From NCBI GenBank assembly GCA_918797485.1, contig CAKKNE010000002.1, positions 1,392,501 to 1,456,500 of the forward strand: a DNA stretch of 64,000 nucleotides, written 5' to 3'. Each line of letters begins with the position of its first letter. Position 1 is the stretch's first letter. Shown in pieces: positions 1 through 64,000 of this stretch. Position numbers and translations under genes: made by a program. The notes beneath the pieces were generated by a model that saw nothing but the letters and a program-made list of their open reading frames with translations, was not told the DNA's origin and searched no databases. This DNA is from Pelagomonas calceolata. Lineage: Eukaryota; Sar; Pelagophyceae; Pelagomonadales; Pelagomonadaceae.

Positions 1-3000
1 TAGGACGAAGAGGAGGCAGCTTTTTGGGCCTCGGTCTTGGCGCGCCGGTTAGCGATGGCCTGCTCGAAGGGCGACGGCCCCGGCGTCCTGAAGGCGACCG
101 CTGGGTCCTGCAACGAGGAGCTCGACGCCGACGGCGCCGCCGCCGGCGCGAAGGCGTCGCCTTGGACAGCAAAGGGGTCCGAGCTCACGCTCGGAGCCGA
201 CGGCGGCTGGCCGAACGGGTCGGAGAATCCCGAGCCCTTCGACGAGATCGAGGGGGCGGCCGGTGCCGCGAAGGGGTCCGCGCCCCTGGAAAATGACGAA
301 GCCACGCTTGGAGCCTTGGGCGCGCCGTCGAAGGACGACGCAACGGAGGACACCGACGGCGGCGCGGGCGGCGCGCCGAAGGGGTCGGGCGTCGCCGGCG
401 CCGGCGGCACGGAGCCGCTCCGTCGCTGCGGCTTGGCCTGGGCCGGCGAGGCCTTGGGCTCCGTCGACGAGCTCCTCCGGGTCCCGTCGCCCTTGGCTGC
501 AAAGCGGCTCCGCGCCGCCGGCGGCTGTGCTGGCCTTACGAGGCCCGGGCCCGACGTACTCGACGCGACGGACGGCACCGAGGCCGTACCGAAGGGGTCC
601 GAGAAGGCGCTCGAGGTCGAGGGCGCCGGCGCCGGCGCCGACCACTCCGCCTGGAGGCGCCGCGCCATCTCCTCGTCGGTCTCCTTGGGCTTTGACGCCT
701 TAGGGGGCGGCTTCGGAGGTTCTTCCTCCTCGTCGGACGACGCCTCGGAGCTACCCTCCTCGGAGGACGACGAGGACTCGGCCGGCTTCGGCGAGAGGAC
801 CGTGCGCACGGAAGGCTTCGGCGCCGACTCGGCCGTCGCGTCGGAAGGAGCCGACCGCCGCGGTCGCAACGACGCCGGCGGCGACGCGCCGGAGCCGGAG
901 AGGCGCCGCACGGTAGCCGAGACGTCATCCACGCGCAGCGCGAGCGCACTGTAGTCGTCGTGAGCCTTGGAGGCCTTGTGGTCCGCACCGCGCGCGCCGG
1001 CCGCCGCTTCGCGCGCCGCTCTTTCCAGGGCCGCTACCTTTCGTTCCAAGTCGGCGCATCGCTGCCGCGCGTCGTCGTCGACGTTCGTGCCCCGCGTCGG
1101 CGACTCCGCGTAGCGCCGGAGCGACTCGCGGCCCGGCGTCGACGGCGGCTCCGTCGCCGACTCCTCGAGGGCCGCCACGCGATCGCGCACGGCGTCGACG
1201 CGCTTCGGGATGGCGTCGGCGATCTCGCGCGCGGCCTCGGCGGCGTCCGCGGCCTGGGAGGCCCGCGCGGCGCCCTCGTCGACGCGACGGCCGAACGACG
1301 CCAGGTTCGTCTCGAGCGCGTCTCTCGCGTCGCCCAGCGCCGACTCGAGCTCGCGGCCGCGGTCGCGCGCCGCGCGCTCGTTGTCGTCCAGGGCCTGCTT
1401 GAGCGCCTGGAGCTTCTCCTCGCACGTCGCCAGGCGCTGCGGGGCCAGCTCGCCCAGCGCCGCCCGGTACGACGTCGAGGCCTCCTCGAGGCGCCCGACG
1501 CGCTGGACCACATCTCTTTGAAGTTCGGCGGCCGCGTCCAGCGCGGCCAGGTGCTCGAAGGCCTCCGACGCGTCGCCGCGCTGCCACGTCTCCAGGGCGT
1601 CCAGCCGCGCGCGGTCCGTCGCGCTCCGCCGCTCCGCGTCCCGGAACCGGCCGACCTTCGCGTCCAAAGCGTCGACGCGCGCGTCGACGCTCTCGACCTT
1701 GCCGGCGAGCTCGCCCGCGCGCTTGACGGCCGGCGCCTCCTCGGCGAAGGCCCGCGCCGTCGTCTTCGCCACGTCGAGCTTGCCCTCGATGGCGCCGATC
1801 GCGCGATCACATCTCGCTAAACCTCGTACTAAATCGGCGCGGTCGTCGCGCCAGTCGTCGGACCGCTGGTCGAGCGCGCCGTAGAGCTCCGTCCTCAACG
1901 AATCCAGGGACTTGTGCGTCGCCGCCCGCGCGTCGTCTAACGCGGCCCGCGCCGTTCTTGTAGCTTCGACCACTTGCCCGATCTTGTCGGCGCACTCGGC
2001 GCGCACCGTCTCCAATTGCTGCTCGAGCTTTTTCTGGGCGAGCCGCGCGTCGCGCAGATCGGCCTCCCGCGCGCGTTTCAGCTCGTCTACTTCATTTCGC
2101 GCGCTGTCGACGTCCCCCACCAACTTGGCCACAGCTTTATCGACGGCCTTGGCCGCGCGGTCGTCGTCTCCATAAGATCCGGAGGAACCTCCCCCCAACG
2201 CCGCCGCGCGGCTGTCCAACGTGTTCTCGAGCTGGCGCCGCGCGTCCATGAGCGCCTCGGACGCCTCCGCTCGTAAAGAGCTGCCCAACGATTTCGAAAG
2301 TTTGTCCTCGAGTTTTGATTCCGCGGCCGCGAAGGCCTGCTGCACCGCGGCCTGGACGGCGCTTTCCACGGCCGCCGGCGCCGCGCGCGCCGCGGCCATG
2401 TCGTCGCCGCCCAACGACTCGCCGCTTCGCAACCGCAACGCGGCGACCTGCCGCCTCAAGTCCTCGAGCTCGTGCTCCATGGCCGACTGGCCCGCCGCGA
2501 CGGCGCCCTGCGCGGCAGCTTGCGCCTGCCTTCTCGCTGCATCTAAGACGCCCTTGACCTCGGCCTGCGTCGCGCTGCGCTTGTTGCTCTCGGTGATGCG
2601 CCGCTGCGACGCCTCGAGGCCGGCCTGCGTCGCCGCGGCCTTCTCCAAAGCAGCATCCACCCTGGACCGCCACTGCTCCGCGTCGGCCTGCCAGGCCAGC
2701 ATCTTCGACGCGTGGCCTCTTCTGGCATGCACTTCTCTCGCAAGAGCATCTACGGTAGCTTCCCTCGAGCGCCGCGCCGTCGCGGCCGCCGTCTCCGACG
2801 CGCGTAGAGTGGCGACTTCGTCTTCGAGCCGCTGCAGCGCATTGTCTCCCCCTTGCACATTTCCCACGTTCCACCTTGCTAACGCCCGAGCGACACTTCG
2901 CTCGATGGCGTCGTCATCGATAAAAGTTTCGACGGACTCGCTCGGCACTGGTCTTTTATCCCTCTCTTCAAAGGCGTCCCAGGACTGGCGCTCCGCCGAC

Positions 3001-3134
3001 CGTCGCACGGATTCCGCGGGGCGCGCGGGGCTGTAGCGCGTCGATAAAGCGTTGAGGTTGGCGTTCGTGCGCTCGATGATGCCGCTCAGTTGCTGCTCCC
3101 ACTGCTGGTGGCTGAGCGAGGCGGCGGCGCTCAT
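1..3134 (-). CDS. Long coiled-coil protein with DPF-repeat tail (C-terminus beyond left edge)
   Basis: I do not recognise a named family. The frame is open from the ATG at 3134 to the left edge, so at least 1,044 residues are coded and the end lies outside the window. The first ~800 residues are rich in Ala, Arg, Glu and Asp with heptad-like spacing, suggesting a long coiled coil. The visible tail is low-complexity Ser/Pro/Ala and carries five DPF tripeptides (coding near 594, 382, 274, 216 and 174) after an acidic helix DEEMARRLQAEW. DPF repeats are known ligands of AP-2 appendage domains, so an endocytic scaffold is possible (inference); no EH domain is visible here. It is transcribed divergently from the gene at 3436. 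The frame is secure; the function is not. Confidence 0.75.
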   Translation of the reverse strand, partial: MSAAASLSHQQWEQQLSGIIERTNANLNALSTRYSPARPAESVRRSAERQSWDAFEERDKRPVPSESVETFIDDDAIERSVARALARWNVGNVQGGDNALQRLEDEVATLRASETAAATARRSREATVDALAREVHARRGHASKMLAWQADAEQWRSRVDAALEKAAATQAGLEASQRRITESNKRSATQAEVKGVLDAARRQAQAAAQGAVAAGQSAMEHELEDLRRQVAALRLRSGESLGGDDMAAARAAPAAVESAVQAAVQQAFAAAESKLEDKLSKSLGSSLRAEASEALMDARRQLENTLDSRAAALGGGSSGSYGDDDRAAKAVDKAVAKLVGDVDSARNEVDELKRAREADLRDARLAQKKLEQQLETVRAECADKIGQVVEATRTARAALDDARAATHKSLDSLRTELYGALDQRSDDWRDDRADLVRGLARCDRAIGAIEGKLDVAKTTARAFAEEAPAVKRAGELAGKVESVDARVDALDAKVGRFRDAERRSATDRARLDALETWQRGDASEAFEHLAALDAAAELQRDVVQRVGRLEEASTSYRAALGELAPQRLATCEEKLQALKQALDDNERAARDRGRELESALGDARDALETNLASFGRRVDEGAARASQAADAAEAAREIADAIPKRVDAVRDRVAALEESATEPPSTPGRESLRRYAESPTRGTNVDDDARQRCADLERKVAALERAAREAAAGARGADHKASKAHDDYSALALRVDDVSATVRRLSGSGASPPASLRPRRSAPSDATAESAPKPSVRTVLSPKPAESSSSSEEGSSEASSDEEEEPPKPPPKASKPKETDEEMARRLQAEWSAPAPAPSTSSAFSDPFGTASVPSVASSTSGPGLVRPAQPPAARSRFAAKGDGTRRSSSTEPKASPAQAKPQRRSGSVPPAPATPDPFGAPPAPPSVSSVASSFDGAPKAPSVASSFSRGADPFAAPAAPSISSKGSGFSDPFGQPPSAPSVSSDPFAVQGDAFAPAAAPSASSSSLQDPAVAFRTPGPSPFEQAIANRRAKTEAQKAASSSS

Positions 3135-3435
3135 TTTTGGGCGTGCGGGCAGCTTTTGCGGCTTATGTGGAGTCGTGTGGTGTGCGCCGCACCAGCCTTC
3201 AGCCCGCAGGGCGCCCTAAATTTGGCGTCTCCGCACCAACTGCTGTTGTTTTTTGGCATGCAATTCGGGCGCTGGTGGTGGGCGCGCAGGAATACGAATC
3301 GCGGTCGTCCTAGAGGTCTGGCGTGGTGCCGGGAACTGTGTTGGTTTTTTTAATTTTTGCGCGGGTTGTCCGACCCGAATTTACACATGTTGCAAGGATG
3401 GGCAGCCCATCGCATTGCCTCAGGCGGACAAAGCG
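3135..3435. other. Divergent intergenic region, no recognised element
   Basis: About 300 bp between two divergent start codons. I see neither the GTAAGACACTAG-type motif nor a clear TATA box. An in-frame upstream start for the plus-strand gene exists at 3253, so part of this stretch could be coding. Confidence 0.5.
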
Positions 3436-5295
3436 ATGGAGGATTACGTCTCGCGCCATCATCAAGACGTGCTGCGGAAGGCTGAGGCGGGCGACGCAGA
3501 TGCACAGGCGACATTGGGATCATTTTTTTTCAATGGGGTGCCCGAAGCTGGCCTCGAGCCGTACTTTGAGCTGGCAGCGAGGTGGCTTTCAAAAGCAGCT
3601 GGGGCACACCACATTCAAGCGCAGGCCCTCTTGGGTGTGCTGTACCTCCGCGGTAACGGTGTCCCCCAAAACGAGCGCCGTGCCGCGAAATGGTTGCAAC
3701 AAGCGGCGGATGCGGGCGATGCGGCGGCGCAAAGTCAATACGGAGCATTGCTCTATACAGGGCAGGGAGTCGATAAAGATGATGCGCGCGGCGTGTCGTA
3801 CTGGCAGAAGGCTGTGGCGCAGGACCACCTGCCAGCGATGGTGAGCCTAGGCGTGGCCCTTCACAAAGGCGAGGGTGTGAAGCAGAACAAGACCAAGGCT
3901 CTTGCGCTCATGTCGGCCGCCGCGCGCCAGGGTGATGAACATGCCGTAATGATCCTGGCTAAATGGGATTTGGAGGCGGCAGCGGAAGCGGAAAAGACTA
4001 AAATAGAGGCGGCGGCGGAGGAATCCCGGCGGCGCACGGACGAGTTTCTCTTTTCCACTGGCGTCGCCGGCGCGGCCGCGGACAAGCTCCGCTCGCTCGC
4101 GCCGGACCACCAGGCGCGGCTCCGCCGCCGCCTCGTGATCAGCGTCGCCGCGGGCGCGAGCGCCGCCGACCTCGAAGTCATGATAATGAGGGCCGACGAC
4201 CACCAGTACGCGGCGATGGCGTCGGAACTCGCGGCCCTGGACCCGTCGCTGCGGCCCGTGGCCAAACGCCTTGCGCTGACGTCGGCGGCGGTGTGGTCCC
4301 TGTCGACGCTGGATTCGCTGCAGCAGGAGGGCCTCGCGTGCCGCTTCGCCGAACCGGGCCTCCTCGCCGACATCGTCGATCTCGATGACTTCATCGCCCG
4401 GGCTTTTGCGACGGAGAAGACGTTTGAAATTCTGTTGCGCGCAAGCGTGTCGTTCATGGAGCCGGATCTCGTCAACTATATTCAAGGCCTCCCCTTCGAC
4501 CTGTCGCGGAGTTGCGTCAAGGAGCTCCGGGCCCTCGACGAGCAGAAGCAGCGTGGGGTGGCGGACACGCTGGCGACCGTAGACTTGCGCGACATTGACG
4601 ACCCGTCTGCCTACGTCCTCGAGTGCCTTGACTTGTCGAAGCGGCTGGATGAGGACGCGGCGGAGCTGGCAAAAAAGGAGGCAGCGGCGGAGCGAGCGGC
4701 GGCGGAGCTGCTGCGCGAGGAAGAAGATGAGGCTGCGGCGGCGCGGGCCAAGCGCGCCAAGAAAAAGAAAGCCAAGAAGAAGCGGCGCGGTGCGGCGACG
4801 GCGACGGCGCCCGACGAGTCCAAGGTCGAGGTCGCGCCGGCGGCCGAAGAGAATAAGGTCGAGGAGGAGGACCAGGCCTCGCTGGACCTCGCGCAGCGGC
4901 TCACGCTCGAAGACGCGCCGCCGCCGCCACCACCGCCCGGAAAGGTGCTCGTCGACGAAATTCTCGACGATGCCGCTGCTCGCGCGGCCGCGCTCGAGAC
5001 GTCCCTGACGGCGCACCAAGCGGAGCTCAAGCGGCTCAAGGCCGTTCTGAAGGAGCGGGGCGTGCCGGACGGCTACCTTTGTCCCATCTCGCTCGAGGTG
5101 ATGGAAGATCCAGTGATCGCGGCCGACGGCCACTCCTACGAGCGATCGGACATCGAGGCTTGGTTCAACCGCGGCAACGACACGTCGCCCAAGACGGGCG
5201 GCGCGCTGCCGCACCAGTTCCTGACGCCGAACCACAACCTGAGGAGCGCGATCCAGGACTTCCTCGCGGAGGTCCGACAGTTCGCGGACATGTGA
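3436..5295 (+). CDS. Sel1-repeat protein with C-terminal U-box (putative E3 ubiquitin ligase)
   Basis: Residues ~20-170 hold four to five Sel1-like helical repeats (for example AKWLQQAADAGDAAAQSQYG), a scaffold for protein-protein contacts. A central helical part follows, then a Lys/Arg- and Glu-rich segment (~430-470) and a Pro run. Residues ~543-612 form a U-box: CPISLEVMEDPVIAADGHSY and the downstream LTPNHNLRSAIQDFL pattern are diagnostic. U-boxes recruit ubiquitin-charged E2 enzymes, so this is probably an E3 ligase whose substrate is bound through the Sel1 repeats (family knowledge; substrate unknown). I chose the ATG at 3436 because the repeats start soon after it; the frame is open to an ATG at 3253. 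It ends 25 bp from the convergent aminopeptidase gene. Confidence 0.88.
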   Translation: MEDYVSRHHQDVLRKAEAGDADAQATLGSFFFNGVPEAGLEPYFELAARWLSKAAGAHHIQAQALLGVLYLRGNGVPQNERRAAKWLQQAADAGDAAAQSQYGALLYTGQGVDKDDARGVSYWQKAVAQDHLPAMVSLGVALHKGEGVKQNKTKALALMSAAARQGDEHAVMILAKWDLEAAAEAEKTKIEAAAEESRRRTDEFLFSTGVAGAAADKLRSLAPDHQARLRRRLVISVAAGASAADLEVMIMRADDHQYAAMASELAALDPSLRPVAKRLALTSAAVWSLSTLDSLQQEGLACRFAEPGLLADIVDLDDFIARAFATEKTFEILLRASVSFMEPDLVNYIQGLPFDLSRSCVKELRALDEQKQRGVADTLATVDLRDIDDPSAYVLECLDLSKRLDEDAAELAKKEAAAERAAAELLREEEDEAAAARAKRAKKKKAKKKRRGAATATAPDESKVEVAPAAEENKVEEEDQASLDLAQRLTLEDAPPPPPPPGKVLVDEILDDAAARAAALETSLTAHQAELKRLKAVLKERGVPDGYLCPISLEVMEDPVIAADGHSYERSDIEAWFNRGNDTSPKTGGALPHQFLTPNHNLRSAIQDFLAEVRQFADM

Positions 5296-5320
5296 GTGTG
5301 ATAAGATACAAATGTAACAA

Positions 5321-7183
5321 TTAGAGCGGCTCCGTCTTCCGCACGAGCCAGTCGAGCGCCTGCCCCTCTAACAAGGGAGCCAGCTGCGCGCGCACGTCCG
5401 CGTGGTACGCGTCGACCCACTGTCTTTCGGCCGCGTCGAGCATTGTGACATCAATACAAGTCGCGTCGATGGGGATGAGTGTTAAATAAGAGAACTTGAG
5501 AAATGCCTTGCCGTCCGGCACCTTTGCTACCTCAGCCTTCTCAACGGCCAGTAAATTCTCGATGCGCACGCCGAAGCATTCAGCCTGGTAGTAGCCCGGC
5601 TCGTTACTCAACACCATGCCCGCCTTGATTATATTCGTGTTCCCGAAGCGCGGACTCACGGAGATGGGCCCCTCGTGCACATTTAAAGCAGCACCGACCC
5701 CATGCCCCGTGCCGTGGCCGTAATCCAAACCGCAGGCCCACAGGGCCTTCCGCGCAAACGCATCTAAGACGAACCCTATGGTACTCTCGGGGAAGATTGC
5801 TACGTCCAATCCGATGTGGCCCTTCAGAACAGCCGTAAATGCGCGCTTCTCTTCCTCGGTCGGTCTGCCAAAGTGCATCGTCCGCGTCGCGTCCGTCGTG
5901 CCGTCGGAATATTGGCCGCCCGAGTCCACTAAGAGTAGGGTGGAGGTCGTCACCGGCGAGTCGGACGGCGAACCATGAATCAGGGCGCCGTTGCCGCCCG
6001 CGCCTGCTATGGTTGGAAATGAAGGTTCGATGAACGTGGGATCTCGCGACCGCTCCTCTATCAATAGAGCGTCGACGTCGAGCTCCGACGTCGCCTCACC
6101 GCTCACGACCCGTTTTTCCAGCCGAGCAAAGGCCCGCGCAACGGCCGCGCCGTCCCTCACATGGGCCGCGCGCATCCCTCGTAACTCGCCCTCATTCTTC
6201 ACCGCCTTGAAATCGGCGACGGGGCACTGTTCATTAATACGGTTGGGCTCGGGAATCGCATCCACCACAGCCGCGGAGCACCTCGATGGATCGACGCAGA
6301 CCGTGGCTTCCGCCGCCGCGGCTCTCAAGAAAGGTAGCGCGCGGTCGTAGTCTCTTATATCCACACTCGCCGCTTGCAGCGCTTCATGTACGTCCTTTGG
6401 TACCTTAGCCTCGTCGACGAATAACGTCGCGGTGTCGTGGTCTATATAAGCGTACGCCAGAGCCACTGGATTGCAGGCCACGTCGCCGCCCCTCACATTG
6501 AACAGCCAGCAGACCTCATCTAACGCACTAATGACTAGACCCGAGGCGCCCAGCTCTTGAACGGCAGTGCGCACCCTCCCTAGCTTCGACTCAACACTTT
6601 CACCGGCGAACTCCAAAGGATGCAGCCGCAGCATCGACGAGGGCATCGCCGGCCGGTCGGCCCAGACCTTGTCGACGGGATTTTCGTCGAGGTGCCTCAC
6701 CTGAACGTGCTCCTCCAGCGACGAAGCGAAGCTTGATGCCGTCACGCGCGCGTCGATGCCGACCGTTTCTACTTCTGATGCTTCGTCGGTGCCGAACCAG
6801 GCCGCGATGCCGTCGACGCCCGGCGCGCCGGCCTTGACCAGTTCCCAGCCTTCCCCGAGTTGTTGGGAGGCTTGCAGCCAGTACCTCCCATCCGTCCAGC
6901 ACAATGCGCGGTCCTTGAGCACAACGGCCGTACCGGCACTTCCAGTGAAGCCGCTCGCGAAGGCCCTCCTCTCGAAACACGGCGCGACGTATTCGCTGAG
7001 GTGCGGGTCGTCGCTCGGGATGACAAACGCGTCCACATTATTCTTGTCGAGCTCTTCCCTCAAAGCGTCGAGTGTTTTTGTGGATCCGGCGCGCAGTCGT
7101 ACACTGCGCCTGGAGATGGAGCGGGCCGCCGCCAGGCCCCGGGCGCGGCAGGCGGCCGCCGTCAGCAGGTACATATATAGCAT
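5321..7183 (-). CDS. Xaa-Pro aminopeptidase P (M24B metallopeptidase)
   Basis: Removes N-terminal residues preceding proline using a dinuclear metal centre. A creatinase-like N-terminal domain is followed by the pita-bread catalytic domain. Metal ligands are visible in order: DSGGQYSDGTTDATRT (two Asp), GHGTGHGVGAALNVHEGP (His), NEPGYY (Glu) and GVRIENLL (Glu). Length, 620 aa, fits the family. The first in-frame ATG is at 7183 and another at 7174. The first ~25 residues are hydrophobic then Arg/Ser-rich (LTAAACRARGLAAARSISRR), suggesting organelle or secretory targeting (inference). TATATA-like sequence lies right at the start codons (7170-7188), which leaves the true start uncertain. Confidence 0.93.
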   Translation of the reverse strand: MLYMYLLTAAACRARGLAAARSISRRSVRLRAGSTKTLDALREELDKNNVDAFVIPSDDPHLSEYVAPCFERRAFASGFTGSAGTAVVLKDRALCWTDGRYWLQASQQLGEGWELVKAGAPGVDGIAAWFGTDEASEVETVGIDARVTASSFASSLEEHVQVRHLDENPVDKVWADRPAMPSSMLRLHPLEFAGESVESKLGRVRTAVQELGASGLVISALDEVCWLFNVRGGDVACNPVALAYAYIDHDTATLFVDEAKVPKDVHEALQAASVDIRDYDRALPFLRAAAAEATVCVDPSRCSAAVVDAIPEPNRINEQCPVADFKAVKNEGELRGMRAAHVRDGAAVARAFARLEKRVVSGEATSELDVDALLIEERSRDPTFIEPSFPTIAGAGGNGALIHGSPSDSPVTTSTLLLVDSGGQYSDGTTDATRTMHFGRPTEEEKRAFTAVLKGHIGLDVAIFPESTIGFVLDAFARKALWACGLDYGHGTGHGVGAALNVHEGPISVSPRFGNTNIIKAGMVLSNEPGYYQAECFGVRIENLLAVEKAEVAKVPDGKAFLKFSYLTLIPIDATCIDVTMLDAAERQWVDAYHADVRAQLAPLLEGQALDWLVRKTEPL

Positions 7184-7375
7184 ATATGCACGACAGCTCT
7201 CAACAAGCTGTCTGTCTGAGTGTGCTCTCTGTGCTCTGCGTGGCAGCAAATGCACGACCTGTTGACTGTGCGATCACTGCCGAGCGATTGGTTTAGAGGC
7301 TGCTTTCGCTGTGTGCTATCTATCCGCTGCAAGCACGTCGATGGCCGCGCCTTGCTTGGCAAGCGCTAGCGTCGT

Positions 7376-7387
7376 GTAAGACACTAG
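7376..7387 (+). promoter_or_regulatory. GTAAGACACTAG intergenic motif (exact core)
   Basis: Exact 12-base core preceded by GCTAGCG, in the ~380-bp divergent region between the aminopeptidase start and the glycosyltransferase start. Part of a recurring set found only 5' of genes in this window. Confidence 0.6.
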
Positions 7388-7564
7388 GAAGCAAAGCGTC
7401 CGCGCCACCACGGTATATATCCGAGACGAGCGCATTCACACACTGCAGGACAGTGCGTTACCATCCTGACGCCTTCAATTTTGGCATCGAGGGGTCATCT
7501 CTGGGCTTTGAAATTTGCCATTTAATCTGGAGTCAATTTGGGAGCGGTTTCAGCGGCCGCGATA

Positions 7565-9101
7565 ATGGCGCGAGGCCTCATACTCCTGTGGCTGGTCGCC
7601 GCCGCGACGGCCTCACAAAGGAGGAAGAACAAAAAGAAAGCTGATGCTGCCGCGGCGGGCCGGCCGCCGAGTATGACCCTCGACGCGCTCCCTCTCAAAT
7701 ACAAAGACGACGCCGTCGGCCGCTACGCGAAGACCTGGGCCACCGCGCACACGAACCGGAGCGGAATGGCCCACTTTTTGGAGCGCTTCGGCGCTATTGA
7801 TGTGGGTTGCACCTACGACGTCGAGAGTTCAGGTGAAGGCGCCAGCCTGCCGCGGCTCGTTTTCAAGTTCGCCGACGGCTCATCAACACGCGCGGAGCCC
7901 GGCTGGCCGGACCACTTCAAGACGCGGCCGGCCGTCTGCGAGTATGCGCGAGGGCCCCGCTTTGATTCGGACGCGGCGATGTTACTGGTGTCGTCGTCGA
8001 CGGACTATCTGTTTCGGCTGTGGCCGTTGTTCCTGAACAAGATCCTCTACGCTGCAGCTGCCAACCTACGCCTCTTCGTCTGGATCGGCGAGCTCCCCGC
8101 GGCGGCGACGCGGGCGACCGCCGCCGGATGCTACCTAAGCCAACCGAACCGAGCCAGGTTCGACCAGAAGCCCATGCTTATGCACGCTCAGCAAAGAAAG
8201 TTGGCCGACAGCTACACGACGGACTCTTACGACGTGAAAGACGTCACGCGCGTGAGCAATCATCACGTGATGCGCGGTGCGGAAATCAACCCGGTCCTGC
8301 GCCTGCTCGACGGCGTGGAGGCTCCGCGCCATGTGAAGAGTCTCCACGCAGGTCAAGATGCCCGCGACGCTAGCGGTGCTCGCCCACCCTTCAGTAAGAG
8401 GCGTGTACTACGTCGACTTGGATAGCGTCGCGCAGCTCCCCTTCAATTTGACGAATGTAAAACGGACGCACGGGCAGTACGCCGACGTTGTTTTCAAGTG
8501 GACAAAAAAATTAGGACCAGCTACGTTACGGTGGAAGGTCATGGGTTCCAGATTTTATGTGCGGGACACTCAGTTTGGGCGTCGCTTCTTCGAGCGATGG
8601 TTCGATAATCGTTGTTCGTTCAAGGACCAGTATTCGTTGTGGCACACGATCCTGGAGCTTTCTGCGGAAGCCGGGTGCGTCGATTATAAGGGCGAGATCT
8701 GGGAGCGCCACTCCTACGATTCGGTAAGACACATGAAGCCTAGTATGGCGGGCGCCGAGCTGCAGCTGACGTGCGATGTGATCCATGGGAAGTGCCCTAC
8801 GTTTAAATACGGGAACGAGGGGCCCTCCCATCCTTGCGTTTACGACGACGTGCCCGACGTCCTGGACAACGTGTTGCACCACGCGATCCCGCCCGACGGG
8901 CCGGGCCTGCGCGAGGTGACTTATGGTGGGAAGACGCTGGTCGTGGAGAACACGTGCTTCTACGCGGGGAACCGGGCGCGCATCGACGATCAACGCGACC
9001 AGAAACGAGGCCTCTGCAAGTACGCGGGCAGCTGGCGCGAGTACCTCGAGAAGCTCGGCGTCGTGGGGAGGGATACTTCGGTTCATCCGTGGGGGGACTA
9101 A
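7565..9101 (+). CDS. Putative secreted/Golgi glycosyltransferase (DxD type), one intron
   Basis: Starts with a signal peptide or signal anchor (MARGLILLWLVAAATASQ) and a basic stretch. The second half contains GVYYVDLDSV, the DxD-type sugar-nucleotide/Mn site of GT-A glycosyltransferases, and a conserved FxxRWF..CSFKDQYSLWH region typical of such enzymes. Donor and acceptor sugars cannot be read. The frame changes between 8294 and 8352. An intron 8294-8351 (58 nt, GT-AG) restores it, giving exons 7565-8293 and 8352-9101 (492 aa). The intron ends TCTCCACGCAG, resembling the introner end, and contains TCGACGGCGTGGAGG, close to the introner core. Donors at 8315 or 8333 would also keep frame. A sequencing or mutational frameshift is the alternative. 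Confidence 0.72.
8294..8351 (+). mobile_element. Probable decayed introner intron in glycosyltransferase gene
   Basis: The reading frame must shift here. The 3' end TCTCCACGCAG matches the introner terminus TTTCCACACAG at 9 of 11 positions, and 8306-8320 matches the introner core TCGATGGCGTGGAGG at 14 of 15. First eight bases (GTCCTGCG) and the eight after the acceptor (GTCAAGAT) agree at 4 of 8. The donor choice is uncertain (8294, 8315 or 8333). Confidence 0.55.
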
Positions 9102-9979
9102 GTATTAATCCACACCGTCAGCGCCACGCGGTCCGCGCTGGCCGCGAGGACGGCGTGCTCGACGGCGCCAGAATCGAAGATCACGAGGCGTCCGCCAAGC
9201 GGCGCGACGTCGAACGGCTCGCGCCCGCCGATCCAGCACCGCAGCGCGCCGCCGTCGCGTTGTATTTGCCAGTCGTCGTTCAGATATAAAATAGCGGTCA
9301 GCGCGCGGCCGCGGTAGTCGCTTAATCTCAACCACTCCAACAATCCTAACTCTTCGACGCCAAGCGAACACCTGTCGAGGTGCCGGTCGTAGCCCTTGCC
9401 CCGCGACGTGTAGCGCGCGAGCTGGCACTGACGCGGCACTCTATGATGCGAGGCCTTAGTGGAAATAGACGAGTGAAGCGGGAGAGGGATGCGCGCCGCC
9501 GCGCTATCGAGGTAAAGGCGCCGTTGACGAAATTTGATTTCTGTTCACGTGATCACTTCGTAGCCGCGCCGCGCCAGCGCGTCGGGGACGCCGCGGAGGA
9601 GGCGCATGGCCTGTCGAAGGCCGGCGCCGACGTCGTCGTCGTCGCCCCGGACCCAGCACACGGAATCGCCGCGCTCACCGTGGTCGCCCGCGGGCGAAAA
9701 GCGCGCCAGCGTCGCCGCGTCGCGCCGGGCCGCCGCGAGCTCCCCGGCCGACAGGACGTCGTCGACGACCACGAGACCGCGCCGTGTCAGCGTCTCCGCG
9801 TTCGCAGCACTGAGGGCCAGCGGCGCGAAGGCGCAGGCCGCCGCCGGCTCGGCGTCGCCGATGGCCGTGCGGGTGTACGCTTCCGCGAGCATGCCCGCGC
9901 AGCCCGCCGGTACGACGAGCGCGAGGCACGCATCCCAGCTGGGGATGCGGCGGAGCGTCTGGCGCCAGAACCGAGCCAT
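9098..9979 (-). CDS. 2-oxoglutarate/Fe(II) oxygenase, prolyl 4-hydroxylase-like
   Basis: Two exons, 9979-9557 and 9454-9098, give 259 aa. The second exon has the Fe(II)-binding HxD (YDRHLD), the jelly-roll strands LTAILYLNDDW and GGALRCW, the distal His in VEHAV and the 2-oxoglutarate-binding Arg in DRVALTVWI; this order is typical of prolyl 4-hydroxylase-type dioxygenases. The first exon carries the N-terminal helical half (ETLTRRGLVVVDDVLSAGELAAARRD). The substrate is unknown. The intron is an introner lying antisense to the gene. The start at 9979 is the first ATG in frame; a GTG-led extension is open upstream. Confidence 0.82.
9455..9556 (-). mobile_element. Introner intron (antisense to host gene)
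   Basis: 102-nt intron with donor GTGATCAC and acceptor TAAG. Read on the plus strand the body starts GGAAATAGACGAGTGA and ends GGCGCCGTTGACGAAATTTGATTTC, matching the introner consensus ends, so the element is inverted relative to the oxygenase gene. The donor lies exactly eight bases before the element, as the target-duplication model predicts, but the eight bases after the acceptor (GCCTCGCA) no longer match the donor octamer. Confidence 0.75.
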
Positions 9980-10210
9980 CTCAAGGTCATGCGTGAAGCA
10001 TTGTAGCTTGCTCTTTAGAGGCTGCGATGGCTTGCACTGCGCTGCAGACTGCAGTGTGGTGGCTTGCACTGCGCTTAAGCTGCACTAGTGCACTTAACCA
10101 CACAGCAGAGCAGCACTCGACTAAGACGATCAGCAGCAGCAAATACCAATGATTCCGCCCTGCAACAGCTGCTTGCTAGCTCTTGCACCGCAGAGCTTTT
10201 GCCGAGCTTG

Positions 10211-10222
10211 CTAGTGTCTTAC
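10211..10222 (-). promoter_or_regulatory. GTAAGACACTAG intergenic motif (exact core)
   Basis: Core with palindromic arms: TTGCTAG, the core, then CTAGC on the other side. It sits in the 443-bp divergent gap between the oxygenase start (9979) and the myosin start (10423). I see no other feature in this gap. Confidence 0.6.
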
Positions 10223-10422
10223 GATCGCTAGCTCGAGTTTTTGCGGGTCGGCTCAAAAAAGCCGCAAGGCAGCCTAAATCGTCGGTTTCGGGGACGTGCG
10301 AGGCGGCTGCACAACTACCAGAAACCATCGAGTACTCAGAGCTGGGCGGGCGCGGCTGGGAAGCGCTGTAGTTTCCAATTTGCCCTGTATCGGCCAGGGC
10401 TGCAAATTGACGCGAAACGACG

Positions 10423-13400
10423 ATGGCCCAGCCCGGCGAGCGCGTCTGGATAAGACACTCGACAGAAGTGTGGGAACCCGCGGTCGTCGATGCCGTCGAC
10501 GGGTTGCGGGTCCAGGTCCACGCGGTCGGCGGCGCGCGCGAACTTACCTTCAAAGATGCTGCTACTTTAGAGGACGGCGTCAAGCGTCGCAACGAAGGAG
10601 ATATTGCCACTGTGGACGATCTCGTAAGGTTGCCCTTCCTGCACGAACCGGCCATCTTGCATGTCTTAAGAAGTAGAGCCCGAGCCGGTTTGATCTATAC
10701 GAACGTCGGCGCGATCTTGTTGGCGGTGAACCCCTTCAAGCGGCTACCAGAATTGTACGGTAATAATGCGGTAGAGACACAGAGATCAGCAGGAGCATTA
10801 AGAGCCGCGGACCCGGAATCCGCACAACCACCGCCGCCCCACTGCTTCGCCGTCGCCGACCAGGCCTACCGCCAGATGCGTTCGGCACTCACAGGGAGAA
10901 AACCCGCGGACCAGGCCATCCTCATCTCCGGAGAGTCTGGCGCCGGTAAAACAGAAACGACAAAATTCGTGATGCGCTACTTAGCCGGTTTGTCGTTGCA
11001 GGGCGGGTCGTTACAGGGCCTGGAGGCGCGGGTCCTGCAGACGAATCCCGTCCTCGAAGGTTTTGGGAACGCTCGCACGTTGAGGAATGATAATTCCTCA
11101 AGATTCGGCAAGTGGATCTCGCTGGACTTCGACGAGCGAGGGCGATTAGCTCGGGCGGGTCTGCGGACCTATTTACTCGAGAAGGTGCGGTTAGTACGAC
11201 AGACGGAGGGCGAGCGGGGCTTCCACGTCTTCTACGAGGCCCTCGCTTCGAGAAAACTCAAGAACTGGCCTTCCTCTGAAAGGGAGTCGGTGTGCGTGTC
11301 TGGTAGTAGTAGAGGCGTCGATGGGCGAGATGATGGGGTGTTGGACGCGGATAGTTTTGAGGAACGTGTGCGAGCATTGACCACTTTAGGACTGGATCAA
11401 GATGGTATCAACAAGGCCTTTGCTACGTTATCAGCTGTTCTACACTTGGGCGCAGTCCGCTTCGTCAAGGAGCACAAGGGCGCGACACAAGACTCCGGGA
11501 GTAGCGTCGACCCTTCCTCGAGACATCGCTTAAATCAGGCGTCCGAAGCCTTAAAGGTCGAGCCCACGGCCCTAGAGCTAGCTTTGTGTAGGAGGAACGT
11601 CACAACAGCCGGAGAATCCTTAGAATTGCACTTACCCCCAGACGCGGCGGCAAGGTCGCGCGACGCCCTCCTCAAGGCCATCTACGGCGCTTTGTTTGAC
11701 GACCTCGTCAGGTCCTGCAACCGCGCGTTGCAGGCGGACGTCCCGACAAGCGCCTCGATAGGCCTCCTCGACATCTTCGGCTTTGAAGTGTTCGCCACCA
11801 ATAGCTTTGAACAGTTACTCATAAACTACACCAATGAAAGGTTGCAAGCGCACTTCAACAACTTCGTCTTCGAAAATGAACAAAGATTATATGCCTCCGA
11901 AGGTTTAGAGTGGGACGCCGTTGATTTTCCCGACAACACTGAAGTGCTGGCGCTCATCGAGGGGTCCAAAAAGTCTTTAACACCTTCCAAGACGAGGCAG
12001 ACCCTACCTTCGGTCCAGCAGCAGGCCGCCATCGGGTTACTGGCTACTATAGATGATGAATGCTTGCTCGTTGCGGGACGGGCGGACGCCGAAACTTCAG
12101 ATGCGGTCACCGATGACTTGGATGAGAGGTCAGCTCGAATCCTAGGTGAGCGCCTCAAAAAAACGTTCATCAACGAAGCGAGGTATGCTTGTGATGCCAA
12201 GCAGGAGCGAGGCGCATTATTCAGCGTTCATCACTACGCCGGCCCGGTCGAATATAGTGTCAGAGGCTTCGTGGCCAAGAACATGGACACTTTAGCTCCA
12301 GACGCGTCGAAATTACTCGCTACGTCGTCGTTCGCGAACGCGTTCGACACGTCATCTGCGACGTCGTTGTCTCCCGAACGCAAGTGGGGCTCCGGGCGAC
12401 GTGTCACTGGTAGAAGGGCGTCTTCACTAGCGACAACCACGGTAGCGCAACGCTTCCGGACGTCGCTAGGTGCTTTATTGGTGGAGATTCGGGCGACGTG
12501 CCCGCACTTCATAAGATGTCTGAAGCCAAATGACGCGAACGTGCCCGACGTGCTCGAAGCACCTCGACTCGTCGAGCAGCTGCGGTACTGCGGTGTTTTA
12601 GAAGCTGTTAGAGTTGCTCGGGCGGGCTATCCTGTTAGGTTACCTCATGCGGAGTTTGCTCGCAGATACAGGTGTGCGGCCCCGGCGGGATGGGTCTACA
12701 AGCCGCCCAAACTGGACGATGCTTTGGACGGGGCGCAGAAGGCGGCTTTACATGCGGCGAGAGCATTAGTGTTAGTGTTGGCGCCGGGCGCGGAGTTAAG
12801 GGTCGAGCCCGCTACTCAAGGTGATAGGAGACGAGGCGTCGCCGTCGGCAAGACCAAGGTCTTCCTAAGGAAGGACGCGTTTGAAGCCCTCGAAGCGCTA
12901 CTAGCTAGAAGGACGGCGGAGGCGGCCGTCCGGGTCCAGAAGGCGTTCCGCGGCCGCGAAGCGAGAAGGTACCTCCGCTCTGCTAGAAAGCTGGCTCATT
13001 TTGTTCAAGTAAGAGCGCGCCTCAAGTTACGAAGGAGGCGGCGGGCGGCTCTGTCGATTGCCGGCGCCGTGCGCGTCGTCGGCGCGACCCGCAAGTTTAG
13101 GGCCTCGCGACGCATCGCGCGGGCCGCGCAGACGGCGGGTCGGGGCGCGCAAGCGCGGCGGAAGCTCGGCTGGTTACGAGACGCGAAGGCCGCGCGCAAG
13201 TTGCAGAGGGTAGCGCGGCGGGGCGAAGCTAGAGGGAGCTTTCACAGGCTGCGGTCCGCGTGCATCACCTTGCAGTGTCTAGCTAGAATCCAACAAGCGA
13301 AGCAGGCGAAGCGCCACGAGCACCAACTCAGGAGGGACGCGTCTCTGGTGTTGGTCGATCTCCGCAAGGCCGAGGTCCGCACGGACGCGGTGCGCGCCGA

Positions 13401-14754
13401 GACGGCCGCGGCGATCGCCTCCGCCAAGCTCGCCAAACAAACCCACGACGAGAAAATCAAAATGTTGGATTTGGAATTAAGACGCCAGGCGACGGCGCGC
13501 GTCGCCGCGCGCGCGGAGGTGGCCGCTGTTAGAGCGGAGCGCGACGCCGCGTTGAAAGCCTTGCAGGCAGAACGGGATCTAAGGCAAGCACCTACTGACC
13601 CCGGCCTCAAGACGAAAGCGCGGGACGCCGCAAACGCCCAGCGCGACGCGCGGGCCATCGTCGACGCTTGTGCGCAAGATTGTCGAGATGCTGCTGCCAG
13701 AGCCTCGATGTCGCAGTCGGCGAAGAGTGCATTGGACGCCGAGGCCGGCCGCTCGGCCGTCGCCGCGACGGAGGCCGCGCGGCGGTGTACTGATATAGAA
13801 AAGAAGGCGAATCGGGCCGCCGCGCGCTTCGCCGAGGCGAGCGGCCGCCAATCGCGAGACACCTTCTCCGAGGACGGCGCCGTGATGACGCCGCTGGCGA
13901 CGGACGATCGGCGTGCTCTAGATGTGGCGCGCGACGCGTCGCGCTTAGCCAAGGAGGCCTTGCAAGCAGCGCGTGCGACGAAGGAGTGCCGGGCACTAAG
14001 AGCTAGAGCGGCAAGGCGGTTGGCCGACGACGCGAGGCAGCTCCAGGCCGAGGAGCCGCCGCCCGTCCCGTTTGATCTGGGCATGCAGCAGCCCATCGCG
14101 TCGGATTCTGACGGCGAGTTCCCCGAGGAGGCCGCCTCGCCGGGCATGCGCAAAGCCCGGAAGCGCATCGGGCGCCAGAAGGAGGAGATCCACGCCTTGC
14201 GACGGTTGGTCTGCGGCGGCTGGATGGCCCAGTGGCGCATGCTCTGCGAACTGGGCGAGGACCCCGTGCCGGCCGTGGACGACGACCCGTCGACACCCTC
14301 ACGCGAGAGCTTGGAGGACGACGAGGACTACGAGTTGGAGTTTAGTGGAGGCGCGCGCGTCGACCCGGCGGCGTTGGCGGGGCGCTTCGCCGCGGACATC
14401 TCGGCGCTCGACGCGGCGACGGCGCAGCTCGCCGGCGGCGCGGCCCCCGACGCGGAGGCGGCGCCGTACGCGTCGGCTTTGGCCGAGACGCTACTCCAGA
14501 TGGAGCGCGCGTCGGGGTGTCTGCGGGCGCTCGCGGCCATCGAGGTGGCGCCCTGGACGCCGGCGCAGCTCCGGGAGCAGCTCGACGCGGCCTACGGCCG
14601 CCTCGAGGACATGAGCAGCCGGCGCGGATCCATCACGCGGCGCGCGACGCCGACGCGGCGGCCGGCGAACGGCACGAACTCCACGTCGTGGGTGAGCGTC
14701 TGGAACTGCGGCGCGTTTGGGCACCGCGACGAACTCGCGGCGGACGAGGCTTGA
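10423..14754 (+). CDS. Unconventional myosin heavy chain
   Basis: Actin-based ATPase motor, 1,443 aa in one exon. An SH3-like N-terminal barrel (GERVWIRHS.., ~4-45) precedes the motor: P-loop GESGAGKTETTK (~170), switch I NDNSSRFGKW (~224), switch II LDIFGFEVF (~448), HYAGPVEYSV (~605) and the SH1 region CGVLEAVRVARAGYP (~725). Arg-rich IQ-type calmodulin-binding repeats run from ~830 to ~960, then Ala/Arg-rich helical tail to ~1,200 and an acidic, low-complexity C-terminus without a tail domain I can name. Cargo and class cannot be assigned; stramenopile genomes hold many lineage-specific myosins. Start ATG at 10423 follows a divergent promoter region. Confidence 0.95.
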   Translation: MAQPGERVWIRHSTEVWEPAVVDAVDGLRVQVHAVGGARELTFKDAATLEDGVKRRNEGDIATVDDLVRLPFLHEPAILHVLRSRARAGLIYTNVGAILLAVNPFKRLPELYGNNAVETQRSAGALRAADPESAQPPPPHCFAVADQAYRQMRSALTGRKPADQAILISGESGAGKTETTKFVMRYLAGLSLQGGSLQGLEARVLQTNPVLEGFGNARTLRNDNSSRFGKWISLDFDERGRLARAGLRTYLLEKVRLVRQTEGERGFHVFYEALASRKLKNWPSSERESVCVSGSSRGVDGRDDGVLDADSFEERVRALTTLGLDQDGINKAFATLSAVLHLGAVRFVKEHKGATQDSGSSVDPSSRHRLNQASEALKVEPTALELALCRRNVTTAGESLELHLPPDAAARSRDALLKAIYGALFDDLVRSCNRALQADVPTSASIGLLDIFGFEVFATNSFEQLLINYTNERLQAHFNNFVFENEQRLYASEGLEWDAVDFPDNTEVLALIEGSKKSLTPSKTRQTLPSVQQQAAIGLLATIDDECLLVAGRADAETSDAVTDDLDERSARILGERLKKTFINEARYACDAKQERGALFSVHHYAGPVEYSVRGFVAKNMDTLAPDASKLLATSSFANAFDTSSATSLSPERKWGSGRRVTGRRASSLATTTVAQRFRTSLGALLVEIRATCPHFIRCLKPNDANVPDVLEAPRLVEQLRYCGVLEAVRVARAGYPVRLPHAEFARRYRCAAPAGWVYKPPKLDDALDGAQKAALHAARALVLVLAPGAELRVEPATQGDRRRGVAVGKTKVFLRKDAFEALEALLARRTAEAAVRVQKAFRGREARRYLRSARKLAHFVQVRARLKLRRRRRAALSIAGAVRVVGATRKFRASRRIARAAQTAGRGAQARRKLGWLRDAKAARKLQRVARRGEARGSFHRLRSACITLQCLARIQQAKQAKRHEHQLRRDASLVLVDLRKAEVRTDAVRAETAAAIASAKLAKQTHDEKIKMLDLELRRQATARVAARAEVAAVRAERDAALKALQAERDLRQAPTDPGLKTKARDAANAQRDARAIVDACAQDCRDAAARASMSQSAKSALDAEAGRSAVAATEAARRCTDIEKKANRAAARFAEASGRQSRDTFSEDGAVMTPLATDDRRALDVARDASRLAKEALQAARATKECRALRARAARRLADDARQLQAEEPPPVPFDLGMQQPIASDSDGEFPEEAASPGMRKARKRIGRQKEEIHALRRLVCGGWMAQWRMLCELGEDPVPAVDDDPSTPSRESLEDDEDYELEFSGGARVDPAALAGRFAADISALDAATAQLAGGAAPDAEAAPYASALAETLLQMERASGCLRALAAIEVAPWTPAQLREQLDAAYGRLEDMSSRRGSITRRATPTRRPANGTNSTSWVSVWNCGAFGHRDELAADEA

Positions 14755-14817
14755 CCACTCGGCGCGGCACGCGCCGAGCGGAAATATACTGATGAGTAAA
14801 CACACAGTTTTGGTTAA

Positions 14818-15732
14818 TTACACAGTGGCCGCCGCGGCGTCGACGCCGTCTACGCGGAGCGCTCGCGTCGCGCCGGCGAGCGCGTCGACTGGCTCGTCGG
14901 CGACGACGGCGTCGCGCGAGCTCTGGCGGACGTCTGCCTCGCCTGGCTTCGTCTCCTGGTTCGCGAGCCACCGGCCCGTGTTCTGCCACCCACCACCTGG
15001 TTGAATGACGCAGTACACTTGGGCGCCGAACCAGTTGTTGTCGGCGAGCCACACGTCCACGGGGCCCGCGACCGGCAGTGCGTCCAGGAACTTCCGCGCC
15101 GCGGCGCCGCGAATCGCGTAGCAGTGCGTGCAGAAGCCGTACGTCGGCCGGAAGACCTCCTCGCTGCCCGCAACGTACTCCCGCTCACCTCTGTCGGAAA
15201 ACCCGAGGTAGACGAGCTCGGCATCCTTCGGCACGTGGGTGCGCCAGAGGTACGCGGGCGAGCCCGGCGTCCACCGCTTGTCGAAGCGGCAGTCGTCCTC
15301 CGTGATCAACAACCAGCCCTCCGTTTCGACGGCTTTCCGCCACAAGGCGACGTGTGATAAAGCGCACCCGCGCTCGCCGGCCGTCGCGCGCCGCAGGCCC
15401 GGCGCGACGTGTCGGTCCCACTCGGCGTTCCTCGTCGCGTCCCAGAGCGGGTCGAAGTCGTCGCCGTTCCCGACCGCTGCGCCGTCTACTGCTTCGAATC
15501 GCGTCCAGCGCAAACCCGTGCGTCTCGCCGACGCCTCGTACTTGCGGAGCCGGTCGCTGCGCCTTGCTAGATTGATGCAATAGCACTCGTCGAAGAAGTC
15601 GCTATACGCATTGTTGCTGCTGCTGCTGGCAGTGTTTGGGCCTTGCGCAGTGTTCTTGCCCGGTGCAGTGCTTTGTGCGGTGCTCTGCCGCTGTGCGGCA
15701 GCGCGTCTGTGCGGAGGTATGTACGCGGCCAT
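14818..15732 (-). CDS. Glycosyltransferase family 25-type protein
   Basis: 304 aa. The core begins FFDECYCINLARRSDRLRKYE, the typical GT25 start (YxINLxxRxDR), followed by WTRFEAVDG, GCALSHVALWRKAVE and LITEDDCRFD with its acidic EDD metal site; these motifs appear in this order in LPS galactosyltransferases and procollagen galactosyltransferases. The first ~45 residues are Gln/Thr/Ser/Asn-rich, with no clear signal peptide, so the compartment is open. It converges with the myosin gene (63 bp between stops) and is divergent from the Tudor/Myb gene. Confidence 0.88.
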   Translation of the reverse strand: MAAYIPPHRRAAAQRQSTAQSTAPGKNTAQGPNTASSSSNNAYSDFFDECYCINLARRSDRLRKYEASARRTGLRWTRFEAVDGAAVGNGDDFDPLWDATRNAEWDRHVAPGLRRATAGERGCALSHVALWRKAVETEGWLLITEDDCRFDKRWTPGSPAYLWRTHVPKDAELVYLGFSDRGEREYVAGSEEVFRPTYGFCTHCYAIRGAAARKFLDALPVAGPVDVWLADNNWFGAQVYCVIQPGGGWQNTGRWLANQETKPGEADVRQSSRDAVVADEPVDALAGATRALRVDGVDAAAATV

Positions 15733-15795
15733 CGTTGCAGCAATGGCGCCACAGCTGATAAACGCAGCGCGCGGGTCGGGTGCGCAGGAGTGATC

Positions 15796-15808
15796 CTAGT
15801 GTGTCTAC
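15796..15808 (-). promoter_or_regulatory. Variant of the intergenic motif (CTAGTGTGTCTAC)
   Basis: Imperfect copy of CTAGTGTCTTAC in the 325-bp divergent region between the GT25 gene and the Tudor/Myb gene. Nothing else is apparent in this region. Confidence 0.4.
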
Positions 15809-16057
15809 TATGGCAAATCTGCCTTCATAGCTTCTATAGTAGCGTAGTGCGTCAGAGACGGGGCCTCCAGGGTTCGGAGACGTGATCTTTCGGATCGCCT
15901 CTGGTGACACACGGAGAGGCCGAAGGTCGGTGCGCTCGCTCATTTCGTTCGTCGCGGCCGCTGTGCACATCCGCGCGCTGCGAAGCCCCCAGAAGCAAGT
16001 TATCAACAGTCGCAGCCCCACAGCCATCATCACCAACTCCTTTCGTCGTCTTCCATC

Positions 16058-18856
16058 ATGAACGGAAGTCCCATGCAAGAACCTCGGTTGGTGCCACTCC
16101 GCGATCATCTCGCTAACACCCGCTGTGTGCCTGTGACCCAAGACGGCGCCGGCGCTGATGCCAAAGTTCCGGGGGACTTCTTAGACAAGCGCGCTGCGGA
16201 CGCAGCCGATCGCGGGCGGTCGCGGACCACGGACGACCCGGAGCTCGAAGCTACGCAGCTGGAAGACACTCAGCTGGAAGACAAAGAACCCACCGCGCCC
16301 CTACCTGCGCGAGTCGCCGTGGCGACAATGGCAGGAAACCTAGACGAACCCCGCAGTCGCTTCTTGACTTTACAAACGGGCCTAAAAGAACTGGGAATCC
16401 CGCTTCCGCCGCCCGCTGCGCCACCCGCTGCGCCACCCGCGGAACCCATTGCTTCGCCGCCGCCGACGGCGGAGTTACATGCGCGGTCCGTCGTCACAGC
16501 CGATGACGAGCAGCTTCAGAGGCTCGCTAGGTTGACTGAGGGAGGTGATTTACCAAAACTACATGAGCACAACAACGGGGGCGGCCAGGAAAGATTTGCC
16601 GGCAGTCGCCTGTGGCTGGATGATCATCGTCTTGAGTTGGTACGTGACAAGAAGAACCAGTCCGCGCACTACCAAGAAACTATGCAATGGATGAAAGAGG
16701 TGATAATGTGCTTTAGCAAACTCGGGTACTACTTTGATATCGGACTTACCGCAGACCCCCATGCCCGACTTAAAGGAAAGGACTATGGGAATCGCACTCG
16801 CGTTGACCAGAAAATGTACGGACTCGTCAAAACGGACGGCCCGGAACTTGCAAGGCAATTAGAAAAAATTTTGCAGGCATTTGCCGAGGAGCATAGCCTC
16901 AAGGGCTTCGCGAATCATCTCAAGGCAGCTGGGACAGGAAGATCGAAGGAGGGGCCGCAAACAATTTACCTGGATTACTGGAGTAAAGAACGGGACCCCC
17001 CGGAGTCTCAATACGACTCAGAGCCTTCCGATACTGACTCTGACGGCGAGGAGGAGGAGGAAGCTGTTGTACCTTCTTCTGAAAAAAAGCGAGCTAGAGC
17101 GGCGCCGGAACGTCCGCAAAGGCCAAAGCGAAAGTGTTGTCGCATTACACAAGATAAGGAGAGCGGCGACGACGAGATGAATGAATCCGAGCCAGGGCCT
17201 GAACCAGAGTCGGCGCTGACCGCTGCCCGGACGCCGCTGCCCGCTGCGCTGCAGCCGCCGGCGCCGCCCCCCGCGCCGCCGACGCCGCCGGCGCCGGCGC
17301 CGCGCCAGCGCGCCGCCGCTGGCGCCCTGCTTGACACGCCGGCGCGGCTAGGTTTCTTCGGGTTAGCCGACGGCGGAACTGAAGTCATTGACTGTGTCCA
17401 GCTGAATACCCAACGGCGCTCCGCATCGACGCCGGCCGCGCCCGCGCAACCGCCGCCGCCCGGCAGCCGCGTCGCCGTGCGGTTCAAGGACGGCATTGAA
17501 CACGCGGGCACGGTCGAGAAGGTGGAAGACGCGAACCATGCGTTCGTGCGGTACGACGACGGCCAGAGCGAGACCGTGCGCTTCCCGGACCCCGACGTGC
17601 GCGTCACGGGCTTCGGGCCCGAGGCGCCGGCGGCCAAGCCGGCCGCCAAGCCGCGCGCCAAGCCGCCCCGCGCGGCGCGCACCGCGCCGCCGACCGCGCC
17701 GCCGCCCGGCACGCGCGTCGCCGTGCGCTTCGACGACGAGGATTACGAGGGCACCGTCGACGACGTGCTGGACGCGCACCGCGCCACGGTGAAGTTCGAC
17801 GACGGTTCCGAGCATCCCATAAACTTCACGGAGCCCGGCATCCGCATCACGCGCGAGGCGCCCGCGGCGGCGCCGCCGGCCGCGAAGCCGGCGGCGAAGG
17901 CGAAGCCGGCAGCGAAGGCGAAGCCGCGCGCCGCGCCGGCCGCGAAGAAACCGCAGTCGAAGCCAGCGCCGCGGCCGCCCCGCGCCGCGCCGACGCCGGC
18001 CGCGCCCGCACAGCCGGCCGCGAAGAAACCGCGCACGGCGCCGCCGCCCGAGCCGGCGCCGGCGCCGCGCGCGCGGCCGCCCCGCGCCGCGCGCGGCGGG
18101 CCCGACGCGCGCGTCGGCCGCTGGGTCGAGGTCTGGTGGCCCGAGCAGAGCAAGTGGTACCTCGGCCACGTCGGCGAGGCGCGGTACTCGGACGCCGCTG
18201 CCGGCGTCGTGTTCCGCGTGGAGTACACCGACGGCGAGACGGAGGATGAAGTATTGCAGGAGGACGCCTTCGCGGGCGCCGGCGCGCCGCCGTCGCAGCC
18301 GGAAGGCGCTCCCAAGCGGTGGAGATTCTTCGACGGGCCTCCGCCGGCGGAGCATTACGTGCACAAGAAATGGACTCCCCAGGAGGAGAACGATCTGCGC
18401 AAGCTCGTCGCGGAGCTCGGCGAGGAGCAGTGGGCCGCCGTCTCGGAGCGCCTGGGCACGCGGAGCGAGAAAAGCGTGGAGACACACTGGAAGGTCTTGA
18501 CGGGCCAGCGCACGGCGAGCGGCTATGGCAAGCCGCACGCGCAGCCGCTCAAGGCGGCGCCGGCCATCGACGCGCGCGTCGGCCGCTGGGTCAAGATCTG
18601 GTGGCCCGAACAGAGCCGGTGGTACCTCGGCCGCATCGTCGGCCAGCGGATGCAGTCGGGGCGCCACGAGACCAAGGTCGCCTACGCCGACGGCGAGACG
18701 ATGTACGAGGCGCTCCGCGACGAGCCGTTCGACGGCGACGGAGAGCCACCCGCGGTCGTCGACGGCGAGCCCGAGCACTGGTGGTGGGCGCCCGTGCCGC
18801 CGGTGCGGAAAGTGGCGATCGATGCTCCTGCTAGCCCACGACAAGCGGGCAATTAA
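16058..18856 (+). CDS. Tudor-like/Myb (SANT) protein with a GIY-YIG-like N-terminal domain
   Basis: 932 aa. Residues ~205-310 hold YYFDIGLTADPHARLKG followed by RQLEKIL and N-containing FANHLKAAG, which resembles the layout of GIY-YIG-like folds (tentative). Four small beta-barrel Tudor-like modules follow: GSRVAVRFKDGIEHAGTVEK (~469), GTRVAVRFDDEDYEGTV (~550), GRWVEVWWPEQSKWYLGHV (~686) and GRWVKIWWPEQSRWYLGRI (~842). Between the last two is a Myb/SANT domain, WTPQEENDLRKLVAELGEEQW (~770). Linkers are Ala/Pro/Lys-rich. The set suggests a nuclear chromatin-associated protein reading histone or DNA marks (inference). The two 'WWPEQS' modules are near-duplicates flanking the Myb domain. Confidence 0.85.
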   Translation: MNGSPMQEPRLVPLRDHLANTRCVPVTQDGAGADAKVPGDFLDKRAADAADRGRSRTTDDPELEATQLEDTQLEDKEPTAPLPARVAVATMAGNLDEPRSRFLTLQTGLKELGIPLPPPAAPPAAPPAEPIASPPPTAELHARSVVTADDEQLQRLARLTEGGDLPKLHEHNNGGGQERFAGSRLWLDDHRLELVRDKKNQSAHYQETMQWMKEVIMCFSKLGYYFDIGLTADPHARLKGKDYGNRTRVDQKMYGLVKTDGPELARQLEKILQAFAEEHSLKGFANHLKAAGTGRSKEGPQTIYLDYWSKERDPPESQYDSEPSDTDSDGEEEEEAVVPSSEKKRARAAPERPQRPKRKCCRITQDKESGDDEMNESEPGPEPESALTAARTPLPAALQPPAPPPAPPTPPAPAPRQRAAAGALLDTPARLGFFGLADGGTEVIDCVQLNTQRRSASTPAAPAQPPPPGSRVAVRFKDGIEHAGTVEKVEDANHAFVRYDDGQSETVRFPDPDVRVTGFGPEAPAAKPAAKPRAKPPRAARTAPPTAPPPGTRVAVRFDDEDYEGTVDDVLDAHRATVKFDDGSEHPINFTEPGIRITREAPAAAPPAAKPAAKAKPAAKAKPRAAPAAKKPQSKPAPRPPRAAPTPAAPAQPAAKKPRTAPPPEPAPAPRARPPRAARGGPDARVGRWVEVWWPEQSKWYLGHVGEARYSDAAAGVVFRVEYTDGETEDEVLQEDAFAGAGAPPSQPEGAPKRWRFFDGPPPAEHYVHKKWTPQEENDLRKLVAELGEEQWAAVSERLGTRSEKSVETHWKVLTGQRTASGYGKPHAQPLKAAPAIDARVGRWVKIWWPEQSRWYLGRIVGQRMQSGRHETKVAYADGETMYEALRDEPFDGDGEPPAVVDGEPEHWWWAPVPPVRKVAIDAPASPRQAGN

Positions 18857-19048
18857 CTTCCCCGGCGACGAGGAGGCGACGCGCGCTTATTTCAGATTTC
18901 AAAACGCTACACCCTAGTCCTAGTACCCCCGTTTAATCATCCACTCAATACATTCTTCTTCCCAAGTCCTTGAGCGCTCTTGACGTTAGTCCTAGCACCA
19001 TAATAACAACTTGAACACGACCAAGAAAAACACTACTTAAACCATCCC

Positions 19049-21280
19049 TTAGTCCGCACAAGTATAGAACCGCAAAAATCCATCGAAGCCCGCCGTCGCG
19101 AGCTGCGGGTGCAGCGGCGAAAACGCCACGCAGGCGACGGTCTCTCTAGCGCCGCGGCACTTCCAGACGGCGTCCTCGGCGGCACCAGCGCGGCGCACGT
19201 CGTAGACGTAGGCCGCCTTGTCCTCGGAGCCCGTCGCCAGGTAGCGCATGCACGGCGAGAACGCGATGGTGGTAGGGTCGCGCCGGCAAGCGTGCGCCGA
19301 GAACCGCGCGACGGCGTTTTGCGAGCGCAGGTCCCAGAGCGCGACGACGCCGTCGACGGCCGCCGACGCGAAGACGTCGTTCTCTGATGACCGCGGCGCC
19401 GCGAGCGCGTGCGGCGGCCTCGCGTGCGCATCCACAATCTCGCGCGCGCAGCGGCCCGCGGCCGCGTCGAGGACCCGCACGGCCCTGTCCGAGGCCGCCG
19501 CGACGATGAGCGGCGAGTAGCGGTCGTTGAGGCACGCCACGCATTCGACGCGCTGGGCGTCACTCGAAAAGCGGTGGACGCGCTTCGCCCGGCAGCGGTC
19601 CGGGTTCGAATCCAGCGCGACCGCGTCGAGCACCACGTTACCGCCGTCCGGCCCCACGACGAAGCGGTCCAGGTAGTAGAACCGGAAGCCCGAGGCGCCG
19701 CTCGGTAGGCGGCAGGCCGGCGCGTCGACGTGGCGCGTCGTCGCACCGGGCGCGGGGAAGATCTGCGGGGCCACCGTGCCGCCCGAGGCGATGATGTATC
19801 CACCACACCTAGATATGTCCACATGCGTGGCATCGTCGACACCCAACGCACAGCGCGCGAGGTCCGTGTTTTTGTATTTCGCCACGGGCGTGCGAACCAC
19901 AACGGGAGGGCCGCCGACCGTCGCGACGGCTATTGATCTCGCATCAGGAGCGAAGACCGCGTGGACGACGGACCGCTTATCCGTATCCACGGGCCCGTCG
20001 TGCTGCGGCTGGTGGACGTGCGGCGGTCCAGAAAGCACCGCGGCCTCGCGGCGCGGCGGCGGCGGCGGCGCGCGCGCCTGCTTCTTTTGGGCTTTGCCGG
20101 GCCCGTAGCCCGACGACTTGATGCGCGAGTGGAAGGTGATGGGCTTATCCACCAAAGCGCCCTTCTTCGGCCGCGGCGCCTTCTTCTGGTTGTCGTAGGC
20201 CGCCAACACCTTCTTCTCGGCCTTGCGCAGCGCGAGGTCCTTGCGCAGGGGCGAGGCGTCGGGGACGGCGTGCGTCGCGAAGAACGAGAGGGGCCCCGCT
20301 TCCACATTTGATGGACCGGCGGCGAGGACGCCCGCGACGACCGTCGCCTCGAAGGCGAGCGCGCGACAGCACCGCGCGCCGGCGACGCTCGCGGCCGCGG
20401 CGGCGTCGAGGCCGCGCGTCGCCGCGACCTCCCGCGACACGAGGTCGACGGCGAGCGTCATCGACGACGCGGCCACGTGCAGCGTCGCGCCGTCGAAGCC
20501 GAGCGCGAGCGGGTAGACGGCGTCGTCGTCCTTGGCCTCCTCCGAGGACCGTTTCGAGGAACCGAGGTCCACGGCGACGTCCTCGCGGCAGCCGCCGTCG
20601 CGCGTGCGCCAGACCCAGGCGCGCCCGTCCGCCGCCGCAACGGCGACGCGGCCGTCCTCGGCGAAGGCCAGACACGTCAGCGCCGGCGCGCAGAGCACGC
20701 TCGACTCGACGGCGCAGCACCGCCCCTCGAGGTCCCAGACCCGAAAGGACCGGTCCTCGCTGCAAGTCGCCACGAAGGGCCCGCCGCCCTCCCTGAACGC
20801 GCAGCCCGTGATGCGTCCTCGATGGCCCTCAAAGCTCACTATTTTTCGCCCATCTAAAGTATTCGCGACCTCGAGCACCTTCCCGACGCCCGCGGCGACG
20901 GCCGCGCCGCTCGCGTCGCAGGCGCAGCAGCCCGGCGCCTCGCCGCATTTGATGGCGAGGCGCCGCGCCCGGCCGTCGACGATCGCGAAGAGGCCGTCGT
21001 CGCCGCCGCCGACGGCGACCGTCGCGCAGTTTTCGGGAGGCAGCGCCAGCGCCGTCACGGTTCGCGACTCCGGCGCGACGTAGGACGTCGTCTCGTCGTC
21101 GGCCCGCCAGACGACCACCTCGGGCCTCGACCGCGGCAGGCTGAAGGCCGCGGAGCAGTGGTCGTCGTTGCAGGCGACGGCGGTCACGCGGCAGCCCGGG
21201 GCGACGAATTCATGTGGGGTAGGCAGCGCACGCATGGTTTTGGAGGCGTCCGGGCGGGCAGCGTCCGAACTCGAGGCCAT
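19049..21280 (-). CDS. WD40-repeat protein, WDR27-like
   Basis: 743 aa with two sets of WD40 blades: ITGCAFREGGGPFVATCSEDRSFRVWD and LTCLAFAEDGRVAVAAADGRAWVW in the N-terminal half, then VFASAAVDGVVALWDL, MRYLATGSEDKAAYVYDV and PQLATAGFDGFLRFY at the end. A Lys/Pro-rich linker (KKAPRPKKGALVDKPITFHS) separates them. This two-propeller layout with a basic linker reminds me of WDR27, but that assignment is tentative. WD40 propellers are interaction platforms, so no enzyme activity is implied. The upstream promoter side is disturbed by the direct-repeat-bounded segment starting at 21355. Confidence 0.83.
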   Translation of the reverse strand: MASSSDAARPDASKTMRALPTPHEFVAPGCRVTAVACNDDHCSAAFSLPRSRPEVVVWRADDETTSYVAPESRTVTALALPPENCATVAVGGGDDGLFAIVDGRARRLAIKCGEAPGCCACDASGAAVAAGVGKVLEVANTLDGRKIVSFEGHRGRITGCAFREGGGPFVATCSEDRSFRVWDLEGRCCAVESSVLCAPALTCLAFAEDGRVAVAAADGRAWVWRTRDGGCREDVAVDLGSSKRSSEEAKDDDAVYPLALGFDGATLHVAASSMTLAVDLVSREVAATRGLDAAAAASVAGARCCRALAFEATVVAGVLAAGPSNVEAGPLSFFATHAVPDASPLRKDLALRKAEKKVLAAYDNQKKAPRPKKGALVDKPITFHSRIKSSGYGPGKAQKKQARAPPPPPRREAAVLSGPPHVHQPQHDGPVDTDKRSVVHAVFAPDARSIAVATVGGPPVVVRTPVAKYKNTDLARCALGVDDATHVDISRCGGYIIASGGTVAPQIFPAPGATTRHVDAPACRLPSGASGFRFYYLDRFVVGPDGGNVVLDAVALDSNPDRCRAKRVHRFSSDAQRVECVACLNDRYSPLIVAAASDRAVRVLDAAAGRCAREIVDAHARPPHALAAPRSSENDVFASAAVDGVVALWDLRSQNAVARFSAHACRRDPTTIAFSPCMRYLATGSEDKAAYVYDVRRAGAAEDAVWKCRGARETVACVAFSPLHPQLATAGFDGFLRFYTCAD

Positions 21281-21354
21281 CCGCGGCGGGCAGCGTCCAA
21301 AATCCAGGATGAGCGCGCGGGTTTCCTGGGCAGCCCCTCCCAGCGCCAGGCAGA

Positions 21355-21404
21355 ACTATGCGGGCCACTCCTAAGTATAAGCTCGTCGCAATTCAAACGG
21401 TAAA
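21355..21404 (+). repeat. 50-bp direct repeat, copy 1
   Basis: Begins ACTATGCGGGCCACTCC and ends CAATTCAAACGGTAAA; identical over 50 bases to 24491-24540 and in the same orientation. The flanking bases differ, so the match is bounded. The two copies enclose about 3.1 kb. Confidence 0.9.
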
Positions 21405-21605
21405 CCCGTGCTTCCATCGAGCGAGAAGCGAGGAACGCTCTCGCATAGCAGCGGCCTCTGGTGCGCGGCGCGGGCAGTGCGAGCGCGCGCGCAGCAGCAT
21501 CAGCTCGTGCAGCGCGTAACACGACCGCGCCGCGGCAGCGCGTGCCGCGCGCGCGCCATCGCCGACGAGCGCGAAGCTTCATAGCCCCACATTGACTGCG
21601 GGCGC

Positions 21606-22257
21606 AGCGCGCTCACGACCGGAGCAGCCCCATGGCCGCCGCGACCATTTGCGACGGCGCGCGCGCCATGTACGACGCACTTCCGGCCGAGGTGAGACCG
21701 AGCGAGGGTGTCTTTTTCAACGCGCGGGGCATCGCGCGGCCCTGGTTCCGTGCAACTAGATGCTCTGCAGCCTCCGCGGCGAGCTCGCGCAGCTGCGCCG
21801 CACTTAAAGTCTTGGCCTCGCGCATGTAGCGGTAGGCTGGGGGCAGCTCCCTCTGAGCTCCGTGAGCGCAGCGGCAGCCGTAGCGCGCCACTCGTCTACG
21901 GCAGCCGGCGTCGACATCTCCGCGTGGTAGCACACTAACCGACCCGCTGCTCTGCAGACGTCGCAAAGGTCGTCAACTACCTTGGGCGTCGTCATCTGCC
22001 TGTTGGTCTGCGCGCAACAATAACACGGCCGCGCGTTCTCCGACGTCCCAGTCGCGAAGCCCTTCTTCGACACCGTCTGGAGGTTGGCCATGTCGCCCGA
22101 GCAGACGTAATCAACGTGAACGGCGCGGCCCTCTGCCTCTGACTGGTAGGTACTGAAGTGATCCGTGCGTCGTCTAAAGCTTCGTACAGGGGGCGGCTCT
22201 GCGGCGGTACGCGGCCATGGACAAGACGTGGGCCAAATTTAACAAAGACTTCACGAC
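21606..22257 (-). pseudogene. Decayed mobile-element-type ORF fragments
   Basis: On the minus strand, coherent protein-like sequence appears in pieces broken by frame changes: DYVCSGDMANLQTVSKKGFA then CYCCAQTNRQMTTPK and LCDVCRAAGRLVCYHAEM (a Cys-rich knuckle) in one frame, continued after a shift near 21860 by AYRYMREAKTLSAAQLRELA. Upstream, RPLYEALDDARITSV lies in another frame. The 'SGDM..' followed by a Cys-rich box resembles proteins carried by repeat elements, but I cannot name the family. No intact start or full frame exists, so I call it a relic. Confidence 0.5.
21627..21668 (+). repeat. 42-bp direct repeat, copy 1
   Basis: Identical to 22260-22301, same orientation; the two copies bound the decayed ORF region. 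Both are preceded by TCACGACCGG, with four extra bases in copy 1. Confidence 0.85.
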
Positions 22258-22259
22258 CG

Positions 22260-22301
22260 GCCCCATGGCCGCCGCGACCATTTGCGACGGCGCGCGCGCC
22301 A
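22260..22301 (+). repeat. 42-bp direct repeat, copy 2
   Basis: Second copy of the 21627-21668 repeat, ending 13 bp before the ATG of the ORF at 22315. Confidence 0.85.
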
Positions 22302-22314
22302 AGACGCGGGCTAC

Positions 22315-22881
22315 ATGGGGTGCGTGCTGCGGGCACGGGCCGCGCCGACGACGCCACAGCCGTCGAGGCCCACGCCGCGCCGCGCCGTGATCACGCCGCC
22401 GCCGCCTTTCCCGTCGCTGCCGCCCGCCGCCGTGTCGGCCGCGGACTCGGACGAGGCGTGGCTCGCGAAGACCAAGGGCGCGGCCACTTCGCATGACATT
22501 TCCGCGCTCGAGGCGCTGCGCGACCGGCAGCTCGTGGCGCGCGACGAGGCATTCGAGCTGATCGTCCGGGCCTTCCGCGAGACGAGGAGCATGTCAGGGT
22601 TCGTGGCGCGCGCGATTAAGCTCGTCGACGGCCTCGCGCGCACGAGGCGCGAGACCGTCGAGAAGTCACAAATTGCCGCCACCACGCCGTCGCCGACGCG
22701 GCTAGCGAAATTTGTGATCTCGCCCTCGACGATGGGTGTCTTCATCCACTACCGGTGCCCGCGCCTCTTGCTGCGTCTCGCGAAGCGCAACGTGGGCCTC
22801 GACTATCGAGTCCGGGCGACGGAGGCGTCCCGCGGCTCGACGGCGACGAAGGCCTTCGACAGCGGCTCCGCGTCAGTATAA
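22315..22881 (+). CDS. Unrecognised 188-aa ORF (possibly a gene fragment)
   Basis: Pro-rich start, then an alpha-helical stretch (SALEALRDRQLVARDEAFEL) and a segment RLAKFVISPSTMGVFIHYRC ending in PRLLLRLAKR. The 'SPS...YxCPR' pattern is reminiscent of the start of PD-(D/E)XK nuclease domains, where a Cys follows a short helix, but the rest of such a domain is missing. It may be the truncated 5' part of a gene disrupted by the repeats around it. No close neighbour on the same strand. Confidence 0.4.
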   Translation: MGCVLRARAAPTTPQPSRPTPRRAVITPPPPFPSLPPAAVSAADSDEAWLAKTKGAATSHDISALEALRDRQLVARDEAFELIVRAFRETRSMSGFVARAIKLVDGLARTRRETVEKSQIAATTPSPTRLAKFVISPSTMGVFIHYRCPRLLLRLAKRNVGLDYRVRATEASRGSTATKAFDSGSASV

Positions 22882-22942
22882 CACTTATGCAACTAGTCTA
22901 GTGGTGGCGCTTTTTGCTCCGGCTCTTCGGCGCCTTCGCGAG

Positions 22943-23707
22943 CTAGAGGTCGTCATCGTCCGAGCTCGAGAGTTCGGGCGGCTCGACACGGTGCGGTAGC
23001 GGGAAGGAGCGCGCGAGGAAAGCGCGCAGCTCGTCGTCGTCGGTCGGAAGTTCCGGCCGCGGCGGCTGGTCATGCATGGTCGTCCCGCCGCCGAACAAAG
23101 ATTGGCCCCAGAGGCCGGCCTCGCGGTGCTCGCGCTCGGCCGCCTCCGCATAAAACTCGCGGCGCGCGGCGTCCTCCTTTTCCTGCTTGCGGATGTGCTC
23201 CGTCGCGCGTTCATCGCACGTCTGATGCATGTCGCCGCCGCCCTTCGACTTGTCTTTATGTGGGCCGCGAACGACGCGCGGGTCCTTGAGAACTTCGGGG
23301 TCGTTTCGATCGACCCGCCGCGCGCCTATTTTCCCGTGCCACGGCGATTTAGCAGCAACCCTCTTATCCAGCGCGTCTCCGATGATCCCGTGACGACAAT
23401 TGAAGTGGAGGGCCGCATCTGATTGCGTGTCAAAACGAAGCATCGAACCCTTCCCCTTGAGTTCCGCGCCGTCCGGCGAGCCCATCCAGGCGTCGATGTC
23501 TCCCGGTACAGACTCATGGATAATTCGACGCGAAGAAAGTTGACGCCCTACTTCGTCATTGGCGTCTGCTCGAAGCTCCACCTGATTCAGAATATCGGTG
23601 GTGGTGGCGCTTTGGGCTGCTCCATCGCCGCTTTTCCGCAAGTATATGCCTCCAACGAGTTCGTCTTTTGTTGCCCTACGCGGCGTTGAAATCATGCTGC
23701 GCGACAT
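22943..23707 (-). CDS. Hypothetical protein, 254 aa
   Basis: Unrecognised. A polar, charged protein with VPGDIDAWMGSPDGAELKGK, a Lys/Glu-rich middle and an acidic C-terminus ending SSDDDDL. No signal peptide, membrane segment or catalytic motif is visible. The continuous 254-codon frame and non-repetitive composition make it a likely gene. It starts 39 bp from the plus-strand ATG at 23746, so the two genes share a very short divergent promoter. Confidence 0.6.
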   Translation of the reverse strand: MSRSMISTPRRATKDELVGGIYLRKSGDGAAQSATTTDILNQVELRADANDEVGRQLSSRRIIHESVPGDIDAWMGSPDGAELKGKGSMLRFDTQSDAALHFNCRHGIIGDALDKRVAAKSPWHGKIGARRVDRNDPEVLKDPRVVRGPHKDKSKGGGDMHQTCDERATEHIRKQEKEDAARREFYAEAAEREHREAGLWGQSLFGGGTTMHDQPPRPELPTDDDELRAFLARSFPLPHRVEPPELSSSDDDDL

Positions 23708-23745
23708 ACCGGTCCTCGTACCGTTTCTACTCAGGTCTACTATAT

Positions 23746-24482
23746 ATGATCTATGATAATGCTGGCTGCTTCGACTACAAGTTCTTGACCAATCTGAGGC
23801 GCCCCACCGGGGCGCGAGGGCGGTTTGGCTGGGCGGTCAAGAGCATCTTAGCTTTCTTCTGCCCGCGCGACAAGAAGCCCATCGAAGCCGACGAGGAAGA
23901 ATTGGGCGACTTCAGCGACGGGGATGAGGACGATGAGGGGATGGTTTTAGATGATATCAAGCCGAAGGATGACGACGACATCAAGCCCGACCCCGACCCC
24001 GACGACGACGATGATGATGATGATGATGATGAGAAGCCGCCGCCGTGGTGGCTGTCGCTGGCGATGGGCCTGGCCGCGTGCGGCGCAGAAGTCACGAGAG
24101 AATTCATTGTGAGACATCGCGCTTCACGATTATTACACAGGCGGCGCTCGCGATCTGGCGCCTGATGCCCCTGGTGGACGACGGCCTGCTCGACGCCATC
24201 GGCGACGTCCCGGGCCTCGAGGTCTACAAGGAGTACTACGGCGGCCAGTGGTACCAGATCGTCGTCGCGCGGCCCTACAGGGGCGTCCAGCATCTCGTGG
24301 ACGCCTGGGGTGCGCGGCCGACCATGGCCGACCTCCTGGGGCGCAAGGCCGTCAAGATGTCGGACCTGCGGCGGCAGCTGCCGCGCCTGGAGACGCCGGG
24401 CGCTTACCAGGAGTTCGCCGCGCGCGTCCGCGCGGAGGGCAACGTCAACTCGCCCGCGTGCGCGGAGGACTGGCAGGTTTAG
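23746..24482 (+). CDS. Hypothetical acidic protein, two exons
   Basis: Unrecognised. Exon 1 (23746-24108) codes a short N-terminus, a strongly acidic region with a run of Asp from a GAT/GAC repeat (24000-24031) and PPPWWLSLAMGLAACG. Exon 2 (24141-24482) codes LMPLVDDGLLDAIGDVPGLE, YYGGQWYQIVVARPYRG and LLGRKAVKMSDLRRQLPRLE. The two frames can be joined by a 32-nt GT-AG intron; the total is then 234 aa. TATATATGAT overlaps the start codon. Both halves read as genuine protein, but the exact donor is not fixed. Confidence 0.55.
24109..24140 (+). other. Very short predicted intron (donor uncertain)
   Basis: GTGAGA donor and TTACACAG acceptor give 32 nt and restore frame. In-frame donors at 24091 (50 nt) and 24085 (GC, 56 nt) are also possible. 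The acceptor end TTACACAG resembles the introner terminus. Confidence 0.45.
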
Positions 24483-24490
24483 GCCTGGTG

Positions 24491-24540
24491 ACTATGCGGG
24501 CCACTCCTAAGTATAAGCTCGTCGCAATTCAAACGGTAAA
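24491..24540 (+). repeat. 50-bp direct repeat, copy 2
   Basis: Identical to 21355-21404. It lies nine bases after the stop of the acidic-protein gene and 54 bp from the stop of the ZMYND10-like gene. Confidence 0.9.
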
Positions 24541-24593
24541 TTGAATCTTTATCAAAACTGGGCGAGCCCTCCACCCCCGCAAGGAGAGACCGC

Positions 24594-26598
24594 TCACAAA
24601 ATTCCGATCTGACTGCTGTCCGGCGGCGGCGCCCGGAAGTCCCCGACGACGGAGACCGGCGTCGACACGAAGGCCGCCTCGACGAAGTAGGTGGCCTTCT
24701 CCGCGCCCGCGACCTCGTCGCGGACGCAGAGGAGCTGCGCCGTCAGGCCCTCGGCGACGGCGCCGACCTGGCGCCACTGCTTTTTCGGGGGCGGCGGCAC
24801 GAGCAACGATGGTAAATTGAGCTGCTTGCCTACTATACGTTCCGCCGTCCCATCGCCGAACTCTACCACAACCGCTAAAGAATCGTCGACGTCCACGGGC
24901 TTGGGCCGCTCGAGCACCCACTTCTCTCTCCTCAACGAATTGCCGTCGGCGGCCTTGACGACCTTGGCCTCGCCTCTTTTGGAAGCTTTTATGGCGGGCT
25001 TGTGCGGGGACGCGCCGCGCGCGTCCTCGATGGACACGCCGACGACGTCGCGCGACAGCCGCGCGAGGCCCTGCTCGTCCAAATTATTGGAGTCGACGTT
25101 CTCCTTCTGGAGCTCTTTTTGCAGCGCGTCGAGGTCCAGCGGCTTCGACGATGCCTCCTCTTCTAGTAAGTGGTCGCCGGCATAGATGTCGACAAGCTTC
25201 GTCAAATCATCATCTTTCATCGAGACGGAGGACCAGATCTCGTCGATCTGGCGCTTGGCCAGCGCGTCGTAGTCGGCCTTCCTACAAATAGATTCCTGGA
25301 AGGCCGCGACTTGTTGCATGAGGCCCATCCTATCGTTGACCTGCGTGGAACGCGTGCTCATGAAGACGCCATCGCCGCGACGACGTCACGTTCACGAGAC
25401 GTGTGGACTCTCGTGTGCTCATGAAGACGGCGTACGTTCAAAGACTCCGGTCACGTACCGCCGTCGGCTCCGGCGCGGACACTATCGCTAATTCGTCCAT
25501 GAACCGTTGGAGGTCGGCCAGCACCGGGATCTGATCTAGTAACACGTCATTCACGAAGCGTCGCGCCCTTAGTAAAGTCTGTTTCCGGTACGCGTCGAAA
25601 CCGTATCTCTTCCGGATTTCTTGATGCATGCTCAGCCAGTACAGCGCGAACCAGGCCTGGGCTTCGAGCTTCGTGACATCTAACAGTCGGTCGTGGGGCA
25701 CGTCCGTCCACTCGCCGTTCTCCAATTTCTGCCAGACCCGCTTGGTGCCGTCCTGCCGCGCGCGCGTCCACGGCGGGTGCTCGATGAGAGGTATGACGGA
25801 CAGCAGAAAGTCGTGCTTGTCCACTATTCTGGAAACCGCCGCCACGGTTAATTCGCCGACGTGCTCGCAGACCATGCGTACCAACGCGACGCACGACACG
25901 GACACCGTAAATTCGATCTGGAGAGCTTGTTCTTCCAACTCTTCCCTCGCGGTTCTATTTTTGAGCTTATCCGCAAAGTCCGCGGGCTTCTCGTCGGGAT
26001 TCCTCGCCGGGTTGAGTTCGCGAAACGCCTTTGCTCTACTATGCAAAGCAGCTAACCGTCTAGCACAATAATCAGTCAAGTCTAAAGAAGCATCTTTAAC
26101 AGCACCGACGGCGTGGGCGTGGTAGCAGAGGCACTCGAGCAGGTTGACCACCGTCGCTTCGTGATACAGAACAAAATAAGCCCTCATCGCCCGCGACCGC
26201 GTGGCCTCGTTTTCTCCGCCCCCCACCAAATGTTCGACGAGCAGAGGATAGACCCGTTCCCGCCACGTCTCGATGAGTATCAAATCGTAAATCAGAGTTC
26301 CCAATTTGTCGAACGTGAGAAACGCCTCAAGGACAAACTCGTCAGATTTATCTCGCGCCGACGCGTGGGCCTGCTGGTTCAGCTTCTCGATCTGGCCGTG
26401 CTGCTCGAGCCACTGTTTATTCCCGACGTCTTGCAGGTCGAACTCCGTGAGATTTTCTACTATGCGCTCGGCCTCGTCGACCGAAAGGCAGTGCGCGCCC
26501 CCGAAGCTCTCGTCCCGGTCCTGCGCTATTTCTATGCCTCCCAAACGCTCCTCGGGCACGGACCACTGGGACTTTGGTCGCGACGTGTCTCTGGGCAT
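24594..26598 (-). CDS. ZMYND10-like dynein-arm assembly protein, without a MYND finger
   Basis: Exon 1 (26598-25459) matches the ZMYND10 body: LIYDLILIETWRERVYPLLV, YFVLYHEATVVNLLECLCYH, LIEHPPWTRA, KLEAQAWFALYWLSM and RRFVNDVLLDQIPVLADLQRF. ZMYND10 helps pre-assemble axonemal dynein arms in the cytoplasm, implying a motile flagellum. Splicing 25458-25341 joins exon 2 (25340-24594) in frame; its start (MQQVAAFQESICRKADYDAL) continues the family pattern after the body. Total 628 aa. The Cys/His MYND finger that ends animal ZMYND10 is absent; the last ~200 residues are unrelated. Read separately, exon 2 would be a 255-aa ORF starting at 25361, which I think is an artefact. Confidence 0.78.
25341..25458 (-). 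mobile_element. Probable introner intron in ZMYND10-like gene
   Basis: 118-nt GT-AG intron; donor GTACGTGA, acceptor end GTTCCACGCAG (introner-like), next exon GTCAACGA (4 of 8 shared with the donor octamer). GCGATGGCGT inside resembles the introner core. Both flanking frames are at phase 0. Confidence 0.6.
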
Positions 26599-27084
26599 GG
26601 TGCTATGGCTGTGGCAGTGGTAACTTTTTGTTGGTGGTACGGTACGCGTCGACTGTTCAGCAGTGGTCTAGATCTATCGAGAGCTCTCTGAATTTAGATT
26701 GATGCGACTACTGCTTCACCAGCAGCCGAGATCTGCGGCGGCTGTGCGCCGAGCTCCATGCGGCCCAGCCGGCCAACTTTTTCGAACCGATTCGCGTTCT
26801 AGCGCTGCATCGCTCCAAGGCGAGCTCGCTTGACGGCCAGGGACGTCTCGGAGGTAAACGAGAGCTAACATGGAGAGTCTCTAGAATCAGTGGTCTAGGA
26901 GGCTCCGCGCGCGCGCCTGCGTGATAGCGGGCACCGCGCGAGCAAACAGAGCGTTTAGACAGCACGTCTCATCGATTAAATTTCGCGCGCGCTGCAAGAC
27001 CAGCGGCCGTGGACCAGCGGCCGAGCAAAGGCCACCGCGAGGGAGAGCCTCGAAACCGCCGCGTGCACGAACGAAGTTTGAACG
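26599..27084. other. Divergent intergenic region, nothing recognised
   Basis: 486 bp between the ZMYND10-like and PKG start codons. I find no copy of the intergenic palindrome, no tRNA-like fold and no convincing ORF. Confidence 0.5.
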
Positions 27085-29497
27085 ATGGCGAGCTACTTCT
27101 TCGCCCGCAAGAAGAAGCGCCAGCCCGTGGTCGCTGATCCCAAACTCTGGTCGACGTCGAGCGTCGACGACGACAAGCCGTTCCACGCCGAACCTAAATC
27201 GGAAAGCGAGAAGCAGCAGCTCGTTTCAGCTTTAAAAGATCACTACGTCTTCTCGGCTTTGAGTACGAACGACATCCTCCAGGTCATCCACCGCATGCGC
27301 AAGAGGTCTTTTGCGAGCGGCACGGACATCTGCACCGAAGGTCAAACAGGAGACGAGTTCTTCGTCCTGGCTGCGGGAGAAGCTGACATCATCGTCAAGG
27401 GTGAGAAAGTCGGTGCTTACAAGCCGGGCCAGTCGTTTGGGGAGTTAGCTTTGCTGTATTCTTGCACTAGAGCAGCAACAATAAAGGCCACGTCGTCGTG
27501 CACGTGCTGGGCCGTCGATGCGGCTACATTTAGGAAGGTTGCTATTCGGTCGAAGCAGGGGGCTGCTCGTGGAAGATTAGACTTCCTGAAGAAGGTACCT
27601 CTATTGCAAGGGTTAGATAGCGGCACGCTACAGCGCGTCGCCGACGCCCTGAAGCGCGTCGAGTTCGCCGCCGGGTCGAAGATCGTGACCGAGGGCGAGC
27701 CGGGCGACGACTTTTATCTGATAGAAGATGGCGAAGTAAAATGCACCAAAAGAAATGGTTCTGAGGAGCAGCACCTGCTCACGTTGAAGCGGGGGGATTA
27801 TTTTGGCGAGATGGTGTCATGCGGCGTCCCTTTTCGCACGCGGCGACGGGCGTGCGGGCGCCTCGGGTCCGCGCCACGCCATCGCCGCGCCGCCGTCACC
27901 TTACATATCGCAGGCCCTCATGCTCGACGAGCCGCGCCACGCCACCGTGACTTCCACAAGACCGACGAAGTGCTTCGCCATCTCGTCCCACGACTTCTCG
28001 AGGTTGTTCGGCCCTCTACGCGACCTCATCCAGCAGCAGATGCGGATGAGGATCCTCAAATCAGTACCTTTGTTATCGCATTTGGACGACCACGTCCTCG
28101 ACAAGCTCGCCGACGCCATGCGCATCCAGCTGTTCGACGCGGGCAAGTACGTCATCAAGGAGGGCGACAAAGGGAGTAGATTTTATATAATAAACGCGGG
28201 CGCGGCCAAGGTCACAAAAACCATCAATGGTAGTGAGGAGGACGTCGGTGTCTTAAATGCCAACGAATTTTTTGGAGAACGCGCGTTGTTGAGCGCGGAG
28301 CCGCGGCAGGCGAACATCATCGCTACCGAAGCGCTGGAGTGCTTAGTACTGGATCGTGACTCGTTCAAGAGGTGGCTGGCCGACGTCGACGACGTGCGCC
28401 AGAAGAAGGCCGCGAGGGATGCGAGACGCGTCGCGGCTCGACCCAAAGCGCAGGATCTACAACGCTTACGAACATTGGGTACGGGTACCTTTGGTAGGGT
28501 ATCGTTAGTGGTCCATACCCCCACAAACAAAGTTTATGCCTTGAAAGCCATGCAGAAGTCCCAAATCGCCGAGACGCACCAGGAGCGCAACGTCCAGGCC
28601 GAGAAGGATTTGCTGCTGGAATGTGCGCATCCTTTTGTACTAGCATTGGTAGCGACGTACCAAGATGAACACCGATTATATATGTTGATGGAGATCATCC
28701 AGGGCGGGGAATTATGGTCTCTCATATATGAAAAAGTAGATGCGACTCGTTCGTTAAGAACTGGAGGCTGCGGCGCCTTCGAGCAGTCCAGTGCAAAATT
28801 TTTTGCGGGTTGCGTCATCGAGGCGTTTGCCCACATCCACGGGAAGTCCGTAGCGTACCGCGACCTGAAGCCCGAAAACTTATTACTAGATGAAAGGGGC
28901 TACGTGAAGGTCATCGACTTCGGCTTCGCGAAGCGCGTGCCTTTCACGGACGAGGGCGGGAATCGACAGGATCGTACCTATACTATTTGTGGTACTCCTG
29001 AGTACTTGGCTCCTGAGATTGTTAGGAGTGAGGGTCATACCACAGCAGTCGACTTGTGGGCGTTAGGGTGTTTGGTCTATGAGTTACTCGTCGGTCGCAC
29101 GCCTTTTGCCGATGATTCGCAATCCACAATCTTCCGAACGATCATGAGAAGCAAGAAAGTACTGGGCGAGTCGAAGACCTGGCCTCGCGGGTTTCCTTCG
29201 GAGGGCAAGGCTTTGGTCAAATCGCTATTGGATGACGCCCCTTCGTATCGGTTAGGTGCCGGGCGGGACGGCCTCGACAGTGTCAAGCGGCACGCGTTCT
29301 TCCGCGGCTTCGACTGGAAGTCGTTGGCTGATATGAGTCAGCGCGCCCCGTACGTGCCGCCCATCAAGAACGCGATGGACACGCGGAACTTCGACCCCTA
29401 CGACGAGCGCGACTCGTTGAAGCCGTTCCGCGGCGACCAGCGGACGTTCGGCGGCTGGTCGGAGATGGGGGCGGACTTCCCGCCGCAGAAGGTCTAG
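27085..29497 (+). CDS. cGMP-dependent protein kinase (PKG), one intron
   Basis: Exons 27085-27813 and 27914-29497 give 770 aa. Three cyclic-nucleotide-binding domains come first: CTEGQTGDEFFVLAAGEADI.. with FGELALLYSCTRAATI (~85-150), GEPGDDFYLIEDGEV with YFGEM (~205-243, completed after the intron by MLDEPRHATVT) and GDKGSRFYIINAGAAKV with FFGERALLSAEPRQANI (~320-385). The AGC kinase domain follows: GTGTFGRVSLV (~431), YALKAM, YRDLKPENLLL, DFGFAK and CGTPEYLAPE, and an AGC C-terminal tail ending NFDPYDE. Cyclic nucleotide binding is expected to relieve autoinhibition; whether cGMP or cAMP is preferred is not certain from reading alone. The intron splits the second binding domain inside the phosphate-binding cassette. 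Confidence 0.9.
27814..27913 (+). other. Intron in PKG gene, possible old introner
   Basis: 100-nt GT-AG intron at phase 0; removal joins YFGEM to ALMLDEPR. It contains CGCCACGCCATCGCCGCG, close to the introner core CCACGCCATCGACGCG, but the terminal repeats are not recognisable. Confidence 0.75.
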
Positions 29498-29612
29498 AGC
29501 TTGTGACGCTCGTAAGTTATGTTCTATACTACGACCTTCCGCATCGATGGCGTCGAGGCGTGACGACGCGCTCGCATCGCGCAGGGACGAGTCTTGAATC
29601 TTACGCGGCTCA

Positions 29613-31505
29613 TCAGATAGGCATCGGCAGCAGGCACATCCCGAACCCATTGTCGTGGCCTTCTGCCCGCGGATCCTGGACGAGCCGGTCGAGGCGCAGG
29701 CCGTCAGGTAAAGGTGACCCCCGTGAGATGGTGGGCGCCGCTTCACTCACGTCGTCGCGCCGCACGCGCGACACCAAGGACCGACAGCGGGACCCGCCGT
29801 CGCGCAGCAAAACGGCGGACCCGTCGGGCGATGTTAACGCGCAGCCCAAATGGAACTTCTCGTCCTTTTCCGGTATTTTAGAGGGACACGACCGCCAGCC
29901 CAACACATCAAAATCGAAGACCTCCGCGCCCACCAAAGAATCCAACAACACGGCGCCGTCGCAGGCGCAGACGTTGCGGAGCTCTTTGGGGATCGACGAG
30001 CACCCGACGACGATCCACGCCTTCGCGACGTCGTCCAAGACATATATCGTGAGAGCATTATTCAAGTCCTCTTCTTCCGCGACGGCCACGAGCGTCTCAC
30101 CTCTTGTTGTTCGCCTTCGTTCGAGCCACCTCATGGCCGCGTCCCTGCGCTCGCCCGAGTCGTCGACGGCGCCGGGCATGCGCGGCGGCTTGCCGATGTC
30201 AAAGGGGGTTGACCTCGCAAAGGGGTTGGCTTCATCTTCTGTCCTCATTTTCGCCGGCGCCGTCACGACTAGCAATTTAAGATTTTTGACCGGCCGCCAG
30301 GGCTTGAGCGAGGGCAATTTTTTACCAGTGACCGTAGAGACGACCCACTCCCTACAATCAGCTTTTTCCTTGGGTACGGTCGAGGCGGCCGCGGCGTTCA
30401 AGACGTTCAGGCCGTGCGCGCGACACGCCGTTTGGGCCACGACCAAGCCATATTGACTGGAAACGACGAACGTCCTCCTGAAGTTGAGTTGGTCGAGCTT
30501 GAAGCCCTCGTCGCAGCCCTGGATTATTGATGTGGAGCACTCTTCCGACGAAAATAGATCGACCGTCGACCACAATCCACTACAAGGGTCCCACCGGACG
30601 CCCTGGAGCGCGGGTAGCAAGTCCGCGAGCATGCCGCCGGCGTTGAACGGGTCCCTGCGCGTAGCTACGCCGAGCAACGTACCCTCCTTTTCGCGAATCC
30701 ACTGCATCGGGGCGTGGAGGCAGTCCGCGAGTAAATTAGATGCTTCCGAGAGCAGTTCCCGTCGCCCATCGACAATTTCATAAACGCGCGGTTGTCTAGT
30801 CAAAAGCTGCTTGTTCTTCAATCGCAACCTTAATGCCGCCAAATCCCCGGAGTCGTCCATCCGCAACGATCGCAACCGAATCTGGCACTGGTTCTCGTCC
30901 AACTGCGACACCGCGTGGTTCGCCAGCGCCTTCAGTTCGTCGCACGCGCCCCAGTACGTCGCGACGTCGACGACGATGACGACGCCCGTCCGCAAGGCGT
31001 CGAGCCGCGCGAGCCACGACGCCCGTATTGTTCGCAGGTCGTGGCCCCGTCTCATGGGGAGTAAGGAGGAGTCGCCCGGGCATAACGTGGCCTTGCCCGG
31101 TCTTGCCGTATCTGGCCTCGCATCTCTGAAGAACTCGCGACACAAGATGGCCGCCGCGGCCTCGACCAACGACGACTCGCCGCCTCGCGAGCGCCGGCCG
31201 CGCATGGCCACGCCCGTCGCGCCAAAGGAAGCTAACGATGCGGGATCCAAAAAAGCCAAGAAGCCCTGCTTCGACGCCGCCAGCGCCGCCGGTATCTTTC
31301 GCAGCGCCCCGGGCAGGCGGCAGTCTCTTGTAATGCGCGTGCACCACTCCTCGAAGCGAATCTCCGTCAATGTTTGGGGGTGCCCGATCTGGGGCGCTCG
31401 TAACATCGCGAGCACGGGGCGCGGGTTCCTTCTGATGGGTGTCGGGGCCTCGGATTTTGCTACTTGTTTCGGGGACGTGGGTTCCGTCTCCATGGGGTCG
31501 CCCAT
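29613..31505 (-). CDS. Hypothetical protein, 630 aa
   Basis: Unrecognised but a clear single long frame. N-terminal polar segment, then QTLTEIRFEEWCTRITRDCR, a possible globular region TGVVIVVDVATYWGACDELK, then EEWVVS-type and LTIYVLDDVAKAWIVVGCSS in the second half. No signal peptide, membrane helix or catalytic signature stands out. I take the ATG at 31505 because the upstream frame (open to ~31980) is low-complexity and overlaps the divergent promoter region containing a copy of the intergenic motif. Confidence 0.65.
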   Translation of the reverse strand: MGDPMETEPTSPKQVAKSEAPTPIRRNPRPVLAMLRAPQIGHPQTLTEIRFEEWCTRITRDCRLPGALRKIPAALAASKQGFLAFLDPASLASFGATGVAMRGRRSRGGESSLVEAAAAILCREFFRDARPDTARPGKATLCPGDSSLLPMRRGHDLRTIRASWLARLDALRTGVVIVVDVATYWGACDELKALANHAVSQLDENQCQIRLRSLRMDDSGDLAALRLRLKNKQLLTRQPRVYEIVDGRRELLSEASNLLADCLHAPMQWIREKEGTLLGVATRRDPFNAGGMLADLLPALQGVRWDPCSGLWSTVDLFSSEECSTSIIQGCDEGFKLDQLNFRRTFVVSSQYGLVVAQTACRAHGLNVLNAAAASTVPKEKADCREWVVSTVTGKKLPSLKPWRPVKNLKLLVVTAPAKMRTEDEANPFARSTPFDIGKPPRMPGAVDDSGERRDAAMRWLERRRTTRGETLVAVAEEEDLNNALTIYVLDDVAKAWIVVGCSSIPKELRNVCACDGAVLLDSLVGAEVFDFDVLGWRSCPSKIPEKDEKFHLGCALTSPDGSAVLLRDGGSRCRSLVSRVRRDDVSEAAPTISRGSPLPDGLRLDRLVQDPRAEGHDNGFGMCLLPMPI

Positions 31506-31708
31506 CGTCCTGCTCGTTCGTTTGCGACGGCTCTGCAGCAAGGGGGCTTGGTTGTGAAGCCGCGCGACGTCGGCGCGGCGTCGCGTTGGCTGGGCGGGTG
31601 GCACCGCGTATCTGCAGCAGTATGCAGCCCCGAAGGCAGTTCGGGAACACGCTGGAGCTGCGAAATCCGCGTTGTTGAGTCGCGATAATTCCGCGTTGCT
31701 AGCTGATT

Positions 31709-31720
31709 GTAACACACTAG
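31709..31720 (+). promoter_or_regulatory. Variant of the intergenic motif (GTAACACACTAG)
   Basis: One-base variant followed by CAAGC and a short A run, as in the exact copies; in the ~500-bp divergent gap between the unknown gene (31505) and the small basic-protein gene (32012). Confidence 0.45.
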
Positions 31721-32011
31721 CAAGCCTGCAAAAAGGGCTGGTACACCCGAGCGCTGCGTCGCAACGTGCCCTGCGGTTCCTTTTTAGATTGCTTCGTGGT
31801 GGCCGCCAGCCAACGGAAGCCAAAAAGTGAGCTATCAGGCCGTCTTCCGGCTGTATAGGACCAGCTCCCTCCCAGCGCTGTTGCGTACAGCTCGCTACGT
31901 GCGCCGCCGCGACGCATACGTTGCGCAGAGACGACGCAGCTCTCGCACGACGCCGCTGCCTGCACAGCTTGCACTCTAGCACAGCCTTGCGCGCCGCCGC
32001 CGCGGTGCACT

Positions 32012-32521
32012 ATGGCCGCCGGCGACCAGACCTGGGACCCGCAGCTCGAGGACAAGATGGTCCGCTGGACGGGCAAGTGGGCGGAGAAGGAGATCGACCG
32101 CGCGGCGCAGCGCCTGGGCGGCGACAAGCAATTTCGTAGGAAGAAGAAGGTCGAGAAATCAAAACCGCGCGAGGCCGGCGTGTACACGCACAAGGGCACG
32201 GCCGCGCGCATCGATGGTGTGGAGGCGCCGGCGCCGGCTTCGGCCAAGCGCACGCTCCCGGGCTTGGCACCGCCGGGCGGCCACGACGACTTCGACGCGC
32301 CGCAAATCGTCGCGCCGGAAGACGCGGTCTGCTCGTCGGACCGGGCGCGGCTCGCGGCCGAGCCCGTCGCCGCGGCGCCGCGGAGTCGACCGGCGCCCAT
32401 CGCCGACGCGGGCGGTTCGCGGCGACCGCCGCCCGCGAAGCGACGGAAGCCGAGCGAGGCGCCGCGGCGCGCGAACCCGTCCCTGCTTTCTTTCGCGGAG
32501 GACGAGGAGGATGGGTTGTGA
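32012..32521 (+). CDS. Small basic hypothetical protein, 169 aa
   Basis: Unrecognised. N-terminus QTWDPQLEDKMVRWTGKWAE is helical and Trp-rich, followed by a Lys/Arg cluster (FRRKKKVEKSKPRE), a disordered Ala/Pro/Arg middle with a second basic patch (PPAKRRKPSE) and an acidic end, NPSLLSFAEDEEDGL. The two basic patches would suit nuclear localisation (inference). Confidence 0.6.
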   Translation: MAAGDQTWDPQLEDKMVRWTGKWAEKEIDRAAQRLGGDKQFRRKKKVEKSKPREAGVYTHKGTAARIDGVEAPAPASAKRTLPGLAPPGGHDDFDAPQIVAPEDAVCSSDRARLAAEPVAAAPRSRPAPIADAGGSRRPPPAKRRKPSEAPRRANPSLLSFAEDEEDGL

Positions 32522-32560
32522 GTAAGAGTGTTTTTTGTGCGCTGTACGCGCTAGCGGCCT

Positions 32561-32572
32561 GTAAGACACTAG
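32561..32572 (+). promoter_or_regulatory. GTAAGACACTAG intergenic motif (exact core)
   Basis: Preceded by CGCTAGCGGCCT and followed by CATTTAGC and a CTCAAAAAG run. It lies in the tandem gap between the stop at 32521 and the cyclin-like start at 32726, 154 bp upstream of that ATG. Confidence 0.65.
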
Positions 32573-32725
32573 CATTTAGCCGGCGCCTCAAAAAGCGCAC
32601 GCAAAGGGTGGCTTAACAGTGGTCATCGACCCTCGCGTTGCAGTTTTGAAACCTACCCGCAGCGCTGCGACTCCGCAGCTGCAACGGAGTCAGATTTCCC
32701 ATCGCTGCACGGAGCAGATTTCAAG

Positions 32726-33886
32726 ATGGCCAACACCAACGACCCGGTGGCCAGCAACATATGGACGCGAGACGCCTGGCTGGAATATGAGCGCGACGTG
32801 GATGATATCGCGCGCCTCAGCAAGGGGCCGTCCTGCGTCGTTTATCTCCAGCGCCACGGCTACGCCAACGGCGACGACGTGCGCGCGTTTGGATCCGTCC
32901 TGCCCGCGGCCGCGCGGCAGGTGTCGGCGACGGTGCTCCGGGCGCGCCGCCTGTCGCCCGAGCTGAAGCGCATTCCCGAAGACCTCGTCGTGAGGCACGT
33001 GCTGCCCTATCTGTTTGAGGACGAACCGGTAGGGGAGAGCGCGGAGGACAGATATAACCAATTCAGGCGCATGAACCTAACCGAAGATTGCGTCGGTCGA
33101 TCACTGTCCTGTTATCTTGCGCTGCGCCGGGGCGACGCGTGGAGCCAGGGTGACGTACATCCTGGGTGGCCCAAATTCATCTTTGATATGGGGGCAGGAT
33201 ACGATCAAGGCATTCCCATCCACACCATCTGCATCATCAACATGCTCTGGTGGCAACTAAACCACGAAGGGGGCGACGCCGATGTGATGCTTCAAGCGGT
33301 CAAGCAGCAATATAATTTGGAGTCGTCGGAACACGCATCGCTCCTCCTCTGCGCGGGCGCGCTAAGCCTCTCGGTGGCTTTGCACGGCGATGATCCGGTC
33401 CAGGGGACCGGGCGGCCATTCACTGGCATCTTCGCGGCAGCGCAACCCCTCGACCTCAAGCGCGTCGAGGCCTTCATCGTCGCAAAGATCGGCTGGCGCT
33501 GCCTGCTCACGGCGCCGGATCACATCGTAGCGCATCTATTACAGTGTGGATCGACCTACGCGAATCTCACTGACGAGGAGGGAATGCTCGACGTACATGT
33601 CCGCAATGACTTGTGTAGGCGCTGTGCAAACGTATCTCGGATGCTGGCGTGCCAGGATTATTTCTTCTCGCTACCCCCAACGATAGTCGCCGCCAGCGTG
33701 CTCTACCACGTCCGCAAATCCCTTCTTACCGAGGAGACGGCGTGGAACCCCGGGCTCGAGCAGCTCTCGGGGTACGCTTCCGACTTGGTCAAAGACGTTG
33801 CCAACCTGCTCACCGACGTTGTTCCCGATCCTGCCCTCCCGGCGTGGCCGTGGATCCATATGGGAGACGCACACGACTCGGATTAG
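32726..33886 (+). CDS. Cyclin-like protein
   Basis: 386 aa. The central part reads as a cyclin fold: HASLLLCAGALSLSVALHGD corresponds to the cyclin-box helix that carries an Ala/Leu-rich 'LL..C..LS.K' pattern, and VEAFIVAKIGWRCLLTAPDH to the helix ending in 'LxWRLxxPTP' of A/B/D cyclins. A second cyclin half follows (YFFSLPPTIVAASVLYHVRK). A role as a CDK partner is likely but no specific class is evident, and the MRAIL-like groove motif is not obvious. N-terminal 100 residues are unassigned. Convergent with the MTO1 gene. Confidence 0.68.
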   Translation: MANTNDPVASNIWTRDAWLEYERDVDDIARLSKGPSCVVYLQRHGYANGDDVRAFGSVLPAAARQVSATVLRARRLSPELKRIPEDLVVRHVLPYLFEDEPVGESAEDRYNQFRRMNLTEDCVGRSLSCYLALRRGDAWSQGDVHPGWPKFIFDMGAGYDQGIPIHTICIINMLWWQLNHEGGDADVMLQAVKQQYNLESSEHASLLLCAGALSLSVALHGDDPVQGTGRPFTGIFAAAQPLDLKRVEAFIVAKIGWRCLLTAPDHIVAHLLQCGSTYANLTDEEGMLDVHVRNDLCRRCANVSRMLACQDYFFSLPPTIVAASVLYHVRKSLLTEETAWNPGLEQLSGYASDLVKDVANLLTDVVPDPALPAWPWIHMGDAHDSD

Positions 33887-33934
33887 GAGTATGACTGGAT
33901 GGGCGGCAGCGACACTGCATGTGATAAGTAACAA

Positions 33935-35959
33935 TCAATTTACGACGCGCTGCTTTCCGCGCGACGACACGTGCTGGTATAAATACACGAGCGACGCCGG
34001 CGTCAAGCCACTAATCGCGCCGGCCTCGGCGAACGTCCGCGGCCGCGCCGCGACGAGCTTTTCCCGTTCTTCAGCAGAGAGCGCGGGAAGATTTGCCTCG
34101 GAATAATCTAAATCGGCGGGGATTTTGGTAGCATCATGTTTCCGGTAGTTGTCCATGTCCCGCTTTTGCCTCGTGAGGTAGGCGGCGTACTTGCACTGGG
34201 CCGCGACGGTGTCCTCCGCGTCGGCCGCGACGTTCAAATCAACATTCTGCTCCGCACAGAACGCCTTGAGCTTGTCAAAGTCCGCGTGGGGCATGGCGAG
34301 TAACTCGGAAGCCGTCTTGTGCGGCCTTCGTTTCGCATCTCTCTCTGCTTCCGCCCCTTCCAGGAAGAACGCGCCCCAGGCCTCCGGCGCGAACCTCAAA
34401 CTGTCTAGATGTTGTACACCGTCATCTACTAATTTAGATCGTTCAAGGCACTTGTCTAGCCTGCCTGATTCCACCAAACCGACTTCCGCACCCTTCTCCG
34501 TTAACCGTAGATCCGCGTTGTCCGCCCGTAAGTGTAACCGATACTCCGCCCGACTGGTGAACATGCGGTAGGGCTCCATCGTGCCCCGCGTCACGAGATC
34601 GTCGACCAACACGCCGATATACCCCTGGTCACGACCGACAACAAAACGCCTCCTGTTCTCAAGAGGCAGGTCCCGATCCAAGGCGGATAACGCCGCGTTC
34701 GCGCCGGCCACAATACCTAGAGCTGCCGCTTCTTCGTAGCCCGTCGTGCCGCAGATCTGGCCCGCCAAGTGCAAACCTACGACATTCCTGACACCTAGAC
34801 CATGATCCAACGACCGAGGATCCACAAAATCATACTCCACATCGTACCCCGGCTGGACGATCTCCGCCCGCTCCAGCCCGACGATGGACCGCACGATTTT
34901 CTCCTGGACGTCGCGCGGCCACGCGCCCGACAGGCCGTTCGGGTATACTAAATCAGTCTCAAGACCTTCCGGCTCCAACCAGACCACGTGGGAATCCCTC
35001 TCGGAGAACCTTTCCACCTTCTTGTGGAGCGAGGGGCAGTACCGCGGCCCGACGCCGTCGGTCGTCGTTGGAGCTAGCGTATGAACGTAGTCTCGTACTA
35101 TATCATGGGTCTTCTGGTTCGTCGCCGTCCGGAAGCACTTGACCGTCTTTCTATCTTTTCTTTGGTCATTAAAGTAGGAGAAAGGTTGGGCTTCTTCGGA
35201 GGGCTGCTCGACACATTTGTCCCAGTCGATCGTTCGACCGTCGAGTCGAGGAGGCGTCCCCGTCTTCAGTCTCGATAAAGGCAAGGCCAAATCCACCTCG
35301 AGCGTCTTGGCCAGTCCACAGGAAGGCGGCTCCGTCGTCGCGGTATACGGATCGTCGCGGACGTAGCGCCCGGCCGGGAACGACTCGCTCCCGACAAAAA
35401 TCTTGCCCCTCAGAAACGTGCCCGTCGTGATGACCGCGGCCTTCGTCTCGAGTTCGCCCGCCGACGTCTGGACCGCGCGGACCTCTTCGTTATCGAAGAG
35501 GACGTCCTCGGCCGAGGCTTCCACAATACTCAAGTTCGGATAGTCTGATAGTTCATTCTGCATCCAGTCTTTATATAAATCACGGTCCGCCTGCGCCCGC
35601 GGCCCCCAGACCGCCGGCCCCTTCCTCCTATTAAGCATCCGGAAGTGAATCCCCGCCCAATCAATCCCGCGGCCCATGACTCCTCCGAGCGCGTCGACCT
35701 CCTTCACGAGGTGGCCCTTGCCGATGCCGCCAATCGACGGGTTGCAGGACATCTCGCCCACGGTATCCGCGTTCTGCGTTACCAGAGCAGTGCGTGCTCC
35801 TGCTCTTGCCGCCGCGGTCGCGGCCTCGCAGCCCGCGTGGCCGCCTCCAATAACTATGACGTCGTAGGCGGCGGCCGGGCGCGCCGTCGTGATGCCGCGC
35901 CTTGTCGTGGGCGCCACGAGGCCCGCGCCCCGCCGGGCGAGGAGGAGCAGCATCAGCAT
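33935..35959 (-). CDS. MTO1/GidA tRNA U34 carboxymethylaminomethyl modification enzyme
   Basis: FAD-dependent partner of MnmE/GTPBP3 that builds the cmnm5 or tm5 group on wobble uridine of organelle tRNAs. The Rossmann FAD site VIGGGHAGCEAATAAARAG (~31-50) is followed by signature CNPSIGGIGKGHLVKEVDALG, and by GTFLRGKIFVG, RLKTGTPPRLDGRTIDW and the C-terminal FTSRAEYRLHLRADNADLRL. 674 aa suits the family. The first ~28 residues (MLMLLLLARRGAGLVAP, then Thr/Arg-rich) look like an organelle-targeting peptide, consistent with a mitochondrial or plastid role (inference). Confidence 0.96.
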   Translation of the reverse strand: MLMLLLLARRGAGLVAPTTRRGITTARPAAAYDVIVIGGGHAGCEAATAAARAGARTALVTQNADTVGEMSCNPSIGGIGKGHLVKEVDALGGVMGRGIDWAGIHFRMLNRRKGPAVWGPRAQADRDLYKDWMQNELSDYPNLSIVEASAEDVLFDNEEVRAVQTSAGELETKAAVITTGTFLRGKIFVGSESFPAGRYVRDDPYTATTEPPSCGLAKTLEVDLALPLSRLKTGTPPRLDGRTIDWDKCVEQPSEEAQPFSYFNDQRKDRKTVKCFRTATNQKTHDIVRDYVHTLAPTTTDGVGPRYCPSLHKKVERFSERDSHVVWLEPEGLETDLVYPNGLSGAWPRDVQEKIVRSIVGLERAEIVQPGYDVEYDFVDPRSLDHGLGVRNVVGLHLAGQICGTTGYEEAAALGIVAGANAALSALDRDLPLENRRRFVVGRDQGYIGVLVDDLVTRGTMEPYRMFTSRAEYRLHLRADNADLRLTEKGAEVGLVESGRLDKCLERSKLVDDGVQHLDSLRFAPEAWGAFFLEGAEAERDAKRRPHKTASELLAMPHADFDKLKAFCAEQNVDLNVAADAEDTVAAQCKYAAYLTRQKRDMDNYRKHDATKIPADLDYSEANLPALSAEEREKLVAARPRTFAEAGAISGLTPASLVYLYQHVSSRGKQRVVN

Positions 35960-36110
35960 GCAGCCTCGCTCCCTCTTTTGTTAGCAGTCACAGGTGGTCC
36001 TTTCGATCGCTGGCGTTACTGGCAGCACTATGAGGTTCTCTTCCAGTTATTGCTGATCCCACAGAGCCCAGCGCTCGCCTGTTTCAGTCCAGACTCAGCT
36101 TCACACAGCC

Positions 36111-36123
36111 TATAGACACACTA
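36111..36123 (+). promoter_or_regulatory. Variant of the intergenic motif (TAGACACACTAG)
   Basis: Degenerate copy followed by CCTCAAAAAAAAA in the 467-bp divergent gap between MTO1 (35959) and the actin-bundling gene (36427). No other feature is seen in the gap. Confidence 0.4.
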
Positions 36124-36426
36124 GCCTCAAAAAAAAATCAAGAGTCCTCGCCACCAATCGCCACCAACGGTCGTCGACGCAGCCGTAGGCCAGGCTTTCA
36201 CCACCGCGCTCACTTCGACGACGTCGTCTTGGAGTCTGTTGCAAAATTGCCGAGGCGCTGCGTGCGCAAAGGAAGAGAAGAACACAGCCCCGCGCGGCCG
36301 CAGCGTCCCCACACCACGCAGGACGCCACCGCCGCGCTGCCCCCATCAAGAGCGGCGCCGCGCGCTGCGGTCCCCAACGAAATTTTCGCCCCCTCACTTT
36401 TTCGCCTCACGCGCCGCGCGCAGGCC

Positions 36427-37656
36427 ATGGCGGCCCTCACGGAAGCCACGGACAACGTCGTCGACGCCCCGGTGCCGCCGCTGTCGGACAAGAAGCGCGC
36501 CAGCGACGCCAGTGCACCGGCGGCCAAGCGCCCGAGCCTCGGGCCGAGCAGTGGCCCGTTACTGAAATTTACGCCCGAGGACCAAGCCTTGCTTGTGGAA
36601 TTGTGCAAGAAGCCCTTCGAAAGGCAAGCGAAGCACTTCATCAACGCCTTCTGGGACCGGAGTTCCACGAAACATAAGCCGTTCGGCGAGAATCAAGAAG
36701 AGTGCGAACGGATCTTTACTTGGTCCCATGAATTCGCCAAGCTCGACAAAGGCAAAAGAGGCAATGAACTCGATGAATTCGAGGCGCACCAGTTTCTGGA
36801 AAAGTGCGTCGGTGCATTAACGGTCCATGACATGCGAAGCGCCCTCAAAGCCATCGACATTGATTTTAATAGAATGATGTCCCTGACGGAATTCTTGATT
36901 TTCCACTACGCGTTGCAGGAGAAGGACTGGGTCTACCTCGTGAACTGGGCGCCTGGCATGTCTGTCGCGCAGCGGCGCTTGATCGAGGCCGCCCAGGCGC
37001 AGATGAGTGAAGCTAAGGAGAAGTTGGCTGTGTCGCGGGAGATGCTCGAGAAGTCGCAAGAATCTGCGGCTGTCGCAGCTAAGGAGCAAGAAAGTGCTCA
37101 GACGGAAGCTCAGCTGTCCGAGGCCGCGGCCGCGGAGTCGACGAAGGCGACGCAGGACCTAGAAGCGCAGGAGCAAGCTAAGAAAGATGAGTTGGCGAAG
37201 CAGGAGGCCATGGCTTGTGATGATACACTATCAGTCGTGAAGCGCTCTAGAGCTAAAGCCCAGGTGGCCATCCTGAAGAACGACAACGGCCAGTCGTTGC
37301 GAACGATGCGCATCACGCAGGGCGCTTGTGCAAGGAAGATGGCCAAGGCCGCGGCCAAAATGAAAGAGGCCGCGGCGAAGGCCGAAGCGTCCAAGCTGGA
37401 AGCGGAACAGGCCGCTCAATTAGCTTCGGAGGCGGTCGAGGCCGCCGACGCCGCCGTCCAGCAGACGACGCAGCAGCTCGAGGAGGCCAAGGCCGCCTGC
37501 GCCGAGGGCGGTTGTGAAGAAGGTACGTTCTGGTGGTTGGATCGGGAGTTCGAGGAGTCGATGAAGTACATGGGCCCCAAACAAAAAGCCAAGGCCCTCG
37601 AGGCGCGGACGGCGTCGCGGCGCAAGTCGGGTACTTATTCGCCGCAGCGGCCCTGA
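36427..37656 (+). CDS. Calcium-regulated actin-bundling protein (ABP-34 family)
   Basis: 409 aa. The N-terminal domain has KKPFERQAKHFINAFWDR (~61-78), matching the conserved PFxxQAxHFLNAYW of the Dictyostelium 34-kDa bundler. An EF-hand-like loop follows (IDIDFNRMMSLTEFLIFHYAL, ~140-160), then a long Ala/Glu/Lys coiled coil (~175-360) and the hallmark C-terminal GTFWWLDREFEESMKYMGPK. The family crosslinks actin filaments in a Ca2+-inhibited way in the cytosol. In the loop, several Ca2+ ligand positions deviate (IDIDFNRMMSLTE has no Gly/Asp at the central positions), so Ca2+ regulation here is doubtful. Start ATG at 36427. Confidence 0.88.
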   Translation: MAALTEATDNVVDAPVPPLSDKKRASDASAPAAKRPSLGPSSGPLLKFTPEDQALLVELCKKPFERQAKHFINAFWDRSSTKHKPFGENQEECERIFTWSHEFAKLDKGKRGNELDEFEAHQFLEKCVGALTVHDMRSALKAIDIDFNRMMSLTEFLIFHYALQEKDWVYLVNWAPGMSVAQRRLIEAAQAQMSEAKEKLAVSREMLEKSQESAAVAAKEQESAQTEAQLSEAAAAESTKATQDLEAQEQAKKDELAKQEAMACDDTLSVVKRSRAKAQVAILKNDNGQSLRTMRITQGACARKMAKAAAKMKEAAAKAEASKLEAEQAAQLASEAVEAADAAVQQTTQQLEEAKAACAEGGCEEGTFWWLDREFEESMKYMGPKQKAKALEARTASRRKSGTYSPQRP

Positions 37657-37767
37657 TTGGCGCACACGGCGCCCCCCCGCCCCTTGTCCTAACGACACTG
37701 CTGCTCGTTTGACTCCTCGGCTGTTGTCTGAGGACTCCAGACTCATTTCTGAGATCTGTTAGTAGGG

Positions 37768-37779
37768 CTAGTGTGTTAC
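37768..37779 (-). promoter_or_regulatory. Variant of the intergenic motif (CTAGTGTGTTAC)
   Basis: One-base variant with a nearby GCGCTAG arm, in the tandem gap between the actin-bundling gene stop (37656) and the ankyrin-MYND start (38006). No other feature is seen in this 349-bp gap. Confidence 0.45.
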
Positions 37780-38005
37780 CTGAGCGCTAGTTCGCAGATC
37801 CGAACGCCGCGCGCCCATTTCTCGGCCCCATCGGCTGCGTTCGATCGCTGCGGCGCCATTCCGCTGCAACTTCGCATCGCTGCGCCTTGTCAGCGAGTCA
37901 CGCGTGCTCGCGCGCCCCCTACACGGAGAGCGCCAAGACCCCCCAAAGCTTGCTCGCGCGCCCTGGTTCGACAGAGCGCCCAAGATCCAAGCTTCAGCAG
38001 CAAAT

Positions 38006-39443
38006 ATGAAACGCGCGGCGCCCGGCGACGAGGGAAATGACGCCGCAAAAGGCTTGTTGCCCGAGGGCGACGACTGGATGGAACGGATGCCCGAGGCGCT
38101 CCGGAAACAGATGCAACAAATGCTCGACATGTACCTAGGCGCGGGCATCATCATGACGAAGGAGAAGTTCCTGGCAATGGCCTCGCAAGGCGCGGAGCAC
38201 ATGGGCCGCACGTGCCTCCTGACGCTGATCCGCTCGCCGGCCGAGGAGTTCGACGCCGTCGAGGACGGCGTCCTAGAGAAGATATCCAAGATGTCGCCGC
38301 AGGAGGCCACGAATATGTTGCCGCACGCGGGGCGCGCCTGTTGCGGCCCCGTGCTCGAGGCGCTCATCCGCCAGGGCGCGGACCTGAATAGTTTCAACTT
38401 TCAGCGCGGGGCCCTGACGGCCGGCGGCGCGCCCTTTGCTATAGTCGCAAAAAAGGCCAGGCCGCGCCTCTTACAGCTGATGCTGGAGGCAGGTGGAGCT
38501 GATCCCAACGCGATCGATTCGATGGGCTGGTCGGCGCTGCACATCCTCGCTCTGGCCGCCTCGGACAGAGGAGGTACGACGGAGGACTGGCAGCGAACAT
38601 TGAAAAGCGACCGCGAAACGGCCGAGGCCACCCGCGTGCGGCAGCACGGCGACGTGATTGAGTGCGTGCGCGTCATGCTCGAGGCTGGCGCCGACCCGAC
38701 GCTCCAGACGTCGCGGCAGGCGCTGAACGGTGCAGAAATCAAATTTGAGGCCTCTATCACCGACGTTTTCGCAGGCGATGATGACGGACCGCATCTACAA
38801 GGAACGGTTCTTCCCCCACGAGCTCCTCGCCGACGCGAACGGCGCGCCCGCGACGGATGACAGAAGCGAGACCATCAGAGGCATGCTCCTGGACGCCATC
38901 GCCGAGCGAGGCGGGTTACCGTCGCAGCGCGCTCAAGACCTGGCGGCCGCCCGGCAACGCGCGGCGCATCGCGAGGCCGTGACGGACGCGGCCCAACAAG
39001 GCGGCGATCCGATTCAACGCGCGGGGTGCAATGCGATGATGAGCCATCCCTCGTCGCGGATGCAAGTGCAGGCGCTCAAGCTGGACGAGGCGGAAGCGCG
39101 GGCCCGCATGAAGAAGAGCGGCCGCGCGCGCGTGTGCGACTTCTGCAACAAGCGCTCGGAGACCAAGCTCCGCGCGTGCGGCAAGTGCAAGTTCGTCGCC
39201 CTGCGGCGTCCTCGTCGTTTCCCTCAACGCCATCGACGACGATCTGCTTCCGCGCAGGTCTTCTACTGCGACGCGGCCTGCCAGCGCAAGGCCTGGCCGA
39301 CGCACAAGAAGGAGTGCGGGAGCGCGCTCGACCGCCTCTGCCTCGCGCTCGAGCGCAACGCGTCGAGGATCGACACGCAGCACGCGGCCATACAGATGCA
39401 AGCGAACGAGGCCGACGACGCGCGCCGCGCCGCGCAGAACTGA
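38006..39443 (+). CDS. Ankyrin-repeat protein with C-terminal MYND zinc finger, two introns
   Basis: Exons 38006-38719, 38775-39194 and 39258-39443 give 439 aa. Ankyrin-like repeats are seen in exon 1 (LLQLMLEAGGADPNAIDSMGWSALHIL and VIECVRVMLEAGADPTLQ). Exon 2 continues with YKERFFPHELLADANGAP and begins the MYND finger (CDFCNKRSETKLRACGKCK), which exon 3 completes (VFYCDAACQRKAWPTHKKEC). MYND fingers bind Pro-rich partners; ankyrin-MYND proteins are often methyl- or chaperone-related adaptors, but no SET domain is present here. The first intron is GC-AG and needed to restore frame; the second, in frame, would otherwise insert 21 residues into the zinc finger. Confidence 0.82.
38720..38774 (+). 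mobile_element. Introner, GC-AG intron (antisense to host gene)
   Basis: 55 nt. Donor octamer GCGCTGAA and the first eight exon bases GCGATGAT agree at 6 of 8 (target duplication). The element starts CGGTGCAGAAATCAAATTTG, matching the terminal repeat of an inverted introner, and ends TTTTCGCAG. Confidence 0.75.
39195..39257 (+). other. Intron inside MYND finger, likely old introner
   Basis: 63-nt GT-AG intron containing ACGCCATCGACGACG, close to the introner core. Donor octamer GTCGCCCT versus exon GTCTTCTA: 4 of 8. Because 63 is a multiple of three, retention would stay in frame. Confidence 0.7.
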
Positions 39444-39575
39444 ATGTGCTTTAACGATGCGACCGAAGCCGCGCGACTGCCATTCTATCTTACGTAACGT
39501 GATTTCTTGTGAAACAGTGTGCCACTGTGTGATCTGAAATTGATAATACATAGCGTTAGGCGCATAAAGACCTCC

Positions 39576-40218
39576 CTAGAGCGCGCCCGGGATCTCGGGG
39601 ATCTTCACGGCGACGAAGTAGCCCACGGCGTCCGTGGGCAGCGTGTGGCGCGGGATGCGCAGCATGTCGTCTGATGTGGGAGACGGCGTCATCTTGATGG
39701 CGCCCTGGACCTGGGGCGGCACGTCGTTCAGCGCGATGACGTCGCCGATGAAGACGCGCGTCGTGGAAAAGGTCGATTTGACGTCCTCGAAGGTCCGCGT
39801 CAGCTCCAGAATGAGCTCCTTGCCGTCGTACTCCCAGCGGCCCTTGGAGTCCGCGAAGGGGATGCCGTCCGTCGACCCTAGTAAAGCTTTGCCGTCGGCC
39901 GTCAGCTCCATGAGCGTCTTCGCCGAGTCGGCGTCCTCGCGCTCCTCTAGCTCGTACTGGCCTGCGAGAAAATGGATCCGTCGACGACGCGTAAAGGCAA
40001 ACGCCGTTTCATGGTTGATTTGTACACAGCTATTGACCGACGAACGACGCGTCGGTGATCTCCTCATCGGGCGCGTCCTTGGCCTTGTCCGCCGCATACG
40101 ACAACTCTGGCGGAGAGCTGCAAAGGGATACGCCTCGCAGCGCGACCGGCGCGCGTGGCGCGAGCAATGCATGCGCCTGCGGCGCTAGCGCCAGCGCAGC
40201 GAGAACAGTCGACAGCAT
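39576..40218 (-). CDS. Probable plastid-targeted protein of unknown function, one intron
   Basis: Exons 40218-40038 and 39961-39576 give 188 aa. The N-terminus MLSTVLAALALAPQAHALLAPRAP looks like a signal peptide followed by a transit-peptide-like Arg/Pro/Ala stretch, the bipartite layout used by secondary plastids (inference). The mature part contains YELEEREDADSAKTLMELTA, GRWEYDGKELILELTRTFED and VGYFVAVKIPEI and looks like a small beta-rich domain; I do not recognise it. The intron is an introner in sense orientation. It converges with the ankyrin-MYND gene. Confidence 0.72.
39962..40037 (-). mobile_element. Introner intron (sense)
   Basis: 76 nt. Donor octamer GTCAATAG, then element start CTGTGTACAAATCAACCATG; acceptor end TTCTCGCAG; first exon bases GCCAGTAC agree with the donor octamer at 5 of 8. 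Confidence 0.75.
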
Positions 40219-40296
40219 CCTGCGATCGATCAGGAATGCAATGCGACTGGCAAGACTGATTGCGCCTGGGGCTCTGTAGAAGACAAGCTAATAATC

Positions 40297-40309
40297 ATAG
40301 ACATACTAG
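40297..40309 (+). promoter_or_regulatory. Weak variant of the intergenic motif (TAGACATACTAGC)
   Basis: Resembles the 36111 copy; in the 370-bp divergent gap between the plastid-type gene and SEC63. No other element is seen there. Confidence 0.3.
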
Positions 40310-40588
40310 CCCGAGCAAAGAACCGCGCCAAGGAGTCTTCTTGCGCCAGCACCGCATGCAAGGGCTCGAAGACCGCTTGCGTGGCGGCTTTGACGGGTCC
40401 TTTCGCACAGGGCAAGGTGCTGTGGTCGGCCTGAGGCTAATTTATACGTGCATCGACGCAAAGTAGTCATCAATTTGCTGGAAAAGTCAATACATATTGG
40501 GGCGACAGCGAAAATCGATCGATTTCGATCGCTACGGCACGAGGCCACAGCAAAACACAGCCTTGCACATAAGAAGAGTAAATAAGAG

Positions 40589-41950
40589 ATGGGCGCCTCC
40601 TACGCAAACGCTCCGGACGGCGCCGCAACGGGCGCGTCCTCCTTCTACACGCTCGTCGTGCTCACGTTGTACCTCGCCTTTATAGTACCAGTTCTCCTCA
40701 CGCGCCTCGCAAAAGGCAACAAAAACGTGACCACGGTGGCATTAGCAATCTCCTGCGCCGGCTCTTTTGTAGCCTTCAAGCGGGTGCACCCCGCGGCAGT
40801 GGCGTGGGCGGATGCATCCTCAGTGTTCGACCCGTACGACATCCTCCAGATCCCGTCCACCGCCAACGCGACCGTCGTCAAGAAGGCCTACCGCAGCCTC
40901 AGCCGGACGGCACATCCGGACAAGGGGGGAGATGCCGAGACCTTCCGCAAGATCCAGAACGCGCACGCGGCGCTCGCGGGCGACGCGACGGCGCGCCGGA
41001 ACTACCGGGACTTCGGCCACCCCGACGGCCCGCGGCCGTCCTTCGCGGGCTTCGCGCTGCCGCACGGCTTCGAGGCGACGGCCGTTGGGTTATATGTGCT
41101 GATGTTGATATTGGTATTGATGCCCGTGTTGCGCCTCGCGACTGGTGGTAGCAGTGCTCCAAATGCCTTGCCGAAGAAGGCCACGGTCCTGGCGCTGCGC
41201 GACGCGCTGCAGGAGGACGCGCCCGCGCACATTTCGACCTGGCTCCTCCTGCTCGGGAAACTGCTCGACGACGTCGAGGGCGTCGATGCGAGCGAGGTCT
41301 CGGACGCTGAGAGGGCGGCGGTGGCGCACGTCGCGGAAGACCTCGACACGGACGCGGGCTTCGCCGTCGTCCAGACGCTCGAGGGCCTCACGCCGACGGG
41401 CGCGCTGCTCATCCAGCGCGCCGCCGGTGGCCGGAGGCTGGACGAGGACAGCGATACCAGGACGCTCGACCTCGCCGCGTCTCTGGCCCGCGCGGCCTTC
41501 GAGCTCTCGTGCGGCGCGTGGCAGCCCCTCGCGAACCTGCAGACGGCCGTCGGCGCGCTCCAGTGCCTCTGCGCTCCCAAGAAACGCGGTTCGGCCTCCG
41601 TACTCGCGATCGAACTCGCGGTCTACGACGACGACGAGGCGCTGCCCGACGTGCGGTCGTCTGATCTCGCGACAGTCGAAGTCAAGTTCTCGCTACCCAC
41701 GACGCTGGCGCGCGAGTGGTACTGTGTCCTGAGCCACGACGGCGCGAGCGTCGCGGCCTGCCTCGCGGTGCCGATTGACGATCTTGCTATGGATGAGTTC
41801 AAGAGTGAGCTTCGGGCGCGGGTCCACGTGCCGCGGAAGGTCGGCCGCCACCAGCTCACCGCGCAGCTCCGCGCCATGGACGCGCGCGGCGTCGACAGCG
41901 ACGTGCGGCGGCACACCTACAAGGTGCTCCCGCAGGAGGACGAGGACTAG
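40589..41950 (+). CDS. SEC63-like ER translocation J-protein
   Basis: 453 aa. Two N-terminal hydrophobic segments (~17-40 and ~46-66) precede a luminal J-domain, YDILQIPSTANATVVKKAYR with the invariant HPD in TAHPDKGGDAETFRKIQNAH (~88-140). A third membrane segment follows (VGLYVLMLILVLMPVL, ~166-184), then a helical and beta-sandwich region ending with an acidic tail (PQEDED). This order (TM, J, TM, Brl-like domain, acidic end) is that of Sec63, which recruits BiP to the Sec61 channel. It is shorter than animal and yeast Sec63, so the Brl part may be reduced. Confidence 0.82.
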   Translation: MGASYANAPDGAATGASSFYTLVVLTLYLAFIVPVLLTRLAKGNKNVTTVALAISCAGSFVAFKRVHPAAVAWADASSVFDPYDILQIPSTANATVVKKAYRSLSRTAHPDKGGDAETFRKIQNAHAALAGDATARRNYRDFGHPDGPRPSFAGFALPHGFEATAVGLYVLMLILVLMPVLRLATGGSSAPNALPKKATVLALRDALQEDAPAHISTWLLLLGKLLDDVEGVDASEVSDAERAAVAHVAEDLDTDAGFAVVQTLEGLTPTGALLIQRAAGGRRLDEDSDTRTLDLAASLARAAFELSCGAWQPLANLQTAVGALQCLCAPKKRGSASVLAIELAVYDDDEALPDVRSSDLATVEVKFSLPTTLAREWYCVLSHDGASVAACLAVPIDDLAMDEFKSELRARVHVPRKVGRHQLTAQLRAMDARGVDSDVRRHTYKVLPQEDED

Positions 41951-42045
41951 TCACGTTGCTGAGGTGGGGCTGGTGGCAGCGCGTCATGACGCCCAATGCG
42001 GGCGGGCGCAAGTGTAGTAGAAGACTAAGAAAATCGTGTGTTAAG

Positions 42046-43224
42046 CTAGCGCAGAGGAGCGTGCTGCGGCAGGCGCCACGGCGCTCGCGCGTGCCGCGGC
42101 AGGACCCAGCGCAGCGCCTCCCCATTTGTAGGCGCGAGGACGAGCTCGACGCCGCTCTCAACCGCGGCCGCCCGGGCTGTTAATGAGAAGGGGCAGAGCG
42201 TCGACATATGAGGAGAGTAGCAGTTCTCGCAGGCCTCGTCGCGGTCCGCGCGGCAGCGGCCCGACAGGCGCGCGCGGATCGCGGCGGCGCTTTCCGTCTC
42301 GTTCGTGCCCAAAGTAGGACCGCGATAAACCCATAGACCATCCAGCGCGTCGTCGACGTCGACAATATGAATGTTGGCACCTCGCACCACGAGTCGCGGC
42401 GCCGCGAAAGTGACACCATCAACAGAAGGCGCGCAGGCCACTCCCTCAAAAGAAGGGAAGCAGCCGAGGACCCAGGGCCCGACGCCCTCCAACCCCATCC
42501 GTTGAAAGAATTCAATGGGAATGGTCGAGACAACCATGAACTCGAATCTCGCATCCACAAGAACCGGTTCAAACGGGGCCCACGCGAGGCCGTCCCTCGA
42601 GCGCGCGACCTGCGCGCCGCAGCCATTCGCCCTCCCATAGAGCAGCCAGGCGTCCCCGAATTTCGTCACGGAGAGCTTCCCCCCGTCAATCTGCTGGAGC
42701 CGCCCGCCCGCGTACGGAGTCATCACGCGCGCCCAGCGGCCCCACTTCAACAGAGCGCCCGCGCCCTTGGTCATGATCGCCTCGCGCCGCCAGATGCCCC
42801 GCGACTCCATCTTCAGGTCGCCCCTCATAGCATGGGGCCACACTTTTCGGACGCGCGGCTCGCCGATGCCGCCGTACGCCACTAACACATCATCAACACA
42901 AGCGTAGGCCGTGTTCTCGCTCACGCCGAAAACTTTGGCCCGGGACGTGGGCATGGACGGCGTCCAGCCGGCTCCGATTGACACGCGGGCGCGCTGCTCG
43001 TGCTTCCGCACGAGCTCGCCGTTGACCGGTATAATGAGTTCCTTGCGGCTGAAGAGGTACGTGATTCCTCCGCACTGTATCATCGACAGGTACTTCTCGG
43101 AGCAGTCCAGTTGTAAAGACGTCGCGTTGCAGGCGTTTTCAGCCGGGATCCGTGCGGTCGGCGCCGCGCAGGTGTCCGCGCGCGTCGCGGCGAGGCGCAG
43201 ACTGAGGAGCCAGAGGAGGCGCAT
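42046..43224 (-). CDS. Secreted protein of unknown function, 392 aa
   Basis: Begins with a signal peptide (MRLLWLLSLRLAATRADTC), then Cys-containing CAAPTARIPAENACNATSLQ. The body has repeated beta-strand motifs with Trp and Gly (LLKWGRWARVMTPYAGGR, KFGDAWLLYGRANGCGAQVARS, DALDGLWVYRGPTLG) suggesting a beta-propeller-like secreted or surface protein, possibly sugar-related (inference). Final part has CRADRDEACENCYSPHMSTLCPF. I cannot name the family. A degraded piece of the same sequence lies on the opposite strand just downstream (41957-42012). Confidence 0.65.
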   Translation of the reverse strand: MRLLWLLSLRLAATRADTCAAPTARIPAENACNATSLQLDCSEKYLSMIQCGGITYLFSRKELIIPVNGELVRKHEQRARVSIGAGWTPSMPTSRAKVFGVSENTAYACVDDVLVAYGGIGEPRVRKVWPHAMRGDLKMESRGIWRREAIMTKGAGALLKWGRWARVMTPYAGGRLQQIDGGKLSVTKFGDAWLLYGRANGCGAQVARSRDGLAWAPFEPVLVDARFEFMVVSTIPIEFFQRMGLEGVGPWVLGCFPSFEGVACAPSVDGVTFAAPRLVVRGANIHIVDVDDALDGLWVYRGPTLGTNETESAAAIRARLSGRCRADRDEACENCYSPHMSTLCPFSLTARAAAVESGVELVLAPTNGEALRWVLPRHARAPWRLPQHAPLR

Positions 43225-43420
43225 CGCTCTGCTTGACCCGGCGACCGGTCGGCGGACGTCACTGATTTTTGTGTCACAATTTTTAATGGCAACCTGGCCG
43301 CTCCGACAGCGTTTCGCGGGACGCGTCAATCTCGGCCGGTCTCAGAGCGTCCCCTCTTGCCGCGGACGGTACCTGTCGCCTCGCGTCCCGTCGATGGGCA
43401 AATGCGTGAGCTAGCGGCAT

Positions 43421-43432
43421 GTAAGACACTAG
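43421..43432 (+). promoter_or_regulatory. GTAAGACACTAG intergenic motif (exact core)
   Basis: Context GAGCTAGCGGCAT, core, then CAAGC. Lies in the 265-bp divergent gap between the secreted-protein gene and the SDR gene, 69 bp before the SDR ATG. Confidence 0.65.
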
Positions 43433-43489
43433 CAAGCAGCTCTTCGAGTCGGTAATTTGCTCGGATCTCAGCTGAAACGAGTCAATTGC

Positions 43490-44227
43490 ATGCAAGGTTA
43501 CGCATTTCTATTACTGCTTCTACCAGCGCACGCCCTCGAAACGAAAATGGCTGCGAGAAAGGTTGCCGCAGTGATTGGCTATGGACCTGGCATCGGCCAC
43601 AGCTGCGCGGCGCTCTGGTCATCGAAGGGATACTCCGTCGCACTCGTGAGCCGCACGGCGTCGAAGCTCGAGACGGCCACCACGCAGATTCCCAATTCTG
43701 CCGCGTTCCCGTGTGATATTACTGACAACGCAGCGCTCACGACGACGATGAAATCCATCGCCGCACAACTGGGCCCCGTCGACACGTTATTGTACAACGC
43801 GGGCAACGGCGTCTGGAAAAAATTTAATGAGATATCTGTAGAGCAGTTAGACATGGCTATGAAGACGAATGTTTATGGGTTGCTCACCTGCGCCCAGTGC
43901 TGCACGCCGGCGATGGTCGACAAGGGCGGCGGCAACATCATCGTCACCGGCGCGACCGCTTCCTTAAGAGGTATGCCGTTCACGAGCGCCTTCGCCGCGG
44001 CCAAGGGCGGCCAGAAAAGCCTCGCGCAGTCCATGGCGCGCCAGCTCTGGAAGGACAACGTCCACGTCGCGTATGCCATCATCGATGCCGCGGTCGGCGA
44101 CGGCGAGGGCAAGATGCACCCCGACAGCATCGCGCGCGAGTACTTCCACCTCGCCGAGCAGACGTCCGACTGCTGGTCGTTCCAGCACCACATCCAGTGC
44201 AAGACGTCGGACATGAGTCTGCTCTAG
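43490..44227 (+). CDS. Short-chain dehydrogenase/reductase-like protein with altered catalytic Tyr
   Basis: 245 aa. Nucleotide-binding GYGPGIGHSCAALWSSKGY (~30), the NAG motif YNAGNG (~105) and the catalytic Ser strand IVTGATAS (~150) are present. The expected YxxxK reads SAFAAAKGGQ: Lys is kept but Tyr is Phe. Some SDR subfamilies have this change, which argues for a different activity or none. An N-terminal hydrophobic stretch (FLLLLLPAHA) suggests a signal peptide if the ATG at 43490 is used; an ATG at 43547 would start directly at the Rossmann fold. Confidence 0.82.
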   Translation: MQGYAFLLLLLPAHALETKMAARKVAAVIGYGPGIGHSCAALWSSKGYSVALVSRTASKLETATTQIPNSAAFPCDITDNAALTTTMKSIAAQLGPVDTLLYNAGNGVWKKFNEISVEQLDMAMKTNVYGLLTCAQCCTPAMVDKGGGNIIVTGATASLRGMPFTSAFAAAKGGQKSLAQSMARQLWKDNVHVAYAIIDAAVGDGEGKMHPDSIAREYFHLAEQTSDCWSFQHHIQCKTSDMSLL

Positions 44228-44751
44228 TGAATAAGTCATGACTGTGTTAGCTAGTCCGCGGCAGCGTCACGACCCCGAACGACACCGAGCTATGCCTCGC
44301 GGCGTAGGCGACAGAAAAGGTGCTGGCGTTGCGCCGCGGCGCGAACGCGGCGACGGCGCACGCTCCGGTTTGAGGTGAAATAAAGGGCGCGTCGAGGCGC
44401 CGGAAGCCGCCGTGACTCGTCGTGGGAAACCCTAGCTCGTGCGCGTTTCCTCTGTTGAAGAAGATGGACATATGCGGCGCGTCGCGCGACGCGTCGTTCG
44501 ACCCCAACGGACTGTGCTGCGGCACGACCGCCACACCGCGGCCGACATTGCTCCGAGGCACGACGCCGCCCACGGACGCCGGTGGGTGCCTCGCGTGTCA
44601 CGCTTGCGGGGGCAGCGCCGATTGCCCCGCGACGTCCTACTGCCGAGGCAACGGCGTCTGCCAGGGCTTCCCCGACTACCCCTCCTTCGACCCGCGCGGC
44701 GAGTGCTGCGCCCGGCCGTGACCTACTACTTTCTAGTATAATACAAAAACA
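44228..44751. other. Intergenic stretch with a possible small Cys-rich ORF
   Basis: Between the SDR stop and the MoeA-fusion stop. A plus-strand ORF 44464-44721 (85 aa) has two similar units, SFDPNGLCC and SFDPRGECC, and a Cys-rich block CLACHACGGSADCPATSYC, which favours coding. A minus-strand ORF 44472-44247 (SIFFNRGNAHELGFPTTSHG) overlaps it. I cannot decide between them; neither has a recognisable family. Confidence 0.35.
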
Positions 44752-47022
44752 TTAAGCCTTCTTGGAACAAGCCGCGATCCCTGTCGCCGCGTACGACGCG
44801 CCCCAGTCCGTCCCGTCAAACTTGCGCACCTCCACCGAAGACACGGTCCCCGGATCCAAACAGTGAACAGTAATCGCGACGCCGTCCGGATTGGATCGGG
44901 GATGGTAGAACGCCTGGACTCCACAAATCTTGCAAAAACGGTGCCGCGCGACCCCTGTACCGAAGCGGTACTCCGACAGGTTCTCCTCGCCCGCGTCCAG
45001 GAAGAAATCGGAGGCCGGAACAATGAAGTGCGTGTTCTTCTTCATGTGACAAATACTGCAGTTGCAGTCCCACGCCACGAGGTGGCGCGGCGCGCGGACG
45101 CGGAAGCGCACCGCTTTACAATGGCAGCCGCCCGCGTGTTCTACTACCTCCTCCTTGACCGCCGGGAGCTGATTTACGATCGCCGGCAGCGCCTTTGCTA
45201 CGCTCCGGACGCACGCCGCGGCGCTCGCCTCGGGCACGACGAGGACCAGCGCGTTCCCGACGATCGCCGCGGCGGGCGCCTCGAGCGCGTCGCCGGACGC
45301 GAGCGCCATGGCGCGCGCGAGGCCCGGCGCGCGGCGGTGCGCCGCGAGCGTCTTGGAAATGTGGGGCTCGCGCGGCGCGAGGCCGAGGCCGCCGCACGCG
45401 ACGACGACGGCCGCGTCCCGGGCGACGGCCTCGATCTCGTCAGCGCTGCGGATCGGCGGCCGCGTCGCGGCGCGCAGGCCCGTCGCGGCCGCGACGACGT
45501 CGGCGCCGGCCGCCGCCGCGGCGGCCCGCGCATCAGCTGGCTCCTCGCCGCCGACGATCGCGACCGCGACCACGACGCCGTCGATTGGTGGTGGTGGTGG
45601 TGGTGTCGTCGCCTCGACGCCCGAAGCGGAAGATAGGAACGGCGCGCCCGCGACCAACGGCGGCGGCGCCGCGATCAGGAGCCCGGGCACGGTCGTCCCC
45701 GCCGGTAATGATGATGTCGCCCCGGGCGCGACGAGGCGCGCGCGGCCCCGCTCGGGCAGGCACGCCAGCGCGTGCGCGCCGCGCATCGAGAGCAGCCGTG
45801 ACGACCGCTGGACGCCCGTCGACGCGGCGACGATTTCACCCGAATGGCGCACGCGGTACGGCTCGGCATTCCCATCACCGCCCCGCAGCGACAGCGCGAC
45901 GCGGTGGAATTCCGGCCGCACCGCGTCCAACGACACTGGAGCAGAGAGCGTCACCGGGAGTTCACATGGTGCGCAGTTTGACCGCGCCACGCCCTGGAGG
46001 CGCTTCAGGCAGGGCACGACGAGTAGCGACGCGGTAGTCAGCGCAGAGACAGGATTGCCCGGCAGCGCGAAGGCCCATCGTTTTTCGCCCTCGACTTCAT
46101 CAAAAAAAGAGCGTGAATCTAAGGTAGCAAAGGTCGTGGGCTTGCCGGGCTTCATGTGTAACCTTCCGAATCTCACTGAAGAGCGCCTCGCCCCCTCGAG
46201 CGCCTTCTTCGCAAAGTCCGCCCGGCCGACGCTGGCGCCGCCCGTCGTCACGACGACGTCGCACGTTCTCAAGGCGTCGCCCAACGCTTCGTTCCACGCG
46301 TCGAGGTCGTCGGGCAGGACGCCCCCGTCCTCGACGACCGCGTTGCCGCCAAAACTTGACCCGTCACTCAGCAAAGCAATAAGTCCCGCGCGGTTCGCGT
46401 CCTTGATCTGCCGCGTGGCGTCGAAGGGGCCCCTTACGTGCAGCTCCGCGCCGCTCGAGAAGACGCGGACGCGCGGCCTTCTGTTTACTATGATTGTATC
46501 GTGGCCCGCCGCCGCGATGATGGCGACGTCTGACGGAGTTAAAGGCGTCGATGCTGAGCAGAGCTCATCACCTAAAGCCCAGTCGCTGCCTACGGCTCGG
46601 ACGTCGGCGCCCGGCTTGAGTGCCGGCAAGGATACGTCAGCACCATTCCGAGCGCAGTGCTCCTGCTTCGCGACGGCGTCGGCGCCCTCTGGTAAAGGAG
46701 CGCCCGTCGTGATGTAGCGGCACGCGCCTCCGCCGAGCGGCGTCGCGCGCGTGCCGGCGAGCTGCCTGGCCCCGTCATCACTTAACGTCTGCTCGGCACC
46801 GGTCGCCGCGCAGCAGTAGCCGTCGCTGATCGCCGCGCGGAATTGTGGGAATGGCGCGGCCGCCTCTATTCTTTCGGCGAGGCAGCGCCGGAGCGCCGGC
46901 GCCGTCCCATGCTCCAGCAGCGGGACGTGTTCCGTCGGCAGCGGGGCCGTGTGCTCGAGAACTATTGAAAGCGCGTCGTCGACGGCGACCATGGGGTACT
47001 TGGCGCCGTCGTCGTCCTTCAT
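44752..47022 (-). CDS. Molybdenum cofactor enzyme: MoeA-like + Mog-like + GFA/CENP-V domain fusion
   Basis: 756 aa. Residues ~1-420 are MoeA/Cnx1E-like: PFPQFRAAISDGYCCAATG, TGAPLPEGADAVAKQEHC, RVRVFSSGAELHV, TTGGASVGRADFAKKALE and FALPGNPVSALTTA. MoeA inserts molybdate into molybdopterin. Residues ~460-610 resemble a degenerate MogA/Cnx1G domain (VVVACGGLGLAPREPHISK in place of the TTGGTG..PRD motif). The last ~130 residues form a GFA/CENP-V zinc fold: GGCHCKAVRFRV, WDCNCSICHMKKN, HRFCKICGVQAFYHPRSNPD with CxC, CxxC and CxxC pairs. Gephyrin and Cnx1 fuse the first two; the added GFA domain is unusual. Convergent to the SDR region, divergent to the ABCF gene. Confidence 0.85.
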   Translation of the reverse strand: MKDDDGAKYPMVAVDDALSIVLEHTAPLPTEHVPLLEHGTAPALRRCLAERIEAAAPFPQFRAAISDGYCCAATGAEQTLSDDGARQLAGTRATPLGGGACRYITTGAPLPEGADAVAKQEHCARNGADVSLPALKPGADVRAVGSDWALGDELCSASTPLTPSDVAIIAAAGHDTIIVNRRPRVRVFSSGAELHVRGPFDATRQIKDANRAGLIALLSDGSSFGGNAVVEDGGVLPDDLDAWNEALGDALRTCDVVVTTGGASVGRADFAKKALEGARRSSVRFGRLHMKPGKPTTFATLDSRSFFDEVEGEKRWAFALPGNPVSALTTASLLVVPCLKRLQGVARSNCAPCELPVTLSAPVSLDAVRPEFHRVALSLRGGDGNAEPYRVRHSGEIVAASTGVQRSSRLLSMRGAHALACLPERGRARLVAPGATSSLPAGTTVPGLLIAAPPPLVAGAPFLSSASGVEATTPPPPPPIDGVVVAVAIVGGEEPADARAAAAAAGADVVAAATGLRAATRPPIRSADEIEAVARDAAVVVACGGLGLAPREPHISKTLAAHRRAPGLARAMALASGDALEAPAAAIVGNALVLVVPEASAAACVRSVAKALPAIVNQLPAVKEEVVEHAGGCHCKAVRFRVRAPRHLVAWDCNCSICHMKKNTHFIVPASDFFLDAGEENLSEYRFGTGVARHRFCKICGVQAFYHPRSNPDGVAITVHCLDPGTVSSVEVRKFDGTDWGASYAATGIAACSKKA

Positions 47023-47355
47023 GGCGGCAGTGCTTTGTCTCAGCAGTGTTTGCGTGCGCGGGTGCGCGTCCGAGACGTCTTGTGCCGTACTTGCAGTGCC
47101 TTTTGAGCACGCGTGCGGCCTATTCACCACGCGTTCGTGCAGCGGCGCTTGGAATTGCTCACGAGTTTTTGGGAGAGCCTGCAGCAGAGGAGCGAGGTGA
47201 ATGCCTCTTGCCTCGCGCACTGCCTTACACAGACGTTGAGATAGCTCAAAGTGCGCAGTCTCACCGCATCGATCGAAGGAGAGCGTTGCAAGCGCAGCCA
47301 CTCGCGCGCGGCAGCCGGCACAGCCACACAAGCCTTGCACAAGCATTGCAGGCGA
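47023..47355. other. Divergent intergenic region, nothing recognised
   Basis: 330 bp between the MoeA-fusion and ABCF start codons; no copy of the intergenic palindrome was found and no other element stands out. Confidence 0.45.
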
Positions 47356-49536
47356 ATGGCCGCCGTCGTCGAGCGCGTGCTGGCGGGCCTCGACGAGGAC
47401 CTGCTCGAGTACGTGACGGGCCTCTGCGAAGACACGGACGACGACAGCGACCTCGCCGAGGCGGTGGCGGCCTTCTGTTTGTCGAGTGAGCTCTGCGAGG
47501 AGGAGGACGACGCGGAAGCGAAGGCCCAGGAATTGCTAAAGGCGTTAGGACGAGGCGCCTCGAAACCTGTGGAAGCGCCGAAGCCGCCCTCACCCAAGGC
47601 ACAAAAACCGCGGGCGCCGAGCGCCGCGCTGGCGGCCGCGAAGAGCGTCTTTACAGAGGCGCCGAAGCCGCCCGTGGCACCCGTACAACAAACGACGCGC
47701 GCACCAGTCAAAGAGAAGAAGCCGAAAAAAGCACCGAAAAGAGTAGATGATAAAAATTCGGTAGCGAACAAAAAAATGCGCCTCGAGGCGGAGATGGAGG
47801 CGGCCCGGATCAAAGCTTGCCGGGCGCGGTGGGCTCAAGGAGCGCATAAAGGTGCTATTGAGGCCAAAAATTTTTCTCTGCCGAATCCTGGGGGAGGTGT
47901 CGACCTCGTCGAGGACGCGGCCTTTACATTAGTGAGAGGCCGGAGGTACGCTCTGGTCGGTCGCAATGGTAAAGGCAAATCCACACTGCTCCAAGCCGTC
48001 GCCGCGCGGAGAGTTGGTTCTGTTCCAGAGGCGTGCGCCGTGCACTATGTACATCAAGACATTCAACTAAGTAAGGAGCAGGAGGAATTGAGGCCCGTCG
48101 ATCTCGTATTGGCGGCGGACGTCGAACGACGCGTACTACTGTCAGATCGGGAGGTCATTAATTCAAAACTGAAAGACGCCTCACCGTCCGAAGCGGCTAC
48201 GCTAACGAAGGACCTGCAGAAGACGCTGGAGAGATTAGAGACCTGCGAGGCCGATAGTGCTGCTCGTAGAGCCGATGAGTTGCTGCAGAACCTGGGATTC
48301 TCCGAGGCGCTACGTAAGAGGAAGATGCGCGAATTGAGCGGAGGCTGGCGCGTGCGCACGTTTCTCGCGTCGGCGTTGTTCGCGAGGCCCGACGTGTTGT
48401 TGTTAGATGAGCCTACGAATCATTTGTCCATTGCTGCCGTGTTGTGGCTCGCACGCGAGTTAACCACCTCCGAAGTTTGGAGTGATAGAGTCGTCGTATG
48501 TGTCAGTCATGATCGAACGTTCCTCGAAGACGTTTGTGGGGATGTGCTCCACATCTCGGGCCACTGCCGACGTTTGACCCAAACGCATGGGGACTACGCG
48601 ACCTGGCGCGCTCGTAGGGCCGAGAAGTTAATAACGTGGCAAAGACAGCAAAGAAAACAAGAGGCCGAGGTCGAGAAACTGAAGGAGTACGCCGGCCACG
48701 GCTTTCGCTACGGCGGGTCGCAGTCGCAGATCAACAAGATGAAGATGAAGGCTAAACAGGCCGATAAAGTCCAGGAGCAGATCGATGCCGACGCGGACGA
48801 GGCCCAGGATCTCCTCGAGGACCAGGAACTACCTTTAGAATTACAGTGCGGCGGGCACATTCCCGGCAATCTCATCGCGCTGAAGGACGTCGGGTTCCAC
48901 TATCCGAACGGCGAGTGGTTGTTTCGTAATGCTGAATTAGGCGTTGATGGGAAGTCTAGGATCGTGTTCCTGGGAGAGAACGGCAACGGCAAGACTACTT
49001 TAGTGAAATTATTAACTGGTAGCCTGGAACCGGTCGAGGGCGAGTGCAAGCGGTCCCCGGGCGTTCGTATCTCGTTGGTGAATCAACACCACGCCGACCA
49101 GTTGGACCTGCGAAAGACACCCCTACAATTTATGTTGGATAAGTTCCCAGGAAACGGGAGCAACGAACACGAACTGAAGCTGAGATCCCACCTCGCGAAA
49201 TGTGGCGTCACCGGCGGCGAGCCTGATTTACAAAATATTCCGGCGGCGGCTTTATCGGGAGGGCAACGTTCAAGAGTCGCATTGGCTGCTGTCAGCTATA
49301 CGGCGCCCCACGTCCTGGTCATGGACGAGCCGACGAACAATTTGGACCTGGAGTCTGTGGCAGCTTTGGCTGATTGCGTGCGCGGGTTCAAGGGCGCCGT
49401 GGTCGTGGTCTCGCACGACCAGTTCTTCGTCAACGCCGTCTGTGACGAGGCCTGGGTCGTGAACCACGGCAAGGTGAAGCGGGCGGCGTCCTTCGCAGCG
49501 TACGTCGAGCGGCAGGTGCGCAAGCTCGAGCGGTAG
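47356..49536 (+). CDS. ABCF-type ATPase, GCN20/ABCF3-like
   Basis: 726 aa soluble twin-ABC protein without membrane segments. The N-terminal ~170 residues hold a helical GCN20-like domain and a Pro/Lys-rich linker. ABC1: GRNGKGKSTLLQ (Walker A), ELSGGWRVRTFLA (signature), VLLLDEPTNHLS (Walker B). ABC2: GENGNGKTTLVKLL, ALSGGQRSRVALAA and HVLVMDEPTNNLDL. A charged linker (~430-480) lies between. ABCF3/Gcn20 binds ribosomes and Gcn1 to support translational control (family knowledge). Start ATG at 47356. Confidence 0.93.
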   Translation: MAAVVERVLAGLDEDLLEYVTGLCEDTDDDSDLAEAVAAFCLSSELCEEEDDAEAKAQELLKALGRGASKPVEAPKPPSPKAQKPRAPSAALAAAKSVFTEAPKPPVAPVQQTTRAPVKEKKPKKAPKRVDDKNSVANKKMRLEAEMEAARIKACRARWAQGAHKGAIEAKNFSLPNPGGGVDLVEDAAFTLVRGRRYALVGRNGKGKSTLLQAVAARRVGSVPEACAVHYVHQDIQLSKEQEELRPVDLVLAADVERRVLLSDREVINSKLKDASPSEAATLTKDLQKTLERLETCEADSAARRADELLQNLGFSEALRKRKMRELSGGWRVRTFLASALFARPDVLLLDEPTNHLSIAAVLWLARELTTSEVWSDRVVVCVSHDRTFLEDVCGDVLHISGHCRRLTQTHGDYATWRARRAEKLITWQRQQRKQEAEVEKLKEYAGHGFRYGGSQSQINKMKMKAKQADKVQEQIDADADEAQDLLEDQELPLELQCGGHIPGNLIALKDVGFHYPNGEWLFRNAELGVDGKSRIVFLGENGNGKTTLVKLLTGSLEPVEGECKRSPGVRISLVNQHHADQLDLRKTPLQFMLDKFPGNGSNEHELKLRSHLAKCGVTGGEPDLQNIPAAALSGGQRSRVALAAVSYTAPHVLVMDEPTNNLDLESVAALADCVRGFKGAVVVVSHDQFFVNAVCDEAWVVNHGKVKRAASFAAYVERQVRKLER

Positions 49537-49839
49537 CGTCTTCGTCGCGCGCGTCGATGGCGCCTCGCCGCGGCGTCGCCGCCGCGTTTTCTAACTTTAG
49601 TAGTGTGAGCTTTCCTTCTACGTACGCGGCCCGGGGAAGTAGTCAGTTAAGGTCAAGGCGATGTTTACAGTTCACTACAGGTCTTTTTTGTGCACGGTGG
49701 GGCAGCGGCGGTGGGGATATATGGACAGGTCGCCGCGGCAGGCTAGTGAAGGTGGTGGCGGGGGAAGGGCCGTGCGTGGATAGGTATGTACAGGTCGACG
49801 CATCACGGACGTCGGAGAAAAGCAAATTTCAGAGAGCAG
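49537..49839. other. Convergent 3' region, nothing recognised
   Basis: 303 bp between the stops of the ABCF gene and the kinase-ankyrin gene; contains GGATATATGG and G-rich sequence but no ORF or repeat I can support. Confidence 0.45.
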
Positions 49840-52499
49840 CTAGGACACGGCGCAGGAGCCGTTCGACCGGTCCATCGACACGTTCATCGGGTCGCGGTCG
49901 CGGCTGCCGCGCGCCGGCGGGTTGAAGTGCAGGCCGCCGGTTTGTGGTGCGGGCGCGACCTTGGGACTTCGGATCGTCGAGAAGGAGAGGCTCCGCCGGA
50001 TCGAACTGGAGGAGGGCGACGGTGACGCGGTCAGCGACGAGCGCGACCGTGACCGCGAGACGCTGTTGCTAAGCGAGTCGGGCGTGTCAATCAGGGACGA
50101 CGCGCTCCGCCGGTTCACTGCGCCGACGCGCTTCAGGAACGCGACCTGTGTGGAAATCAAATTGTCGCGGTGCGTCTCCGCCACTGCTGAATCATGGCCT
50201 CCACGCCATCGACGCGACGTCAGCACGACAGCGTGGCGATTTCCACACAGAACGCGACCGTCTCGGTGTGCTCGCCGGCCTCGGCGTCCCTCAAAGGCGT
50301 GCCGCGCCACCGGTCGACGGCGTTGACATCCGCACCCCTGGCGACGAGATACTTAACCGCAGCGAGGTGCCCTTCGGCGGCTCCAAGGTGCAAGGCAGTT
50401 CTGTTGTCGTAGTCTGTGTGTGGAAATCAACCAGTGAGTCGGGTTTGAGGGACCCGTCGCAGCCGAGCAGGCGTCGCGTCGATGGCGTGAGGTTATGATT
50501 CAGCCGTAGGCGAGAAGCGCCGCGAAATTTGATTTCTTCACAGGGCGGCACCACCACGACACACTTCCGCGCCCGCGTCGAGCAGCTCCCGCAGCTTGAC
50601 GACGTCGCCGTTCCTGGCAGCGTCGCAGAGCTTCCCGGTCATGTCCACGAGATCGTCGGGAGACGGCACACTCTCGTCCTCGACGCGCGACGGCCTCCGA
50701 ATCGCGCCGTTCCTCTCGAGATACTCCACGACGGATCGATGGCCACCAGCCTCGGCGTCACGAATCGGCGTGCCACCCCAGCGGTCATTTTTATTGACCT
50801 CGGCGCCGTGGCACACTAGAAACTCGACCTGTGTGGAAATCAACCAGTGTGTCGGGTGTCGGGTGCACTCGATAATTCTTCACTAAGTCATTTCTCGGCG
50901 ATGACGTGGCCGCGCTGGCTCCGTCGAGCGGTGAGGAACCGACATCGCCACGCCATCGAGCAGGCGTCGCGTCGATGGCGTGGAGGTCGACGCGGCGATT
51001 CAGGACGATGGCGCCGTAAATTTGATTTCCACACGGAATCCGACGGCATCTAAATGCCCCTCGGCCGCTGCCAAGTGTAGTGCAGTGCGGTTGTCGTAGT
51101 CTGTGTGGAAATCAACCAGTGAGTTAGGTTATCATCGAGCCGACGCGGTCGCGGAGACAGCATCGGATCGATGGCGTGGGGCGCCCGAAATTTGATTTCC
51201 ACACGGGACGGAACCTCCAGTCGTGACCTCGGCCCCTTCCGCTATTAATTCGCGCAGCTCCGCGCAATCACCTCTAGTAGCGGCCTCGCAGAGCTTGCCC
51301 ACTAATTCAGCTTTAGCTCGAGGATCGACGCGAGAATAAGCCGCGAACTCGTCGAAGGCCTTCAGGTCCTCCTTCGACGCCTGCCGGCCGTACGACCCGG
51401 GCCCCATGGCCTGGACGGCCGCGTCGGGCTTGAACGGGGGCTCACTTCTTTTCGACTCGAGCTTCGGCCAGTCTATACTAGCTAAAAAAGCATGACTTCG
51501 CAACGCTTGCGGGCCGTTCTCACCGCAGCCCAACCTCTTATCGACGTCGCGCTGCAACAACCCCAGGCAAAACTCACGAGATGAATCCGACAGCCGCAGA
51601 TGCGACAGGTCCGCGCCCTTCGAGATCTTCTCCATCAACTCCGGCATATCCCGCGCGACGAACGGCGGCCGCCCCGTGAGCATCTCCACCGTGAGACAAC
51701 CGAGGGTCCACCAGTCGACGCTTCGCCCATAGGGCGTCTTGGCCACGACCTCCGGCGCTAAATACAGCGGCGTCCCGCAGAACGTCTCGGTCTTCACGAT
51801 CGAGTGCCGAAAGGTCTGGCGAAACGACTGGGCCATCTGCTTCTGGGCCCTTTTTCTTGCCTTGCCTTCGTCTTCGAGCCTCAACGTCTTCGCGAGGCCG
51901 AAATCAGCTAGTACCACATACCCGTCCAAGCCTAACAAAACGTTCTCCGGCTTGAGGTCGCGGTAGACCACGCCGTACGAATGCAGATACGCAAAAGCCG
52001 CGACTAATTGGGCCGCGTAGAACCTTCCTACTTCCTCGGCTAGCGTCCCTCGCGCCGTTATTAATTGGTATAAAGTACCACCACCGACGTAGTTCGTCAC
52101 GAGGTACAACCGAAACTCGTCCTGGAAGGCGTGCTGCAGCGTGAGGATGAAGGGATGCTTCAGTTGCTGCAGGATCTTGTTCTCATCCAGTATATGTCTT
52201 ATTGCTGTAGAGCCACAAGCTAAGATCTTGTCCTTGCGGACGGCCTTGATGGCGTGCAATGAATCGGTGCGCTTCTTCCGCGCGAGCACGACTTTCCCGA
52301 AGGCGCCCTCGGCGATCTTCGAGAGTACCACAAACGACTCTAAATTAAGATCTCGCCCTTCGTCTCGCGACAGGTGCGCGAAATTCTTGCCCAGCGCATC
52401 GGGCTTCGCCGGCAGGCCTAGATCATCATCAAAGACGTCGTTGCTGCCCGACGCCGACGCGCGGACGTCGCTTACATCAGTGTGCCCGGACGAGTCCAT
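49840..52499 (-). CDS. AGC protein kinase with C-terminal ankyrin repeats, four introners
   Basis: Exons 52499-51215, 51100-51045, 50828-50552, 50413-50259 and 50145-49840 total 2,079 nt, giving 692 aa. Residues ~55-335 are an AGC kinase: EGAFGKVVLARK, HAIKAV, YRDLKPENVLL, DFGLAK and CGTPLYLAPEVV, with an Arg/Gln-rich activation-segment insert. After the kinase tail come two similar modules: GKLCEAATRGDCAELRELIA..DYDNRTALHLAAAEGHLDAV and GKLCDAARNGDVVKLRELLD..DYDNRTALHLGAAEGHLAAV, each followed by DRWxGTPxRDAEAG. The Ser/Arg-rich C-terminus is disordered. The ankyrin part probably docks substrates or partners (inference). The frame is intact only with all four introns removed at target-duplication donors. 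Confidence 0.88.
50146..50258 (-). mobile_element. Introner D in kinase-ankyrin gene (sense, youngest)
   Basis: 113-nt intron. Perfect 8-bp target duplication: donor GTCGCGTT and first exon bases GTCGCGTT. Element ends CTGTGTGGAAATC and ATTTGATTTCCACACAG. Contains CGCGTCGATGGCGTGGAGG. Confidence 0.92.
50414..50551 (-). mobile_element. Introner C in kinase-ankyrin gene (antisense)
   Basis: 138-nt intron. Donor octamer GTGCCGCC, element start CTGTGAAGAAATCAAATTTC, end TTGATTTCCACACACAG; next exon ACTACGAC. Phase 1, position equivalent to introner A in the other ankyrin module. Confidence 0.9.
50829..51044 (-). mobile_element. Introner B in kinase-ankyrin gene (antisense)
   Basis: 216-nt intron. 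Donor octamer GTCGGATT and exon GTCGAGTT agree at 6 of 8. Element start CCGTGTGGAAATCAAATTTA, end TTGATTTCCACACAG. It contains CCTCCACGCCATCGACGCGA and an inverted copy of part of it. Confidence 0.92.
51101..51214 (-). mobile_element. Introner A in kinase-ankyrin gene (antisense)
   Basis: 114-nt intron. Donor octamer GTTCCGTC, element start CCGTGTGGAAATCAAATTTC, end TTGATTTCCACACAG; exon ACTACGAC (4 of 8 shared). Phase 1. Confidence 0.9.
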
Positions 52500-53205
52500 G
52501 GCCTCGCCGCCGCCGCGTCCTTCTGCAGCTCGCGCTCGAGGTCCGCGCCCTCGGTCGCCGCCGCCAGGTCTTGGCGCGACTACTCCGTGCGCGATGCCAG
52601 CTACGGGGCGCGCATCGCGGAGTTGCCCGTGTTTAGATTAACGTGGAGCGAGAGGGGAGCTCCACGGAGACGCTCTGCGGTAGCGGCTAGTTGGTGCAGG
52701 GAGCAGCAAGACAGGCTAGGGGTGCTGGTGGTGCAGGGAGAGCCGCAGGTGGCTGACGTGTGGTGCAGGGACTGGCGTGTGGTGGATGGGAAAGGGCTGC
52801 CGCTGCGGTGCCTGCGCGCCTCTCGGCACACGAAATGGAGCCGACGCGGAGGGCCTTATTCACTGCACTTTGCACCTAAGAGCATTTTTACCTTTCTCGT
52901 TTGAGGCGTCGCGGCGCCCGGGCGGGGAGCGCTCGGGCCCCGGGCGACGGATCCTATTTTTTTGCACTAGGCTGCTTCACCCTCAACCGCCGCCATTTTT
53001 GTGTGCCGGAGAGCGTTGAGTTAAACGCGCCGTGCCCGAGCGAGCGCAACCGAGGCTGCCTCTGCGCCGCGGCAGGTCGCCCGGTGCCTTCCGCCGCCGA
53101 TAGGCAGCTCCGCGCCTGCGCCAGCGAGTCGGGCGAGTGGAGCCAAGCCACACCCAGACTCTTTGCATCTTGCATTAGCTGGAACGAGCTGAAACGCACC
53201 GCACC
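52500..53205. other. Divergent intergenic region with short G-rich direct repeats
   Basis: 706 bp between the kinase-ankyrin and GSIII start codons. GGTGCAGGGA occurs three times between 52694 and 52770. No intergenic palindrome, tRNA or convincing ORF was seen. Confidence 0.5.
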
Positions 53206-55772
53206 ATGGACGTCACGCGCTCCGTCGCCTCGCCGAGCGACGACATCAAGAAGGCCGCGGTCTTCGAGAAGGACGCGCTCCTCAGCGCGCAGACGATGAT
53301 CTACGACGACGGCGAGATGAAGAAGACGCTGCCGGGCGACGTCTACGAGCGCTTCAAGGCGGCCCTCGTCGACGGCGGCGCCACCAGTGATGAGGACCAG
53401 GAGGCTATTTCCAAAGCATTGTACGCGTGGGCGCGCGAGCGCGGCGCGACGGACTACGCGCACTGGTTCTTCCCCATGCGCGGCGGCTCGGGCGCCACGG
53501 GCGGCATGCGCGTGCCCCGCGTCCAAACGTCGAGATCGCGTCGATGGCGTAGGGGTGGCGCCAGACGCCATCGACGCGACACCACAAACGCACAGGCTCG
53601 GCGCGTTGAAATGTGACGCCTTCATCGACCTCGACTGGTCGTCGGACGCGGCGAACAAGCCCTTCAAGACGCTGTTTCCGTCGGGCCGCCTCCTGTGTAG
53701 AAATCAACCGGTGCGTCGGGTGCGTGACGACGCGGCGATTCAGCACGGACGCGCCGTAACATTTTGATTTCCACACAGGCCGCCTCTACACGGGCGAGAC
53801 GGACGGGTCGTCCTTCCCGAACGGCGGGCTGCGCGCGACGCACACGGCCGCGGCCTTCACGTCGTGGGACCGCAGTTCGCCCTGCTTCGTCTACGACAAG
53901 GTCCTGCGCATCCCGTGCGCGTTCGTGACGCACTACGGTCGAGCCATCGACGACAAGACGCCTTTACTCAGATCGCAGGACGCCGTCGCGCGCGAGGGCC
54001 TCCGGCTCCTCAAGGCCTGCGGCGTCGAAAAGGAGGCCTCGACGATGTACGCTTACTTGGGCTGGGAGCAGGAGTTCTTCGTCGTGAGCGCGGACCTCTA
54101 CAAGAAGCGGCCGGATTTGGTGAACGCGGGCCGCACGCTCTTCGGCCGGCTGCTGTGTGGAAATCAACGAGTGAGTGAGGTTACTCCGCGCCATGGAGCA
54201 GACGCAGTTATGCGGACAACATCGCGCCGATGGCGTGGAACCTCCACGTCATCGAGCAGACCCACTCACGGAGATATCTTGGCGTCGATGGCGTGGGGCG
54301 CCTGAATTTTGATTTACACACAGGCCGGCTCCCGCCGCGCCACCAGTCCGGCGACTTGAATTATTTCGGGGCGACGCCGGGGCCGGTCGAGGATTTACTC
54401 ATAGCCGTCCAGACGGAGATGATGCGCATGGGCTCGCCCATGGTTTGTGCGCTGTGTGGAAATCAACCAGTGAAATCGAGCAGAAAGTTTGATTCCCGCG
54501 CAGGTCGTCCGCCACAACGAGGTGGCTCCCGGCCAGCACGAGATGTCGCCGATCTTCTGCGTGGCCAACGCGTCCTGCGACAGCAACGTGCTGTTCATGG
54601 AGGTCTGCGCCAAGGAGTCTCAAAAAAGGGGGCTCGCCGTGCTCTTCCACGAGAAGCCGTTCGCGGGCATTAACGGCAACGGCAAGCACGCGAACTGGTC
54701 CGTGGGCACGGATACCGGTTTAAATTTCTTCTACCCGAAGACGTATGGCGATGAACGCGACACGATCTACACGACGGCGCTCGCTTGTTTGAGTCACGGG
54801 CTGCTCGAGTACAACGAGCTCGTAAGGTGCTCCGTCGCGCACGCGGGCAACGACCATAGATTAGGAGCCCAGGAGGCGCCGCCGGCGATCATTTCGCTCT
54901 ACCCGGGCACGGGCTTCGAGGCCCACGTCGACAAATTGATCGGTGGCGAGGGCGAGCTCGCAGATTACAAGCCCGAAAAAGGCAAGGCCGACCCGCGGTG
55001 CCGCGCCGCGGCGGCCGTCGAGGCCAATGTAGAAGATCGCAACCGGACGGCGCCCTTCCCGTTCTGCGGCAACCGTTTTGAATTTCGCGCGTGTGGGAGT
55101 TCCCAGAACTGCGCCCTGCCCATGACGGTCTGCAACACGCTCATGGCCGCCGGCATGGCCAAGGTCGCGTCATTGATTGAGGGCGGCGCGTCCCAAAAAG
55201 ACGCCGTCGTCGAAACGCTCAAGGCGGCGCGCCAGGTCATCTTCACGGGCAACGGCTACGGCGAGGAGTGGCCCATCGAAGCTAAGGAGAGGGGCCTGCC
55301 CAACCTGAAGACCACGCCGGAGGCGACGGCGGCGTTCGCCTCCGAGAAGAACGTGGCCGTCTTCGAGGCCATGGGCGTCTACGCCCCCGACGAGACGCAC
55401 GCGCGGGCGGAGGTCTTATATGAGAACTACACGAACACTCTGAGCGTGGAGATCGAGACCATGGTCGCCATGGCCAAGACCGGGTTTCTCCCGGCCTGCG
55501 CCAAGGACCTGGCGCTCTACGCGGCGGCGCCGTCCTTGGCAGGGGACAAGGCCGAGCTTTATGGGAAGATCAAGACGGCCTGCGCCGATTTAGAAGAGAC
55601 GTTCGCCGCGAAGCCCGCCGACCTCGCGGCCGAGGCCACGTACCTCTGCGACGTCTGCAAGCCCAAGATGGACGCGCTGCGCGCGGCCGTCGATGCGGCC
55701 GAGGCCGAGATGGACGCCGCGCTCTACCCGTACCCGACCTACGAGGCTTTGGTGTATGGCCACCACTTCTAG
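53206..55772 (+). CDS. Glutamine synthetase type III, four introners
   Basis: Exons 53206-53507, 53596-53684, 53779-54144, 54324-54442 and 54504-55772 total 2,145 nt, giving 714 aa, the usual GSIII length. GSIII forms glutamine from glutamate, ammonia and ATP, and is the typical assimilation enzyme of many algae and some bacteria. Visible motifs: ATDYAHWFFPMRGGSGATGG, ETDGSSFPNGGLRATHTA, YLGWEQEFFVV, RHNEVAPGQHEMSPIF, HEKPFAGINGNGKHANWS, NRFEFRACGSSQNCALPM and a helical C-terminal end. Without the introns the frame is broken in several places. Codon use matches the neighbours. No transit peptide is clear, so cytosolic or mitochondrial location is open. Confidence 0.95.
53508..53595 (+). mobile_element. 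Introner 1 in GSIII (hairpin type, GC-AG)
   Basis: 88-nt intron with GC donor (GCGCGTGC) and acceptor CGCACAG; exon GCTCGGCG. The inner part is a near-perfect hairpin of CGCGTCGATGGCGT and ACGCCATCGACGCG. The terminal repeats are degenerate (CCGCGTCCAAACG). Confidence 0.75.
53685..53778 (+). mobile_element. Introner 2 in GSIII (sense, GC-AG)
   Basis: 94-nt intron. Perfect 8-bp target duplication GCCGCCTC at 53685-53692 and 53779-53786. Element starts CTGTGTAGAAATCAACC and ends TTTTGATTTCCACACAG. Confidence 0.92.
54145..54323 (+). mobile_element. Introner 3 in GSIII (sense, GC-AG)
   Basis: 179-nt intron. Target duplication GCCGGCTG/GCCGGCTC (7 of 8). Element starts CTGTGTGGAAATCAACGAGT and ends TTTTGATTTACACACAG. 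It contains two copies of the core CGATGGCGTGG, so it may be composite. Confidence 0.92.
54443..54503 (+). mobile_element. Introner 4 in GSIII (sense, internally deleted)
   Basis: 61-nt intron. Donor GTTTGTGCG, element start CTGTGTGGAAATCAACCAGT, end TTTGATTCCCGCGCAG; exon GTCGTCCG. The core is missing. Excision restores SPMVVRHNEVAPGQ. Confidence 0.88.
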
Positions 55773-55826
55773 TACATGTTCCCCCCCGCCTGTGTGCATA
55801 GCCCCCCTGTATCATAACTACATGTC

Positions 55827-55893
55827 TTAAATGGCGTAGCAGCGCCCTTCACCACTCCACTGCGGCCAGGGCCCCTTCACCTTGGGTTCAGGA

Positions 55894-55926
<33 letters not shown>

Positions 55927-56510
55927 TCGACGATCGGCGGCGCGGCGGCGACGTCGTCTTCCTCAGATCTAGAATCCCACTCCTCGATCACCTCGTCCGT
56001 GCGCCGCGCGGCGTCGGGCGCCACGCCGCGCTTCTGGCCCCGCCTCAACGCCAGCACGCTCTCCGCGGGGTAGCCTTGCAAATCTTCCCGCAAATAGACG
56101 CGCAGCTTCGACGTACTTAAATGAGGCGCCTTGTGGAAGCCGAAGTTGTTCAATTGTCTTTGAAACGACGAGAACTTGCCCGTGCGGAAGAATTTCGCCA
56201 GGATGGGCTCGAGGCGCTCCTCCGGCCGCGCGACGACGACGCGGCCGTCGTCCCAGTAAATGAGGGTAGGATATTCCGTGAACATGCAGTACAGCTTCAC
56301 GACGAAGTCAGGAGCTTTCGCGCCGCCGGATCTGAGCAAGCGCTGGGCCTCGCGGCCCGCGGCGGTGTGGCAAGCCGCGTCGAGCGCCCTTCTTCTCGCC
56401 TTCGCGTGGGCGAGCGCGGCCTTGGAGTCGCCGCGCCGGTTCGCCGCCTCCTTGAGCTCTTGTTCTTCGTGGGCTTGCGCTAATAGTTCGCTCGCGGTCG
56501 GCTCCTCCAT
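55827..56510 (-). CDS. HSF-type DNA-binding protein
   Basis: 227 aa. Residues ~67-130 form the winged-helix domain of heat-shock factors: FVVKLYCMFTEYPTLIYWDD, ILAKFFRTGKFSSFQRQLNN then FGFHKA, the recognition helix being SFQRQLNNFGF. It is short and lacks an obvious hydrophobic heptad oligomerisation region. The region before the domain is an Ala/Glu/Arg helix, and the tail contains an acidic stretch and a run of Pro from a GGC/GCC repeat (plus strand 55890-55925). HSF-type genes are expanded in stramenopiles. Likely a nuclear transcription factor; targets unknown. Confidence 0.88.
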
Positions 56511-56715
56511 GGGTTTGTCTGTCTCGCGCTTACGCAGCCGGCTCTTGGCAGACCCGAATGTTGTAATGCAGCAGCCGAATGTGCGCGCGCGCTCGTGCCG
56601 TGAGGGCTGCCGAGAACGATGCGCGTCTTGTCGTAGAACGTCGCGACGTTGTTCTCACGCAAAGGGCAGCCGCGTGCGGCTCCTCGCGGCACTTCTCTCG
56701 AACTTAAAGCGTTTG

Positions 56716-56727
56716 CTAGTGTCTTAC
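56716..56727 (-). promoter_or_regulatory. GTAAGACACTAG intergenic motif (exact core, full palindrome)
   Basis: Best copy: TTGCTAG, then TGTCTTACAGCCG, then CTAGCAA, giving 7-base perfect arms. In the 361-bp divergent gap between the HSF-type gene and QSOX; nothing else is seen in the gap. Confidence 0.7.
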
Positions 56728-56871
56728 AGCCGCTAGCAAGCCTCGCGTTTTGGCTCGGCTGTGTTGCGAAACGACAGCCTTGCGTCGCTTGCCGGCGCGT
56801 GATTCGTGACGTCCGGCTCCGCCGCTATCGCGCTGCCACGCGCAAGCGCATCGATCAGGCACAAGGAAGCC

Positions 56872-58331
56872 ATGCTAGGCTGGCTCCTGCTGTTGGCGGC
56901 AGCAGCCGACGCGCGCCCCAAGCCAAACACGAAGCCCGACACCTTATTTAAGGGACCGGGAGTCACGATTCTAGATCGGCAGGGCGTCCAAGCCATCCGA
57001 AACGATAAAAGTGGTGCAACTGGATGGGTCGTCGCATTCTACGCGCCCTGGTGCGGCCACTGCCGCCACTACGCGCCCGAATTTAAAAAGTTCGGCGCGG
57101 CCTTGCAGGGACACCCGAACATCAAGGCGGGCGCCGTGTCGTGCACGGCCGAGCGCAAGGCCTGCGACGAGAACGCCGTCAAGGGCTACCCCACCGTCAA
57201 GAGCTTCGGGGTGCTGGGCCACGATATTGTACTGAAAAGGCACCAGTCGAAGGACCTGCTGGAGCTCGTGCGCTCGAAACAGACGGACGCCGCGTTCGCG
57301 GGCCTCGTGAAACCGAGGTGGAGTGAAGAACCCCCCAAGGTGATCTCGGCACCGACGCCCCAGTCGCCCTACGACAAGATCATGGCCACGGCTTTACCTC
57401 CCCCAAAGCTCCGCGCGGCGCCATCAACTATCGACGCGGCGGCGTCGCTGCGGTTCCTGCTGGAGAACGTGTTCGTCGGTGATCGAACGCTCACGGAGGA
57501 GAAGAGCGTCGCGCTGCGGGGTGTGTTAGCCGCCGTGGCGCGAGCGTCGCCCGAGATTACCGTGGCAAGCGCCATATCAATATGTCTGCAGCAGCAGCCG
57601 AGCCCGACTTCTACAGATTGGGCGTCTTGGCTGGAGGAAGACGGCGTCGTAACGTGCCACGATCAAACGACGCGCGTCCAGCGCAAGCGCTGGACCAGTA
57701 GGTGCGACCCCGAGGGGAAAGGAACAGACGGGACGGCGTACACGTGCGGGTTGTGGGGCCTCTTCCATGGATTGGTGCAATCACTAAATGCGCGCGACGG
57801 TCTGAGTGCGGTCCGGGCGTCCATGCACTTCTTCGGCTGCGAGGAATGCAGAGACCACTTCCTCGAGATGTACGATTCTTGTAGATACGGCCGCTGCGAC
57901 GCCGACGCGGACGCGTCATTGTGGCTCTGGCGGGCGCACAACGTCGTGAACGCGCGCACGCACGGCCACGTTGAGGATGGCTATATTACGGCCAACACGC
58001 CGGACAACGCGGCGGCGTTTTGGGCCTTCCCGTCCGTGGAGCAGTGCGCCGACTGCCGCGACGGCAAGAAATGGGATTTGGACGGCGTGCGCGCTTTTTT
58101 AAAGCGCGAGTACGGCAATGGTTCGTCGTCGGCGTCCGGCGTCTCTGCGCGCGGACGCGCCCTCATAATGTTTCTCGCAGGCCGGCGCCGCTCGCCGCGG
58201 CGCCGCCGCCCGGCTCCTCGCGCCTACACGGCCTTCTGATCGTTTGTCTGGTTGGTGGCTGCGTGATTTGTCTCTGTCTGCTCCGGCGGCGGCCTTTGAC
58301 GCGCCGCAGCAGGTACAGGTTGCCCCACTAG
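56872..58331 (+). CDS. Quiescin-type sulfhydryl oxidase (QSOX), one intron
   Basis: Exons 56872-58127 and 58181-58331 give 468 aa. Signal peptide MLGWLLLLAAAADARP; thioredoxin domain with WCGHCRHYAPEF (CGHC redox site, ~60); Erv/ALR domain with the helical WGLFHGLVQSL, FFGCEECRDHF (CxxC next to FAD) and AHNVVNARTHG, and a later CADC pair. QSOX oxidises thiols of secreted proteins and passes electrons to O2. Splicing the last intron appends LHGLLIVCLVGGCVICLCLL, a C-terminal membrane anchor followed by basic residues, as in full-length QSOX. Without splicing the protein ends at 58239 with an Arg/Pro tail. Confidence 0.88.
58128..58180 (+). other. Intron before QSOX membrane anchor, possible old introner
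   Basis: 53-nt GT-AG intron; donor octamer GTCGGCGT and exon GCCGGCGC agree at 6 of 8. Donors at 58125 and 58134 also keep frame. Confidence 0.6.
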
Positions 58332-58394
58332 TGTGTAAGTTGTTGACGTTGTGTCCTTGTGTTGTTGACAGGGTACATCTTACACGAAGGGGGT

Positions 58395-58697
58395 TCAGGC
58401 GCAGCAGCTGGATTTGCAGAGCCCTTTCAGCCGCGGCCAGCGCTCCCGGGCCCTGGCGCGCGCGCGGGGGCTCTTGGGTTCGCCGTTCTGCGCGTGGAAG
58501 GTGTCGCCGGAGTCCTCGGGCGTCTTGTAGTTCGACCAGTATTCGCGGTCGTAGAAGATGCTAGAACGGTCGCGGGGCGGCGCCGTCGGGAAGAGGTCGG
58601 CGAGGAGGTCTTCCTCCGCGGGCGCCGGCGCTTTCGTTTGCTCTTTGGTGGCTTTGGGGGAGTCTGGCGGCGTCATCTCGAGTTCGCTCGTCTCCAT
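58395..58697 (-). CDS. Small acidic hypothetical protein, 100 aa
   Basis: Unrecognised. Starts METSELEMTPPDSPKATKEQ, contains EEDLLADLFPTAPPRDRSSI and REYWSNYKTPEDSGDTFHAQ, and ends with a basic stretch and CKSSCCA. Three Cys near the C-terminus could be lipidated (inference). Possible Ser/Thr-Pro phosphorylation sites occur in the first 20 residues. Confidence 0.5.
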   Translation of the reverse strand: METSELEMTPPDSPKATKEQTKAPAPAEEDLLADLFPTAPPRDRSSIFYDREYWSNYKTPEDSGDTFHAQNGEPKSPRARARARERWPRLKGLCKSSCCA

Positions 58698-58934
58698 GTG
58701 CGCGCTCCTGAGGGTGGCGCGAGCTCGTAGCGCTCGCTACGTCCTCGGGACCGGCAATTGCAGGCCACCAGCCTCAGAGCCTTATTCCTTGTTAAGCGTC
58801 AGTTTCCGGGTCGGGAGTTGCGTCGGGCTCGAGCCCGGGTTGGAATCAGACCGTCGCTCCCTCCCGGAGGTCGCTTGCGCCGCGAGTCGAGAGCAAGTCA
58901 GTCCCAAAAGTGAATATTACCGAGCTAGCGGCAT

Positions 58935-58946
58935 GTAAGACACTAG
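58935..58946 (+). promoter_or_regulatory. GTAAGACACTAG intergenic motif (exact core)
   Basis: Context GAGCTAGCGGCAT, core, GAAGC. It lies 18 bp outside the left end of the Mutator-like element, which may have separated it from the gene now starting at 62917. Confidence 0.6.
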
Positions 58947-58963
58947 GAAGCCAAGCCTTTGAG

Positions 58964-59030
58964 GGTACGGGCTGACTAGGGAAATTGGTGGGCTGACCAG
59001 GGAAATTGGAGCGAGGGGCTGGAAATTGGG
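58964..59030 (+). repeat. MULE left terminal inverted repeat
   Basis: Pairs with 62638-62704 with a few mismatches; ends 13 bp before the first transposase-gene ATG, so it probably carries its promoter. Confidence 0.9.
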
Positions 59031-59043
59031 GCTGACGCTGTCC

Positions 59044-60486
59044 ATGGACTTTTTTCGATATATATTTAGGACTCCGGAGCCTGCGCGGCAGCCCCAAATC
59101 CTGAAGGAGACGTCGCCACTGGCAGGCAGGTCCAAGGCAGAGCAGCGGGACCACCTCGACCGGATTTGCGAAGCGCGCCACGGGGAAATCAACAGCGACG
59201 AAGAAGACGAACCGCACTGGTCGGTACCACCTGGAGCTAAAGAAGTGCTGCCCGCGTTCGAGCTCGACCCGCCGTCGAAGCGATCGAAGCGCGCTGGCAC
59301 AAACTACGATTCTACAGACCACGTACCAGAAAGGACATGGATCAAGGTGAAGGGTGCCGCCATCAATGACCCGCCCGTCGCTGCGGCTCTCGATGAGCTG
59401 TTCGGCGAGGACGGCGCAGGCCACACTCCGTTGGGAAAAAAACCTAAGCCGAACCCGAAAAGAGGTATTAAGAAATACGAGTGGCGCTTCTGCAAGTTTG
59501 CCAAACTGGGCTGCCCGAAAGCGTGTCGCATCTCATTCATGGAGAACGGCGACGCCATCATCAAACCCAACAGGTGGGGCCACGAGCATCCGGAGGGCGA
59601 TGCTCGTGAAGAGCTAGCTAATCGAAAGGGCCTGCCACCGACAGCTAAACTTGCACTGAAGCCCTTCGTCGACGCAGGCCACTACAAGATGGTGGATTGC
59701 ATCGATACCTTGAAAAAAGGTGGGCATTTGGGCCCAAACGGGGCATACTACAACGAGAAGACCCAAAGGAAATTCAAAAAGATGATCAAAAACTACTTGA
59801 CGTACGCCATCGAGAAGAAACACGGCAAAGGTGGGAGGTGGTCGTCGGAGTACGGTGATTTTTTGAAGGACGTGGAGGACGACTCCAAAACTGACGAGGA
59901 GGTGGAGGCCATGGTGGCCAACAAGGACTGGGACACACCATTTACTTTTGATGCCAATATATCAGGAGCTCAGAGCAAAAACTTTTTTTGTAGTGCTAAC
60001 ATCCGCTCTCTTAGCAGAGCTATGCAACAGGCTTTGACTGGGACACCCCAGGCGTGTGGTGATGGGACAGGCCGCATCAATTTAGAAGGAAGGTCGCTTG
60101 TATTCATCGGGACCGTCGACCGTGGGCAATCCTTCCATCACATAGCAGCTTTCCTATTATCAAAGGGCGAGACGAAGGAGGAGATTCTGCGTGGCCTCAG
60201 AGCCATCTCCAAGAAGATTGATGCTGTTCACAGGGCGATGCTTCGCCTACCAGCCGGCGAGGCTCTCTACAACGCCAGCGAGCTCGGCGCAGGCTACACA
60301 TGGGCTCCGAAGACCGTGATGAACGACAACTCGGACGCGTTTTTTAGCGCCTGGACCGAGATCATTTTCGAAAGATTGAGGGAGGAGATCGTGCAGCTCA
60401 AGGCCGAGAACGCCGAACTCAGAGGCGAGCAGATGGACACCGACGAAGATGAGGAGGCCGAGGACTCGATGGAGGACGTCGCTTAG
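59044..60486 (+). CDS. MULE transposase, N-terminal part (zinc finger and DDE Asp residues)
   Basis: 480 aa. Residues ~140-190 hold a GCM/WRKY/FLYWCH-like finger: YEWRFCKFAKLGCPKACRIS with two Cys, then WGHEHPEGD with two His. After a helical linker comes the start of the MULE catalytic fold: ACGDGTGRINLEGRSLVFIG (first catalytic Asp in GDGT) and KTVMNDNSDAFFSAW (second Asp region). The protein then ends with a coiled coil (FERLREEIVQLKAENAEL) and acidic tail. The third catalytic acid and the SWIM finger are not here; they are in the convergent gene at 61546-62637. The ATG at 59044 lies just inside the terminal repeat. Confidence 0.88.
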   Translation: MDFFRYIFRTPEPARQPQILKETSPLAGRSKAEQRDHLDRICEARHGEINSDEEDEPHWSVPPGAKEVLPAFELDPPSKRSKRAGTNYDSTDHVPERTWIKVKGAAINDPPVAAALDELFGEDGAGHTPLGKKPKPNPKRGIKKYEWRFCKFAKLGCPKACRISFMENGDAIIKPNRWGHEHPEGDAREELANRKGLPPTAKLALKPFVDAGHYKMVDCIDTLKKGGHLGPNGAYYNEKTQRKFKKMIKNYLTYAIEKKHGKGGRWSSEYGDFLKDVEDDSKTDEEVEAMVANKDWDTPFTFDANISGAQSKNFFCSANIRSLSRAMQQALTGTPQACGDGTGRINLEGRSLVFIGTVDRGQSFHHIAAFLLSKGETKEEILRGLRAISKKIDAVHRAMLRLPAGEALYNASELGAGYTWAPKTVMNDNSDAFFSAWTEIIFERLREEIVQLKAENAELRGEQMDTDEDEEAEDSMEDVA

Positions 60487-61545
60487 TAGATACATCCCGC
60501 TTCCCCGGGGGTTCCTACACGTCGGGGCCCCGCGTTAAGGAAGCTTTCATACCAAAACATAATTACACAAGGCCGGCGGCGCTGAGCTGCGGGTCACCTA
60601 GGACGTTCATTCAACGCCGAACCGATGACGTTCATGATGCCCGCGTCATCTATCAGACATGGAGAGACCACTGCGTCGACCTCCAGGTCGTCGACGCGAG
60701 GGAACTCGACTTGGCGCTCGTGCAATTGCTTGTGCGCGGCGGCCATCACCCGGCAACACCGCTCCGCAGCTCTTCTTCGCTAAAGGCTCGGCTGCTCGCG
60801 TTCTGGGGTTGGTGCGCTGTCAAATGGCACCGGGGCTCAACCCGCGATGCCGTCGCCGCGTCGTACTCGGCGCCCCATCTCAGGGAGTGGCAGTGGGCTG
60901 CCCACGCCGCGCGGTGGTGCGCGGCATCGCACCGGCGCTTCCGGCGCGTCCTTAAAGGACTCATGGGGCCCCCGGCGGCGCGTGGGCAGCCGGCGCGCAG
61001 CTAGGACAGCCTGGGAGATTAAGCGTGGCGATGAATTAGCCGGGCGGGTATTACGCGTCAAAATTCGGTTTTAAGGCCCCGCTAGCCGCCCTAAGCTGCG
61101 CGTCGGCTGCCCCACGCCACTGGCCTGGCCCAGAGGGCCGGATCGGCAGCCTGACGGGCCGTCTGGGCTGCCTGGGGCCAAAATCATGCCATCGTCCCAT
61201 CGCGCTCTCCCAGCGCTCCATCCGGATTCCACCGCTCCATCCGGACGCCGGTCGTTCCATCGTGCCACCGGTCCAGGAAGGACTGATGCATCGCTCGGAG
61301 GGGCCCGAGCGAAGCCTGGACGGGCCCGCCCGATCCAACCTGGTTTGTGCCAGGCACAGACCAGGCACCTGGGCGGGCCCGCCCAGGTGCCTGGGCGGGC
61401 CGGACCGGGGCCTAGAGGGAGCGCTCCGGAGCACCCGAGATGTCTAGTTTACGCGCTATAGGGATGTCTAGGGCCCCTGCGCCAGGGTTCAGGTTCAGTT
61501 CAGGTTCAGTTCAGGTTCAGTTCAGGTTCAGGTTCAGCCCCAGAA
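60487..61545. other. Non-coding centre of the MULE
   Basis: 1.06 kb between the two convergent transposase genes. GC-rich with many short inverted repeats built on GGGCGGGCC, and a tandem repeat near its right end. ORFs here look like shadows. It should contain the 3' ends of both transcripts. Confidence 0.6.
61485..61537 (+). repeat. 11-bp tandem repeat (TTCAGGTTCAG)
   Basis: About five copies of TTCAGGTTCAG in a row, with the last one partly shortened, inside the non-coding centre of the MULE. Confidence 0.8.
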
Positions 61546-62637
61546 TCAACCAAAGGGGTGGGGAGGGGGGGCTGTAGCAGCTGGGGCCTTCGGAGGAATG
61601 CTGAAGCGCGGCTGATCAAAGGTGAGGGCCCCACCTTTCCTAGCCTTCCTCCGGCCCCCACGCTTCGTCTCTTCTCCGATGACCTTAATATCTTTTTCTT
61701 CTGGTATTTGGATCCTTCCGTGCTTCACATCCCAGGCCAGGCTGCAATCGCAAGTTTCCTTCATCTGGTAATCAATGCACGTGCAAGCGCACGAGGTCGC
61801 AGCACCGGTGCGGACAATGGAATAGAGCATACACGCACCCTTAGAGGATTTGTGAAAATCATCTAAGGATGTGATGCGGTCCATGTCTCCTGTGTATAGG
61901 AGCTCCTTATTCTGAAGGATCGGTTTGGCATGCTCCTCGATCGTGCTGCGTTCTCCACCATGCTTGGAGGCAATTGCCTTGTAGCTCTCTTTTGAGAGGA
62001 GGAAAACACACGTTGCCTTCTCCGGCGGGTGAAAGGGCGAATATGTGATTTCCAGCTCCCTCGTGGCTGTCACGTCGAATATGAACGTGTCTCGAAGTAA
62101 CTGCTGTACGCTGCGCCATTGATCCTCTTTGATGTGCTCTGCTTTAGTGAGGAACAATTGGTTTGTGAAGGGATGTTTCCTCATCCACTCCATGTGCTCC
62201 CGGTACCAAGCACGGAGCGAGAGACGGTTCCAGTCAGTGGCCTCGTCTTTGTAGGTGCGATTCCCTCTTTCATCACCATTGTTCTGGTCGGGTAGCCCTG
62301 GTTCCTGGTCCGCCGTCGTCCAATTGACGGCCCGTCCGTGCAGGTACTCCTGGGAGAACCTTTTCATGACCTTCGGTTCGCGCCGCGTCCACTCGAACTC
62401 GAACAGCTGGAACACCCTGGCCTTCCACGGCCGGAGAGTGATGCCGAGCTTCGAGATGTCATAGAGCTCTTTCTTGAACTCCTTGCGGCTCTCGTCGCTC
62501 GTGAAAAGGCTTCTATATCCTCTCTTGCCACCCTTGTCCATGAGATGCTGTACATGTACTGAACAGGTGCCGAGCAGCCACTCTACCGTGCCAGTAGGCT
62601 CCGGCGCAGTTGGGGGCTTCTTCTTGCCTCGTGCCAT
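61546..62637 (-). CDS. MULE transposase, C-terminal part (catalytic Glu region and SWIM finger)
   Basis: 363 aa. PDQNNGDERGNRTYKDEATD matches the MULE signature around the third catalytic acid (usually NNxxE..NxxxK). SWIM zinc-finger pattern SCACTCIDYQMKETCDCSLA follows at ~290. The end is Lys/Arg/Pro-rich. It lacks the finger and first two Asp residues, which are encoded by 59044-60486 on the other strand. Either the two proteins assemble into one active enzyme or one supplies DNA binding (inference). Its ATG lies right at the inner edge of the right terminal repeat. Confidence 0.85.
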   Translation of the reverse strand: MARGKKKPPTAPEPTGTVEWLLGTCSVHVQHLMDKGGKRGYRSLFTSDESRKEFKKELYDISKLGITLRPWKARVFQLFEFEWTRREPKVMKRFSQEYLHGRAVNWTTADQEPGLPDQNNGDERGNRTYKDEATDWNRLSLRAWYREHMEWMRKHPFTNQLFLTKAEHIKEDQWRSVQQLLRDTFIFDVTATRELEITYSPFHPPEKATCVFLLSKESYKAIASKHGGERSTIEEHAKPILQNKELLYTGDMDRITSLDDFHKSSKGACMLYSIVRTGAATSCACTCIDYQMKETCDCSLAWDVKHGRIQIPEEKDIKVIGEETKRGGRRKARKGGALTFDQPRFSIPPKAPAATAPPPHPFG

Positions 62638-62704
62638 CCCAATTTCCAGCCCCTCGCTCCAATTTCCCTGGTCAGCCCCGCAATTTCCCAGGTCAGCCCG
62701 TACC
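62638..62704 (-). repeat. MULE right terminal inverted repeat
   Basis: Inverted partner of 58964-59030; followed directly by the 9-bp duplication GCCTTTGAG. Confidence 0.9.
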
Positions 62705-62916
62705 GCCTTTGAGGCTGGCTAACTCCTCGACACGCAGTGCATAGCTGCACAGCATTCGCGTGGGACGCGAGACTTACTCACAGATCAGGCTGCAAGCCGC
62801 CGAGCGAGGTCTAGGGACCCTGCTGCCGAGGCAAGCTGCACTGCTCTCCCTAGCACTTTTGGCCTGCACTCCACTCCACGCCGTCGACGCGAAATTACGA
62901 AATACCTCGTGTACAA

Positions 62917-63294
62917 ATGCGCTGGTGCCTCGCCGCAGTCCTAGCGGTCGCGCCATGCACGACGGCGCTGGCCGCGCGCCGCAAGAAGCCGCACCGGCCG
63001 CCGCGCCTCGCGCGCGGCGCGATCACGGAACGGACGACGTTCGCTGCGACGCTCGTCGAGCGGAGCGACCTCCGGCGCCGCTCCCACGCGCCGCCCGAGC
63101 GGGCCATTTGTCTCGCGGACGTGACGACAAACGGCGCCGTCGTCGCGGACCACTGCTGGCTGAGAGGTGCGGACGCTCGGTGTTTTGATCGAGTCCAGCT
63201 CGACACCCCTACCACCTTCGACGCCGAGGTCGAGACCTACCGCCGGCGGGGCCGGAGGGACTACCGCCTCGCGCGCGTCGACGCCGTAAGCTAG
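62917..63294 (+). CDS. Small secreted hypothetical protein, 125 aa
   Basis: Unrecognised. Signal peptide MRWCLAAVLAVAPCTTALA followed by a basic stretch (ARRKKPHRPPRLARG). The remainder (TFAATLVERSDLRRRSHAPP, AICLADVTTNGAVVADHCWL and CFDRVQLDTPTTFDAEVETY) has three Cys and looks like a small beta domain. It was probably the original downstream neighbour of the motif at 58935 before the MULE inserted between them. Confidence 0.65.
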   Translation: MRWCLAAVLAVAPCTTALAARRKKPHRPPRLARGAITERTTFAATLVERSDLRRRSHAPPERAICLADVTTNGAVVADHCWLRGADARCFDRVQLDTPTTFDAEVETYRRRGRRDYRLARVDAVS

Positions 63295-63406
63295 CTGTTT
63301 CTATCTTGTACTCATCCCGATTCAATTTGGTTGAAGCCGCGCCGCCGAGCAGCCGGCCGCCGCGTCGACGGCGTGCCCCCCACAATTAGTCAACACTCCC
63401 GAATAC

Positions 63407-63814
63407 TTACGCCTCCTCCGCGCGCAGCCGCGCGTTCGCGTTCGTCACCTTGATGTTCAGCTGCTCGGCGCGCTCGACGATGGCCTTGCGCTTCTGCGAC
63501 GAGACGGAGTGCGCGATCTCCGCCGCGTAGGTCCGGTTGTGCATCATGAGGAGCTCCAACTCGGACACGTTGTTGACGACGAACTTGTAGAAGCCCGACG
63601 GGAGGCGGTGCCGCGTCTTCTTGTCCGAACCATAACCGATCTTCGGCATGGGGATCGTGCCCTTGAAGCGCCTCCGGACGCGCGAGTCGATACCGTGGAT
63701 CTTCCGCCAGCTCGAGTTCCGGATCTTCATGAACCGGTTGCTGAAGTGGCGCGCGAACTTCTTCGTGCGCTTCTTGACGATCGTCGGCTTGTCGAGCGCC
63801 GCGACCTTCACCAT
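63407..63814 (-). CDS. RPL32: Ribosomal protein eL32
   Basis: 135 aa, full length. Component of the cytosolic 60S subunit. [60 protein letters not shown] and the C-terminal [20 protein letters not shown] are the conserved eL32 blocks. Single exon, lysine- and arginine-rich. CCTATAAACG lies about 20 bp upstream of the ATG and may be a TATA-like element. It converges with the small secreted-protein gene. Confidence 0.97.
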
Positions 63815-64000
63815 CTTGGCGTCGCGTTTATAGGCCTTCGCCTACGGATTGAAACGGGTGAGTTGGGGAGGGGTTGGCGCGTCGTTGGCGTGCCTCTCGA
63901 CGTGTGTGGGCGCGGCGCGACGTCTCTGGCTGCAGCCGGCGCCTCGCGCGCGCCCCGCGCAAGCGATGCAGCAGCACTTTGCAGGGTGGCCGTATGTCGC
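63815..64000. other. Upstream region of eL32, no other feature seen
   Basis: 186 bp to the window edge; only the TATA-like CCTATAAA at ~63824-63831 (minus-strand reading) is notable. GTTGGCGTGCC-type GC-rich sequence follows. Confidence 0.4.

Follow-up and report, generated by a model that had tools for sequence, protein, structure and literature searches.

The Tn7-type heteromeric transposase TnsA/TnsB, from a bacterial element, requires two different proteins for transposition, and an entire active site is present in each subunit. Members of the hAT group make an 8-bp target duplication and have short terminal inverted repeats (TIRs). Like Mutator-like elements (MULEs), hAT also has the CxxH and W residues (PMC5225508). 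In the part of PMC6446971 consulted, MULE target site duplications are given as 8-11 bp and TIRs as 14-500 bp in one set, with some MULEs having no TIRs. The MULE transposase of Muta1 lost its activity when alanine replaced D, D, E, H or W (PMC5225508). The spacing between the second aspartate (D2) and the glutamate is 120-135 (residues and gaps) in eight of twelve arthropod families, and two-ORF MULEs occur in six arthropod species, where the transposase length is the total of two ORFs (both from one section of PMC13359780). Mu TIR promoters may transcribe the interior of the element convergently, according to the portion of PMC3276141 available.

We analysed an insertion in a 64,000-nucleotide window (the whole stretch of DNA studied) of Pelagomonas calceolata. 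Its ends, its target duplication, two open frames and a complementary order of motifs without repetition are directly visible. We tentatively read it as a Mutator-like transposon in which a single transposase has been broken into two convergent genes, the halves of which could form one working two-subunit enzyme. A recently rearranged inactive element is about equally likely, with the two-subunit enzyme level or marginally ahead at most. The complete insertion, delimited by its inverted ends and target duplication, spans 58964-62704:

58955..58963, no strand: left target site duplication, GCCTTTGAG, the same 9-mer at both element flanks
58964..59030, plus strand: left TIR, 67 bp, beginning GGTACGGGCTGAC and pairing with 62638-62704
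58969..59010, plus strand: two tandem units of about 21 bp, GGGCTGACYAGGGAAATTGG, a direct repeat within the left TIR
62638..62704, minus strand: right TIR, 67 bp, pairing with the left TIR
62705..62713, no strand: right target site duplication, second copy of GCCTTTGAG, perfect over 9 bp

The intact ends reported in the preliminary description were confirmed, both as 67-nt inverted repeats and as a perfect 9-bp duplication. The two TIRs are identical at 63 of 67 positions, and the four mismatches fall into two adjacent pairs (TIR positions 14-15 and 25-26). The duplication lies within the MULE range and the TIRs fit the range given for MULEs (for both ranges, the consulted part of PMC6446971), whereas neither agrees with the 8-bp duplication and short TIRs of hAT. 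Such ends were counted in favour of a two-subunit enzyme. The tandem units are likely, though putative, transposase binding sites. An inverted match of 24 nt (75%) between 59027-59050 and 61519-61542 was too weak to be taken as the trace of an old right end.

Between the ends lie two open reading frames and a spacer:

59044..60486, plus strand: ORF1, 480 aa from the first ATG, an open frame with motifs; proposed N-terminal transposase half with an added tail
59482..59589, plus strand: FLYWCH/WRKY-GCM1-like finger of ORF1, W147..C..C..HxH182, a pattern match without Pfam match
60061..60063, plus strand: proposed first catalytic Asp of ORF1, D340 in DGTG, by motif position
60325..60327, plus strand: proposed second catalytic Asp of ORF1, D428 in MNDNSDA, by motif position
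60370..60445, plus strand: coiled-coil tail of ORF1, with DNA-level similarity to short segments of long ORFs elsewhere in the genome
60487..61545, no strand: middle spacer, 1,059 bp, 65% GC, with tandem and palindromic repeats
61546..62637, minus strand: ORF2, 363 aa, an open frame with motifs; proposed C-terminal transposase half
61744..61791, minus strand: Cys cluster CACTC..CDC of ORF2 (residues 283-298), in a SWIM-like position with an imperfect pattern and no Pfam SWIM match
62269..62283, minus strand: NNGDE with the proposed catalytic Glu, E123 of ORF2; motif, with a sub-threshold rve_3 match over 111-140
62320..62322, minus strand: conserved Trp, W106 of ORF2, 17 residues ahead of E123
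62554..62565, minus strand: CxxH, C25 and H28 of ORF2, a motif known from PMC5225508 and PMC3942029

ORF1 and ORF2 converge, each beginning just inside an end, and the split onto opposite strands with both frames open was thus borne out. The ORF1 ATG lies 13 bp and the ORF2 ATG 0 bp inside its TIR, both of which favour a two-subunit enzyme, as does G at -3 and +4 of the ORF2 ATG; T at -3 of the ORF1 ATG speaks against it. (Read from TTG, as in the ORF listing, the ORF1 frame covers 59026-60486, 486 aa.) At 506 codons, the element's longest run without a stop is above the longest obtained in every one of 1000 first-order Markov resamplings (for these, the 95th percentile was 275 and the maximum 475). 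The motifs of the proposed DDE triad, and the CxxH and W that separate D2 from E, all occur in order, spread over the two ORFs with the break between D2 and CxxH. When all six frames of the element were scanned with three motif patterns, each block was found once without a stop, in favour of a divided enzyme, and a second C-terminal half on the plus strand was rejected on the same scan. The scan also returned one minus-strand copy of the loose Asp pattern, interrupted by a stop.

The division of motifs between the genes, as described earlier, held at the motif level only: a finger and two Asp in ORF1, CxxH...W...NNxxE in ORF2. The glutamate region that ORF2 might have lacked was found, as NNGDE with E123. 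We take W..C..C..HxH to be the pattern of the FLYWCH/WRKY-GCM1 family, from which the name of the ORF1 finger comes; ORF1 has the pattern without a match to the FLYWCH profile (Pfam). The SWIM consensus is CxC-x(n)-CxH. The Cys cluster of ORF2 reads CxC-x(n)-CxC and neither ORF2 nor its fragment matched PF04434, so that the 'SWIM finger' previously assigned to the second gene is, strictly, doubtful; a PF04434 profile search of the genome found two places, both outside the element. Post hoc tests on shuffled proteins gave the finger pattern in 24 of 100,000, the loose DGT...DxxxA pattern in 2,588 of 100,000 (a weak pattern), CxxH-W-N[NAT]xxE in 147 of 200,000 and the Cys cluster by itself in 213 of 200,000. 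CxxH-W-E without the Asn was worthless as a pattern (23,249 of 200,000), and CxxH-W-N[NAT]xxE together with the Cys cluster occurred in 0 of 200,000, which favours a two-subunit enzyme.

Motif spacings mostly agree with published MULEs, D1-D2 and D2-CxxH being somewhat long. The W-E spacing is 17 in ORF2 vs 18 in Muta1 (W401-E419; PMC5225508), and D2-E is 124 in a virtual join of ORF1 and ORF2, within the 120-135 of the eight arthropod families; both favour a two-subunit enzyme. Against it stand the 88 residues between D340 and D428, compared with 60-76 in most arthropod families and 84 in Ghost (section of PMC13359780), and the 26 residues from D2 to the Cys of CxxH in the virtual join, compared with 11-19 in prokaryote relatives (PMC3942029). 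Basic clusters begin at residues 79, 132 and 243 of ORF1 and at 3 and 329 of ORF2, again in its favour.

The transposase assignment of ORF1 and ORF2 is provisional and rests on motifs. No match to MULE, SWIM or FLYWCH in Pfam was obtained with ORF1, ORF2 or their in-silico fusion. The MULE profile PF10551 matched neither ORF at E up to 5, and raising the limit to E = 10 brought no match to four fragments or to two fusions; a search of the genome with a limit of E = 1, which may miss weak matches, likewise found none. A PF10551 match and a single-protein transposase, two MULE features, are missing here. The integrase core rve_3 (Pfam) gave sub-threshold matches to whole ORF2 (residues 111-140, E = 0.24) and to an ORF2 fragment (E = 0.069); it was absent for both ORF1-ORF2 fusions and from the genome search with PF13683, which counts against a two-subunit enzyme. 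Apart from rve_3, Pfam families at E 0.049-0.27 (Get5_bdg and others) were taken as chance. NCBIfam yielded a single chance-level match on ORF2 and none on ORF1, and PHROGs two sub-threshold matches, both in the ORF1 tail. AlphaFold single-sequence models had pLDDT values of 39.5 and 33.2, a confidence too low for use. No Rfam family reached its gathering score over 58900-62760, and there is therefore no sign in this interval of a self-splicing intron that would suggest trans-splicing.

DNA, protein and end searches of the element's own 32.4-Mb genome, which score best candidates only, found no second copy, protein relative or derivative, and the other elements with the same ends or the same split that the preliminary description proposed to look for were not seen in this genome beyond 58964-62704. 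The TIR start, with 1 mismatch allowed, occurs at 23 genomic sites, the only exact ones being the two ends of this element; the other 21 are at chance level, because a control read backward gave 60. With up to 3 mismatches allowed, the TIR unit was found at 4 sites, each of them within this element, against 1 for the backward-read control. Nothing in the genome, therefore, indicates that the element moved after the split. No relative was found in scans of IMG/VR or of the GTDB genome set (one of the latter with ORF1 residues 1-440 only), and no match among phage records by tblastn or among PDB sequences. Since these searches covered the own genome and viral, phage and prokaryote sets, they say little about other algae.

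In the reading preferred here, the transposase was cut between D2, with its following stretch, and the stretch leading into CxxH. If the element works, both genes would be driven by TIR promoters and each half would reach the nucleus via its own basic stretches. ORF1 (finger, D1, D2, coiled coil) and ORF2 (CxxH, W, E, Cys cluster) would then co-fold, giving a single RNase-H active site for cut-and-paste movement of the element. That it is a working DDE transposase of this kind, each protein being expressed from its own end, we regard as possible, though somewhat less likely than not. As the likeliest origin we see an ordinary MULE whose 3' half was inverted; in the same step or later, ORF1 may have gained its coiled-coil tail and stop, spacer DNA may have been added and a start codon placed beside the right TIR. 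The inversion proposed earlier thus stands as the simplest origin and falls short, by itself, as an account of the ORF1 tail and stop and the 1,059-bp, GC-richer spacer. Turning ORF2 back would not restore one frame, because ORF1 has its own coiled-coil tail and stop. An invertible switch was rejected, as 0 of 11 inverted pairs (at least 16 nt) flank the ORF2 segment and flipping leaves the frame broken.

The ORF1 tail has DNA-level matches of 48 bp at 92% (C3:3646540-3646587) and 70 bp at 81% (C5:969399-969468) in the genome, and at the protein level it occurs at five places, including its own; its coil is in the frame used by long ORFs elsewhere, in favour of a two-subunit enzyme. A DNA search found no other genomic copy of the spacer. 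Its 183-codon stop-to-stop frame was rejected as a captured gene, since the sole other match, to an ankyrin-repeat-like ORF (72 residues at 30% and E = 0.0013; when the two sequences were compared directly, 29% and E = 4e-5), looks compositional. Codon usage was rejected as evidence, the ORF1-ORF2 distance (6.34) not being below many ORF-to-host distances.

An alternative that we hold to be as plausible as the two-subunit enzyme, and somewhat short of probable, is a dead, recently rearranged MULE, with an internal inversion and gained DNA, whose frames are open only through youth and which no longer transposes itself. It would explain a singleton without derivatives within the searched scope, and MULEs are known to pick up pieces of host genes (parts of PMC6446971 and PMC3276141). 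The singleton, together with the lack of a MULE profile match even for the fusions, argues against a two-subunit enzyme. Under unselected substitutions both frames stayed open in 5.4% of 2,000 simulations, which favours that enzyme, a figure that assumes that all four TIR differences post-date insertion (about 3% per copy); these differences form two adjacent pairs and may predate it, so the decay argument is weakened. At 0.5% substitutions per site both frames were open in 59% of 2,000 simulations, as a young dead element would have it. However, a raw inversion predicts that ORF1 reads into unrelated antisense and that ORF2 has no fitting start, whereas the coil of ORF1 is in frame and followed by a stop, and ORF2 opens with an ATG as the very first codon inside its TIR.

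An unlikely alternative is that ORF1 and ORF2 do not make up one enzyme at all and represent a divergent transposase with an accessory protein, like mudrA and mudrB in MuDR. No profile backs the catalytic assignment, and MULEs with an additional gene are known (the same two sources, in part). Yet the 52 residues after D428, largely coil and acidic tail, are too short for the MULE insert and Glu region, and CxxH-W-NNxxE in ORF2 follows MULE order at near-MULE spacing. Least probable, and by a long way improbable, is that two different defective copies were joined, the left end and N half coming from one of them and the right end and C half from its partner. The TIR differences would fit such a fusion, but independent defective copies should repeat or lack motifs, which here are complementary, and the DNA search of the genome showed no further copy.

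Should the halves cooperate, two polypeptides would share the catalytic triad of one DDE enzyme, which would be new; a literature search found no described transposase split of this kind, most subscription journals lying outside its reach. It would be a natural experiment on the points at which an RNase-H-like fold tolerates being severed and put together again, and it would act as an inbuilt safety catch, activity requiring both genes; with a two-protein active site, both ends would have to be active before the element moves. If the halves do not cooperate, the locus is a clear snapshot of MULE rearrangement and uptake of other coding sequence.

Tn7 resembles this element in using two proteins and differs in its complete active site per subunit and its bacterial host. 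Muta1 of Aedes aegypti shares the long TIRs with subterminal tandem units, a target duplication in the MULE size range (Muta1: 8 or 9 bp), a finger pattern ahead of the catalytic part and comparable spacings in the motif series D-D, CxxH, W, E (PMC5225508, PMC13359780). Everything in Muta1, however, lies in one 504-residue protein, in contrast to the two opposite-strand genes without a MULE profile match found here. The arthropod two-ORF MULEs may consist of exons, the place of the break and the strands not being stated in that section of PMC13359780. MuDR of maize, with mudrA and mudrB, has two genes, as here; there mudrA is the transposase and mudrB a protein of unknown function, whereas here each gene carries only part of the proposed triad.

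The Mutator-like element (MULE) at 58964-62704 is a whole insertion, judging by its ends and target duplication, and both half genes within it are open. As the preliminary description had stated, its 67-bp terminal inverted repeats (TIRs) lie inside a perfect 9-bp duplication, GCCTTTGAG, present on each side. The TIRs are identical at 63 of 67 positions, the four mismatches being two adjacent pairs at positions 14-15 and 25-26. Each TIR contains two ~20-bp units of type GGGCTGACYAGGGAAATTGG; in the P. calceolata assembly holding the window (32,445,274 bases, 8 contigs), four sites were listed for this unit with up to three mismatches, every one inside the element. Subterminal tandem units likewise occur in the TIR of Muta1, an active MULE, according to the available part of its description (PMC5225508). 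The window has 63% GC; the accessible text on P. calceolata RCC100 gives six nuclear contigs (32.4 Mb, 63% nuclear GC) plus one plastid and one mitochondrial contig, from a Nanopore assembly that was Illumina-polished and Hi-C-checked (PMC9481584). The features are:

58964-62704, whole element, bounded by TIRs and target duplication
59044-60486, + strand, ORF1, 480 aa from the first ATG (same frame also opens at TTG 59026)
ORF1 residues 147-182, + strand, finger W147-R-F-C...C...H-E-H182 (pattern only)
60487-61545, spacer, 65% GC, tandem and palindromic repeats
61546-62637, - strand, ORF2, 363 aa, open frame
ORF2, - strand, C25xxH28, W106, N119-N-G-D-E123; Cys cluster further on, at 283-298

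Two open frames on opposite strands, starting near the TIRs, were thus found as claimed, and they point toward each other. The longest stop-free run of the element is 506 codons; none of 1000 first-order Markov resamplings contained one as long (longest run per resampling: median 188, 95th percentile 275, maximum 475). Measured stop to stop against 25 other long non-overlapping window frames, some perhaps not genes, GC was higher in 24 of 25 at codon position 1 (0.56 for ORF1, 0.55 for ORF2) and likewise in 24 at position 3 (0.667 and 0.654), where the remaining frame ties ORF1; codon usage did not distinguish ORF1 and ORF2 as a pair. Positions -3 and +4 around the start codon are T and G in ORF1 and both G in ORF2, and basic stretches were found in each protein.

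It is very probable that a MULE-like transposase is here split into two convergent genes, with the break at the boundary between the second catalytic Asp (D2) and the CxxH motif. The finger and two Asp regions assigned to the first gene, and the NNxxE acid assigned to the second, were recovered at motif level: the candidates for the first two catalytic residues are D340 (DGTG) and D428 (MNDNSDA) of ORF1, and for the third E123 of ORF2. NNxxE is taken, as in the preliminary description, to be the MULE Glu motif, and the W147-H182 pattern resembles the FLYWCH/WRKY-GCM1 fingers of MULEs. Shuffled sequences matched the finger pattern in 24 of 100,000 cases and CxxH-W-N[NAT]xxE of ORF2 in 147 of 200,000 (0 of 200,000 with the Cys cluster added), figures that are descriptive since the patterns were composed after the sequence had been seen. 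The loose ORF1 Asp pattern (2,588/100,000) and CxxH-W-E without the Asn (23,249/200,000) prove little, because shuffles match both often.

The SWIM finger claimed for ORF2 was not confirmed: the cluster reads CxC...CxC, not CxC...CxH, and has no Pfam SWIM match. In Pfam, neither ORF (E up to 5) matched a MULE, SWIM or FLYWCH domain, and two fusions made in silico and four fragments (E up to 10) likewise matched none. The sole related match, below the family cut-off, was rve_3 (integrase core family) at ORF2 111-140 (E = 0.24 for whole ORF2, 0.069 for a fragment); it was missing from the match list of both fusions and was not recovered by an rve_3 search of the genome. PF10551 had no match there at E up to 1, in a search that may miss weak ones. 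AlphaFold single-sequence models (mean pLDDT 39.5 for ORF1, 33.2 for ORF2) were set aside. The only genomic SWIM match listed above the Pfam cut-off, C6:381657-381749, lies in a 786-codon frame whose translation shows what we take to be RING and ZZ-type fingers, probably a ubiquitin ligase and not a transposase.

DNA searches of the genome with the element returned six places in total: the element itself, its two ends paired, two short coil-only places and a spacer palindrome self-match. Apart from the element, protein searches returned just two weak matches, both to the end of ORF1 (E = 0.009 and 0.075). Four scans of IMG/VR and two of the GTDB genome set gave no relative, and neither did phage records or PDB sequences; the scans depend on shared 8-residue words, and the eukaryote genome covered by the searches is this one, so relatives elsewhere in nature may exist.

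From residue 443 on, ORF1 is likely a coil (RLREEIVQLKAENAELRG). Its DNA matches C3:3646540-3646587 (92% identity over 48 bp, AGA and AGG codons included) and C5:969399-969468 (81% over 70 bp), in the same reading frame of long ORFs otherwise unlike ORF1, and at protein level it occurs in five places, the element's included. ORF1 thus appears to terminate in sequence common to other genes of the genome. Coding sequence for LRxEIxxLKAENAELRG lies at window 60373-60445, C3:3646540-3646587, C5:969399-969468, C5:4144594-4144656 and C4:4332200-4332259, in long, unlike ORFs, and may be a dispersed in-frame module; its 20-bp core, with one mismatch, has 6 sites versus 0 in a backward-read control. 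No other copies of the spacer were found by genomic DNA search; it includes a perfect gapless 17-bp inverted pair (61361-61394) and an 11-bp-unit tandem array of type GTTCAGGTTCA (61487-61541). Given this tail and spacer, re-inverting ORF2 would not recreate a single gene. Of the suggested inversion of the 3' half, the opposite-strand placement stands, but a simple reversal does not suffice; the origin would be more than one inversion, or an inversion plus further change.

A two-subunit enzyme is a tentative reading that fits the data about as well as a broken but young element, itself held just as tentatively. The latter needs fewer protein-folding assumptions, but the two-subunit reading accounts for the separate start near a TIR, separate end and separate basic stretch that each half possesses. 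For a two-subunit enzyme, transcription would proceed from both TIRs, as the available text suggests for Mu elements (PMC3276141); both halves would enter the nucleus via their basic stretches and assemble one active site, and the coil might, speculatively, hold ORF1 dimers together at the element's two ends. Simulated decay lends this mild support: with unselected substitutions at 3% per copy, 5.4% of 2,000 runs kept both frames intact, and at 0.5%, 59% of 2,000 did; either rate may apply, because the TIR differences may predate insertion.

The literature on MULEs and on split or heteromeric transposases, in the portions available, contained no DDE transposase whose triad is spread over two genes; two-ORF MULEs are reported for six arthropod species, with no strand or break point in the excerpt (PMC13359780). 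Muta1 has the triad D214, D283, E419 and also needs H307 (of CxxH) and W401 (PMC5225508, in part). W-E is 17 in ORF2 versus 18 in Muta1, and H-W 78 versus 94; when ORF1 residue 441 is arbitrarily joined to residue 13 of ORF2, D2-H is 29 versus 24 and D2-E 124 versus 136. In arthropods, gaps counted, D2-E is about 120-135 in 8 of 12 families and D1-D2 about 60-76 except in Ghost (84), a range slightly exceeded by the 88 of ORF1 (PMC13359780). Prokaryote relatives, as excerpted, place C/D(2)H 11-19 residues past D2, after strand beta-5, whereas the ORF2 Cys, with the same join, falls slightly beyond at 26 (PMC3942029). Taken together, ORF1 and ORF2 repeat no motif and lack none, and spacing and motif order place the break between the post-D2 stretch and the pre-CxxH stretch.
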